This document shows positions 1 through 42,072 of a stretch of 42,072 nucleotides of DNA, piece after piece (position 1 is the stretch's first letter; the number at the start of each line of letters is the position of its first letter). The stretch spans positions 1-42,072 of the forward strand of contig NZ_JAAHHW010000051.1 of NCBI RefSeq assembly GCF_010692325.1, read 5' to 3'. The notes under the pieces were generated by a model. That model saw nothing but the letters and a program-made list of their open reading frames with translations, ran no database searches and was not told where the DNA came from. Both the position numbers and the translations under genes were made by a program. This DNA is from Moorena sp. SIO3I8. GTDB lineage: Bacteria; Cyanobacteriota; Cyanobacteriia; Cyanobacteriales; Coleofasciculaceae.

Positions 1-110
1 TATCTTCTCATGGGGTTGGGTTTGCACCACCATCCAATCAGACAGTTAGGTTTGAGGTTTATTCCTCGCGCCCCTAGCTTATACCCCTCCCTACTACGGG
101 AGGCTCCTAG

Positions 111-386
111 CTAGAACGAGCCGCACACATTAAATTCCTGAAAACTGTGGAATAGTTTATCACCACGTGTTGCGCCACCTTCGATCTTATCTGCTATTTC
201 TCCTCGGACAGTGGTATTAGGTATAACTACAGACCCTTCTGAACCCAAGGTCTGATCCGGAACAATATGATCGGCCAAGGCATAGTTTCCCGACATGGCT
301 ACGGTCACCCCACCCAGGGCATTTACCATTGCCCTGGCCAAACTTGCTGTGAGGGTTAGGCTTCCGCAACGGTTAGGTTGACGCAA
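111..386 (-). pseudogene. Fragment of filamentous-haemagglutinin-type secreted protein (N-terminus only)
   Basis: The translation holds the usual start of cyanobacterial two-partner-secretion exoproteins: a signal-peptide-like stretch (MVNALGGVTVAMSGNYALA), then IVPDQTLG, a segment with RGEIADKIEGGATRG, and LFHSFQEFNV. In intact family members this motif opens a beta-helical haemagglutination domain of several hundred residues or more. Here the frame ends four residues after FNV, so only the signal peptide and the first strands of the TPS domain remain. The first 19 residues of the open frame come partly from a repeated GGTTAGGCTTCCGCAACGG-type sequence, so the original start may have been lost or may be the internal Met20. 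I read this as a decayed gene remnant. No partner transporter gene is visible nearby. Confidence 0.6.
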
Positions 387-656
387 CGGTTACCATCAAT
401 CAAGAGCACCGCATCAACAGCGAGTAGTAGTCGATGGGATTAGGCGTTCGCGCAGCGTGGCCTACGGCCACAGCCGACGCTAAGCGATCGCATGGTTGTT
501 TAACAGTTAGGCTTTCGCAACGGTTAGGCTTCCGCAACGGTTACGATCAATCAGGATAAGAGCAGTAAAAGCTAGTAGTAACCCATATTCCGCAGGTTTG
601 TCAGACCAGTAGATAAGATTTTTGGCAGGGAGCACCAAGAAACTGAAGACCCCTTA
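355..656. repeat. Gene-free repeat stretch upstream of the haemagglutinin fragment
   Basis: The stretch holds several copies of a short GGTTAGGCTTCCGCAACGG-like unit (near 355-378, 507-527 and 528-545), one TTCGCGCAGCGTGGCCTACG palindromic repeat near 446-465, and a HIP1 octamer GCGATCGC near 485. I see no gene in it. Confidence 0.55.
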
Positions 657-881
657 TTATTTAATAATTTCATCATACTGATTGCTGTCATATTGTTGTT
701 GCTTGATTGAGTTTATAATCTCGTTTAATGGCTTTTGCTTTAGCCACTGATGGCGTTCTTGGGTATAATCACCTTGACCCCAGTTAAAATATTGAATAAA
801 CCGAATTGCATCAACAATTCCCAAAGCATCAACTAAGGCTTGATATCCTTGTTTGATAATTTCCTGTTGGGGTTTAATCAT
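657..881 (-). CDS. Small conserved protein paired with PIN toxin, putative antitoxin
   Basis: A 74-residue protein of a small cyanobacterial family, recognisable by the segment ALVDALGIVDAIRFIQYFN, then GDYTQERHQW. It is largely helical with no obvious catalytic motif. Its start codon overlaps the last 8 bases of the upstream PIN-domain gene, so the two are almost certainly co-transcribed and translationally coupled. In similar cyanobacterial pairs this protein sits beside a PIN nuclease and is taken to be the antitoxin or a partner. No DNA-binding fold is evident to me, so the antitoxin role is inferred from gene pairing alone. The toxin comes first here, the reverse of the usual antitoxin-toxin order. 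Confidence 0.7.
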   Translation of the reverse strand: MIKPQQEIIKQGYQALVDALGIVDAIRFIQYFNWGQGDYTQERHQWLKQKPLNEIINSIKQQQYDSNQYDEIIK

Positions 882-1350
882 GATCGTTATTCTCCATTTG
901 TGTAGATTCTATTAGCCAACGCACAGGATTATCAACAGCTACATTGATTGCCCTAATATTTCGTTGAGCTTTGTTAATAAGTCGGTCATCTGTAGACAAA
1001 AATATGTCTGCACGACTACGTTCAGCACTGGCAAGGTGGGCAGCATCATAGCCAGAAAATCCTAATTTAGCAAGTTCTACAGTTCGCTCCTCTATGAATT
1101 TGCTACTCACTACTTTGATTTTAGCGATCGCCAAAATGGATTTGACGTTTTTTAGTTTTTCGAGATTTGGCATTTGAGCGAGTTCTGCATCTAAAACTGT
1201 GCTGCTAATCAGCTTCCATTGTCCTGATTGACATTGGCTTAAAATCGTTAGAATAGCTTGGGTTTCTAAGGCAATACGAGACTGAGTTTGGTCATCAAAT
1301 GGGCGATTGAGACAGCAAGCATCTAAATAAATTCTATAGCTTTCACTCAT
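874..1350 (-). CDS. PIN-domain ribonuclease, probable VapC-like toxin
   Basis: A 158-residue PIN-domain protein. The acidic active-site residues are visible: Asp10 in IYLDACCLNRP at the N-terminus, Asp102 in GYDAAHLASAE, and Asp121/Asp122 in LSTDDRLI; Glu56 is a candidate for the remaining metal ligand. PIN domains are Mg2+-dependent RNases and form the toxins of many type II toxin-antitoxin pairs. The length fits a single-domain PIN protein. The ATG at 1348-1350 is the only convincing start. The gene overlaps the downstream 74-residue gene by 8 bases, giving a two-gene unit. The target RNA cannot be told from sequence. All expected catalytic acids seem to be present, so it is probably active. 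Confidence 0.85.
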   Translation of the reverse strand: MSESYRIYLDACCLNRPFDDQTQSRIALETQAILTILSQCQSGQWKLISSTVLDAELAQMPNLEKLKNVKSILAIAKIKVVSSKFIEERTVELAKLGFSGYDAAHLASAERSRADIFLSTDDRLINKAQRNIRAINVAVDNPVRWLIESTQMENNDHD

Positions 1351-1381
1351 CTAGTAAACAGAGGTTTTTGATTGGTATGGT

Positions 1382-1548
1382 TATAGCAGTTTGCAATTGG
1401 GTAAGGTACAAATTCTTGGGTTTTAGGGAGCAGGGACTGAGGCCGTAGGCCACGCTACGCGAACGGAGCAGGGAGTAGGTAAGAAAGAAGAGGGAAGTCG
1501 GAAGATGGAAAAAATCCTGTGTACCTCATAGCTAGGAAAAAGGCTATA
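1382..1548. mobile_element. MITE-like element, family A copy 1
   Basis: A 167-bp segment bounded by imperfect terminal inverted repeats. The left end starts TATAGCAGTTTGCAATTGGG and continues TAAGGTACA. The right end, read on the other strand, starts TATAGCCTTTTTCCTAGCTA and continues TGAGGTACA. It encodes nothing. Its interior holds GGGAGCAGGGA-type short repeats and one inserted GGCCACGCTACGCGAACG palindromic repeat. The same ends recur elsewhere in the window (for example 22488-22658). Confidence 0.6.
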
Positions 1549-1610
1549 AAACTATTGACTTATAGCACATTTTTTAATTTTCACCCAGACCTAAAGAACT
1601 AGGGATATGT

Positions 1611-1642
1611 CTGAGGGGGTGACAACGTTGTCACCCCCTCAG
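1611..1642. repeat. Perfect 32-bp palindrome with no loop
   Basis: CTGAGGGGGTGACAAC is followed directly by its exact reverse complement, with centre AACGTT. It lies between the MITE-like element and the pentapeptide gene. No T-tract follows on either strand, so it is not a standard intrinsic terminator. It could form a cruciform or RNA hairpin, or act as a protein site. Confidence 0.85.
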
Positions 1643-1812
1643 CCCCGTCAGGCTATCTGGGTCTGTAGTCAAGCTACTGTTCGCGCAGCGTGCGCGTAGC
1701 GCAATCGGTGCTTTTGAATAAAATAAGCTGAAAGCTGACCCCTGACGGCTGACCCCTGACCCCTGATAGCTGTTCGCGTAGCGTGCGCGTAGCGCATAGG
1801 TAATGGTTGCTG

Positions 1813-2742
1813 TTACCCAAAAGGAACATTCAACGCCCCATTTTCCTTCAGCCATTGGCACTGTTGAGCACTTAAGCCTTTAGCATCGGTAAACACTGCA
1901 CCTGCTACCTCACAGTTAGAGAAATCAACACCATTCCAAATAGTATTCTCCAAATTAGCGTACTGTAAATCAGAATTTTTAAGATTAACCTTAGATAAGC
2001 GAGCCCCTTCTAAATTTGCAGAAAATAAAGACGCTTCAGTTAAATCAACATCCTTTAATAAGGCATTTTCCAAACTTGACTCCAGCAACTGAGCACCACG
2101 CAAAATTACCTCGGTCAAATCAGCAGCTCTGAGATTAGCAACAATCAAATTAGCAGAGGTTAAATCTGCTCTGACTAAACTAGCACGGCTTAAGTTGGCT
2201 CGTTCCAAATCAGCACCAAGCCACTTAGTATCCATTAACTTAGCCGCTTCTAAGCTAGCTAGATCAAGACTTGCTCCACTGAAATTAGCCTCAGGGAAAT
2301 TCACAGCTCCTAAATTGGCCATCTTGAGATTGGCATTGATAAAGGTTATCCCTTTGCCAGTTGCTTCTCTCAAATCAGCCTTTTGCAGCTGAGCTAAGGA
2401 CGCCTCAACCCCATCTAGTCTTGCTCCACACAGCTTAGCTTTTGCTGCCCAAGCCCCTCGGAGATTCGCCTCCTCCAAACCAGCACGAGTCAGTTTAGCT
2501 TCTGAGAGTTGGGCATAAACCAGAGTGGCCCCGGATAGCTTGGCCCAGCTGAGATTGGCTTGATTAAAGTCTGTCTCTTGACAAGACGCTCCTGAGAGAT
2601 TGGCATTACGTAGGTAGGCATGGGCAAAGTCAGCCTTATCTAGATTCAAGCCCTGTAAATCAATATGACTCAGCTCGGCTTTCTGTAACGACAGTCCTTG
2701 CTTAAGTTGTTTAAGAACTTGATTAGTAGTTAATAATGTCAT
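1813..2742 (-). CDS. Pentapeptide-repeat protein
   Basis: A 309-residue protein made almost wholly of A(D/N)LXX pentapeptides (for example LDKADFAHAYLRNANLSGA), which fold as a right-handed quadrilateral beta helix. A short N-terminal helix-like cap (TTNQVLKQLKQGLSLQKAEL) and a non-repetitive C-terminal tail (SAQQCQWLKENGALNVPFG) frame the repeats. The frame is open to 2808, but the extra 22 residues look non-native, and the ATG at 2740-2742 gives the usual start of such proteins, so I chose it. There is no signal peptide, so it is probably cytoplasmic. Function is unknown; some relatives mimic DNA, but nothing here shows that. It is flanked by repeats and seems to be a single-gene unit. Confidence 0.85.
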   Translation of the reverse strand: MTLLTTNQVLKQLKQGLSLQKAELSHIDLQGLNLDKADFAHAYLRNANLSGASCQETDFNQANLSWAKLSGATLVYAQLSEAKLTRAGLEEANLRGAWAAKAKLCGARLDGVEASLAQLQKADLREATGKGITFINANLKMANLGAVNFPEANFSGASLDLASLEAAKLMDTKWLGADLERANLSRASLVRADLTSANLIVANLRAADLTEVILRGAQLLESSLENALLKDVDLTEASLFSANLEGARLSKVNLKNSDLQYANLENTIWNGVDFSNCEVAGAVFTDAKGLSAQQCQWLKENGALNVPFG

Positions 2743-2958
2743 AGTATTGCTTATACAAAACCTGTAGTCAGTTCGTTTTGTATCTAATCTAACTTTATTT
2801 TCACACAATATGTGATTACAGCAATAATCTTTTACATAAATACATTGAGCGTTTGAGGCATAGGAGCAGTCAAAGTATTAGGGAATCGGGAATCGGAACC
2901 CACCCCGTTCGGGGTGGGTCCCGATTCCCGATTCCCCATTCCCTGCCCTATAGCTTTC

Positions 2959-4746
2959 ATGGTCAAGTTTTCTATCAGTCGCTTTATCCTCATGGCAGCT
3001 ATAGTGATTGGTGTAATTGTCCTTGTTCCAACTATCAAGCAAATTACCCAGCAGCCAGCCATGACATCCGCTTACGAATTACTGACTGACCCATTCTTGC
3101 AATTTCCTACAGAAGATTCCGTGCGAGTGGTTTGGTTTACCGAATTTCCTGGCTCCCACCACACCGTTACCTACGGCACGACTTCTTGCCGTAAGGCCAC
3201 TGCTACTACTACTAAACTCAGTCGCACTCGGGAAGACCAAAAATCCCGAGTAGGCAAGCAGACCGAAGACGCCCAACTCTACCAGAACCCAATTATGCGG
3301 GATATTTGGCGTCATGAAGCGATCGTAACTGGACTGACTCCTGGTGTTCGTGTTCCCTATCAAGTCAGCAGTGTCAAGGACAATGGGCAAGTTTTCACGA
3401 GCAAACTCTTTAGCCTCAGTGCTCTACCAAACCCTCAGACACCCCAGAAAATTCTTCTGACCTCTGACCATCAACTAATGCCGATGACAGCAGCTAATCT
3501 CCAGAAGGTGGTAGAAACTGTAGGCCAAATTGATGGGGTGTTCTATGTTGGTGATTTAGTTAATATTCCTGACCGGGCTTCGGAATGGTTTGATGATAAC
3601 CGGGGTGGTGCCTTTTTCCCCTGTCTTCAGGGTCGAGCCAATTACCAATTGGAAAAGAATGGGGTTAAAACTACCTACCATGGTGGTGAAATTATTCAAA
3701 ATGCCCCGATATTTACTGTAGTTGGCAATCATGAAGTGATGGGGCGTTTTTCTATGGAAAAGGATTTGAATAGCCAATTCAATGACCCTTTTACTCGCGC
3801 TGCAGCACAAGCCATCTATCAGCAAAAAGCTGAACAGTTAAATCCAGATAATGACCCTAATTATTACCAAGCTTGGCTAAAAAATAATACATATAATACT
3901 GACACTTATAACGAGATTTTTTACCTACCTAATGGCCAACCTTATTATGCCGTAACCTTTGGTGATATTCGCTTAGTGGTGTTGTACATTACTAATATTT
4001 GGCGGACACCTAGCTTAAGCCCTAATGCCAAAGGTAGGTATCAAGAACGGGAACAAGATTTAGACAATCCCATCGCTTGGGGATACGGACAACATATCTT
4101 TGAACCGGTGAGTAAAGGGAGTCCCCAGTACCAATGGCTCCAGGCAGAACTCAATAGCACTGAGTTCCAACAAGCCAAGTATAAAATTGTGATGTTTCAC
4201 CATCCTCCCCATAGCCTAGGGGGGAATATTGTCCCAGCTTATACTAACCCAGTGCAGATCATTGAGCGGGATCGGGCGGGTAAGGTGACAGCAGTGCGTT
4301 ATGAGTACCCCAAAGACAAGGATTACATCATTCAGGATGTGGTGCCATTGTTAGAAGCTGCTGGTGTGCAGTTGGTGTATTATGGCCATTCCCATCTATG
4401 GAATCGCTTTGTTGATGGTAATGGCATGCATTTTTTAGAATCCTCCAATGTGGGGAATAGTTATGGCGCTCATGTTGGTGAGAATAAGCGCCCAGTACCA
4501 ACTGGCTATAAAGAAAACTATTCCGCTACTGGAGACCCCAATGGATTAGAGCCAGTGATGCCAACCATAGAGCCATTGTTAGGAGAGAATAACCAGCCCT
4601 TGCCTTATATCGCCAGTAATGATGTGACTGTGTTTAGTATCTTGGATACTGGCACCGGTATAGTAACTAGCTATCGCTTTGATACGCGATCGCCTAATTC
4701 AGATGTGATTAAATTCGATCAGTTTCAGTTAAGGCTAAGGGATTAG
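2959..4746 (+). CDS. Membrane-anchored metallophosphoesterase, purple-acid-phosphatase-like
   Basis: A 595-residue protein with an N-terminal membrane or signal segment (about residues 6-24). A beta-rich, fibronectin-III-like region (about 40-160) follows, and then a calcineurin-type metallophosphoesterase domain. Metal-binding motifs are in order: SDH near 169-171, GDLVN at 198-202, GNHE at 256-259, FHHPPH at 413-418 and GHSHLW at 476-481. The architecture matches purple-acid-phosphatase-like phosphohydrolases exported to the envelope. The frame is open back to 2914, but that part reads through a GGGAATCGG-type repeat, so the ATG at 2959 is the better start. It probably hydrolyses phosphate monoesters or diesters in the periplasm; the substrate is not known. 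The gene stands alone. Confidence 0.85.
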   Translation: MVKFSISRFILMAAIVIGVIVLVPTIKQITQQPAMTSAYELLTDPFLQFPTEDSVRVVWFTEFPGSHHTVTYGTTSCRKATATTTKLSRTREDQKSRVGKQTEDAQLYQNPIMRDIWRHEAIVTGLTPGVRVPYQVSSVKDNGQVFTSKLFSLSALPNPQTPQKILLTSDHQLMPMTAANLQKVVETVGQIDGVFYVGDLVNIPDRASEWFDDNRGGAFFPCLQGRANYQLEKNGVKTTYHGGEIIQNAPIFTVVGNHEVMGRFSMEKDLNSQFNDPFTRAAAQAIYQQKAEQLNPDNDPNYYQAWLKNNTYNTDTYNEIFYLPNGQPYYAVTFGDIRLVVLYITNIWRTPSLSPNAKGRYQEREQDLDNPIAWGYGQHIFEPVSKGSPQYQWLQAELNSTEFQQAKYKIVMFHHPPHSLGGNIVPAYTNPVQIIERDRAGKVTAVRYEYPKDKDYIIQDVVPLLEAAGVQLVYYGHSHLWNRFVDGNGMHFLESSNVGNSYGAHVGENKRPVPTGYKENYSATGDPNGLEPVMPTIEPLLGENNQPLPYIASNDVTVFSILDTGTGIVTSYRFDTRSPNSDVIKFDQFQLRLRD

Positions 4747-4822
4747 GGTCGGGAGATGGGGAGATGGGGAGATGGGGAGATGGGGAGATGGGGAGATGGG
4801 GAGATGGGGAGATGGGGAGATT
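4746..4822. repeat. Tandem octamer array (GGGGAGAT)n
   Basis: About nine copies of an 8-bp unit begin right after the phosphoesterase stop codon. The same unit returns at 5720-5750 and in the 33-35 kb region. This is an STRR-type cyanobacterial array with no coding content. Confidence 0.9.
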
Positions 4823-4867
4823 TTTGATGAAGGGTAATTATCCTAAAATTCTATTATAGAATAATAT

Positions 4868-4975
4868 ATTGGCTACTCTTGCTAGCATGCCTATTGCTAG
4901 CATGCCTGTTGCCTGTTGCCTCTTGCCTCTTGCTAGCATGCCTGTTGCCTGTTGCCTGTTGCTAGCTTGCTTCTC
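4868..4975. repeat. Degenerate tandem array of GCCTGTT / TTGCTAGCATGCC units
   Basis: Alternating blocks of a GCCTGTT-like heptamer and a CTTGCTAGCATGCC unit occupy the leader upstream of the IS607-type recombinase gene. No gene is seen. Confidence 0.8.
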
Positions 4976-5036
4976 TATAAAAAATAGACACCCTTGGACA
5001 TTACTTACAAAATGAGTAATACTAGAGAGTGGAGTC

Positions 5037-5696
5037 ATGAGATCTAGCATTGATATGGAAAGTCATTCTGAGATGACATTAAGCATTGGGGAGGCAGCTA
5101 AACAGCTAGGAGTCTCTACCAAAACCCTAAGACGGTGGGCTGATGCGGGCAAAATCAGATATCAACGTTCACCTACTGGACAACGACGATTTTATCTTAA
5201 AGATATCAAACATATAACACCAAGAAATCCTCAGCCATTAACCCACAGATTGACAATCAACTATGCCAGAGTTTCCAGTGATGAGCGACAAAAAGACCTG
5301 AGGAGTCAAATTCAATTATTAGAAAATTTTAGCGCTGCTAATGGTTGGCAATACGAGACTATTTCTGATTTTGGGGGTGGTTTAAATTATCACAAAAAAG
5401 GATTGAATAAATTACTCAGAAAAATTATGACAGGGGATGTTGAACGGTTAGTGATTACTCACAAGGATAGATTGCTGAGATTTGGAGCAGAATTAATCTT
5501 TACCATTTGTGAAGAGTTTGGCACAGAAGTCGTTATCATTAATAAATCCCCAGAGGGAGTTAGTTTTGAAGACGAATTAACCCAAGACATGATGGAATTG
5601 ATCACAGTCTTTTCCGCCCGTCTCTATGGCGCTAGGAGCAAAAAAAATCAAAAATTACTTGATGGAATGACTCAAGTGGTAAGGGAATTAGAGTAA
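5037..5696 (+). CDS. IS607-family serine recombinase (TnpA-like), lone copy
   Basis: A 219-residue serine recombinase with a MerR-type DNA-binding domain at the N-terminus (about residues 14-58, SIGEAAKQLGVSTKTLRRWA and TGQRRFYLKDI), followed by a resolvase catalytic domain. INYARVSS carries the nucleophile Ser80, and THKDRLLRFG near 141-150 holds the conserved arginines. An N-terminal HTH before the catalytic domain is diagnostic of IS607-type transposases. The first ATG (5037) is used; the Met13 start (5073) is also possible. The full IS normally carries a tnpB (RNA-guided nuclease) gene just downstream. None is present here: the next 150 bases are octamer repeats and then a gene on the other strand. 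The enzyme looks intact, so this may be a tnpA-only derivative or a truncated element. Confidence 0.88.
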   Translation: MRSSIDMESHSEMTLSIGEAAKQLGVSTKTLRRWADAGKIRYQRSPTGQRRFYLKDIKHITPRNPQPLTHRLTINYARVSSDERQKDLRSQIQLLENFSAANGWQYETISDFGGGLNYHKKGLNKLLRKIMTGDVERLVITHKDRLLRFGAELIFTICEEFGTEVVIINKSPEGVSFEDELTQDMMELITVFSARLYGARSKKNQKLLDGMTQVVRELE

Positions 5697-5843
5697 GGAG
5701 TAGGTGGATAGAGGGCAGGATGGGGAGATGGGGAGATGGGGAGATGGGGGAGGTTTTTATTAAGGGTAATTATCCCGAGATGATATTAGAGAGTATGGAA
5801 GAAACCCCGGCTGTGAAACCAACTCCCAACCGATTTGAGCCAA

Positions 5844-7160
5844 TTATACATCAAAAGGGAAGAGGCGGTCGAGGAAGGGGTTAGAAAAAAGTCGATCAGG
5901 ATCAAATTCTTTCATAAGTAGAGCGAAGTCATCCCAACGTGGGTATTGTGAGCGCAGATATTCCCGATTGGAATAAAAGTGCTTGCCCCAGTTGGGACGG
6001 CCACCATACTCTAATAATATCTTTTCGGCTTCCCGGTGATAGTTTTCAATCACCTTAAAATCTGACCCTGATAAGTTAAGGCTAATATATACCGATTCTC
6101 TTTGATACAGTGGGCTTAACCAATGCTCTTCAGAACTAGCAAATCGAACTGATATGGGTAGGTTTATCCTAAATCCCTGGTTTTCTATCATCTGGTGAAT
6201 TTGCTCCAGAGCTTTGATTGCAGCTGACCTTGGTATGGCATACTCTAACTCGGAATATGTGAAATTAATATTCTCAAAGGCGAGGATATTAAAGCTCTTA
6301 TCCCAACGGTTTAATCCCCGTAGATTAGTCATAAAAGCTACTCTAAAGATGAGAGGAATTAGAGCAGGAAAACTCCTGGTAATCCAGTCACCGATTCCAC
6401 TGCCGGATCTAGATATAGTTCTAGATAGGTTGTCTAGGAATTGTCTCCAGAATGGCATGGGCGCAACTGGCTCATCCATTTTATTAAACTTAAAGGAATA
6501 GGAGCGTGAGGTGTGGGGAAATTCAAAGAATTGGAAATGATCGTTTTCTTTGACTAGTGTGTCTATTTCTTTTCTTATCAGGTCGGTCAACATAGGTTGT
6601 TGAATATCTCGCAAGAAGAATGTCGGGACACAACGAAGGGTTAATCTAGTAATAATACCAAGGGCACCCAAGTTGACACATACTCCATAAAATGTTGGAT
6701 TATCTTGTTGGTAGCGGACAACTTCCCCGGATGCTTTCATTAGCTCCAGCTCGACCACTGCACTGGCCAGTGAGCCGTTTTTGTCTCCTGTTCCATGGGT
6801 AGCCATTGCTATTGCACCAGAAATAGTCTGCTTGGTGATTGCTCCCAGGTTTTCCAAGGCCATTCCGTGTTGGTCTAGGTATTGATTCAAGCTGTTTAGT
6901 GTTATTCCTGGCTCGACAGTAACGGTCCCCCGTTCTCGGTCTAGCTCGATTACCCGGTTTAGTCGCTTCAAGGATACCAGAACACCATCGGTGCATGCAG
7001 CTTCTGACCATGAGTGCCCCGAACCAACCACCTTAACTTTCATCCTTTCGGTTCGAGCCATGGCAAGAACTTTCTTGAGATCTTCGTTAGAAGACGGCTC
7101 GACAATACTTTTGGGGTTGCAAGAAACATTACCCCTCCAATTTGACCAAGTAACTGACAT
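5844..7160 (-). CDS. FAD-linked oxidoreductase, D-arabinono-1,4-lactone oxidase family
   Basis: A 438-residue protein with an N-terminal PCMH-type FAD-binding domain and a C-terminal aldonolactone-oxidase domain. VVGSGHSWSE (about residues 44-53) holds His49, at the position of the flavin-linked histidine in this family. HGTGDKNGSLASAV (122-135) is the conserved pyrophosphate-binding segment. The C-terminal signature is visible as PNWGKHFY followed by FDPDRLFSNPF. Relatives oxidise aldono-1,4-lactones or sugar alcohols with O2; the substrate here cannot be told. Length is normal for the family. The gene lies 64 bases downstream of the methyltransferase on the same strand and could be read from the same transcript, though nothing in its function ties it to that group. 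Confidence 0.85.
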   Translation of the reverse strand: MSVTWSNWRGNVSCNPKSIVEPSSNEDLKKVLAMARTERMKVKVVGSGHSWSEAACTDGVLVSLKRLNRVIELDRERGTVTVEPGITLNSLNQYLDQHGMALENLGAITKQTISGAIAMATHGTGDKNGSLASAVVELELMKASGEVVRYQQDNPTFYGVCVNLGALGIITRLTLRCVPTFFLRDIQQPMLTDLIRKEIDTLVKENDHFQFFEFPHTSRSYSFKFNKMDEPVAPMPFWRQFLDNLSRTISRSGSGIGDWITRSFPALIPLIFRVAFMTNLRGLNRWDKSFNILAFENINFTYSELEYAIPRSAAIKALEQIHQMIENQGFRINLPISVRFASSEEHWLSPLYQRESVYISLNLSGSDFKVIENYHREAEKILLEYGGRPNWGKHFYSNREYLRSQYPRWDDFALLMKEFDPDRLFSNPFLDRLFPFDV

Positions 7161-7224
7161 ATTAATTTATGAAAAATATTGTAATGGTTATTCTATATTT
7201 TAGCATAGAATACTCATTGCTTAT

Positions 7225-8925
7225 TTAGATCTCGTTATCTCTAATCACAGCTCGCTCCTTTGGTGTCAATCCATAAATTTCAGACACTGCATAGTTTCCA
7301 AGGTTAATATCTCTTGTGTTTGCTGCTTCTATTAGCATTCTTTGAAGATTCTCTGAAATACTTTGCCACTGAGGAAGTCTGATTCGCCGCAAGTATTGTG
7401 CTTGAAAGCGAAGATAGCCTCCCCTGAGCTGAGTTGAGTAAATAGATACAAATAGTTTAGCTATACCTGATTTGAGAACTGTTTGAAGTGCCTTTAAGTC
7501 CCACTCTTGTGAAGTAATGAAATAAAGGTTATGATGAGGGTAAAATTTTCCATCTTCATAGACGATATGTGCCTTGGATTTAATATCAGGAATTAGCAGT
7601 TTAGGGTAAGTGGTCAGGCTAGGATAAATTCTATCAATTGTTCTGTACCAATTTTTGGGATTTTTCTTGGCACAGTTCCGTTTCAAAATTCTATCGGAAT
7701 GTTGGGCAAGGTAACTTGCCAGCTTGGGATAATTTTCAAGTTCAACTAAAGAACCATTGTCGTGAAATGGGTTTACAACACCAAGGCCACCCCACTTGAT
7801 AATACCAGTTTTAATATCTTGTGTCTTGACTAAAGGCAATTTTCTATCGGGTTCAACCTCCAGTTTTTCAAAGGGTCTAATGTAAACTTTATCTGCTCCG
7901 GTTGCTACACCAATGCCTACCTTACAACCAACCTCTTCTAAACTAGGAAAGTCTTCTTCCAGGCGACGAACTACCATAAGTTCTTCAACAGAATCTAGAA
8001 TCCATGGTTTTGAACCATTTGTTACACCCGTAAGCTCGATGATACCACTTTCCGGACAAATAGAGTCAGCACAAAAATTTTGTGCTAGTTTCTTAAGTGT
8101 GTTGTATTCAACTAATGGTCGATGAGCAACTCGAACAACTTCGGACTTTTGGCACTTGATGACTGTAATCCCAGGATAAGCACTAACTTCAGTGCGAAAC
8201 GCTTGAGTATCGACCATATCAATATAGTAAGCAAGATGATAATGATCAGAAACCATTGCTCGTAGTAGCTTACCGTATTTATTCTTTAGCCATTGATTGG
8301 CACAAATAAAACCTAAAACTCCTCCAGGTTCCAGACTACATAGGGCCCGTTCAATAAAAGGGACATATAAATCTGCTCGATCATATATAGTGTTATATCT
8401 GGCTCGATACTCGGCCAAGAGAATATCCGGAATCAGCTCTTGCCGAACATAAGGCGGATTGCCAACTGCATGAGTAAATGAGCCTGGTAAATCTACAAGT
8501 AGGAAGTCCCCTTGAATCAGCCAGGCTGTTAGCAATTGATAGGCGTCATCTTTATTAATTCCATGGTACTGGAGCAACCTTAAAAGTTTAATTCTGGTAT
8601 TTTCAAAGCTTTGAGGATTGATCTCAACTGCACGAATAGAATTGTGGAGACTATCAACTAGTCTGATTTGATTAGAATCATGAGCAGCATAAGCAGTTAA
8701 CAGTCGCTCTACAATCGGAACAAGAAAGTCACCATCACCAATCGAGGGTTCAAGTATCCGATAGTCTGGCAAAGGGCGATCTACGGTATAACCTGTCAGG
8801 TCAAGAATGAACTCTACAACCTCACGTCGGGTAAAAATTGCTCCTCGTTCTTCACTACTCTTTGCTGCAAAGCTTCTGACAGCAGAAGAAAAATCAAATA
8901 ATGGCAAGGTTAGTTGCTGTTCCAT
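7225..8925 (-). CDS. Eco57I-like N6-adenine DNA methyltransferase
   Basis: A 566-residue class gamma adenine methyltransferase. [20 protein letters not shown] (28-47) is the typical N-terminal lead-in. [11 protein letters not shown] (58-68) is the SAM-binding motif I, and [10 protein letters not shown] (154-163) contains the NPPY catalytic motif. The C-terminal half (about residues 400-530) resembles a TaqI-type target-recognition domain, with PKLLIPDI and [16 protein letters not shown]. It would methylate adenine in a specific site, whose identity is not deducible. No N-terminal PD-(D/E)XK nuclease segment and no adjacent restriction gene are visible, so it is a solitary methyltransferase or works with its neighbours. 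It starts only 37 bases after the smaller TPR gene on the same strand, suggesting co-transcription with the TPR/ATPase group. Confidence 0.88.
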
Positions 8926-8962
8926 TGTGACCGGACCATGACTTCTGGTATTTTAAGGTATA

Positions 8963-10285
8963 TTAGTTTCTTAGCTGAATCAGTAGTTTAGCAATATGAC
9001 GTTGAAGGTTTTCCCAATCTTCGGGAAAGTAGTCACGGGTAAAGATTTCTGAGGCATTTTCATAGCATGCGATCGCATTTTCCAAATTGTCTGTAGTCTC
9101 TCCTACTATTCTGTTGCTGTAAGCATTACCTAGGTTATATAGGGTCCTTGCCCACTCTTCGGGGAAGTCTCGTTTGGTATAAACCTCCAAAGCTAGTTGG
9201 TATTGGGCAATAGCAATTTCGAGATTATCAGCCCGGTCTCCACGGATTCTGTCACTGTAGGCTATGCCCAGGTTGTTGTGAGTACTTGCCCAATCTTCGG
9301 GGAAATCTGGTTTGGTGCGAACGTCCAATGCTAGTTGGTATGCTTCTATGGCAATTTCGAGATTATCAGCCCGGTCTCCACGGATTCTTTCACAGTAGGC
9401 ATTGCCCAGGTTATAGTGAGTGATCGCCCAATCAATGGGGAAGTCTGGTTTGGTGCGAACTTCCAAGGCTAGTTGGAATGCTTTAATAGCAATTTCGAGA
9501 TTATCAGCCCGGTCTCCACGGATTCTTTCACAGTAAGCTATGCCCAGGTTGTTTTGAGTACTTGCCCAATCTTCGGGGAAGTCTGATTTGGTATAAACCT
9601 CCAAGGCTATTTGGTATGCATCTATGGCTTTTTCGAGATTATTAGCCCGATTGCCACGGATTCTGTCACAGTAGGCATTGCCCAGGTTGTTTTGAATAGC
9701 TGCCCAAATTTCTGGGTTACTATGATTAGTAAAAAACGTTAGCATCGTTTGGTAACCGGCAATAGCGATTTCCCTGTTGTTGGCTGGATTACCCAGTGGA
9801 AAATCGCTGATCATAGTGCTGAATTCCCAGATAGTATTAGCGATATCTTTTGCTATTTCTGGTTCCGCTTCTGAGAGTTTAGCACTTGCCCAGGTTTGCA
9901 GGATATTGATAAAGTTATGATCGAGTTTATCTAAGTTTTCTTCCAGAAGTTGGTAGACAACTTCGCCGTCACCTTTGCTGTTGTTAGTTGCTAGCAATAC
10001 CTCGTCTAAAAATTGCTGATACTCTTCCGATGAAGCCTTAGCTGAAGTAAGGGTTTCTGAACTTTCCAGACCCTTTAAAAGCTTACTCCTGATCCGCCGT
10101 AAAAAGTCAGCAGCATTTTGCTGACCCTTTGCTGTCAGATATTCGGCTGATTGTGCCATTACCTGCAATAAATCTGCATCCACTAACTCGCGGTTGCTAT
10201 TAATAATTTTGATTTCTTTACCCTTGGGACAAGTTAGGAGCTGGTGGAGCAATTTGAGGTATTGTTGTCTTCTTTGTTGGTTCAT
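8963..10285 (-). CDS. TPR-repeat protein (46-residue repeats), smaller paralogue
   Basis: A 440-residue protein. The N-terminal ~150 residues form a helical domain (starting QRRQQYLKLLHQLLTC, then NRELVDADLLQVMAQ) that is shared with the protein at 11700-14207 and typical of cyanobacterial TPR/CHAT-type signalling proteins. Five full 46-residue TPR-like repeats and one partial repeat follow, each with a core such as AIEAYQLALDVRTKPDFPED followed by NNLGIAY. The repeats would form a superhelical protein-binding scaffold. No catalytic domain is attached: the chain ends within the last repeat, with no CHAT protease. It lies downstream of the ATPase gene (152-base gap containing two copies of a palindromic repeat) and 37 bases upstream of the methyltransferase. 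A scaffold or adaptor role is inferred. Confidence 0.8.
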   Translation of the reverse strand: MNQQRRQQYLKLLHQLLTCPKGKEIKIINSNRELVDADLLQVMAQSAEYLTAKGQQNAADFLRRIRSKLLKGLESSETLTSAKASSEEYQQFLDEVLLATNNSKGDGEVVYQLLEENLDKLDHNFINILQTWASAKLSEAEPEIAKDIANTIWEFSTMISDFPLGNPANNREIAIAGYQTMLTFFTNHSNPEIWAAIQNNLGNAYCDRIRGNRANNLEKAIDAYQIALEVYTKSDFPEDWASTQNNLGIAYCERIRGDRADNLEIAIKAFQLALEVRTKPDFPIDWAITHYNLGNAYCERIRGDRADNLEIAIEAYQLALDVRTKPDFPEDWASTHNNLGIAYSDRIRGDRADNLEIAIAQYQLALEVYTKRDFPEEWARTLYNLGNAYSNRIVGETTDNLENAIACYENASEIFTRDYFPEDWENLQRHIAKLLIQLRN

Positions 10286-10304
10286 TTTTAGTTATTCAGC
10301 TAAT

Positions 10305-10371
10305 GCGCTACGCGCACGCTACGCGAACAGCCATGAGCCAATGCGCTACGCGCACGCTACGCGAACAGCTA
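10305..10371. repeat. Two copies of a palindromic GCGCTACGCGCACGCTACGC repeat
   Basis: Two direct copies, about 35 bases apart, of AATGCGCTACGCGCACGCTA followed by CGCGAACAGC lie between the ATPase and the smaller TPR gene. The same sequence recurs near 1680, 1770 and 17935. It is self-complementary in part and could form hairpins in the mRNA between the two genes. Confidence 0.8.
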
Positions 10372-10437
10372 TCAGCTTACCTCCCTATTCCCTCTTAATT
10401 ATAAATTCTTCATTCTTAATTCTTAATTCTTAATTCT

Positions 10438-11697
10438 TCATTCTTCTTCATCTGACTGCTCTGACGGAGGCAAAAGTATGGGATTCCCTTGATATTCCGC
10501 TGCTTTATCCGTAGGTAAACGACGCACTAAATCAAATTGGATTAATTTATCTAAAATCGGTAAAACTTGACTGAACTGTTGAGTTTTAATACGCTTGAGG
10601 TCATCCATGGTTACGTTTTCATCGGATAGCACTCCTTTTTCTAAAACTAAGTCAAGGACATAGTAATCTTCAGGAGTTAATTCTGACTGACCGCGCAGTT
10701 TCTGACTGACATACTCTAAACCTTGCTGAAATACCTCTGGTGTAATCTTTTCTGCTTGTAAATCCGCTGCTTTGAGTAATACATAATTAGCAATGCGATT
10801 AAACCAACGGGGTATCCCCTGGGAATGTGCGCACAGATTTCTAGCAGTTTCTAGAGTGAAGGGATGGACCGCATCAGGATTAGTTTCGTCTTTGCTAGTT
10901 TCTCTAATCCGGGCGCTAGCGAGATAGTTAATTAACATTTGATACGTGGTGGATTGGTCTAATGCTTTAATCTCTAATGCTAAATCAAATAACCCTCGTT
11001 CGGAGATCAACAAATCCCGAGTCAACCCGGAAGGATGCCCAGTCAAAATAAACCAAGCATCACCTTTGAGCATGCCTTGAGCATTGTGCAATAGTTGACG
11101 CACCTTAGCTGGGTCTTGTTTATCTAAATCATCGATAGCAATCACCACACGACTATAGGTTTCTAGCGCCCTTTCCAATAAGTCTTGAAAGGTGAGAGTG
11201 GGAAACTTTGGGGCATTAACCGGTTTAGCTTCCGTTTCAATACTTCCCCCAAACCCGGCGAATTTGGCATCAAACTTGGTTTTGGTTTTGCGAGTCGATT
11301 CACTCATCAATCCCATGGTGTTTAACAGTTGTTGCGCCCACTCATCCTCTGGCATATGTCGGGCTAGGGCAATCAAAGCAGCGGTTGCTAAATCAGTTTC
11401 AAAGGGTAGACTAATATAGGTAGCGAGAGTATCTTCACTTTTTCGTTGTAAGACGCTCAATACTTCTAAAATAAATGCTGTTTTACCAATACCAACGGAA
11501 CCGTAGACTAATATCCGCTTCCGTTCGCGACCCCGCAACAAATTAAATATCTGCTTTAACTCCTGGGTGCGACCTGTAAAAACTTTATCTAGGTTTGACC
11601 TCAAGCTAGAAGCACTTTCAGAAAAAGGAATTTCTTCAAGATTCCAGCTAGTCAAAATTTCGTTGTTTTCATCCCAAAGTTTATCGGCTTCACTCAT
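10438..11697 (-). CDS. AAA ATPase (ORC/CDC6-like, STAND-type NTPase module)
   Basis: A 419-residue P-loop ATPase. Walker A is GSVGIGKT at 66-73 and Walker B is VVIAIDDLD at 184-192. A sensor-like WFILTGHPSG follows near 216-225, and a helical/winged region lies at about 300-400. An N-terminal FTGRTQELKQI (40-50) is the lead-in typical of AAA_16/ORC-type domains. The tail is acidic (SEQSDEEE). Such stand-alone ATPases act as NTP-dependent switches in signalling and defence proteins. The start ATG lies 2 bases after the stop of the upstream large TPR gene, so the two are translationally coupled and their products probably interact. No effector domain is fused to it. The specific function is not known. 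Confidence 0.82.
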   Translation of the reverse strand: MSEADKLWDENNEILTSWNLEEIPFSESASSLRSNLDKVFTGRTQELKQIFNLLRGRERKRILVYGSVGIGKTAFILEVLSVLQRKSEDTLATYISLPFETDLATAALIALARHMPEDEWAQQLLNTMGLMSESTRKTKTKFDAKFAGFGGSIETEAKPVNAPKFPTLTFQDLLERALETYSRVVIAIDDLDKQDPAKVRQLLHNAQGMLKGDAWFILTGHPSGLTRDLLISERGLFDLALEIKALDQSTTYQMLINYLASARIRETSKDETNPDAVHPFTLETARNLCAHSQGIPRWFNRIANYVLLKAADLQAEKITPEVFQQGLEYVSQKLRGQSELTPEDYYVLDLVLEKGVLSDENVTMDDLKRIKTQQFSQVLPILDKLIQFDLVRRLPTDKAAEYQGNPILLPPSEQSDEEE

Positions 11698-11699
11698 GG

Positions 11700-14207
11700 C
11701 TATGGCTTGGTTTTTATTTTGTTAATTACTTGGAGCAGTTGTTGAATATTATCAATTCCTTGCTTATCCTTAATTGTATGACAAATTTCATAAGCTTGGG
11801 TTAGTTCTTGTCTGGCATCGTCGATAAAGCCAATGGAAATCATCAGCATGCCTAATCCCGTTTTGCAGATAGCGATTCCTGGTTGATTATTGAGATGATT
11901 GTAGATGCGGAGAGCGTCCCGGTAATTCATCCGGGCTTTGTCTAGGTTCATGATTAAATGATGGGTGCGGGCAATGTGGTATACTGAATCGGCAAGGGCT
12001 TCTAGGTTTTCGGTGTGACTATAGATCGGGAGGCTTTGCTCTAAGCGGGATAATCCATCATACCAGCTTCCTTGCTGAACCAGCAGTTTACCAATATTAC
12101 GTTGAACGTCTGCCCAATATTCGGGAAACGCTTCACGGATGTAGAACTCTGAAGCATTTTGATAGGATGCGATCGCTTTTTCCAGATTCTCTGCACTATT
12201 TCCTAGTATTCTATTACTGTAGGTATTGCCCAGGTTATTTTGAGTAATTGCCCAAGCTTGGGGGAAGTCTGGTTTGGTATAAACGGACAATGCTAGTTGG
12301 TATGCTTCTATAGCAAGTTCAAGATTATCAGCTTTATCTCCACGGATTCTCTTACTGTAGGCATAGCCCAGGATGATTTGAGTAATTGCCCAAGCTTCGG
12401 GGAAGTCTTCTTTGGTATAAACGGACAATGCTAATTGGTATGCTTCTATGGCGAGTTCAAGATTATCAGCTTTATCTCCATTGATTCTGTAAAAGTAGGC
12501 ATTGCCCAGGTTATAGTGAGTGTTTGCCCACTTTTCAGGGAAGTCTGGTTTAGTATAAACGGATAAAGCTAGTTGGTATGCTTCTATGGCGAGTTCAAGA
12601 TTATCAGCTTTATCTCCATTGATTCTGTAAAAGTAGGCATTGCCCAGGTTATAGTGAGTGTTTGCCCACTTTTCAGGGAAGTCTGGTTTAGTATAAACGG
12701 ATAAAGCTAGTTGGTATGCTTCTATGGCGAGTTCTAAATTATCAGCTTTGTCTCCATTGATTCTGTCACTGTAGGCATAGCCCAGGTTATAGTGAGTTCT
12801 TGCCCAATCTTCAGGGAAGTCTAGTTTAGTATAAACGGATAAAGCTAGTTGGTATGCTTCTATGGCGAGTTCAAGATTATCAGCTTTATCTCCATTGATT
12901 CTGTAAAAGTAGGCATTGCCCAGGTTATAGTGAGTTCTTGCCCAATCTTCAGGGAAGTCTAGTTTAGTATAAACGGATAAAGCTAGTTGGTATGCTTCGA
13001 TAGCAAGTTCAAGATTATCAGCTTTGTCTCCATTGATTCTGTCACTGTAGGCATAGCCCAGGTTATAGTGAGTGTTTGCCCACTTTTCAGGGAAGTCTAG
13101 TTTAGTATAAACGGATAAAGCTAGTTGGTATGCTTCTATGGCGAGTTCAAGATTATCAGCTTTATCTCCATTGATTCTGTCAAAGTAGGCATTGCCCAGG
13201 TTATAGTGAGTGATTGCCCAATCTTCAGGGAAGTCTAGTTTAGTATGAACGGACAAAGCTAGTTGGAATGCTTCTATGGCGAGTTCAAGATTATCAGCTT
13301 TATCTCCATTGATTCTGTAAAAGTAGGCATAGCCCAGGTTATTTTGAGTGCTTGCCCAATTTTTGGGGAAGTCTGGTTTAGTATAAACGGATAAAGCTAG
13401 TTGGTATGCTTCTATGGCGAGTTCTAAATTATCAGCTTTATCTCCATTGATTCTGTAAAAGTAGGCATAGCCCAGGTTATTTTGAGTGCTTGCCCAATTT
13501 TTGGGGAAGTCTGGTTTAGTATAAACGGATAAAGCTAGTTGGTATGCTTCTATGGCGAGTTCTAAATTATCAGCTTTATCTCCATTGATTCTGTTTATGT
13601 AGGCATTGCCCAGGTTATATTGAGTGTTTGCCCAATCTTGGGGGAAGTCTGGTTTGGTGAAAACTGTTAGCACCTGTTCGTAACCAGCAATGACGATTTC
13701 CATATTATTGGCTTTATTGCCCAGATAAAAATCGTCGATAATGTAGCTAAAATTCCAGATAGTATTAGCGATTTCTTTTGCTATTTCTGGTTCCGCTTTT
13801 AAGAATTTATCACTTGCCCAGGTTTTTAAAATATCGATAAAGTTATGATCGAGTTTGTCTAGATTTGCTTCCAGGAGTGGGTAGACTACTTCGGGGTCGC
13901 TATTGCTGTTATCAGTTGCTAGCAATACCTCTTTCAAGAATTCCAGATAGTCTTGGGATGAAGCATTAACTAAACTAGAGGATTCTGAAATTATCTCTAA
14001 AAGCTCACTCCTGAGACTACCTAAAAATTCAGCAGCGTTTTGGTTCCCATCGGCTGCTATTTTTTCTGCTACTACTGCCATTACCTGCAATAATTCTGCA
14101 TCCACTAACTCGCGGTTACTCTCAAGAATTTGATCGTCTTCACCGCTGGCACAAGTTAGCAGTTGCTGGATCAAGTTGAGGTATGCTTGTCTTCTTTGTT
14201 CGTCCAT
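11700..14207 (-). CDS. Large TPR-repeat protein with 11 near-identical 46-residue repeats
   Basis: An 835-residue protein, first gene of the TPR-ATPase-TPR-methyltransferase run. Residues 1 to about 170 match the N-terminal helical domain of the smaller TPR protein (QRRQAYLNLIQQLLTC, NRELVDAELLQVMAV). Eleven full 46-residue repeats plus a degenerate twelfth follow, with core LELAIEAYQLALSVYTKPDF and then NLGNAYFYRINGDKADN. Repeats 2 and 3 are identical in protein sequence, as are 8 and 9, and the 138-bp DNA units are nearly identical, so the array expanded recently. The last ~130 residues hold more typical 34-residue TPRs. No enzyme domain is attached. Probably a cytoplasmic scaffold whose variable length may tune partner binding. 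Confidence 0.82.
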   Translation of the reverse strand: MDEQRRQAYLNLIQQLLTCASGEDDQILESNRELVDAELLQVMAVVAEKIAADGNQNAAEFLGSLRSELLEIISESSSLVNASSQDYLEFLKEVLLATDNSNSDPEVVYPLLEANLDKLDHNFIDILKTWASDKFLKAEPEIAKEIANTIWNFSYIIDDFYLGNKANNMEIVIAGYEQVLTVFTKPDFPQDWANTQYNLGNAYINRINGDKADNLELAIEAYQLALSVYTKPDFPKNWASTQNNLGYAYFYRINGDKADNLELAIEAYQLALSVYTKPDFPKNWASTQNNLGYAYFYRINGDKADNLELAIEAFQLALSVHTKLDFPEDWAITHYNLGNAYFDRINGDKADNLELAIEAYQLALSVYTKLDFPEKWANTHYNLGYAYSDRINGDKADNLELAIEAYQLALSVYTKLDFPEDWARTHYNLGNAYFYRINGDKADNLELAIEAYQLALSVYTKLDFPEDWARTHYNLGYAYSDRINGDKADNLELAIEAYQLALSVYTKPDFPEKWANTHYNLGNAYFYRINGDKADNLELAIEAYQLALSVYTKPDFPEKWANTHYNLGNAYFYRINGDKADNLELAIEAYQLALSVYTKEDFPEAWAITQIILGYAYSKRIRGDKADNLELAIEAYQLALSVYTKPDFPQAWAITQNNLGNTYSNRILGNSAENLEKAIASYQNASEFYIREAFPEYWADVQRNIGKLLVQQGSWYDGLSRLEQSLPIYSHTENLEALADSVYHIARTHHLIMNLDKARMNYRDALRIYNHLNNQPGIAICKTGLGMLMISIGFIDDARQELTQAYEICHTIKDKQGIDNIQQLLQVINKIKTKP

Positions 14208-14274
14208 TTTTACTTACCCCTATGCCCTATTCGCTACTCCAGAAAATCCACAATTTATGTAAAGTTACCAATTC

Positions 14275-14381
14275 TAGCAATTCTATATCCCATAATGTAC
14301 AAATTGATCCCCCTAAATCCCCCTTAATAAGGGAGACTTTGAGGTTGAAAAGCGTACCTCATAACTGCGATAAACTCTATA
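14275..14381. mobile_element. MITE-like element, family B copy 1
   Basis: The left end reads TAGCAATTCTATATCCCATA and the right end holds GCGTACCTCATAACTGCGAT. The two are imperfect inverted repeats. The interior carries the CCCCTAAATCCCCCTTAATA block. Two further copies lie at 22667-22805 and 22808-22910. Confidence 0.6.
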
Positions 14382-14493
14382 ATAACTTCTATAAGTATAG
14401 CGTTTTATAGTAACCGTGAGTTACATCTAAATTTTATTTATTCTTCCCTACTCCCTACTCCCTACTCCCTGCTCCCTTATTTAACAATAAAAA

Positions 14494-14535
14494 AATTCGG
14501 TCAAGCTCAGATTAACCCTAATACTTGACCGAATT
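14494..14535 (-). terminator. Intrinsic terminator on the minus strand
   Basis: A perfect 12-bp inverted repeat (AATTCGGTCAAG / CTTGACCGAATT) with an 18-base loop. Read on the minus strand, the second arm runs straight into a T-tract (ATTTTTTTATTG), the classic Rho-independent form. It would end transcripts coming from the 14573-15097 side and insulate the large TPR gene from them. Confidence 0.8.
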
Positions 14536-14572
14536 ATATTGTGTAAACATCAACAAGGACAGCTAAGCTGCA

Positions 14573-14629
14573 CGTAAACCAAATAACTCCTGACTGATTA
14601 ATTGTACATTATTCCCGAGTTAGTCAGCT
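14573..14629 (-). pseudogene. Possible C-terminal coding remnant upstream of the terminator
   Basis: In one minus-strand frame, 18 codons before a TAG read LGNNVQLISQELFGLRAA. This looks like a natural protein C-terminus and sits about 40 bases before a strong intrinsic terminator. A stop codon and a CTATCAG tandem array lie immediately upstream. I take it as the tail of a gene whose body was lost. The parent gene is not identified, and chance is possible. Confidence 0.3.
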
Positions 14630-14633
14630 ATCA

Positions 14634-14828
14634 GCTATCAGCTATCAGCTATCAGCTATCAGCTTATGCAGGTAGCGCAAGTGCTTTTGAATAAAATAAG
14701 CTGACGGCTGAATGCTGACGGCTGAATGCTGATGGCTGGTAGCTTATTTATACCCCTCCCCAAAAAAAACTTTCATTCTTCATTCTTCATTCTTCATTCT
14801 TAATTCTACATTCTTCATTCTTCATTCC
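14634..14828. repeat. Gene-free tract of heptamer arrays
   Basis: It holds (CTATCAG)n at 14634-14664, TGACGGCTGAATGC-type units near 14701-14735, and (TTCATTC)n near 14774-14828. These are STRR-type arrays with no gene. Confidence 0.8.
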
Positions 14829-14863
14829 TGGTCGCCAGGGCGTGGCCCTGGCAAATTACTATC

Positions 14864-15097
14864 CTAGTCTAGGTAAAAATTTCGAATCAAAGTCACCATA
14901 ACCTCACCAGGATTTCCGGTAGGTTCGGGAGTGCTCCATTCCTCTGGATAAGCGTATTTAAGAGAATAGATGGCAATAATTGTTTTCCGAACTTGTTCAG
15001 GAGAACCGACCAAGATGTGCTTGACTTTTTTAGGTTTGCGACCTTGGTTTTCAGGGTTTTGATTTTCATCAGGGTTTGACGGAAAGTTTGTACTCAT
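14864..15097 (-). CDS. Small conserved protein, family with the one at 23106-23360
   Basis: A 77-residue protein with a proline/asparagine-rich, probably disordered N-terminus (NPDENQNPENQGRKPKK) and a compact conserved C-terminal half. The conserved half reads VKHILVGSPEQVRKTIIAIY, then EEWSTPEPTGNPGEVMVTLI. A clear paralogue lies at 23106-23360: VQHILKGS matches VKHILVGS, EWTPLQPTGLPGEF matches EWSTPEPTGNPGEV, and the spacing is preserved. Function is unknown; no catalytic motif or membrane segment is seen. It is transcribed toward the large TPR gene, but the terminator at 14494-14535 lies between them. Its counterpart likewise precedes the caspase cassette on that cassette's strand, so a link to such modules is possible. 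Confidence 0.7.
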   Translation of the reverse strand: MSTNFPSNPDENQNPENQGRKPKKVKHILVGSPEQVRKTIIAIYSLKYAYPEEWSTPEPTGNPGEVMVTLIRNFYLD

Positions 15098-15200
15098 GAA
15101 TCGTTATTGGTTTAAAGTGCTTACATTATTAAAATATTAACTTATTAACCATTTGTCAAGGGGTTTAGGAATTTTTTTTTATTACGAAATAGGGCAATAG

Positions 15201-15449
15201 TATAGGGGTTTAAAATTGGGTTATTTTTTTAGGTAATAGGGAACAGGGAATAGGTAACAGCTCAAAAAATCTGTTAAAAACCTAGATATTTTTAACACGA
15301 TAGTTGTCTTATTTTTTAATAAAATTAATCCTCTGGTGGGCAGTGCTCCATTCCAATTTAAACCTTTACCATCCCTTGAGAAAGCACTGCCCACCCTACA
15401 TCAGATCTCAAACAATTCTGTGTACCTCATGAGTCCTAGAAACGCTATA
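15201..15449. mobile_element. MITE-like element, family A, with nested hairpin
   Basis: The right end read on the minus strand begins TATAGCGTTTCTAGGACTCA and continues TGAGGTACA, matching family A. The left end (TATAGGGGTTTAAAATTGGG) is degenerate. Inside lies a 13-bp perfect inverted repeat, GGTGGGCAGTGCT at 15335-15347 and its complement at 15383-15395, which is another common cyanobacterial repeat. No gene is seen. Confidence 0.45.
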
Positions 15450-15480
15450 TTGAGAAATAACTCTTAATTTCACTAACTGA

Positions 15481-15972
15481 TTAAACTGTTGCGTCAAGGC
15501 TATCTTGAGACTCTTCTAATTTATCGTCGAGGTTCTCACTACCAGTAAACACTTTAGTAGTCACTGGAACGTTAGGCTCAACTTGGAGCCACACCGAATC
15601 ACTAATAGACTCAGCTTGATTGGGTCGATAAACCAGTCGGCAGGCTCCTGCGATTTCTACCTCATGACAGCAATGAGTCCGCTCACCCCGTTTAACAGTA
15701 AACACTGGCAAAGATGTCTGGTTCTTGTGATTGCTTTTTAAGGCTTGCTCATTAACGTGGATATAGGTAGCTTCGAGATGTTTGTCCTGATTCCATGTAC
15801 CTTTTGGTCCCCTACGACCTTCGGTTACCACTGGCACACCATCATATAATGGAATCTGCCAAAACCGACCAACTTTTTTGGCTCCTTTGATGCGATCTTT
15901 ACTTAATAGCATCCGCAGTCGCTGAGACGATATACCCAGCAGAGATGCAGCTTGTGTTGTACCGACAACCAT
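15481..15972 (-). CDS. Helix-turn-helix DNA-binding protein
   Basis: A 163-residue protein. The N-terminal ~45 residues form an excisionase/MerR-like helix-turn-helix (TTQAASLLGISSQRLRMLLS, followed by KGAKKVGRFWQIPLYDG). The basic wing GRFWQIP is typical of such domains. The remaining ~110 residues contain cysteine and histidine (ERTHCCHEVEIAGACRLVY) and an acidic tail, and match no domain I can name. It is probably a transcriptional regulator. A perfect 9-bp inverted repeat ends 6 bases upstream of the start codon (15979-16000), so autoregulation or translational control is plausible. The gene stands alone, with STRR arrays upstream. Confidence 0.7.
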   Translation of the reverse strand: MVVGTTQAASLLGISSQRLRMLLSKDRIKGAKKVGRFWQIPLYDGVPVVTEGRRGPKGTWNQDKHLEATYIHVNEQALKSNHKNQTSLPVFTVKRGERTHCCHEVEIAGACRLVYRPNQAESISDSVWLQVEPNVPVTTKVFTGSENLDDKLEESQDSLDATV

Positions 15973-15978
15973 AACTAA

Positions 15979-16000
15979 AATACTATTGCGGAATAGTATT
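15979..16000 (-). promoter_or_regulatory. Perfect inverted repeat at the start of the HTH gene
   Basis: AATACTATT and AATAGTATT are exact complements around a 4-base GCGG centre, ending 6 bases before the ATG. It could be an operator for the HTH protein or an mRNA hairpin covering the ribosome-binding region. No Shine-Dalgarno sequence is visible outside it. Confidence 0.6.
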
Positions 16001-16031
16001 GTAATCCCATCTAACTGGGAAAGTCAAGCTC

Positions 16032-16141
16032 AAGTAGGGAGTAGGGGAGTAGGGAGTAGGGAGTAGGGGAGTAGGGAGTAGGGAGTAGGGAATCGGGAAT
16101 CGGGAGTCGGGAGTAGGGAGTAGGGAGTAGGGAGTAGGGAA
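16032..16141. repeat. Heptamer array (GGGAGTA)n
   Basis: Some 14 copies of GGGAGTA, interrupted by GGGAATC/GGGAGTC variants, lie between the HTH gene and the 3' end of the LpxB-related gene. Confidence 0.9.
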
Positions 16142-16170
16142 CTAAAATTTTCGGAATTGATTTAGGTACC

Positions 16171-17811
16171 TTACATAACGTCTTTCTGAAGTTCTTGTTT
16201 AACCAGTTGAGCTAAGGTTTGGGCAGCTCCTGGTTTTCCCCGAACACTCTTGAGATGCGATCGCATTTCGGACAACTTCTCTGGATGCTCTAGATAGTCT
16301 AGGGCAAGTTGGGCAACCTCAAGCGGCTCAAGCTTCCCTACCAATTCTGGCACAATTTCTCTTTTTGCCCAAATATTCGGCCATGCAAACAGACGCTTTT
16401 GCCCTAGCACCAACCAATTAATCACTTTGGCTAGGCTAGAGCCTACTCCTGGTAACTTGACCAATAGACCGGGTAAGCCATCCCAAGCCCGCATCGCATC
16501 TAACTGTTGCGTCGGCAACAGCACAATCATGGGTACGGCCAGAGACCCCAATTCAGCGGTATTCGCTCCCACTGTGGTTAAGCAAAGACAACATTGGGAT
16601 AACAACTCATAGGCAGGAAAGGAATCCCAGAGTTCTACACACAAGCCACTGGGGGTTTTAAGGAATAGTTGAAGGTTAGCTGGTTGAAGGTTAGCTGGTT
16701 GAAGGTTAGCTGGTTGAAGGTTAGCTGGTTGAAGGTTAGCTGGTTGAAGGTTAGCTGGTTGAAGGTTAGCTGGTTGAAGGTTAGCTGGTTGAAGGTTAGG
16801 AGGTTGTTCGCCTTTGGCGTTCCGGTAGGGTAGGTTATCGGAGTTTGAACCTGTAACTTGTAACCCGTTAACCTGTAACCCGTTAACTTGTAACCCGTTA
16901 ACCTGTAACCCGTTAACTTGTAACCCCTTAACCTGTAACCCTGGATTAATCACCGAGTCGTTATCAACTTTATATATAAGTTGTGCCTCTGACCATCCTG
17001 TCTTGTTAATAATGGGATTGTGATCACGATTGGCAAATTTGGCTAATGTTTTGAGATCTATGGTAGGAGCAACGGGAATCACAAAGCGAGTTTGGGGTCT
17101 AGCCCTATGAATGTGTTCAGCGATCGCTAAAGACAAAGGCACTCCCTGAGCTAGTTTGGCTGGTTTTGACCCCGGTAATAGTGCGATCACTTCAGTGGAA
17201 TGTTCAAGGGTATCTTCCGTTAAACTTGCAATCTGAGAACCTGTAACCTTCAACCCCTGAGTAACCTGTAACTCCTGATTAACCTGAGAACCTGCAACCT
17301 GTAACCCCTTATTAACCTGTAACCCTCTAATCTCTGCCATTAAATCCCCCACTATGGTGAATTTGTGGGCATAGTTCTTAGGCACTTGAGCGATAATATC
17401 GGGTTTCATCACGCCAAAGTGGTCAATCCAGCGGTACCAACGAGCATCCCACTCGGCATAGACAACACTGCGATACCCTAAGCGCTTACTAATCACTACT
17501 GGGAAAAATTGGTCTCCCCCTAGGAATAGAACAACCCCTTTTGGATGCCAGTCCCAGTTTTCCGCTGTCTTGCCCCACAACAAGAATGGCAAAAAATCCT
17601 CTGCTGCCTGAACCCGGTCTACTTCTGGGTAGGATTTTGCGATCGCATCTTCTTTGCCCGTGGCATGAGGGCAAGGAGATAGCACTACCGATATCCGGAG
17701 TAATGAACGGTCATTCCCTAGAGTTTGCCGCAATGCCTTCACCACTGGTCGCACCCAGGTGGTCAACTCTCCTGGGCCATTGGACATAACTAAAATATCT
17801 GCTGCTGGCAC
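16171..17811 (-). CDS. LpxB-related (lipid-A-disaccharide synthase-like) protein with repeat insertions
   Basis: A 546-residue member of the cyanobacterial family related to lipid-A-disaccharide synthase. The N-terminal [17 protein letters not shown] (7-23), [20 protein letters not shown] (92-111), [11 protein letters not shown] (150-160), [11 protein letters not shown] (210-220) and the C-terminal [20 protein letters not shown] (412-431) are the conserved core of a GT-B-like fold. Usual length, as I recall it, is about 400 residues. The excess is explained by three low-complexity inserts: an LQV-rich stretch (about 163-192), six (N/K/P)GLQV pentamers (290-319) and eight perfect PANLQ pentamers (342-381). 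These are 15-bp DNA repeats of the intergenic type, all kept in frame. They fall between conserved blocks, so the enzyme may still fold. Substrate unknown; divergent from chlH. Confidence 0.82.
16669..16944 (-). repeat. Two in-frame 15-bp tandem arrays inside the LpxB-related gene
   Basis: Positions 16669-16788 hold eight exact copies of TTGAAGGTTAGCTGG (encoding PANLQ). Positions 16855-16944 hold six copies of a unit such as TAACCTGTAACCCGT (encoding NGLQV). A related, more degenerate block lies at 17236-17325. All units are multiples of three, so the frame is kept. Confidence 0.92.
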
Positions 17812-17848
17812 TCTTCCCCACTCCTGATTATGACTATCTGGCTTGCTA

Positions 17849-18058
17849 TCAGCTATCAGCTATCAGCTATCAGCTATCAGCTATCAGCTATCAGTTATCA
17901 GCTATCAGCTATCAGTTATCAGCTATCAGCTTATGCGCTACGCGCACGCTACGGGAACAGGTTTCAGTCAAATGCTGAGTGCTGAGTGCTGAGTGCTGAG
18001 TGCTGACCACTGACCACTGACCGCTGCTGACTGCTGACTGCTTACCACTGACCGCTGA
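17849..18058. repeat. Heptamer arrays upstream of chlH
   Basis: (CTATCAG)n fills 17849-17932, a GCGCTACGCGCACGCTACG palindromic repeat lies near 17936, (TGCTGAG)n follows at 17971-18005, and ACTGACC/GCTGACT units run to 18058. No gene. Confidence 0.88.
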
Positions 18059-18485
18059 CTACAAAATATTAAGTAATGATTAAGTAAGAAGCATAAGTAA
18101 TAGTTGTATAAATCGATAAAATATCCTTATATATACAGCTAAGGTTACCTTTGTCAATGATTTTTATTGTTTAGTTTTTTTAAGCTAAGCTGATTTAGTA
18201 CTTCAGTAATTGTTAAGTAATTTTACAAAAATCAGTAATTTTTATATCGAATTGTATCAGATAACGGCTGAAACTCCCTGAAAGTATACGTTTTTTGATA
18301 GAAACTCTTTAGTTGGCAAAACAAAACCATCCCAACCAAGAGTGAGTGGTCACTGGTAGAGACGTTAGATAGCACATCTGTCAATAAAATCTAAATACGA
18401 TCAAAACTATCAAAGGTGATCAGCCACTTACCGCCACTCAAGGTAAGGCACAGATAACGAATAATCAGGAAGGAGACCTAGCCGC
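18059..18485 (+). promoter_or_regulatory. Leader / promoter region of chlH
   Basis: This AT-rich stretch of about 425 bases shows no open frame and no array. It presumably holds the chlH promoter and a long 5' untranslated region. A strong purine-rich ribosome-binding sequence (AGGAAGGAG) ends about 11 bases before the ATG at 18486. I could not pick out a convincing -35/-10 pair. Confidence 0.4.
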
Positions 18486-21400
18486 ATGTTCACTCACGTC
18501 AAGTCCACCATTAGACACATCACCCCGGAAGCCTTGAATGGGCGTCATTTGCTGAAGGTGGTCTATGTCGTGCTAGAACCGCAGTACCAAAGTGCATTAT
18601 CAGCTGCTGTTCGGTCAATCAATCAAAATCAACCAGATATCGCTATTGAAATCAGCGGCTACCTCATTGAGGAACTCCGTGACCCAGAAAACTATGAAGA
18701 CTTTAAACGGGATATAGCAGAAGCGAATATCTTTATCGCGTCACTAATTTTCATAGAAGACTTGGCCGAGAAGGTAGTCACCGCTGTACAACCCCATCGC
18801 GATCGCTTGGATGCCGCAGTCGTATTTCCATCAATGCCGAAAGTGATGCGCCTGAATAAATTAGGTAGCTTCTCCATGGCCAATTTGGGTCAATCCAAGA
18901 GTGCGATCGCACAATTCATGCGTAAGCGCAAGAAAAAATCTGGGTCTTCCTTCCAAGACAGTATGCTCAAGCTGTTGCAGACCTTACCGAAAGTCCTGAA
19001 GTATATGCCCATGGACAAAGCTCAGGATGCTCGCAACTTCATGCTGAGTTTCCAGTATTGGCTAGGGGGGTCTTCTGATAACCTGGAAAACTTCTTGCTG
19101 ATGCTAGCAGATAAGTATGTCTTTAAGCGCGAGAAGAAAAACAGCGAAACCTCTGTCCAATTCAAAGACCCAGTGGTTTACCCAGATATGGGGGTTTGGC
19201 ATCCTCTAGCACCGGAAATGTTTGAAGATGTCAAGGAATACCTGAATTGGTATAGTAGCCGTCAGGATATCTCAACAGACATAAAAGACCCCCTCGCTCC
19301 CTGTATTGGTTTAGTCCTGCAACGCACTCACCTAGTTACAGGGGATGATGCCCATTATGTAGCCATGGTGCAGGAACTCGAAGCCATGGGAGCAAGGGTG
19401 ATTCCCATCTTTGCGGGTGGTTTGGATTTCTCTAAACCAGTAGATACCTATTTTTCTGAGGAACATGGCAAAACCGTAGTCCCCTTAGTGGATGCTGTGG
19501 TATCTCTAACCGGCTTTGCTCTAGTAGGAGGTCCAGCACGGCAAGACCATCCCAAAGCAATTGAATCCTTAAAACGCCTCAATCGCCCGTATATGGTTAC
19601 ACTTCCCTTAGTCTTCCAAACTACGGAAGAGTGGGAAGATAGTGAATTGGGACTGCACCCGATTCAAGTAGCATTGCAAATTGCCATTCCAGAGCTGGAT
19701 GGTGCCATTGAACCAATTATCCTATCCGGACGGGATGGCGCAACTGGAAAATCCATTGCGTTACAGGACCGGATTGAATCAGTAGCCCGACGGGTGATGA
19801 AATGGGCGAATTTGCGCCGTAAGCCCAAGCTTGAGAAGAAAATTGCGATCACAGTCTTTAGCTTTCCCCCAGATAAAGGCAATGTTGGGTCAGCGGCCTA
19901 TCTTGATGTATTTGGTTCCATCTATAAAGTGATGGAAGCCCTAAACAACAATGGTTATGATGTCCAAGACTTGCCGGAATCTGCTGAGGCACTGATGCAA
20001 GAGGTGATCCATGATGCCCAAGCTCAGTACGCTAGTCCAGAATTGAATATTGCTCACCGGATGTCGGTGATGGAGTATGAACGGTTTACTCCCTACTCCA
20101 CTCGCTTAGAGGAAAACTGGGGACCACCACCAGGAAATCTTAATAGTGATGGACAAAACTTGTTAATCTACGGCAAGCACTTCGGGAAGGTATTCATTGG
20201 AGTACAACCTACCTTTGGGTATGAAGGAGACCCAATGCTACTGTTGTTCTCCCGTTCCGCAAGTCCTCACCATGGCTTTGCTGCCTATTACACCTATTTA
20301 GAACAAATCTGGCAAGCGGATGCTGTGCTGCACTTTGGAACTCATGGGTCTCTAGAATTTATGCCAGGGAAACAGATGGGGATGTCTGGAGACTGTTATC
20401 CAGATAATTTAATTGGTTCTATTCCTAATCTGTACTACTATGCTGCCAATAATCCCAGTGAAGCAACCATTGCCAAGCGCCGCAGCTACGCTGAAACCAT
20501 ATCCTATCTCACCCCACCCGCAGAAAATGCTGGATTATATAAGGGGTTAAAGGAACTCAGTGAGTTAATTGGGTCTTATCAAACTCTCAAAGATACTGGG
20601 CGCGGTGTTCCCATTGTTAACACCATTATGGATAAGTGCCGCTTGGTGAATCTTGATCAAGATATTGCCTTGCCCGAGCAAGATGCTAAGGAGCTGAGTG
20701 CCGAAGAACGGGATACCTTGGTCGGTCAGGTGTACCGCCGTTTGATGGAAATTGAATCAAGGTTGTTACCCTGTGGGTTGCATGTGATTGGTAAGCCACC
20801 AACCGCAGAAGAAGCGATCGCAACCCTAGTCAATATTGCCAACCTAGACCGTAGCGAAGACGAAATCATCGGTTTACCCCGGATTATTGCTAACAGTATT
20901 GAGCGAGAGATTGATGAAATTTACAGCAACAATGACCAAGGCATCTTAGCTGATGTGGAATTGTTGCAAGATATCACCCAAGCTACCCGTGCTGCTGTGA
21001 GTGCTATGGTTCAAGCTCAAATCGACAGCGATGGACGAGTCTCTAAAGTCTCTAAACTCAACTTCCTCAACCTTGGTAAAAAAGAACCCTGGGTAGAAGC
21101 CTTGCACAATCTAGGGTACACCAACGTAGATTCTGAAGCGATCAAGCCTCTGTTTGACTATCTGGAATTCTGTTTAGAGCAGATAGTAGCAGATAACGAA
21201 TTAGGAGCAATGCTCCAAGCTTTAGATGGGGAATATGTGCTGCCCGGTCCTGGTGGTGACCCGATCCGAAATCCCGATGTGCTACCGACCGGTAAGAATA
21301 TTCACGCCCTCGACCCCCAATCCATTCCGACCCTAGCAGCGGTGAAATCTGCCAAAATTGTAGTAGACCGACTGTTGGCACGGCAAAAGCGAGATAATGA

Positions 21401-22478
21401 TGGGGCTTGGCCAGAAACCATTGCGTGTGTGCTATGGGGTACGGATAATATTAAAACCTACGGGGAATCCCTAGCCCAAATTCTGTGGATGGTCGGGGTT
21501 AAGCCAGTGCCCGATGCCTTGGGACGGGTGAATAAATTAGAACTAATTCCCTTAGAAGAGTTAGGTCGTCCTCGGATTGATGTGGTAGTAAACTGTTCCG
21601 GTGTCTTCCGGGATTTGTTCATCAATCAGATGAATTTACTAGACCAAGGGGTGAAAATGGCCGCAGAAGCCGATGAACCCCTGGAAATGAATTTTGTGCG
21701 GAAACACAGTTTGCAACAAGCTCAAGAGATGGGGATTAATCTACGGCAAGCTGCCACTCGGGTATTCTCCAATGCGTCTGGTTCCTATGCGTCCAATGTT
21801 AATTTAGCTGTCGAAAACAGCACCTGGGAAGAAGAAGCCGAGTTACAGAATATGTATCTCAGTCGCAAGTCCTTTGCCTTCTCTTCCGATAGCCCAGGCA
21901 CCATGGAACAGAGTCAGAAGATTTTTGAGTCCGCCTTGAAAACTGCTGATGTTACCTTCCAGAATCTTGATTCATCGGAAATTAGCCTAACTGATGTTTC
22001 TCATTACTTTGACTCTGACCCCACTAAAGTAGTAGCTAACTTGCGCAACGATGGTAAGAAACCAACCGCTTACATTGCTGATACTACTACTGCTAATGCT
22101 CAGGTTCGCACCCTATCAGAAACCGTCCGTTTAGATGCCCGGACTAAGTTACTTAATCCCAAGTGGTACGAAGGGATGTTGAATCATGGCTATGAAGGGG
22201 TCCGGGAACTTTCCAAACGCTTAGTGAATACTATGGGTTGGAGTGCAACCGCTGATGCAGTGGATAACTGGGTTTATGAAGATGTGAATACTACCTTTAT
22301 CCAGGATGAAGAAATGCGTCAGCGGTTAATGAATTTGAATCCCAATTCCTTCCGTAAAGTAGTCTCTACCTTATTAGAAGTTAATGGCCGTGGCTATTGG
22401 GAAACTAGTGAAAGTAATTTACAGCTGTTGCGCGAATTGTATCAGGAGGTTGAAGATAGGATTGAAGGAATAGAATAG
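18486..22478 (+). CDS. chlH: Magnesium chelatase subunit H
   Basis: A 1330-residue porphyrin-binding subunit of Mg-chelatase. With ChlI and ChlD it inserts Mg2+ into protoporphyrin IX, the committing step of chlorophyll synthesis, in the cytoplasm or at the membrane surface. The sequence begins [20 protein letters not shown], typical of cyanobacterial ChlH, and runs the full usual length. The CobN/Mg-chelatase core is clear, for example [20 protein letters not shown] from about residue 616 and [20 protein letters not shown] further on. The start at 18486 has a good Shine-Dalgarno sequence. Codon and base composition look normal for the genome, in contrast to the repeat-laden flanks. chlI and chlD are not in the window. 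A MITE-like element begins 10 bases after the stop codon. Confidence 0.98.
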
Positions 22479-22487
22479 GAGTATTTG

Positions 22488-22658
22488 CTATAGCGGTTTT
22501 CAATTCAGTGAGGTGCAAAATTTAGGGAATAGGGAATAGGGAACAGGGAATAGTGAATCATATTCCCCCCTTATTAAAGTCCCCCCCTTATTAAGGGGGG
22601 TTAGGGGGGATCCCTACTCAAGGCAAACTGTACCTAATAATTATGGAGAAAGCTATAG
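22488..22658. mobile_element. MITE-like element, family A copy 2
   Basis: A 171-bp element with ends CTATAGCGGTTTTCAATTCA and, on the other strand, CTATAGCTTTCTCCATAATT, each followed by AGGTRCA within about 10 bases. It begins 10 bases after the chlH stop. The interior has GGGAATA/GGGAACA repeats and a CCCCCCTTATTAAGGGGGG palindrome. Confidence 0.65.
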
Positions 22659-22666
22659 TCACAATC

Positions 22667-22910
22667 TAGCAATTCTATATCCCATAAGGTACCTATTATC
22701 CCCCTTTGGTCCCCCTTAATCCCCTCAAATTGATCCCCCTAAATCCCCCTTAATAAGGGGGACTTTGAGGTGGAAAAGCGTACCTCATAACTGCGAGAAA
22801 CGCTATCTAGCAATTCTATATCCCATAAGGTACCTATTATCCCCCGTTTCCCTTAATAAGGGGGACTTTGAGGTGGAAAAGCGTACCTCATAACTGCGAG
22901 AAAAGAGTAG
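22667..22910. mobile_element. Two tandem MITE-like elements, family B copies 2 and 3
   Basis: Two copies of the same element sit head to tail (22667-22805 and 22808-22910). Each opens TAGCAATTCTATATCCCATA, then AGGTACC. Each closes GCGTACCTCATAACTGCGAG, then AAA. The second is shorter inside. A third copy lies at 14275-14381. Confidence 0.7.
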
Positions 22911-22914
22911 CTTT

Positions 22915-22947
22915 TTAGAGACGTTCAATAGAGCGTCTCTAATTTTT
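22915..22947 (+). terminator. Intrinsic terminator, plus strand
   Basis: TTAGAGACG and CGTCTCTAA form a perfect 9-bp stem around a 10-base loop, followed by TTTTT. It lies about 440 bases after chlH, beyond the MITE-like elements, and may be the original chlH terminator pushed away by insertions. Confidence 0.65.
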
Positions 22948-23094
22948 AGGGCTTACGAATTTGCCCCCTAAATCCCCCAATTCTGGGGGACTTTAACTCA
23001 ACTTAGCGGTGGGCGAAATTTGCTGTAAAAAAAATTTCTAAAAACCCTTAACCAAAACATTAATGGTTATGATTATCATATAGCAAAAAGCAAA

Positions 23095-23100
23095 AGGTGA
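23095..23100 (+). promoter_or_regulatory. Ribosome-binding site that decides the start of the next gene
   Basis: AGGTGA lies 5 bases before ATG 23106. The frame could also open at GTG 23097, but that codon overlaps this site, so the ATG is preferred. Confidence 0.65.
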
Positions 23101-23105
23101 CCATT

Positions 23106-23360
23106 ATGGATTCCGAATTTCGCCCAAACCCAGAGACTAATCCCGAGGATATAACTCCTAGTAATAATCCTCAAGAATCCTTTCCAAAAAAATACCCGGT
23201 TCAGCATATTTTGAAGGGGTCTCGCAAGGCCATAATCAACACCATGCATACTCTCCATGTAGTGGGTTATGCGGAAATTGTCGAGTGGACTCCTCTGCAG
23301 CCGACGGGACTTCCTGGAGAATTTATTACGATGATGACGAAATACTTAACTCTGGGTTAA
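23106..23360 (+). CDS. Small conserved protein, family with the one at 14864-15097
   Basis: An 84-residue protein with a disordered-looking, Asn/Pro-rich first third and a conserved C-terminal part: YPVQHILKGSRKAIINTMHT, then EIVEWTPLQPTGLPGEFITM. It shares the HILxGS, EW(S/T) and PTGxPGE positions with the 77-residue protein at 14864-15097. No enzyme motif is visible, and I do not know its function. The start ATG has a good ribosome-binding site at 23095-23100. It lies upstream of, and on the same strand as, the 306-residue protein/caspase cassette, with about 680 bases of arrays and a Uma2 remnant between. It may be an accessory of that cassette or simply a mobile small gene. Confidence 0.72.
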   Translation: MDSEFRPNPETNPEDITPSNNPQESFPKKYPVQHILKGSRKAIINTMHTLHVVGYAEIVEWTPLQPTGLPGEFITMMTKYLTLG

Positions 23361-23502
23361 GCTATTAACTTGCTGGGGGGCAAAGCCCCCTGGCAAAACC
23401 ATCGGGTTTGCTCCCATGGGAGCATGTCTGGAATGGTGTGAAATCTGAATTCATAAGGTTTACCTAGCCGTAGATAGTATTTCTGCGGCTATTTTTTTTG
23501 TT

Positions 23503-23604
23503 AGGGAGTAGGGAGTAGGGAGTAGGGAGTAGGGAGTAGGGAGTAGGGAGTAGGGAGTAGGGAGTAGGGAGTAGGGAGTAGGGAGTAGGGAGTAGGGAGT
23601 AGTA
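23503..23604. repeat. Heptamer array (GGGAGTA)n
   Basis: About 14 uninterrupted copies of a 7-bp unit, directly downstream of the small gene at 23106. No gene. Confidence 0.92.
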
Positions 23605-23716
23605 GGAAGGAGGCATTTTATATTTGTAAAAATGAAGGAAATTTTTACAATTGTGGGGCGGGTGTACGGGTAGTGTGGGGATTTTTGTGGCAATTTTTCC
23701 CTAATTGTGAAAGTGA

Positions 23717-23833
23717 GATGCACCCTGGATACCCTTAGAACACTGGAATAATTTAACTCCTGAACAACAATAAAAATTTCTGCCCCTTTGTCCTAATTTT
23801 GTGATTGAGTTACGTTCTCCCAGTGATATCATG
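23717..23833 (+). pseudogene. Remnant of a Uma2/DUF820 gene
   Basis: The stretch translates as DAPWIPLEHWNNLTPEQQ, stop, KFLPLCPNFVIELRSPSD. It aligns with residues of the intact Uma2 proteins at 27380 and 30278 (for example DASWIPLQSWNSLTPQQQ, then EKFLPLCPDFVIELRSPSD). One in-frame TAA replaces a Glu codon, and similarity ends after IVELRSPSD-type sequence. Only about 39 codons survive, so it is a dead fragment of a related copy. Confidence 0.8.
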
Positions 23834-24044
23834 TTGAGATAAACAGTTATCAAAAAACATAGCTTCCTTCTGGTAGGTTATCTTCCTCTTCATCCCCTGC
23901 TCCCTGCTCCCTGCTCCTTGCTCCCTGCTCCTTGTTCCCTGTTACCTTTGCTAAATAATTCTTTACCTAATTATTAACCCTTTGTTACAACCAGATATTA
24001 TTAAATTGCTATAATATCAAAAATATTATAATTACGATAAAAAG
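23834..24044. other. Leader of the 306-residue protein gene
   Basis: It contains a short (CTGCTCC)n array at about 23895-23945, then an AT-rich stretch that could hold a promoter. No open frame is credible. Confidence 0.4.
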
Positions 24045-24965
24045 GTGCCAAGCGATAAACCGTTGACTTCCTTAACGGATTTAAAGGTTATTGGGGAATA
24101 CGATGATCCAGAGCTAATTGTATCTAAACTGGAGCAGATGAAGGACCCTGAATTTTTGGAGCAACCAGATGTTAGGGAAAAAGGGGTTGAAGATATCTTG
24201 AATATCTTCAACTCAGTTCAAAACCCGCCTTGGTCTCACGCCACCCATCAATTTGGCTATATTGCTCCACCTCCGCCTGGTTCTACAGAAGTCCAAGTCA
24301 TTCAACATCCGAGTGCCATAAAGGCGGATCCAACGTTAAAAAATAGTAGGCTAAATATTCGCCTTGATCGCCTGCGAATTCATAAGTATCCAGGGGGCGG
24401 TCTTCACAATGTTTTGGTTTCATTTGCTGCTCGCAATCAAGTGGCGGATGCTCAGGAGTTCGTTAGTTTTAGCCAAACTTATCGAGTGCCAGAAGGACAA
24501 TCAGCAGGAATCGCAGGCTATCCAGTTTTTATTGGTTTGAATGTCGGTTCTCAGGGGATTGCCTTTGAATGCTCTACAGTCAATGTCAAAAATGAAGCGG
24601 ATCAAGCGGTGTTATCTGCCTTAGAGTCTTCACCCTTTCAAACCGGTTTGGAACTATTAACTACTGCTCAACCTGCGATCGCACCCTTCACAACTCTCAC
24701 CTTAGGATTAGTCAAAGCCCTCGCTAAACGTAATGAAAATGTACCGGTGCAGAAGTTTTATTTAGGGTTAGACTTTGAAGATGCGGCCATGGGAATTCGT
24801 CTGGCGGAAGGTAATTATATTGCTGTTCAAGTTCCCGATGAGACCACTATTGACTGGAACAAGTGGATTTATAAACCACAATTAGGCCAGATCCTTCACA
24901 AAGCTGATGGCTCATCCCTGGAATACAACTACCTGGTGTTTCGGGTTAGTCGTTATGTGGATTAA
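24045..24965 (+). CDS. Unknown 306-residue protein upstream of caspase gene
   Basis: I do not recognise this protein. It starts with GTG at 24045; there is no in-frame ATG upstream and the next is 40 codons in. The first ~90 residues look helical and acidic (ELIVSKLEQMKDPEFLEQPD), ending in a proline-rich hinge (IAPPPPGSTEV). The middle (about 95-190) reads like a beta-sandwich, with NIRLDRLRIHKYPGGGLHNV and QTYRVPEGQSAGIAGYPVFI. A helical segment with ALESSPFQTGLELLTTAQPA follows, then a beta-rich end (KADGSSLEYNYLVFRVSRYV). There is no signal peptide or membrane helix. It lies 126 bases before the caspase-like gene on the same strand, with an STRR array between. It may be a partner or substrate of the protease. 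Confidence 0.7.
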   Translation: MPSDKPLTSLTDLKVIGEYDDPELIVSKLEQMKDPEFLEQPDVREKGVEDILNIFNSVQNPPWSHATHQFGYIAPPPPGSTEVQVIQHPSAIKADPTLKNSRLNIRLDRLRIHKYPGGGLHNVLVSFAARNQVADAQEFVSFSQTYRVPEGQSAGIAGYPVFIGLNVGSQGIAFECSTVNVKNEADQAVLSALESSPFQTGLELLTTAQPAIAPFTTLTLGLVKALAKRNENVPVQKFYLGLDFEDAAMGIRLAEGNYIAVQVPDETTIDWNKWIYKPQLGQILHKADGSSLEYNYLVFRVSRYVD

Positions 24966-25017
24966 GGAAAGTAAGCATTCAGCTATCAGTGGGTTACCCT
25001 ATCGCTAACCCAACCTA

Positions 25018-25064
25018 CTGCTCCCGACTCCCGACTCCCGACTCCCGACTCCCGACTCCCTGCT
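25018..25064. repeat. Heptamer array (CCGACTC)n before the caspase gene
   Basis: About six copies of a GACTCCC-type heptamer end roughly 25 bases before the caspase start codon. The same unit precedes the Uma2 gene at 27380. Confidence 0.88.
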
Positions 25065-25091
25065 CCCTTACATGAAAAAGGATTAAATAAG

Positions 25092-26222
25092 ATGCCCCAA
25101 CAATTTAATCATGGCTATGCTTTGCTGATTGGTGTAGGAGAATCTAGATATTCGCGCTTATCTCTACCTGTAACAGTTAACGATACTCAAGCCATTTATG
25201 CGGCGCTTATTGATCCGGAATTATGTGCTTATCCAGATAATAACGACCATATTCGAGTATTAAATAACAAAGAAGCAACACGAGACAATATTCTAGAGGG
25301 GTTGCAATGGTTACAGGAGTCAGCAAAAGCTGATCCAGAAGCTACAATCTTCGTCTACTACTCAGGCCATGGTTTGTTGAATAAAGAGGACAATCGTTAC
25401 TACTTATTACAACACGATATTAAACTTACTAAACTGGCTGCTTCCGCATTATCCGCTGAAGTTTTCACCGAAGCTCTGCGACAAATTCCAGCAGAACGTT
25501 TATTAGTGGTAATTGATAGTTGTCATGCAGCAGGAATGGCAACTTCCAAAGATCCAGAGGAAATCATCCGTGAAGTAGAAAAGGTAGATATAGAGCTGGC
25601 TGATGAATTCGAGGATTTCCAGCGGGTTTCTCCTTCCAAGGGATTCGTCGAGCAACTGAAACAAGGAAAAGGACGAGTTGTGTTCACTTCTTCCAGGGGT
25701 GAAGAAAAGTCTTGGATACATCCAGATGGACTGTATAGCATTTACACCAATCATTTTCTGGAAGCGTTACAGGGTGCTGCCAATAAACCAGGTGATACAG
25801 ACGTGAAAGTTTCTAACGTGATGAATCATCTTAGTAAAGTTGTTCCTGAAAGCGTTCGTAAGTTTTATCAAAAACAGCAAACCCCTAATTTTGATATGGC
25901 CACAGAAGATTTTGTAATTGCTAAACTTAAAGGTGGTAAAGGTTTTAAGGGATGGCAGGAGGAGGAATCTGAAGCTGAGGAGAAGATTAAAGAGCTTGCT
26001 TCTGTAGAGATTAAAGCAGCAGGTGATGGTGCAGTTGCCGCACAAAATTCTACAGTTATAGCTGGAGCGGATGTTATTGGCGAGGGTATTGTATTTGGCA
26101 ATCAAAACACTGTTGAGAACAAGACTATGAATCAAAATACTACTGATAATTATACAAAATATAACATCAAGATCAACAAAGGCGAAAATATTAAAATTGG
26201 TGACAAATCTGAGGATAATTAA
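25092..26222 (+). CDS. Caspase-like (peptidase C14) protein with C-terminal IxIGD motif
   Basis: A 376-residue metacaspase/C14 cysteine peptidase. GYALLIGVGESRY opens the p20 domain, FVYYSGHGLLNKED carries the catalytic His93, and LLVVIDSCHAAGM carries the catalytic Cys144. The p10-like part runs to about residue 275. A charged linker (EEESEAEEKIKELA) and a repetitive beta-strand-like tail (AAQNSTVIAGADVIGEGIVF) follow, and the chain ends KINKGENIKIGDKSEDN. The GxxIxIGD motif is like those of effector-associated adaptor regions in bacterial conflict proteins and recurs in the next gene. Both catalytic residues are present, so it is probably active, cleaving after basic residues as C14 enzymes of this type do. 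It is cytoplasmic by sequence. Confidence 0.9.
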   Translation: MPQQFNHGYALLIGVGESRYSRLSLPVTVNDTQAIYAALIDPELCAYPDNNDHIRVLNNKEATRDNILEGLQWLQESAKADPEATIFVYYSGHGLLNKEDNRYYLLQHDIKLTKLAASALSAEVFTEALRQIPAERLLVVIDSCHAAGMATSKDPEEIIREVEKVDIELADEFEDFQRVSPSKGFVEQLKQGKGRVVFTSSRGEEKSWIHPDGLYSIYTNHFLEALQGAANKPGDTDVKVSNVMNHLSKVVPESVRKFYQKQQTPNFDMATEDFVIAKLKGGKGFKGWQEEESEAEEKIKELASVEIKAAGDGAVAAQNSTVIAGADVIGEGIVFGNQNTVENKTMNQNTTDNYTKYNIKINKGENIKIGDKSEDN

Positions 26223-26235
26223 TTACAATGTCATA

Positions 26236-26390
26236 AGAGGTTGTCTGAGAAGTATCATTTGCTACATCCAAGCCCCCTAAATCCCCCAATTTTGGGGGAC
26301 TTTTACCAGCCAATTGGATTCTTGTTCCCCCCAGAATTGGGGGGCTAGGGGGGCAAAATTCAGTATCAAAAAACTTTTCAGATATCCTCT
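26236..26390. mobile_element. MITE-like element, family C
   Basis: A 155-bp element with 18-bp imperfect terminal inverted repeats, AGAGGTTGTCTGAGAAGT on the left and AGAGGATATCTGAAAAGT (other strand) on the right. It contains an internal CCCCCAATTTTGGGGG hairpin. It lies between the caspase gene and the IxIGD gene. I could not define a target-site duplication. Confidence 0.75.
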
Positions 26391-26451
26391 AACAAGCACT
26401 AGAAAAACGTAGATGATTTTTTATCAAAAATGTAGTAAATAGTAACCTAAA

Positions 26452-27186
26452 ATGCCAGTTGATAACCCTAGTGATATTATAAAGCGCATTCAATCAGGTA
26501 ACTGGAATGAATCTGATCTAGAATCTTTGCGTCAATTGCTCCAGAGTAATGATAACGACACCCTACAACAACTGAGTAAATTCAATATTTCTATTGATGA
26601 AGGTAAAGACATTCATATAGGCGATCGCAATTATTTTAATTGGAGCGATGAAGCTATTCAAGCGGTTGTGGAAGTAGTGCAACAGGGTAAAGGGGTTGCC
26701 GTTTTTAATCCCACAGGGAAAGTTACCATCTACAACTACAACAACAACTTTAGGGAGGAGCAATCTACACCTGAACTTACACGATTAGTTACCAAACTTA
26801 ACAATGCCCGGCTGCAAGGTGAAGAAGGCGATCGCAAAACAGGAAGCTTTTATACTTATAACATTTGGTTAGAGGATGTATCTCTGGAAAATTCCCACGA
26901 TTCTACTGAAGATAATTGCCATATACAACAGTATACCATCACCGGAAAATGGAACTCAAAAGTTTACACAGAAATAAATGCCTTCGGTTTACGAGTTGAT
27001 ACACCTTGGGGACACAATAAAACCCCCCATGGACAGTTCACGGTTAAAGTTGAAATACTCAATGGACGAGTTACCCAAATTAAACCTGATGTAGCTCGAT
27101 ATAATGATAGTGCAAATAACTACGCAGCTGACAAAGCAAAAAAATTAATTAAGTCAGAAATAAGTGGGGTTTTGCGAGTTTTTTAA
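26452..27186 (+). CDS. Protein with N-terminal IHIGD adaptor-like segment and unknown C-terminal domain
   Basis: A 244-residue protein. The first ~75 residues match an adaptor-type segment seen in cyanobacterial conflict proteins: a helical stretch (DIIKRIQSGNWNESDLESLR), then NISIDEGKDIHIGDRNYFNW, then a short helix (DEAIQAVVEVVQ). Residues 80-100 add beta strands (NPTGKVTIYNYNNNF). The C-terminal ~145 residues (about 100-244) form an unrecognised domain containing TGSFYTYNIWLEDVSLENS and TPWGHNKTPHGQFTVKVEIL; no catalytic motif is evident. The IHIGD motif pairs with IKIGD at the end of the caspase encoded just upstream, which suggests the two proteins are linked through like adaptor elements. 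It is on the same strand, but a 155-bp MITE-like element separates them. Confidence 0.72.
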   Translation: MPVDNPSDIIKRIQSGNWNESDLESLRQLLQSNDNDTLQQLSKFNISIDEGKDIHIGDRNYFNWSDEAIQAVVEVVQQGKGVAVFNPTGKVTIYNYNNNFREEQSTPELTRLVTKLNNARLQGEEGDRKTGSFYTYNIWLEDVSLENSHDSTEDNCHIQQYTITGKWNSKVYTEINAFGLRVDTPWGHNKTPHGQFTVKVEILNGRVTQIKPDVARYNDSANNYAADKAKKLIKSEISGVLRVF

Positions 27187-27279
27187 TTCTATGAAACCCT
27201 AGATCGAGATAGATTAATCCATCAGCTGACGGCTGAATGCCTACATCAAAAAAGCTTCCGCAAAAACCAACAAACTTTA

Positions 27280-27379
27280 TATCCTTTTTTATAATTATAA
27301 AATACACTTAGGTTTCTTCTCCCGACTCCCGACTCCCGACTCCCGACTCCCGACTCCCGACTCCCTTTCCTAAACAATC
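27280..27379 (+). promoter_or_regulatory. Leader of the first Uma2 gene with embedded heptamer array
   Basis: ATAATTATAAAATACACTTA, then GGTTTCT, is followed by about seven GACTCCC copies and CTTTCCTAAACAATCATGAC at the start codon. The same leader, with a different array unit and number, precedes the Uma2 gene at 30278. The AT-rich part is the likely promoter. Confidence 0.55.
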
Positions 27380-27952
27380 ATGACTTCCTTAACCCTTGAT
27401 TTCCAATCAATTAACCTTACCGACGAGCAATTTTTCCAGCTTTGTCAAGACAACCATGATTTAAAATTTGAACGCAATGCTAATGGAGATTTAATTATTA
27501 TGTCACCTACTGGCGGCAGCACAGGAAACCGTAATCTAGAAATAGGCTACCAACTTCAAGGCTGGAGCCGTCAAAACAAGTTGGGAATTGCTTTCGATTC
27601 TTCCACTGGTTTTAAACTCCCCAATGGTGCCGACCGTTCTCCGGATGCATCTTGGATACCATTACAAAGCTGGAATAGTTTAACTCCTCAACAGCAAGAG
27701 AAATTTTTGCCCCTATGTCCTGACTTTGTGATTGAATTACGTTCTCCTAGTGATACCTTAACAGCAATTCGAAAAAAAATGGAAGAATACCGAGACAATG
27801 GCACTCGTTTAGGTTGGTTGATTAATCGCAAAGAGCGACAAGTCGAAATTTATCGACCAGGTAGAGAGGTGGAAGTTTTAGAGTCTCCCACTCGTTTATC
27901 GGGAGAAGAGGTTTTGCCTGGTTTTGTGCTGTATCTTGATTTAATTTGGTGA
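27380..27952 (+). CDS. Uma2-family (DUF820) putative PD-(D/E)XK nuclease
   Basis: A 190-residue protein of the Uma2/DUF820 family, a group with a PD-(D/E)XK nuclease-like fold that is strongly expanded in cyanobacteria. Conserved points are LIIMSPTGGSTGN, the ADRSPDASWI segment with its acidic residue, FVIELRSPSD (the E-x-R/K position) and the terminal IYRPGREVEVLESP/LSGEEVLPGF block. Length is typical. Biological role and target are unknown; they are often annotated as endonucleases without direct proof. It is a near-duplicate of the gene at 30278: N- and C-terminal parts are almost identical while the middle differs. Its leader is also duplicated. Confidence 0.88.
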   Translation: MTSLTLDFQSINLTDEQFFQLCQDNHDLKFERNANGDLIIMSPTGGSTGNRNLEIGYQLQGWSRQNKLGIAFDSSTGFKLPNGADRSPDASWIPLQSWNSLTPQQQEKFLPLCPDFVIELRSPSDTLTAIRKKMEEYRDNGTRLGWLINRKERQVEIYRPGREVEVLESPTRLSGEEVLPGFVLYLDLIW

Positions 27953-27966
27953 AAGCTTAAAAGCAG

Positions 27967-28647
27967 TCAAAGCTCAAAATCCTCTGGATCTATCCCTTTC
28001 GCTTTCAATTGTTCCAGCAATGATTGCATACGACTTCTTTCTTGATCTAGAGCTTTCTCCGCTTGCTCTTTGAGTTCAACAATTTCCAAATAGCTCGCAA
28101 ACCGCTCACCATTAGGATAATACAGTACCAATTCTGACTCTACTAACTCAAAGGTAATTCCTAAACGGGGACTAACCCAAGCATGCATCTGGGGGATTGG
28201 TTCTAAGGTTTCTCCTGAACGCAACCAGCCTTTTAGTGTTGTCCGATTTGGATCATAGATATAGTACTCTTCTACTTTATGGTTTTGGTAAAACTTGAGT
28301 TTATCCTCTTCTAATTCTTTGATAGTGTTTGTGTGTGAGGCTATTTCAAAAACTACCTGGGGATTAATGTTATCTTCAACCCAAGTTTTGTAAGAACGCC
28401 GATGCCCTTTCGGTCTACCGATCACCACCATCACATCGGGTGCTTGGTTAATTTTTGGTTGTCCTTCTACTGGATACCACAACAAATCCCCTGCTACAAA
28501 CACATTGGGGTCATCTTTAAATTTAAGGTCTAGGCCAGACTTAATGGTAGTAATTAGTTCAAATTGAAGGGTATTGTCCGCCAAAGGTTGGCCGTCACTT
28601 TCGGGATAAAAAATGTCATCGGTAGTTGGTTGGATCTGCTGAACCAT
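27967..28647 (-). CDS. Uma2-family (DUF820) protein
   Basis: A 226-residue Uma2/DUF820 protein of a different subgroup from the copies at 27380 and 30278. FVAGDLLWYPVEG, then APDVMVVIGRPKGHRRSYKT and VVFEIASHTNTIKELEEDKL, give the PDVxVV and ExxS...K positions of the nuclease-like fold. The C-terminus is a short coiled-coil-like helix (ELKEQAEKALDQERSRMQSL). The frame is open to 28725, but those codons come from a GGGAATCGG repeat, so the ATG at 28645-28647 is chosen. It is convergent with the Uma2 gene at 27380, with stop codons about 14 bases apart. Confidence 0.86.
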   Translation of the reverse strand: MVQQIQPTTDDIFYPESDGQPLADNTLQFELITTIKSGLDLKFKDDPNVFVAGDLLWYPVEGQPKINQAPDVMVVIGRPKGHRRSYKTWVEDNINPQVVFEIASHTNTIKELEEDKLKFYQNHKVEEYYIYDPNRTTLKGWLRSGETLEPIPQMHAWVSPRLGITFELVESELVLYYPNGERFASYLEIVELKEQAEKALDQERSRMQSLLEQLKAKGIDPEDFEL

Positions 28648-28775
28648 TGTTAAACTTTTACCTGAGCTGATAATGAAGAATAGGGAATCGGGAATCGGTA
28701 ATCGGGAATCGGGAAAATGGAGCAACTCGTTCCAAGTTATTGATCATAAACTCAGTGCATCTCCTACCTTTTGGT

Positions 28776-28851
28776 GGTGCGTTACGGGGCTACTGGCTAC
28801 GACCTTGAATATCATGGCAATCCCTGCCCTAACGCACCCTACACCTGACTT
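28776..28851. repeat. Hairpin-forming repeat of the GGTGCGTTA type
   Basis: GGTGCGTTACGG on the left and CCCTAACGCACC on the right are imperfect inverted repeats around about 45 bases. This is a frequent dispersed cyanobacterial repeat, lying between two minus-strand Uma2 genes. Confidence 0.6.
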
Positions 28852-28882
28852 CTGACTTCTAACTTCTGACTTGCGCGTAGCG

Positions 28883-29737
28883 CTATACTTGATCAGGATC
28901 GACTCCCATAGCTCGTAAACGAGCAGCCAGTTGTTCAGCTCGTTGTTGAGCTTGGGTAGCTTGTTGTTGAGCTTGGGTAGCTTGTTGTTGAGCTTGAGTA
29001 GCTTGTTGTTGAGCTTGAGTAGCTTGTTGTTGAGCTTGGGTAGCTTGTTGTTGAGCTTGAGCTGCTTGTTGTTGAGCTTGAGCTGCTTGTTGTTGAGCTT
29101 GGGCTGCTATTTCTTCAGCAGTAGGTAGCACAATTCCTTCTAAAGTAGCCCAACGTAACCAAGTAGTATCAACATTATTTTTATAAACCCCTTGCCAACG
29201 GACTAAGGCTAATCCTAACCTTTCGCTAATTAGTCGTCCTTGTTCATCTTCAGTTAAAGGCTGATAGACGCCATTGTGTAACCTAAATCCCGCAAAATCC
29301 TCTGGATTAAACGGGTCGTACCAAAAATATTCTGGTACTCTGACTTGGTCTTGATAAACTACTTTTTTAGTAGTTTTATCTGTGTTGGCTGTACTGTCAG
29401 AAATTAGCTCAATAATCACATCAGGTGCTTTACCTTCTTCCCAAACTACCCAACTTAGTCGTTCGGCTTTGGGAACTCCAAGCACTACAAATACATCCGG
29501 ACCTCGGAAGTCTTGATTCTTAATTTGTTCTGTACTGAAATAAAGAAACATATTACCCCCAAAATAGCCATCCTCCCGCTGGGCTAACCAAGGGTATAAC
29601 GGGTCAGTCAGCAATTCCATCTGAAGTTTATGTCGTTCCGTTTCCATGGGAATACCGTCATCACAAGGAAGTTCATATTGAGTTGGCGGTATAGGAGGAG
29701 TATTAGGCACAACAGCAGAGGTCATAGTTTTAGACAT
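28883..29737 (-). CDS. Uma2-family (DUF820) protein with heptad coiled-coil tail
   Basis: A 284-residue Uma2/DUF820 protein. The core (about residues 20-215) has FRGPDVFVVLGVPKAERLSW and APDVIIELISDSTANTDKTT followed by KVVYQDQVRVPEYFWYDP, the expected nuclease-like signature. The C-terminal ~65 residues are eight or nine copies of a QAQQQAT/A heptad, ending RAEQLAARLRAMGVDPDQV. This is a long, probably coiled-coil helix encoded by 21-bp DNA repeats at about 28934-29105. Shorter versions of the tail end (RLRAxGxDPD-like) are common in the family, so repeat expansion of an existing helix is likely. Met5 (29725) is an alternative start. It could oligomerise through the tail. Confidence 0.87.
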   Translation of the reverse strand: MSKTMTSAVVPNTPPIPPTQYELPCDDGIPMETERHKLQMELLTDPLYPWLAQREDGYFGGNMFLYFSTEQIKNQDFRGPDVFVVLGVPKAERLSWVVWEEGKAPDVIIELISDSTANTDKTTKKVVYQDQVRVPEYFWYDPFNPEDFAGFRLHNGVYQPLTEDEQGRLISERLGLALVRWQGVYKNNVDTTWLRWATLEGIVLPTAEEIAAQAQQQAAQAQQQAAQAQQQATQAQQQATQAQQQATQAQQQATQAQQQATQAQQRAEQLAARLRAMGVDPDQV

Positions 29738-29858
29738 AGTGGTGGTATTTCCTACTCAAATTTAACGCCTATCGCTAAGGTATCGTTGAAACTCGCCAAA
29801 AAACCCAGCCGTTGGTTCTGTCTTTTTTGACCAAACTATGGTATTGGAGTTGCTACAC

Positions 29859-30052
29859 TATAGCGGTTTTCAATTTGGTGAGGTACAACTTTTAGGGAAC
29901 AGGGAACAGGGAACAGGGAACAGGGAGCAGGGAACAGGGAGCAGGGAGCAGGGAGCAGGGAGCAGGGAGTAGGAAGCAGAGGGACTTTTGGCAACGTTAC
30001 ACAAGTTAATACTGTGAGGTTTATTTTTGTCCAGGTACCTACACTAGCTATT
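29859..30052. mobile_element. MITE-like element, family A copy 3
   Basis: The left end TATAGCGGTTTTCAATTTGG, then TGAGGTACA, matches copies at 1382 and 22488. The right end near 30027-30052 (CCAGGTACCTACACTAGCTA, then TT) is weaker, so the exact boundary is uncertain. Inside lies a (GGGAACA)n/(GGGAGCA)n array at about 29893-29970. Confidence 0.5.
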
Positions 30053-30134
30053 CTATTAGTAGTAAATTTTTAGAGGACAACATCGGAATAGTTTAGGGTC
30101 GCAAAGGTCAATCGCTAAAACAATTCTATAGCGT

Positions 30135-30277
30135 TAATTATAATTATAAAATACACTTAGGTTTCTACTCCCTACTCCCTACTCCCTACTCCCTACTCCC
30201 TACTCCCTACTCCCTATTCCCTACTCCCTACTCCCTACTCCCTACTCCCTACTCCCTACTCCCTTTCCTAAACAATA
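30135..30277 (+). promoter_or_regulatory. Leader of the second Uma2 gene with a 7-bp array
   Basis: The stretch ATAATTATAAAATACACTTA, then GGTTTCT, is identical to the leader at 27280. About 14 TACTCCC copies follow in place of GACTCCC, and then CTTTCCTAAACAATAATGAC. Confidence 0.55.
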
Positions 30278-30874
30278 ATGACCACCTTAACCCTTGATCT
30301 CCAATCAATTAACCTTACCGACGAGCAATTTTTCCAGCTTTGTCAAGACAACGACGATTTGAAATTTGAACGCAATGCTAATGGAGATTTAATTATTATG
30401 TCACCCACTGGCGGCAGCACAGGAAACCGGAATGGTAGATTAAACCAACAGTTGTTTAACTGGAGTGATTCCGATCGCGTAGCGTGGCCTTCGGCCTTTG
30501 GAACTGGCATTGCTTTCGATTCTTCCACTGGTTTTAAACTCCCCAATGGAGCAGACCGTTCTCCCGATGCTTCTTGGATACCCTTAGCACGCTGGAATAG
30601 TTTAACTCCTCAACAGCAAGAGAAATTTTTGCCCCTATGTCCTGACTTTGTGATTGAGTTACGTTCTCCTAGTGATCCCATAACAGCAATTCGAAAAAAA
30701 ATGGAAGAATACCGAGACAATGGCACTCGTTTAGGTTGGTTGATTAATCGTAAAGAGCGACAATTGGAAATTTATCGACCAAGTAGAGATGTTGAAGTTT
30801 TAGAGTCTCCCAGTAGTTTATCGGGAGAAGAAGTTTTGCCTGGTTTTGTGTTGTATCTTGATTTAATTTGGTGA
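30278..30874 (+). CDS. Uma2-family (DUF820) protein, paralogue of 27380, with in-frame repeat insert
   Basis: A 198-residue near-copy of the Uma2 protein at 27380. The first ~50 residues and the last ~120 are almost identical. The middle differs: here it reads GRLNQQLFNWSDSDRVAWPS, then AFGTG, against LEIGYQLQGWSRQNKLG in the other. The DRVAWPSAFG part is encoded by GATCGCGTAGCGTGGCCTTC, then GGCC, a palindromic repeat that is normally intergenic in such genomes. It has inserted in frame, lengthening a surface-loop region. The nuclease-like residues (SPDASWI, FVIELRSPSD) are kept, so the protein may still be functional. Role unknown. Confidence 0.87.
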   Translation: MTTLTLDLQSINLTDEQFFQLCQDNDDLKFERNANGDLIIMSPTGGSTGNRNGRLNQQLFNWSDSDRVAWPSAFGTGIAFDSSTGFKLPNGADRSPDASWIPLARWNSLTPQQQEKFLPLCPDFVIELRSPSDPITAIRKKMEEYRDNGTRLGWLINRKERQLEIYRPSRDVEVLESPSSLSGEEVLPGFVLYLDLIW

Positions 30875-30884
30875 AGGTTTCTAA

Positions 30885-31420
30885 GCAGTCAGCGGTCAGC
30901 GGTCAGTAGTCAGCGGTCAGCGGTCAGCGGTCAGCTATCTTGCTTTAAACCTGTATGGTCTTTTTTTTTCTGTCCAATAAAACTCCGGATATCTTTTGCA
31001 TTTTGCCTCTTGCCTCTTGCCTTTTTCGGCAATCGATGACTTGACAACCCAGATACAAAAGCTGATTGCTGAAAGCTGATTGCTGAAAGCTGAATGCTTC
31101 CCTAGAAACAAGAGACTGAAAAAATTTTTGTTTGTTGACAATTATTGATGATTTTGTTAACGTATCCAGGGAATTACGATGTAAGCAGTCAGTAGTCAGC
31201 GGTCAGCTTATTTTATTCAAAAGCACCGATAAGTAGCGTGGCGACAAGCCTTTGGCTGTGCCCGTAGCCCATCAGCTGATACCTGACGGCTAATAGCTGA
31301 TAGCTGATAGCTGATAGCTGACGGCTGATAGCTGACGGCTGATAGCTGATAGCTTACATTACGATTCACTCAATCCTGGAAACGGGAGTCAAACAAAAAA
31401 ACAAATAGTGGAATAAGCTT
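30885..31420. repeat. Gene-free repeat region upstream of aspartate kinase
   Basis: It contains (GTCAGCG)n at about 30893-30935, GCTGATTGCTGAAA units near 31063-31095, a GTAGCGTGGCGACAAGCC palindromic repeat near 31234, and (TGATAGC)/(TGACGGC) units at 31285-31352. The last ~65 bases before 31421 are presumably the aspartate kinase leader. I see no gene. Confidence 0.75.
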
Positions 31421-33256
31421 ATGGCGCTAGTTGTCCAAAAATACGGTGGTACCTCGGTGGGCTCTGTGGAACGCATACAAGCCGTTGCCCAGCGAATTCT
31501 CAAAACAGTGCAACAGGACAATTCTGTGGTAGTGGTGGTGTCCGCTATGGGTAAGACTACCGATGGTTTGGTACAACTAGCGAAAGCCATCTCCCCTAAT
31601 CCCTGTCGTCGGGAAATGGATATGCTGCTATCCACCGGTGAGCAAGTGTCCATTGCTCTATTATCCATGGCCCTACAGGAATTAGGGCAACCAGCTATTT
31701 CCCTGACTGGCGCTCAAGTAGGTATTGTAACAGAAGCTAAACACAGTAGCGCTAGGATTATGCAAATCGAAACCGAGCGGCTGGAGCGGTCTTTAAACGA
31801 GGGGAAAGTTGTAGTAGTTGCTGGTTTCCAGGGCATCACCAGCACTGATGACTTAGAAATCACTACCCTAGGTCGGGGTGGCTCTGATACCTCAGCCGTA
31901 GCCCTAGCTGCAGCACTGGGGGCATCTCGGTGTGAGATTTATACCGATGTACCGGGGATTTTAACCACTGACCCCCGGATCGTACCGGATGCTCAACTGA
32001 TGCCGGAAATTACCGCTGATGAAATGCTGGAATTAGCTAGCTTAGGGGCAAAAGTCCTCCATCCCCGTGCCGTAGAAATTGCTCGCAACTATGGCTTAAC
32101 CTTAGTAGTCTTATCCAGCTGGAGCGATGAACCTGGCACTAGAGTAATTTCCCCAAGCTCTCCCCCCCGTTCCTTAGAGGGATTAGAAATTGCTCGACCA
32201 GTCAATAGCGTAGAATATGACACCGACCAGGCAAAAATAGCCCTATTACGAGTGCCCGATTCCCCTGGTGTAGCAGCACGGTTGTTTGGTGAAATTGCAG
32301 TTCAAGACCTAGATGTAGATTTAATTATCCAGTCCATTCACGAACAGAATACTAATGATATTGCCTTTACCGTCAATACCCCTATGATCAATCGAGCGGA
32401 AGCAGTAGCCGAAGCCATTGCTCCCGCCCTGCGTCGCCAAACCACCCCCGATACCCAAGAAGCAGAAGTAATGGTCGGTAGGGATATTGCTAAAGTCTCG
32501 ATCACTGGGGCAGGGATGATTGGACGTCCTGGGGTTGCAGCTCAGATGTTCCAGGCTTTAGCCGATGCCGGTGTCAACATTGAGATGATTTCCACCTCCG
32601 AAATCAAAGTCAGCTGTGTGATTGATGCCCTCGAATGCGATCGCGCGATCGCGGCCTTGTGTAACTGTTTCGATATCAACAATACCCCCATTCATCTACC
32701 CATTGCTGATCAAGCAGCAGATAGTGACCACTCCAGCGAGATCACCCATCCCCCCGTTCGAGGTGTAGCCCTAGACATCAAGCAAGCCCGTCTAGCCATT
32801 CGTCAAATTCCCGATCGTCCAGGCATGGCAGCCAAGATATTTGGAACCTTGGCAGAGCACAATATTAGTATTGATATGATTATCCAGTCCCAACGCTGTC
32901 GAATCATTAATGGAATTGCCACCAGGGATCTTGCCTTCACAGTACCTCAAGCCGAAGCAGAAATGGCTCAGAAAGCCCTACAACAGATCGCACCAGTGAT
33001 TGGGTGTAGTGAAATTCTCCTAGATGCCGATATTGCCAAAGTCAGTATTGTCGGTGCTGGCATGGTTGGACAACCAGGGATCGCAGCACAAATGTTTGCT
33101 GCCCTAGCTTCGGAACAAATCAATATTCAAATGATTGCCACCTCAGAAATTAAGATTAGCTGTGTTGTTGCCCAAGACCAAGGAGTGCGAGCATTGCAAG
33201 CTATTCATAAAGCCTTTGGTCTTGCTGGAAGCCAAAAAATCGAGGTTCCAGCTTAG
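31421..33256 (+). CDS. lysC: Aspartate kinase with four ACT domains
   Basis: A 611-residue aspartokinase. It phosphorylates L-aspartate to aspartyl-4-phosphate with ATP, the first step to lysine, threonine, methionine and diaminopimelate. The kinase domain starts [12 protein letters not shown] (4-15) and includes [18 protein letters not shown] and the [13 protein letters not shown] segment. It is followed by four ACT domains, beginning near residues 269, 354, 454 and 536. The second and fourth share a VSI(T/V)GAGM(I/V)G(R/Q)PG motif, so the regulatory half arose by duplication of an ACT pair. This ~600-residue form is the usual cyanobacterial type and implies feedback control by lysine and/or threonine. 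The ATG at 31421 fits the family start. Confidence 0.96.
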
Positions 33257-33282
33257 GACTCTAGAGAGGGGGGAGTGTGGGA

Positions 33283-33359
33283 AGATAGGGGGATAGGGAG
33301 ATAGGGAGATAGGGAGATAGGGAGATAGGGGGATAGGGAGATAGGGAGATAGGGGGATA
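33283..33359. repeat. Octamer array (GGGAGATA)n
   Basis: About nine copies of an 8-bp unit follow the aspartate kinase gene. A second, opposite-sense array (CCCCATCT)n fills 33509-33597. Confidence 0.9.
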
Positions 33360-33375
33360 AACCAAAATTTCCTTT

Positions 33376-33424
33376 CTTGATGCAGTCGCTCATGGGGGGA
33401 ACCCCCATGAGCGACTGCATCAAG
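33376..33424. repeat. Perfect 23-bp stem-loop between convergent genes
   Basis: CTTGATGCAGTCGCTCATGG, then GGG, and its exact complement flank a 3-base loop. It lies between the convergent aspartate kinase and ExbD genes. There is no T-tract. It may serve as a transcription barrier from both sides, but it is more likely a dispersed palindromic repeat. Confidence 0.85.
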
Positions 33425-33610
33425 ACAATGACTAACAATTCGTGATTCGGATATGAGGGGATGTTTCGATAAATAGGCGCGAAAATCCTGACTATTTGCC
33501 TAAAATTCTCCCCATCTCCCCATCTCCCCATCTCCCCATTTCCCCACTCTCCCCATCTCCCCATCTCCCCATCTCCCCATCTCCCCATCTCCCCACACTT
33601 ACCAACAACC

Positions 33611-34195
33611 TTATTTATTTCCAGGCAAGAACTTTAATATGTCATTAAGAGCATCAGAGGAGTTGTTTCCAGGGGAGTTAAACTTAGGGACACCTGTTCC
33701 CGATGGCAGGGAAGGAATAAAGTCAATGGATTGACCTGAGGATCCCGGTAGAGTAGCTAGGGCTACGCGATCGCCTCCCACTTGTCGTAGCACATCCAAT
33801 ACCTGAACGACCTCGTTGTAACTAGCCTCCTTGGCAGCATAAAGAGCCATCAACCCATAAGGATTGGTTTGACGATATGCCTGCAGTTTCTTTTTGAACT
33901 GCTCTTGGGTTACCACTGGCTCCTGTTCAACGTAGAGTTGACCAAATTCATTAAGGCTAACCATTAAGATTTCCCGTCCTTGAGCCTTAGCAGTACTTGC
34001 CTTAGGCAAATCCACGCTCAGGGCTTGCTGGCGAGATAAAGTAACAGCTGCCAAAATGAAAAAGGTCAGAATACAAAAAATCACATCAATCAGGGGAACA
34101 ATCTCAACCCGAACCTCTTCCGGCGAGCTATCCATTCGCAGTCTTAGAGGACGGACTGCCATGGGGGAAGGAGCTGAATCCTTTTTTTTCGTCAT
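33611..34195 (-). CDS. exbD: ExbD/TolR-family biopolymer transport protein
   Basis: A 194-residue ExbD-type protein: a short cytoplasmic N-terminus, one membrane helix (about 33-53, VPLIDVIFCILTFFILAAVT) with the conserved proton-pathway Asp37, and a periplasmic domain (about 60-150). With ExbB it forms the proton-driven motor that energises TonB-dependent outer-membrane transport or TolA-type functions. The C-terminal ~45 residues are Ser/Gly/Asn-rich and probably flexible. The gene lies 15 bases after exbB on the same strand, a two-gene operon. No TonB gene is in the window. Confidence 0.93.
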   Translation of the reverse strand: MTKKKDSAPSPMAVRPLRLRMDSSPEEVRVEIVPLIDVIFCILTFFILAAVTLSRQQALSVDLPKASTAKAQGREILMVSLNEFGQLYVEQEPVVTQEQFKKKLQAYRQTNPYGLMALYAAKEASYNEVVQVLDVLRQVGGDRVALATLPGSSGQSIDFIPSLPSGTGVPKFNSPGNNSSDALNDILKFLPGNK

Positions 34196-34210
34196 AAATT
34201 TTTCCTGTGA

Positions 34211-34849
34211 CTAAGAGCTTTCTTCTTGTTGTAACCAATCTTGTCGATAAAGCAATTCCAACTCGCTTCCAGCTTTGCGGAACACTTTAACTTGGTTAAA
34301 CCAAAAAGCCTGAAATAGTCGATAGAAAGCCAGACTGATAATCGCCACAATCAAACCTGTAGCTGTGCTAATCAGTGATTCTCCAATCCCCTGAGTCACC
34401 CCATCGGTGGAAGCTGTGCCAAGGTCACTAATGCGAATGGAACCCAATGAGTTAATCAAGCCCAACACTGTACCAAGTAATCCCAACAGTGGTGCTAGAG
34501 CAATCACAGCTTCCAGGAGTTTGTCTCCCCGTCGCATAGCAGCTAATTCATCATCCGCAGCCGACTCTAGAGCCAGTCGGAATACTTCTGGGTCAGGATT
34601 ATTCAGTCGTAAAGGAGCATACAAATATCTACCGATGGGTTGTCGGCGTGACTCTAGGGCAATCTGTCTAGCAACATGCCAGCTACCAGCTGCTGCCTCT
34701 AGAACACGATTAACAATTATGCCTTCCCTCAACGCTATAGTTGCCCAAAACCAGATCCGTTCAAAGATTGTACCCATAGTCAGGATCGATAGAGCCAACA
34801 GAGGCCACATGGCGATCCCACCTTTTGCAATAAGTTCGACAATATCCAC
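34211..34849 (-). CDS. exbB: ExbB/TolQ/MotA-family proton channel protein
   Basis: A 212-residue ExbB-type membrane protein with three predicted helices (about 12-35, 113-136 and 157-180). [20 protein letters not shown] (117-136) and [20 protein letters not shown] (155-174) are the family's signature second and third helices, including the conserved Thr residues of the proton path. It pairs with the ExbD protein encoded 15 bases downstream. It is first in the operon and the start ATG is unambiguous. Whether it powers a TonB or a Tol system cannot be decided here. Confidence 0.93.
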
Positions 34850-35016
34850 GACTTGCCCTTACTTCCAAATAACTCAGTGGTTTATCAATCTTCTATTGAT
34901 TTTCAACCACTTGCCAAGAAACTGATCCTATTCTCCACGAGTTAACTGATTAGGTCAGGAAATTTACACTTGGACTTTAGCATATCCGGTACAGAGTGTC
35001 TTAGGTAGTGCGGGGA

Positions 35017-35132
35017 GTGTGGGGAGATAGGGAGATGGGGAGATGGGGAGATGGGGAGATGGGAAGATGGCGAGATAGGGAGATAGGGAGATGGGGAGAT
35101 AGGGAGATGGGAAGATGGCGAGATAGGGAGAT
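35017..35132. repeat. Octamer array (GGGAGATG/A)n
   Basis: About a dozen copies of the 8-bp unit lie upstream of exbB, mixed with GGCGAGAT variants. No gene. Confidence 0.88.
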
Positions 35133-35212
35133 GGGCAAAAATTTCATTTGATGTTCTTCCTCTGATTACGATAACCAAGTTCCCTATTAGGGAAAGCCTC
35201 AATTTTTGGTTT

Positions 35213-35408
35213 CATGGTGGAATGGGCATCTTGCCCGTTTCATGGTGGAATGGGCATCTTGCCCGTTTCATGGTGGAATGGGCATCTTGCCCGTTTCATG
35301 GTGGAATGGGCATCTTGCCCGTTTCATGGTGGAATGGGCATCTTGCCCGTTTCATGGTGGAATGGGCATCTTGCCCGTTTCATGGTGGAATGGGCATCTT
35401 GCCCGTTT
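35213..35408. repeat. Seven perfect copies of a 28-bp tandem repeat
   Basis: The unit starts CATGGTGGAATGGGCATCTT and ends GCCCGTTT. Each copy contains the small palindrome GGGCATCTTGCCC. Copies are directly adjacent with no spacers. The long open frames across it are by-products of a repeat without stop codons. Confidence 0.95.
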
Positions 35409-35749
35409 CAACTGCCTAAATTCTAGTAAAAACTCTAATCAAACGGGTGGTTATCCCCATAGTCGGTTTCTGGAAGAATCTGGCACTATAAATAGTAGCT
35501 ATAGAGTATTGAGCCATTGTTTGGTACATCAGAGCCGGAGAGTTCCCCAGTCCGGTCTATAGGAAAAACCCCTTTTGTGGTTGCTTCTAATTGGAAGAAA
35601 TCTTAACAAGTGTGGCCCTTGGGGATAACGAGTTTGGCTGGTCTCGGCTTATGAGCATTTAAAACCAGTCGTTTAAACCATTAGTTGGAGGTGTGGCTTT
35701 CCTACCCACGCAACTTGGTATGGGATGAGGTATTCAGCCGCAAATTTTG
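35409..35749. other. Gene-free stretch before the DUF1232 gene
   Basis: No credible open frame and no tandem repeat. A CCGGA...TCCGG stem-loop lies near 35533-35555 and the sequence is more balanced in composition than other spacers here. It could include a long leader or a small RNA, but I could match no known RNA family. Confidence 0.35.
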
Positions 35750-36046
35750 ATGAACAATCCAATTCAATCTTTTTACAACTGGTATCGCAACACTATCCGC
35801 CATTCCAAGTACCGCTGGTGGATCATCTTGGGAACCCTAGTTTACTTTCTTAGCCCCATTGATATTTCCCCAGACTTTATTCCCATCATTGGGCAAATTG
35901 ATGATATCGCAGTTATAACCCTGCTCGTTTCAGAGCTGTCTCAGTGGCTAATTGACTTTGCCAAAGCCCGCCAAAGCGAAAAGATTGCCAATGACTCTCA
36001 AGACCCTGAAGTCAAGACTGTGGATGTAGACTCTATTGGTGTCTAG
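35750..36046 (+). CDS. YkvA/DUF1232 small membrane protein
   Basis: A 98-residue member of the DUF1232 (YkvA-like) family. The hallmark is the hydrophobic segment WWIILGTLVYFLSPIDISPD followed by FIPIIGQIDDIAV, in which the YxxSPxDxxPD...GxxDD pattern is complete. The protein probably associates with the membrane through this segment; its function is unknown. A TTG codon directly precedes the ATG at 35750; the ATG is preferred. A good intrinsic terminator (36070-36109) follows, so it is a single-gene unit. Confidence 0.9.
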   Translation: MNNPIQSFYNWYRNTIRHSKYRWWIILGTLVYFLSPIDISPDFIPIIGQIDDIAVITLLVSELSQWLIDFAKARQSEKIANDSQDPEVKTVDVDSIGV

Positions 36047-36069
36047 TTAAGCGTCTTGAGAGGATAATG

Positions 36070-36109
36070 GCAGAAGTGATGATGTGAATCTACTTCTGCA
36101 TTTTTTTTT
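36070..36109 (+). terminator. Intrinsic terminator after the DUF1232 gene
   Basis: GCAGAAGT and ACTTCTGC form a perfect 8-bp stem around a 14-base loop, followed by A and nine T residues. Confidence 0.88.
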
Positions 36110-36162
36110 GAATTACTTAGGGGCGGGATGAATATGAGTGGGGTGGGCATCCTGCCCGCCTG

Positions 36163-36281
36163 GAAGTTGAAACAGGCAAGATGCCTGTTCCACCCCTGAT
36201 GCCCCGAAGTTGAAACAGGCAAGATGCCTGTTCCACCCCTGATGCCCGGAAGTCGAAACAGGCAAGATGCCTGTTCCACGA
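36163..36281. repeat. Three copies of a 43-bp tandem repeat
   Basis: The units begin at 36163, 36206 and 36249 (GAAGTTGAAACAGGCAAGAT, then GCCTGTTCCAC). Each contains the palindrome CAGGCAAGATGCCTG. The core is related to that of the 28-bp array at 35213. It lies between the DUF1232 gene and tRNA-His. Confidence 0.92.
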
Positions 36282-36307
36282 CTGATTTCCATTCCACGGA
36301 CTTTTAG

Positions 36308-36381
36308 GGCGAACGACGGGACTCGAACCCGCGAGTGGTGGAACCACAATCCACTGCCTTAACCACTTGGCTACGCTCGCC
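36308..36381 (-). tRNA. trnH: tRNA-His (GTG anticodon)
   Basis: A complete 74-base cloverleaf on the minus strand. The anticodon loop TTGTGGT sits on a GTGGA/TCCAC stem, giving anticodon GTG. The 5' G opposite a 3' C73 is the identity element special to tRNA-His (G-1:C73). The T-arm (GCGGG TTCGAGT CCCGT) and D-arm are regular. The 3' CCA is not encoded. Confidence 0.97.
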
Positions 36382-36629
36382 ATAATCTTACCGTTGTTTA
36401 TTATAGCATCTTATTTGTTGGTTTATCAACAATCTATAAAATTTTGATGGTAATTACTCAGTCAGTCAGGAATGAATAGAGTCCTGAGGTTTGCTGACCA
36501 TGGCGGCAATTGTCTTGCCCTGAGGGATTTCCATCAAACATGCAAGACGTTACCACCATTTTGCAGTTAACCTGGAACTCGAAGGCTTGATAGGCATCGT
36601 AATATATAATATATCGTTAAAAAATTCAG
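36382..36629. other. Spacer between tRNA-His and the DUF4359 gene
   Basis: This stretch presumably holds the tRNA promoter (minus strand) and the leader of the 36630 gene. I see no other feature in it. Confidence 0.4.
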
Positions 36630-37016
36630 ATGAAGATTTCACAGGTTGTCACCGCTTTTGGAACTATAGTACTTGCGGTGGTGGGAGGCTCAATGGTGGT
36701 GACCAATCCTGGACAAGCTACCTATGAAGATTATGCGGTTGAGCAACTGAGCAAGTATCTAAAAGAAGAAGTTTGTCCCCAAGCACCGGAAACCCTAGGC
36801 AGTTTCCTGCGCCGTCAGTGTACCATACTGGTGGATACAGGACGACCCCAAATTAAGCAAGTTGTTGCCCAGACCACAAAGCGAGAAAATTTTTTGCTCT
36901 TTAGTATTTACCGCACTGACCTGGATGTTAGTACGCTGATCCCTTCATACTCCTTTGAAACTGTAGGGATCTGTCAACAATTTTACCTTTACAAGGCTGA
37001 TGAAAAATCATACTAA
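36630..37016 (+). CDS. DUF4359-family envelope protein
   Basis: A 128-residue protein that matches the small cyanobacterial DUF4359 family. An N-terminal hydrophobic segment (about residues 6-25, VVTAFGTIVLAVVGGSMVVT) is a signal anchor. The rest would be periplasmic, with three cysteines (VCPQAPE, RRQCTILV, GICQQFY) and the conserved NPGQATYEDYA just after the membrane segment. ENFLLFSIYRTDLDV and the C-terminal YxF/GICQQFY block are typical of the family. Function unknown. It lies 13 bases before the PfkB kinase gene on the same strand, so the two may be co-transcribed. Confidence 0.8.
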   Translation: MKISQVVTAFGTIVLAVVGGSMVVTNPGQATYEDYAVEQLSKYLKEEVCPQAPETLGSFLRRQCTILVDTGRPQIKQVVAQTTKRENFLLFSIYRTDLDVSTLIPSYSFETVGICQQFYLYKADEKSY

Positions 37017-37029
37017 GGGTAGTTGTTAG

Positions 37030-37884
37030 ATGGCGAGCACTGGTCTTTTTGTGGGGATGGTTACCTTAGACCTGGTATACCTCAGCACCAACCTACCAAG
37101 CAGCAATGAAAAAATAACTGCTTCTGACTATACAGTAGCGGCTGGGGGACCAGCAACGAATGCAGCAGTAACGTTTAGCTATCTAGGGAATCTAGCTAAA
37201 ATTCTCGGTGTGGTGGGAATTAATCCGATTACTCAGCTAATTCGCAGCGATTTGACCAGTCATGGCGTAATCATCGCTGACCTTGATCCAGCTAACCCCC
37301 AACCACCACCAGTATCTTCGATCATTGTTACGGAATCCACAGGCGATCGCGCAGTTATTTCGATTAATGCTACTAAAATCCAAGCCAGCAGTACACAAAT
37401 ACCTCAGGATTTAGACTTGATGGTGGATGTGGTGCTCATTGATGGTCATCAGATGCTGGTTAGTAATGCGATCGCAAAATTTGCCAAAACTCATCATATC
37501 CCTGTAGTCATGGATGGCGGTAGCTGGAAGCCAGGATTTGAAACAATTTTGCCCTATGTTGATTACGCCATTTGCTCAGCCAATTTCTATCCACCAGGGT
37601 GCTCTGGCCAAGAAGAGGTGATGGCTTATGTCCTAGACGCTGGGATTGATCACATTGCCATTACCCAAGGAGAAAAACCAATTCAGTATCGTAGCTTAGG
37701 AGTGTCCGGTGAAGTACCCGTACCCCAGATTCAAGCAGTAGATACCTTGGGAGCTGGGGATGTGTTTCACGGTGCCTTCTGTCACTATATTCTACAGAAC
37801 GAGTTTACTGATGCCCTAGCCGCCGCAGCAAAGGTAGCTTCCAATTCCTGTCAGTTTTTTGGGACTCGTCGCTGGATGGAATAA
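37030..37884 (+). CDS. PfkB-family carbohydrate kinase
   Basis: A 284-residue ribokinase-fold kinase. GLFVGMVTLDLVY opens the domain, AAGGPATNAAVTFSYLG (37-53) is the N-terminal family signature (sugar binding), and VDTLGAGDVFHGAF (237-250) is the C-terminal signature with the anion hole GAGD and the catalytic Asp244. It should transfer phosphate from ATP to a sugar or nucleoside; the substrate is not clear from sequence. Length fits. It follows the DUF4359 gene by 13 bases. Confidence 0.92.
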   Translation: MASTGLFVGMVTLDLVYLSTNLPSSNEKITASDYTVAAGGPATNAAVTFSYLGNLAKILGVVGINPITQLIRSDLTSHGVIIADLDPANPQPPPVSSIIVTESTGDRAVISINATKIQASSTQIPQDLDLMVDVVLIDGHQMLVSNAIAKFAKTHHIPVVMDGGSWKPGFETILPYVDYAICSANFYPPGCSGQEEVMAYVLDAGIDHIAITQGEKPIQYRSLGVSGEVPVPQIQAVDTLGAGDVFHGAFCHYILQNEFTDALAAAAKVASNSCQFFGTRRWME

Positions 37885-37985
37885 GATATCGAAAATTAGA
37901 GCAACAAATGTTTGTCTGCCCACACCAATGGAGAACTAGAAGGGCTTATAGTCCGATGTGTAATCACAAATAGGCACGAAACCTG

Positions 37986-39035
37986 ATGCAAGACTACCAA
38001 GCTCCCTGGTACCTAAGAAATGGCTTATTTCAAAGTATTGCTACCACTTACTGGTACGGCACGACCTGGAGTTGGTGGGGGGAAAGAGTACCTTGGCTTT
38101 CCCATTTGCCCCTGATGCCCTGGCAGGAACACATATTTACTGGTGCGGATCAGGTACCGTTGCGCGGATTGTGGAGTTGTCCTGACAATGCCAAAGGTAC
38201 CCTGATTGTTAACTATGCCCTTACAGGGGATGTCGATAATGGTTGGTATAGTCGTACCCTTGCTCGTAAAGCCTACAGCAATGGTTGGGCAGTGTTAATT
38301 TATGATTGGCGCAGTAACGGACGCAGTGCACAACTATCCCCAGTCCCATCTTCTGACGGTTGGCGAGAAGGGGAAGATCAGTTGCAGCTAGCCATGCAAT
38401 TAGTAAAGATGGGTTGCCCAGAACCTGTCGGTTTGGTGGGCTTTTCCATGGGGGGACAGTTGGCATTGTGGGGACTTAAGGCAGCAGTTGATAACAATTG
38501 TTCTCTGGTCAGGTTTGGAACAGTTTTGGGTCCTAATCTCGAATCGAATCGCTCCATAGATTATTTGCTATCTACGCCAATAGGACGCTTGATCGAAAAG
38601 AAGTTCACTCATAAACTCAGGAAAATATCTCAACAACGGTTAGAAAACTTTCCTGAGGCTGTCAAACCTGGTGTAGTGGAGTGCATTAACTCAATGCGGA
38701 GCTTTGACCACTATATGGTGATTGATTACTACGGGTTTGCTAGCGTTAATGAATACTATCAGAAGACTAGTGGACTTTACCTGTTGGACAGGTTAGCTTT
38801 GCCCTATTTGATCATCTATGCTGCGGATGACCCGATTTTTGACCCTACTATTATTCCAGAATTGGAAGAGCGCACGAGTAGTAATCCCTATGCCAACTTA
38901 ATTTTAACTGCCCAAGGGGGTCATGTGGCTCACATTAGTACAGGCAAAGGTGATGTGGATGAATTTTGGGCTTTGAATCGGCTTTTGGAATTTTGTGATG
39001 CTCAATTACTTCCTGGCAATCCTGAATCACGTTAA
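37986..39035 (+). CDS. Alpha/beta hydrolase, YheT-like
   Basis: A 349-residue alpha/beta hydrolase. VGLVGFSMGGQLALWG carries the nucleophile Ser154 in GxSxG, IIYAADDPIFDP the acid (Asp281 or Asp282), and AQGGHVAHI the histidine (His313 or His316). The N-terminal part (residues 1 to about 60) resembles the YheT/EHT1 esterase branch, with a substrate-lid-like region at 185-265. It is probably a cytoplasmic carboxylesterase or acyltransferase; the substrate is unknown. The ATG at 37986 is the natural start. It lies 101 bases after the PfkB gene on the same strand. Confidence 0.87.
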   Translation: MQDYQAPWYLRNGLFQSIATTYWYGTTWSWWGERVPWLSHLPLMPWQEHIFTGADQVPLRGLWSCPDNAKGTLIVNYALTGDVDNGWYSRTLARKAYSNGWAVLIYDWRSNGRSAQLSPVPSSDGWREGEDQLQLAMQLVKMGCPEPVGLVGFSMGGQLALWGLKAAVDNNCSLVRFGTVLGPNLESNRSIDYLLSTPIGRLIEKKFTHKLRKISQQRLENFPEAVKPGVVECINSMRSFDHYMVIDYYGFASVNEYYQKTSGLYLLDRLALPYLIIYAADDPIFDPTIIPELEERTSSNPYANLILTAQGGHVAHISTGKGDVDEFWALNRLLEFCDAQLLPGNPESR

Positions 39036-39095
39036 GCTAAACATGACCAGTAAACATGACCAGTTGGATTTTTGAGTCGCTATTATCAATTTTCT

Positions 39096-39998
39096 ATGGG
39101 TACAATTACCAAAGTCGTTGTTTATTCCCTGGGACTTTTCTTTTTCTGTACTACCCCAGTTTTTGCTCAACATACTCAACATAATAGTTCAACTGCCACT
39201 AGCCAGCAACAACAGATAGAAACGGTTAATCTACTATCCCTACCGGAGGTATTACCGGAATGGAAAAAAGCCCGGGTTATCTATTTAGGAGAAACTCACA
39301 GCAGCCAAAAAGATCATGAGGCGCAGTTAGCGATTATTAAAGCACTAACCCGTGAAAATTCCAAAATTGCGATCGCAATGGAAATGTTCCAGCGCCCAGC
39401 TCAAGATATCCTGGATCAATACCTAGCAGGAGAAATCACAGAAGCTGAGTTGGTTAAGCAAAGTGAGTATGAACAACGCTGGGGCTTTCCTTGGGAATAT
39501 TATGCTCCCCTGGTACGCTTTGCTAAAACTAATCAACTGCCTGTGTTAGCCTTAAATACACCTACTGAGGTCACTCGTAAAGTAGCCCGTAGGGGTTTAG
39601 AGAGTTTAACCTCTGCTGAGCAGGAACATATTCCCCCATTATCAGAAATTCGCACAGATAACGCTGATTACCGCAACCTGATTCAGGGATTCTACCAACA
39701 ACATCACCACGCCGGTCATAGCAATAGTCGCAACTTCGACAATTTTTTCACTGCCCAAGTGTTATGGGATGAAACCATGGCAGAGAAGATTGCTTTGTTT
39801 GCCCAAGCTAACCCAGATTATCAAGTAGTAGTGATTGCTGGGCAAGGTCATATTATCTATGGCTACGGTATACCCAGTCGGGTTGCTCGACGATTCAATA
39901 ATCAGTTGGAACAAATTTCCGTTTTGTTGGGTGTTCAGTCAGAGAAACTGGCAGGAGAAAATGCGATCGCAGATTATTTATGGGAACATCTCTTTTGA
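39096..39998 (+). CDS. ChaN-family (haem-binding, Tiki-like) exported protein
   Basis: A 300-residue protein of the ChaN/Cofac_haem_bdg family. A clear signal peptide (TKVVVYSLGLFFFCTTPVFA) precedes a disordered His/Gln/Ser linker. The mature domain shows VIYLGETHSSQKDHEAQLAI (the GExH motif), IAMEMFQRPAQDILDQYLAG, and the C-terminal VVVIAGQGHIIYGYGIPSRV. Relatives bind haem or act as metal-dependent peptidases of the TIKI type; both readings are open here. The frame runs back to a TTG at 39072, but ATG 39096 starts directly at the signal peptide and is preferred. It is the last gene of the plus-strand series before the intron. Confidence 0.88.
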   Translation: MGTITKVVVYSLGLFFFCTTPVFAQHTQHNSSTATSQQQQIETVNLLSLPEVLPEWKKARVIYLGETHSSQKDHEAQLAIIKALTRENSKIAIAMEMFQRPAQDILDQYLAGEITEAELVKQSEYEQRWGFPWEYYAPLVRFAKTNQLPVLALNTPTEVTRKVARRGLESLTSAEQEHIPPLSEIRTDNADYRNLIQGFYQQHHHAGHSNSRNFDNFFTAQVLWDETMAEKIALFAQANPDYQVVVIAGQGHIIYGYGIPSRVARRFNNQLEQISVLLGVQSEKLAGENAIADYLWEHLF

Positions 39999-40004
39999 AT
40001 TAAG

Positions 40005-40225
40005 AATGTAGAATGTAGAATGTAGAATTGGGAATTTATAATGTAGAATTGGGAATTTAGAATTTAGAATTGGGAATTGGGAATTGGGAATTGGGAATTT
40101 AGAATTTAGAATTGGGAATTGGGAATTGGGAATTTAGAATTCTTAATTCTCCATTCTCCATGCTTAATTCTTAATTCTTAATTCTTAATTCTTAATTCTT
40201 AATTCTTAATTCTTAATTCTTAATT
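40005..40225. repeat. Heptamer arrays (AATTGGG)n and (TTAATTC)n
   Basis: GAATTGGGAATT-type units (40005-40140) pass into eight or more TTAATTC copies (40150-40225). The group II intron end lies just beyond. Confidence 0.88.
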
Positions 40226-40283
40226 CATTCAAATTGTCTTAGTTAGAGTCGATGTCCCCTATTAAGGGGAGCACCTCTCCTTC

Positions 40284-40318
40284 AGAACCGTGCATGAAAC
40301 TTTCGCCTCACACGGCTC
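40284..40318 (-). ncRNA. Group II intron domain V
   Basis: The minus strand reads GAGCCGTGTGAGGCGAAAGT, then TTCATGCACGGTTCT. This is the standard 34-base domain V hairpin with the catalytic AGC triad and a GAAA tetraloop. Confidence 0.92.
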
Positions 40319-40327
40319 CTAGATATC

Positions 40328-41830
40328 CTATCCTTTTGGATTGCTCCAATGTATCTGTTGGTGGCAGCTTTGGTGTACTGCTAATAAATTCTTAGTTTTC
40401 CAATTGTCGTGGTTTCCATCGATATGATGGAGGTGTACATATTCGTCTTCTAAGAATCTCAGCCCACAGAATCCACAGGATTGGTTTTGCTTTTTTAAGG
40501 CTGTAGAGGTAGCATCGGAGTATAACCTTGAATTCCGGTTACTCCAGTAAACTAAGTCACCGTCGTAAGGTGACTTAGTCCCCTTTACGTTGACGTGCTG
40601 GTTTTGTTTGTAGCCTACCTTAGGGAATCCCTTTTTACATAGTTCGTTTGCTTTGTACCGGTTTACCTTCTTTTCCTTTCGGAATTTACGGTTGGCGGTT
40701 TTATTCATGAACCAGAGGGAATCTCGGGAACTGCTCATATCACAGCTGCTGTGGTAGTTTCTCCAGCCACGCACAATTGGGGCTAACTTTTTGGCTTTTA
40801 CTTCAGCACCATAATTCGAGTTGTTAACTACGGCTTTAATCTTCTTTCGGATATTTCGGTGGTTTTCCTCTGAGGGAATTGACCGGAACTTTCCGTTTTT
40901 CTGGACGCGGAAGTTCCACCCCAGAAAGTTGAAGCCGTCTGTCGTTTTGGTTAGTTTGGTCTTTTCTTCACTAATTTCCATCCCACGCTCTGCTAAGAAG
41001 TTTTTGACTTTGTCTAGTATCTTCTTGGGGTTATCTTTTGGTTTTAGAATGAACACCATATCGTCAGCATATCTTAGGCTGGTGTGAATGTTCTCTATTC
41101 CGTCAAGTGCGATATTGGCTAGTAAGGGACTTACTACTCCACCTTGGGGGGTTCCTTGCTCAGGAAATTCCAGGTCAACTCCTGCTTTAAGACAGCGGAA
41201 TATCCCAGTCTTTAAACTTACTGGTGCAATTAACCTATCCATTATGGCGGTGTGTGAGATACGGTCAAAGCATTTCTTGATGTCTAGTTCTATGATTCGC
41301 TTGTTTATGCCGTTTGCGTCTGATTTTAGGTGTAGTTGTAGGCGTTTTTGTACGTCTTGCGCACATCTACCTGTCCTAAACCCGTAGCTGTCGGCACTGA
41401 ACGTAGCCTCATGGGCTGGTTCAAGGGCGAATTTGGCTAGACATTGCCAGGCTCTGTCGGCGATGGTTGGTATTTTCAACATCCTTACTTTCCCATTCTT
41501 TTTAGGAATAGGAATTTCACGAAGTCGGCTATGCTTCCAGTCAGAGGCATGGTCGTTCAATGTATCTACCAGTTCCATACGCTGTCTGTAGTTGAGGCTT
41601 GACATGCCATCAACTCCAGCCGTTTTTTTCCCTTTATTTAGTTGGGACACTTGACGGACTGCCAAAAGTTGAGCTGAACGGGACTTCAGAATCAGTTTTT
41701 GTAGAGACCGTGCCTTCTTCAAGTCACCATCTCGAACCGCTTTGTACACGCGCTTTTGTAGGCGGAAAAGGTTCTGGCGGAGTTTCTTCCACCTTTGGTT
41801 TTTCCAGAGGTCGCTATATCTGTTTGACAT
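40328..41830 (-). CDS. Group II intron reverse transcriptase/maturase with HNH endonuclease
   Basis: A 500-residue intron-encoded protein. The RT domain includes AGVDGMSSLNYRQRMELVDT near the N-terminus, SYGFRTGRCAQDVQKRLQ, the GTPQGGVVSPLLANIALD block and the catalytic LRYADDMVF. A maturase (X) domain follows, with VRGWRNYHSSCD. The C-terminus is an HNH nuclease: CGFCGLRF, then HLHHIDGNHDNWKTKNLL and HQSCHQQIH, with zinc-type cysteines. It would splice its own intron and insert it by target-primed reverse transcription. All key residues seem present, so it is probably active. Similarity is to the chloroplast-like intron class common in cyanobacteria. Confidence 0.95.
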   Translation of the reverse strand: MSNRYSDLWKNQRWKKLRQNLFRLQKRVYKAVRDGDLKKARSLQKLILKSRSAQLLAVRQVSQLNKGKKTAGVDGMSSLNYRQRMELVDTLNDHASDWKHSRLREIPIPKKNGKVRMLKIPTIADRAWQCLAKFALEPAHEATFSADSYGFRTGRCAQDVQKRLQLHLKSDANGINKRIIELDIKKCFDRISHTAIMDRLIAPVSLKTGIFRCLKAGVDLEFPEQGTPQGGVVSPLLANIALDGIENIHTSLRYADDMVFILKPKDNPKKILDKVKNFLAERGMEISEEKTKLTKTTDGFNFLGWNFRVQKNGKFRSIPSEENHRNIRKKIKAVVNNSNYGAEVKAKKLAPIVRGWRNYHSSCDMSSSRDSLWFMNKTANRKFRKEKKVNRYKANELCKKGFPKVGYKQNQHVNVKGTKSPYDGDLVYWSNRNSRLYSDATSTALKKQNQSCGFCGLRFLEDEYVHLHHIDGNHDNWKTKNLLAVHQSCHQQIHWSNPKG

Positions 41831-42072
41831 GCGTCTACCTATGCTCTCCTTTGGTTTGTGTATTCTGGATACCCGTGCCCAGTTTCCATTAAACTAAGCC
41901 AGGGAGTCACCTCACAGCTGACTCGTCTCCAGAACCGGACGTGAAGTCGGGTAAGGTTTGTAGATTACTCTACTCCCCTCCCCTAAGAACCGGACTTGAC
42001 AGTTACCCATCATCCGGCTCAAGCCTTACTTCAAGCCTTCTGCTTGGTTTTCTTTTTGCCATGAAGAAGCTT

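Follow-up and report, generated by a model that had tools for sequence, protein, structure and literature searches.

The stretch of DNA analysed here (in the following the window; 42,072 nucleotides of a Moorena sp. SIO3I8 contig) carries three neighbouring genes, all located on the forward strand according to the list of open reading frames (ORFs). The features of the locus are as follows:

24045..24965, + strand: P1, a protein of 306 aa, companion of the caspase (ORF list)
25092..26222, + strand: C14 caspase-like protease of 376 aa (Peptidase_C14; conserved His and Cys)
25368-25370 (His93) and 25521-25523 (Cys144), + strand: catalytic codons of the caspase
26010..26141, + strand: G/N-rich segment of the caspase, upstream of the mini-EAD10
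26139..26207, + strand: mini-EAD10 tail of the caspase, residues 350-372, with IKIGD (EAD10 match below the cut-off)
26272..26354, no strand: inverted repeat between the caspase gene and the P3 gene (27-nt arms, 81% complementary)
26452..27186, + strand: P3, an EAD10 protein of 244 aa (ORF list)
26461..26676, + strand: EAD10 domain of P3 (PF19954), with IHIGD at 26611-26625
26749..27183, + strand: P3C, the C-terminal domain of P3 (residues 100-244), a putative TULIP-like lipid-binding effector domain

Gaps of 126 bases (P1 to caspase) and 229 bases (caspase to P3), with repeats in them, lie between the genes. The inverted repeat in the second gap is possibly a terminator or a repeat element; because of these gaps and this repeat, a single operon for all three genes is not proven. 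Uma2 genes are found downstream of P3, and no NLR gene directly adjoins the set. A NERD-TM gene, which lies near P1 in several relatives (the copy at locus L013 was scanned), was not seen among the window ORFs. In PADLOC, the three window proteins gave no Iet match and nothing beyond a generic caspase match.

The caspase matches Peptidase_C14 (PF00656) with 72.9 bits at a cut-off of 21.4 (Pfam) and has the His-Cys dyad of a C14 caspase-like peptidase: the catalytic His93 and Cys144 named in an earlier note on this DNA are kept in all 25 caspases compared, the window's own included. The earlier note had also pointed to an IxIGD motif common to the C-terminus of the caspase and the third protein. 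This motif is real and shared, IKIGD at caspase residue 367 and IHIGD at P3 residue 54 being the sole IxIGD pair among the 11,709 residues of window ORFs that were scanned; it is, however, not an undescribed one, but belongs to the named domain EAD10 (PF19954), which matches both places. In P3, EAD10 covers residues 4-75 (84.8 bits, E 4.2e-24, cut-off 24.1, Pfam; 87.3 bits in the genome search), whereas caspase residues 350-372 align with model positions 38-60 at E 0.011 and 16.1 bits, below the same cut-off. A six-frame search of the 8-Mb genome returned P3 and the caspase tail as the sole EAD10 matches at E<=0.1. Only the beta part of EAD10 is present in the caspase tail, which lacks the N-terminal helices. 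A locally built EAD10 HMM matches, at E<=1e-3, the tails of 12 of the 15 P1-linked caspases, that of the window not being among them. A genome search at E<=10 gave no second copy of the G/N-rich segment upstream of the tail; by eye, a similar segment is present in the caspase of the related locus L116 and absent from the other 14 P1-linked caspase tails. The segment may be a docking motif, either an additional one or one no longer in use.

P1 directly precedes a caspase of the window type in all 15 of the distinct loci that could be read, so that the neighbourhood survey beside C14 genes, as proposed earlier, found the two genes adjacent and not scattered. This count leaves out L020 and L027 (contigs of L016 and L017 again), L023 and L029 (which end within P1) and L030 (a 38-residue match only); a further case beyond the 15 loci is a plasmid of Tolypothrix, on which P1 is shortened. 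A further EAD10 protein is found in 10 of the 15 loci by single-sequence search, and in 12 by an HMM built partly from 7 of them. EAD10 partners in the relatives are EAD10-VMAP proteins and EAD10 with STAND-type NTPases, fusions to such core components (STAND or VMAP) being present in L012, L015, L026, L116 and L117. All 6 genomes with P1 belong to the 15 of 386 genomes with EAD10 over the cut-off (hypergeometric 1.1e-9, a value that is not corrected for relatedness and reflects mostly the same loci as the adjacency count).

Coupling of like with like had been supposed for the shared motif, and the relatives support it; the principle itself is already published for EADs, as is EAD10 (Kaur et al., 2020, 2021, in the accessible parts of these papers). 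Several of the 18 loci in a first test of caspase tails against their own neighbours had been chosen after shared motifs were seen, and the test was therefore redone on 37 loci, comprising non-duplicate loci with a caspase of this kind and one caspase per locus. None of 200,000 permutations reached the observed value; in the first test, 441 of 200,000 did for the 11 P1-linked loci. Taken together, the tails of the 37-locus set resemble the N-terminal parts of their own neighbours, and copies within one locus are more alike than copies elsewhere, as is typical of EADs. The own locus was best for only 11 of the 37 tails, one of these being a wrongly picked ORF (L067, score 38), and 14 tails have no clear in-locus match, including those of the P1-linked loci L017, L022, L024 and L025; L102 and L103 contain broken caspases, scored on one piece each. 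The neighbour at L095 is just above the EAD10 cut-off (24.7 vs 24.1 bits, Pfam). L095 and L064 are therefore divergent forms of EAD10, and the other beta classes number three (L063, L065, L100). The tail sequences suggest that the protease may swap its docking motif to fit the adjoining sensor gene, and matching of tail to neighbour is likely a wiring rule of bacterial self-destruct immunity.

P3 fits the EAD scheme of a domain copy joined to an effector or a signalling partner, where the remainder of P3 would be the effector. Among 386 genomes, P3C is confined to the window's own genome and was found in none of the 5 other P1 genomes, nor was it found in viral contigs. Its structural model may suggest a lipid-binding (TULIP-like) domain. 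Compared with the TULIP fold (BPI/LBP, SPLUNC1, Mdm12), sequence identity is 5-7% in two matches and the Foldseek TM-scores of the top two hits are 0.14-0.22, at a model confidence of about 70, with Aha1 and StARkin folds scoring nearly as high.

Based on these data, we consider that the window set probably supplies the effector half of a caspase defence module, coupled through EAD10 and of the abortive-infection type. Upon infection, an EAD10-carrying sensor (STAND or VMAP) would oligomerise, and its EAD10 copies would collect the caspase tails and the EAD10 of P3 through homotypic contacts. The resulting crowding would activate the caspase by proximity, in the manner of initiator caspases. 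The active caspase could then cleave P1, its constant genetic companion, which would thereby be activated or released, while P3, drawn into the same assembly, would deliver its C-terminal domain, perhaps a lipid-binding one, onto the membrane. The steps of killing, as well as an assembly of amyloid type, are what we infer from these relations. The earlier interpretation is supported in part. The set is incomplete, since a protein of the EAD10-STAND or EAD10-VMAP kind accompanies it in relatives. The search of the genome gave no EAD10 sensor, and therefore the window copy may be incomplete or may be triggered by P3 or P1.

The beta motif may be a signalling amyloid, with cross-beta fibres that are templated by the sensor motif and pass from one caspase tail to the next, much like those of BASS/NLR systems and RHIM; we entertain this possibility with reserve. 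It is a sharper form of the main reading, as EAD10 would consist of a helical part and an amyloid motif. Four relatives have the motif at two places, C-terminally in the effector and N-terminally in a STAND-type NTPase beside it (NB-ARC in L063, NACHT in L065 and L100, nSTAND1 in L116). The caspase retains the short beta part alone, and its IxIGD core presumably resembles the RHIM core. RHIM fibre structures should be contained in the PDB, though the motif profiles A5 and A7 matched no PDB chain at E<=10, a result that lends no support to homology with RHIM. Moreover, pLDDT in the AlphaFold model is below 50 across the motif region, and EAD10 is regarded as a mixed alpha+beta domain in the accessible text of Kaur et al.

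The EAD10-coupled effector half may itself be the decayed remnant of a four-gene system that has lost its sensor and, at this place, its defence function, which appears rather unlikely to us. The locus L116 has the order P1 piece, caspase, EAD10:P3C, EAD10:nSTAND1-WD40, with 79% (caspase), 78% (P3) and 77% (P1 piece) identity to the window, and its EAD10-nSTAND1 gene follows about 230 bases further on, in the place held by Uma2 genes in the window. In neither the window nor its assembly was EAD10 found joined to a core component (VMAP, iSTAND, STAND, GAP1), nor any EAD10 beyond the two places named, and the repeats between the genes would fit decay as well. On the other hand, the three ORFs are intact and have kept both the catalytic residues and the motif, and the assembly consists of 510 contigs, so that the sensor may lie in a gap. 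A resident sensor akin to the STAND protein of L116 was considered and rejected: numerous proteins of the genome are related to it, but the closest aligns only from residue 91, past EAD10, and no EAD10 was seen in the N-terminal parts of two of these relatives, as read by eye.

P1 has no family in Pfam, NCBIfam, PADLOC or PHROGs at the thresholds applied, and Pfam at E<=1 gave no nuclease family for P1 or P3. Homologues of P1 display 63-81% identity in cyanobacteria and 37-40% on two proteobacterial plasmids, where they are encoded by the gene right after ietS (ietA-ietS). P1 hence accompanies two unrelated protease families (C14 and S8), and a dedicated sensor, one of the roles proposed earlier besides substrate and effector, is less likely. 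This same breadth of company, and the lack of a recognised enzyme or toxin family in P1, would fit a regulator of proteases (inhibitor or chaperone) instead of a substrate or effector. We doubt this, as an inhibitor of two unrelated protease families needs a common interface and a protease-processed partner does not, although the argument is not decisive. The P1 model (11 close homologues) has a pLDDT of 50.6, too poor for a fold test, and its best Foldseek match (E 0.039) was not relied on. With regard to a possible gasdermin fold of P1, the family profile A4 drew, at E<=10, two chains of the PDB, the better one with E 2.3; neither is a gasdermin. Neither P1 nor its Rhizobium relative was found in viral contigs, nor was the latter found in phage records.

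That the three genes are unrelated neighbours with a coincidental likeness of motifs, for which the intergenic gaps with their repeats may speak, is hardly credible and was ruled out by the search for EAD10 in the genome (two places only), the neighbourhood survey (P1 and caspase adjacent throughout), the gene set of L116 and the 37-locus permutations.

Beyond the EAD10-coupled module at the window, we tentatively propose that multicellular bacteria use one C14 caspase chassis with exchangeable C-terminal signalling tails, which would match the N-terminal parts of the sensors. Such tails would comprise the beta part or divergent forms of EAD10, further beta motifs (three or more), a helical segment and a TIR domain. 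EAD10 would then be the meeting point of EAD adaptors and RHIM/BASS amyloids, and P1 a new family of protease-triggered effectors common to caspase systems and IetAS. Provided that the cognate-tail rule is true, a tail some 25 residues long could reveal the partner of a bacterial caspase, the pairing of sensor and effector could be predicted from sequence, and the literatures on EADs and on amyloid signalling would become linked. To our knowledge, no substrate of these caspase or IetS systems has been established, and P1 is a concrete candidate for the target of both. New in this work are the related caspases with other tails matched to their own neighbours, the constant position of P1 before the caspase together with its relatives at IetA-IetS, and the locus L116 as the window set plus an EAD10-STAND sensor gene. 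No description of the P1-caspase pair or of swapped caspase tails was found in the openly readable literature, which does not include Dyrka et al. (2020).

Among known systems, EAD systems (EAD10/PF19954) are similar in that EAD10 is carried by P3, an EAD10-derived tail by the adjacent caspase, and copies thus by neighbouring genes, and in that VMAP or STAND proteins of relatives bear EAD10 too. They differ in that the window caspase carries the beta half only, that other tails of sister caspases fit their own neighbours, and that no EAD10-bearing core component was found alongside the window copy; the P1 companion and the P3C domain are not met in the accessible parts of Kaur et al. (2020, 2021).

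The layout by which BASS is defined is a motif that an effector has in its C-terminal part and a neighbouring STAND protein in its N-terminal part, the reported effectors being mainly Bell and less often CHAT or TIR (PMC7889193, PMC9815663, available portions). The likeness to BASS/NLR amyloid signalosomes (Dyrka et al., 2020, as cited by others), a short motif on the effector C-terminal part and on the N-terminal part of the adjoining STAND NTPase, is confined to relatives: this layout is present in L063, L065, L100 and L116 and absent at the three window genes, whose locus has no STAND gene. In addition, the effector is a C14 caspase here, and the motif of P3 follows a helical segment.

With IetAS (PADLOC IetA, IetS), the window shares the P1 relative, which is the gene next after ietS in two plasmid loci; it differs by having a caspase instead of the S8 protease and no IetA among its three genes. 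In 4 of 6 IetAS loci opened, no following gene was matched by the P1 searches, the small gene after ietS at L071 not having been compared singly. The canu caspase-nuclease systems have a gated nuclease as the partner of the caspase, whereas no nuclease family was matched by P1 or P3 in Pfam at E<=1. They also combine a caspase with a partner gene, and one kind of partner serves different protease families, which, in the available text (PMC12799240), is a precedent for protease-activated partners common to unrelated proteases.

The earlier note had described a set of three genes, which reading of the ORFs bears out. They encode a 306-aa protein (P1), a C14 protease (the caspase) and an EAD10 protein (P3), EAD denoting an effector-associated domain.

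24045-24965: P1, ORF of 306 aa
25092-26222: caspase, ORF of 376 aa
26452-27186: P3, ORF of 244 aa

The caspase matches Peptidase_C14 (Pfam) at 72.9 bits, and the catalytic His93 and Cys144 named in that note are present; both are conserved throughout the 25 caspases compared, a set that contains the window's own. EAD10 (PF19954) covers residues 4-75 of P3 (84.8 bits; cut-off 24.1), and residues 350-372 in the C-terminal segment of the caspase (the tail) align to EAD10 model positions 38-60 with an E-value of 0.011, a match below the cut-off. The claimed sharing of an IxIGD motif was also confirmed (IKIGD in the caspase, IHIGD in P3), with no others among the window ORFs scanned. A six-frame search of the window's own genome (8 Mb, 510 contigs, E<=0.1) displays two EAD10 places, P3 and the caspase tail, and no third. 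P1 has no match in Pfam, NCBIfam, PADLOC or PHROGs at the thresholds used. Runs of 7-base repeats (GGGAGTA, CTCCCGA) flank the genes or lie between them (window 23500-23605, 25022-25063, 27318-27365).

The gene set is real and conserved. Among 386 genomes sampled from the phylum, P1 is found in 6, at 7 places; a named genome collection yields 13 loci, two of which share contigs with other loci counted and one of which is a 38-residue match. The caspase is the next gene after P1 in all 15 distinct loci with readable downstream DNA (with a truncated P1 frame in one, L026), and a Tolypothrix plasmid encodes a shortened P1 (178 aa), then the same caspase. Most relatives' caspase tails end in GKFITNI..A.GIHIGDV or close variants, those of loci L013 and L028 diverging. 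A local HMM made from EAD10 domains, without caspase tails, matches 12/15 P1-linked tails at E<=1e-3; the window's own tail is not matched at this threshold. An additional EAD10 protein is encoded in 10/15 P1-caspase loci by single-sequence search, and in 12/15 by the local HMM, whose input included sequences from 7 of these 15. EAD10 exceeds its cut-off in 15/386 genomes, including all 6 with P1 (p ~1e-9 without relatedness correction), a co-occurrence that is largely the same loci counted a second time.

Further genes were seen at these loci. In L012 (7856-9910) the P1-linked caspase carries an IHIGD-type motif internally, and a DUF900 alpha/beta-hydrolase comes next. Near the pair in L018 (12785-16144, scanned) lies a protein of some 1,120 aa that combines helicase-type AAA domains with a PLD-like domain, and ORFs resembling it by eye are present in L013, L019, L021 and L028. 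Several loci encode, close to P1, a protein of roughly 218 aa that has hydrophobic segments and a NERD (nuclease-related) domain; PF08378 was found in the scanned L013 copy, the others being alike by eye.

L013 5491-6147: NERD protein, scanned
L014 8235-8891: NERD protein, by eye
L017 7466-8119: NERD protein, by eye
L018 5725-6378: NERD protein, by eye
L019 5632-6282: NERD protein, by eye
L021 5468-6121: NERD protein, by eye

Caspases of the same kind elsewhere bear other tails, each like the N-terminal part of the adjoining protein. Motifs outside EAD10 occur in Pseudanabaena L063 (neighbour NB-ARC-TPR), Herpetosiphon L065 (NACHT-FGE) and L100 (NACHT-HEAT), and divergent EAD10 forms are common to tail and neighbour in Calothrix L064 and L095. 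In a cognate test over 37 loci, one tail per locus was scored against the neighbours of every locus; 0/200,000 permutations reached the summed own-locus scores. In their home locus, 21/37 tails outscore all 100 of their own shuffles. The home locus gives the best score for 11/37 (one of them, L067, a wrong ORF), and many EAD10-type tails score equally or higher with other EAD10 loci. A clear in-locus match is missing for 14/37 tails (L017, L022, L024, L025, L066, L092, L093, L094, L096, L097, L098, L102, L103, L118). An earlier test with 18 loci, partly hand-picked, likewise gave 0/200,000, and its subsets gave 251/200,000 (6 loci) and 441/200,000 (11 P1-linked loci). L103 (6682-7251) holds a broken caspase with a still legible mini-EAD10 tail, in a genome without P1 match.

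Two of the 37 loci share segments of other kinds. At L099 a helical tail is common to the caspase and an iSTAND protein (shuffle z 19); this C-terminal segment of the caspase (gene at 6617-7588) matches the N-terminus of the next protein (7896-9029) with a score of 123, and an AAA ATPase comes after the iSTAND gene. At L101, in the window's own genome (G000:C2:62000-76000), a C-terminal TIR domain of a second caspase (6794-8032) is shared with the adjacent TIR-nSTAND1-WD40 protein (8209-12363; shuffle z 29). The coupling is laid out alike here, through a folded domain rather than a short motif.

The tail motif, perhaps RHIM-like by its core pattern, may be a bacterial amyloid signalling sequence or part of a folded adaptor. 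Excerpts of PMC7889193 and PMC9815663 define such amyloid sequences by short motifs common to effector and NLR, a picture that the reduced caspase tail suits; however, a motif profile matches nothing in the PDB at E<=10, and AlphaFold models the motif region with low confidence.

The C-terminal domain of P3 (P3C, residues 100-244) is rare: it occurs in the own genome only among 386 genomes drawn from the phylum, and in 10/388 drawn from the order (E<=0.01; own included, 2 weak). In the 7 other genomes with strong matches, EAD10 precedes the domain in 5, and none is seen by eye in 2. Loci L115, L116 and L117 have the order caspase, EAD10:P3C, EAD10:STAND, with STAND parts of nSTAND1-WD40, nSTAND1-WD40 and NACHT type (Pfam), respectively. 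The L116 contig starts with a C-terminal piece of P1, and its order therefore reads P1, caspase, P3, EAD10-STAND; identity to the window is 77% for P1 (over 81 aa), 79% for the caspase and 78% for P3. Uma2-family genes just downstream of the set occupy the position of L116's EAD10-STAND in the window:

27380-27952: Uma2-family gene
27967-28725: Uma2-family gene
30278-30874: Uma2-family gene

The nearest relative of the L116 STAND in the own genome aligns only beyond the EAD10. At L012 and L015 one EAD10 partner is a VMAP adjoining an AAA ATPase, which together with the next gene resembles a ternary system's MoxR-vWA pair.

Judged from its sequence, the gene set would work like an EAD-coupled conflict system. 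Whereas such systems have a core component with EAD10, none was found in the window's assembly, and its copy thus lacks one defining feature. The neighbour-dependent caspase tail, the P1 family and the P3C domain are new.

Relatives of P1 also occur on a Rhizobium plasmid (40% identity) and an Undibacterium plasmid (37%; annotated at only 191 aa, the match continuing in a second piece). Both have the order AAA ATPase, S8 protease, P1 relative, and PADLOC assigns the ATPase to IetA (4e-125, Rhizobium plasmid) and the protease to IetS (1.7e-244). IetS matches occur in 65 plasmid records; among the 6 examined, 4 are without a P1 match near IetAS, so P1 accompanies only part of IetAS. Standing beside the caspase and beside S8 IetS, P1 thus pairs with proteases from two families that are not related, much as excerpts of PMC12799240 describe gated nucleases as partners common to trypsin-like and caspase proteases.
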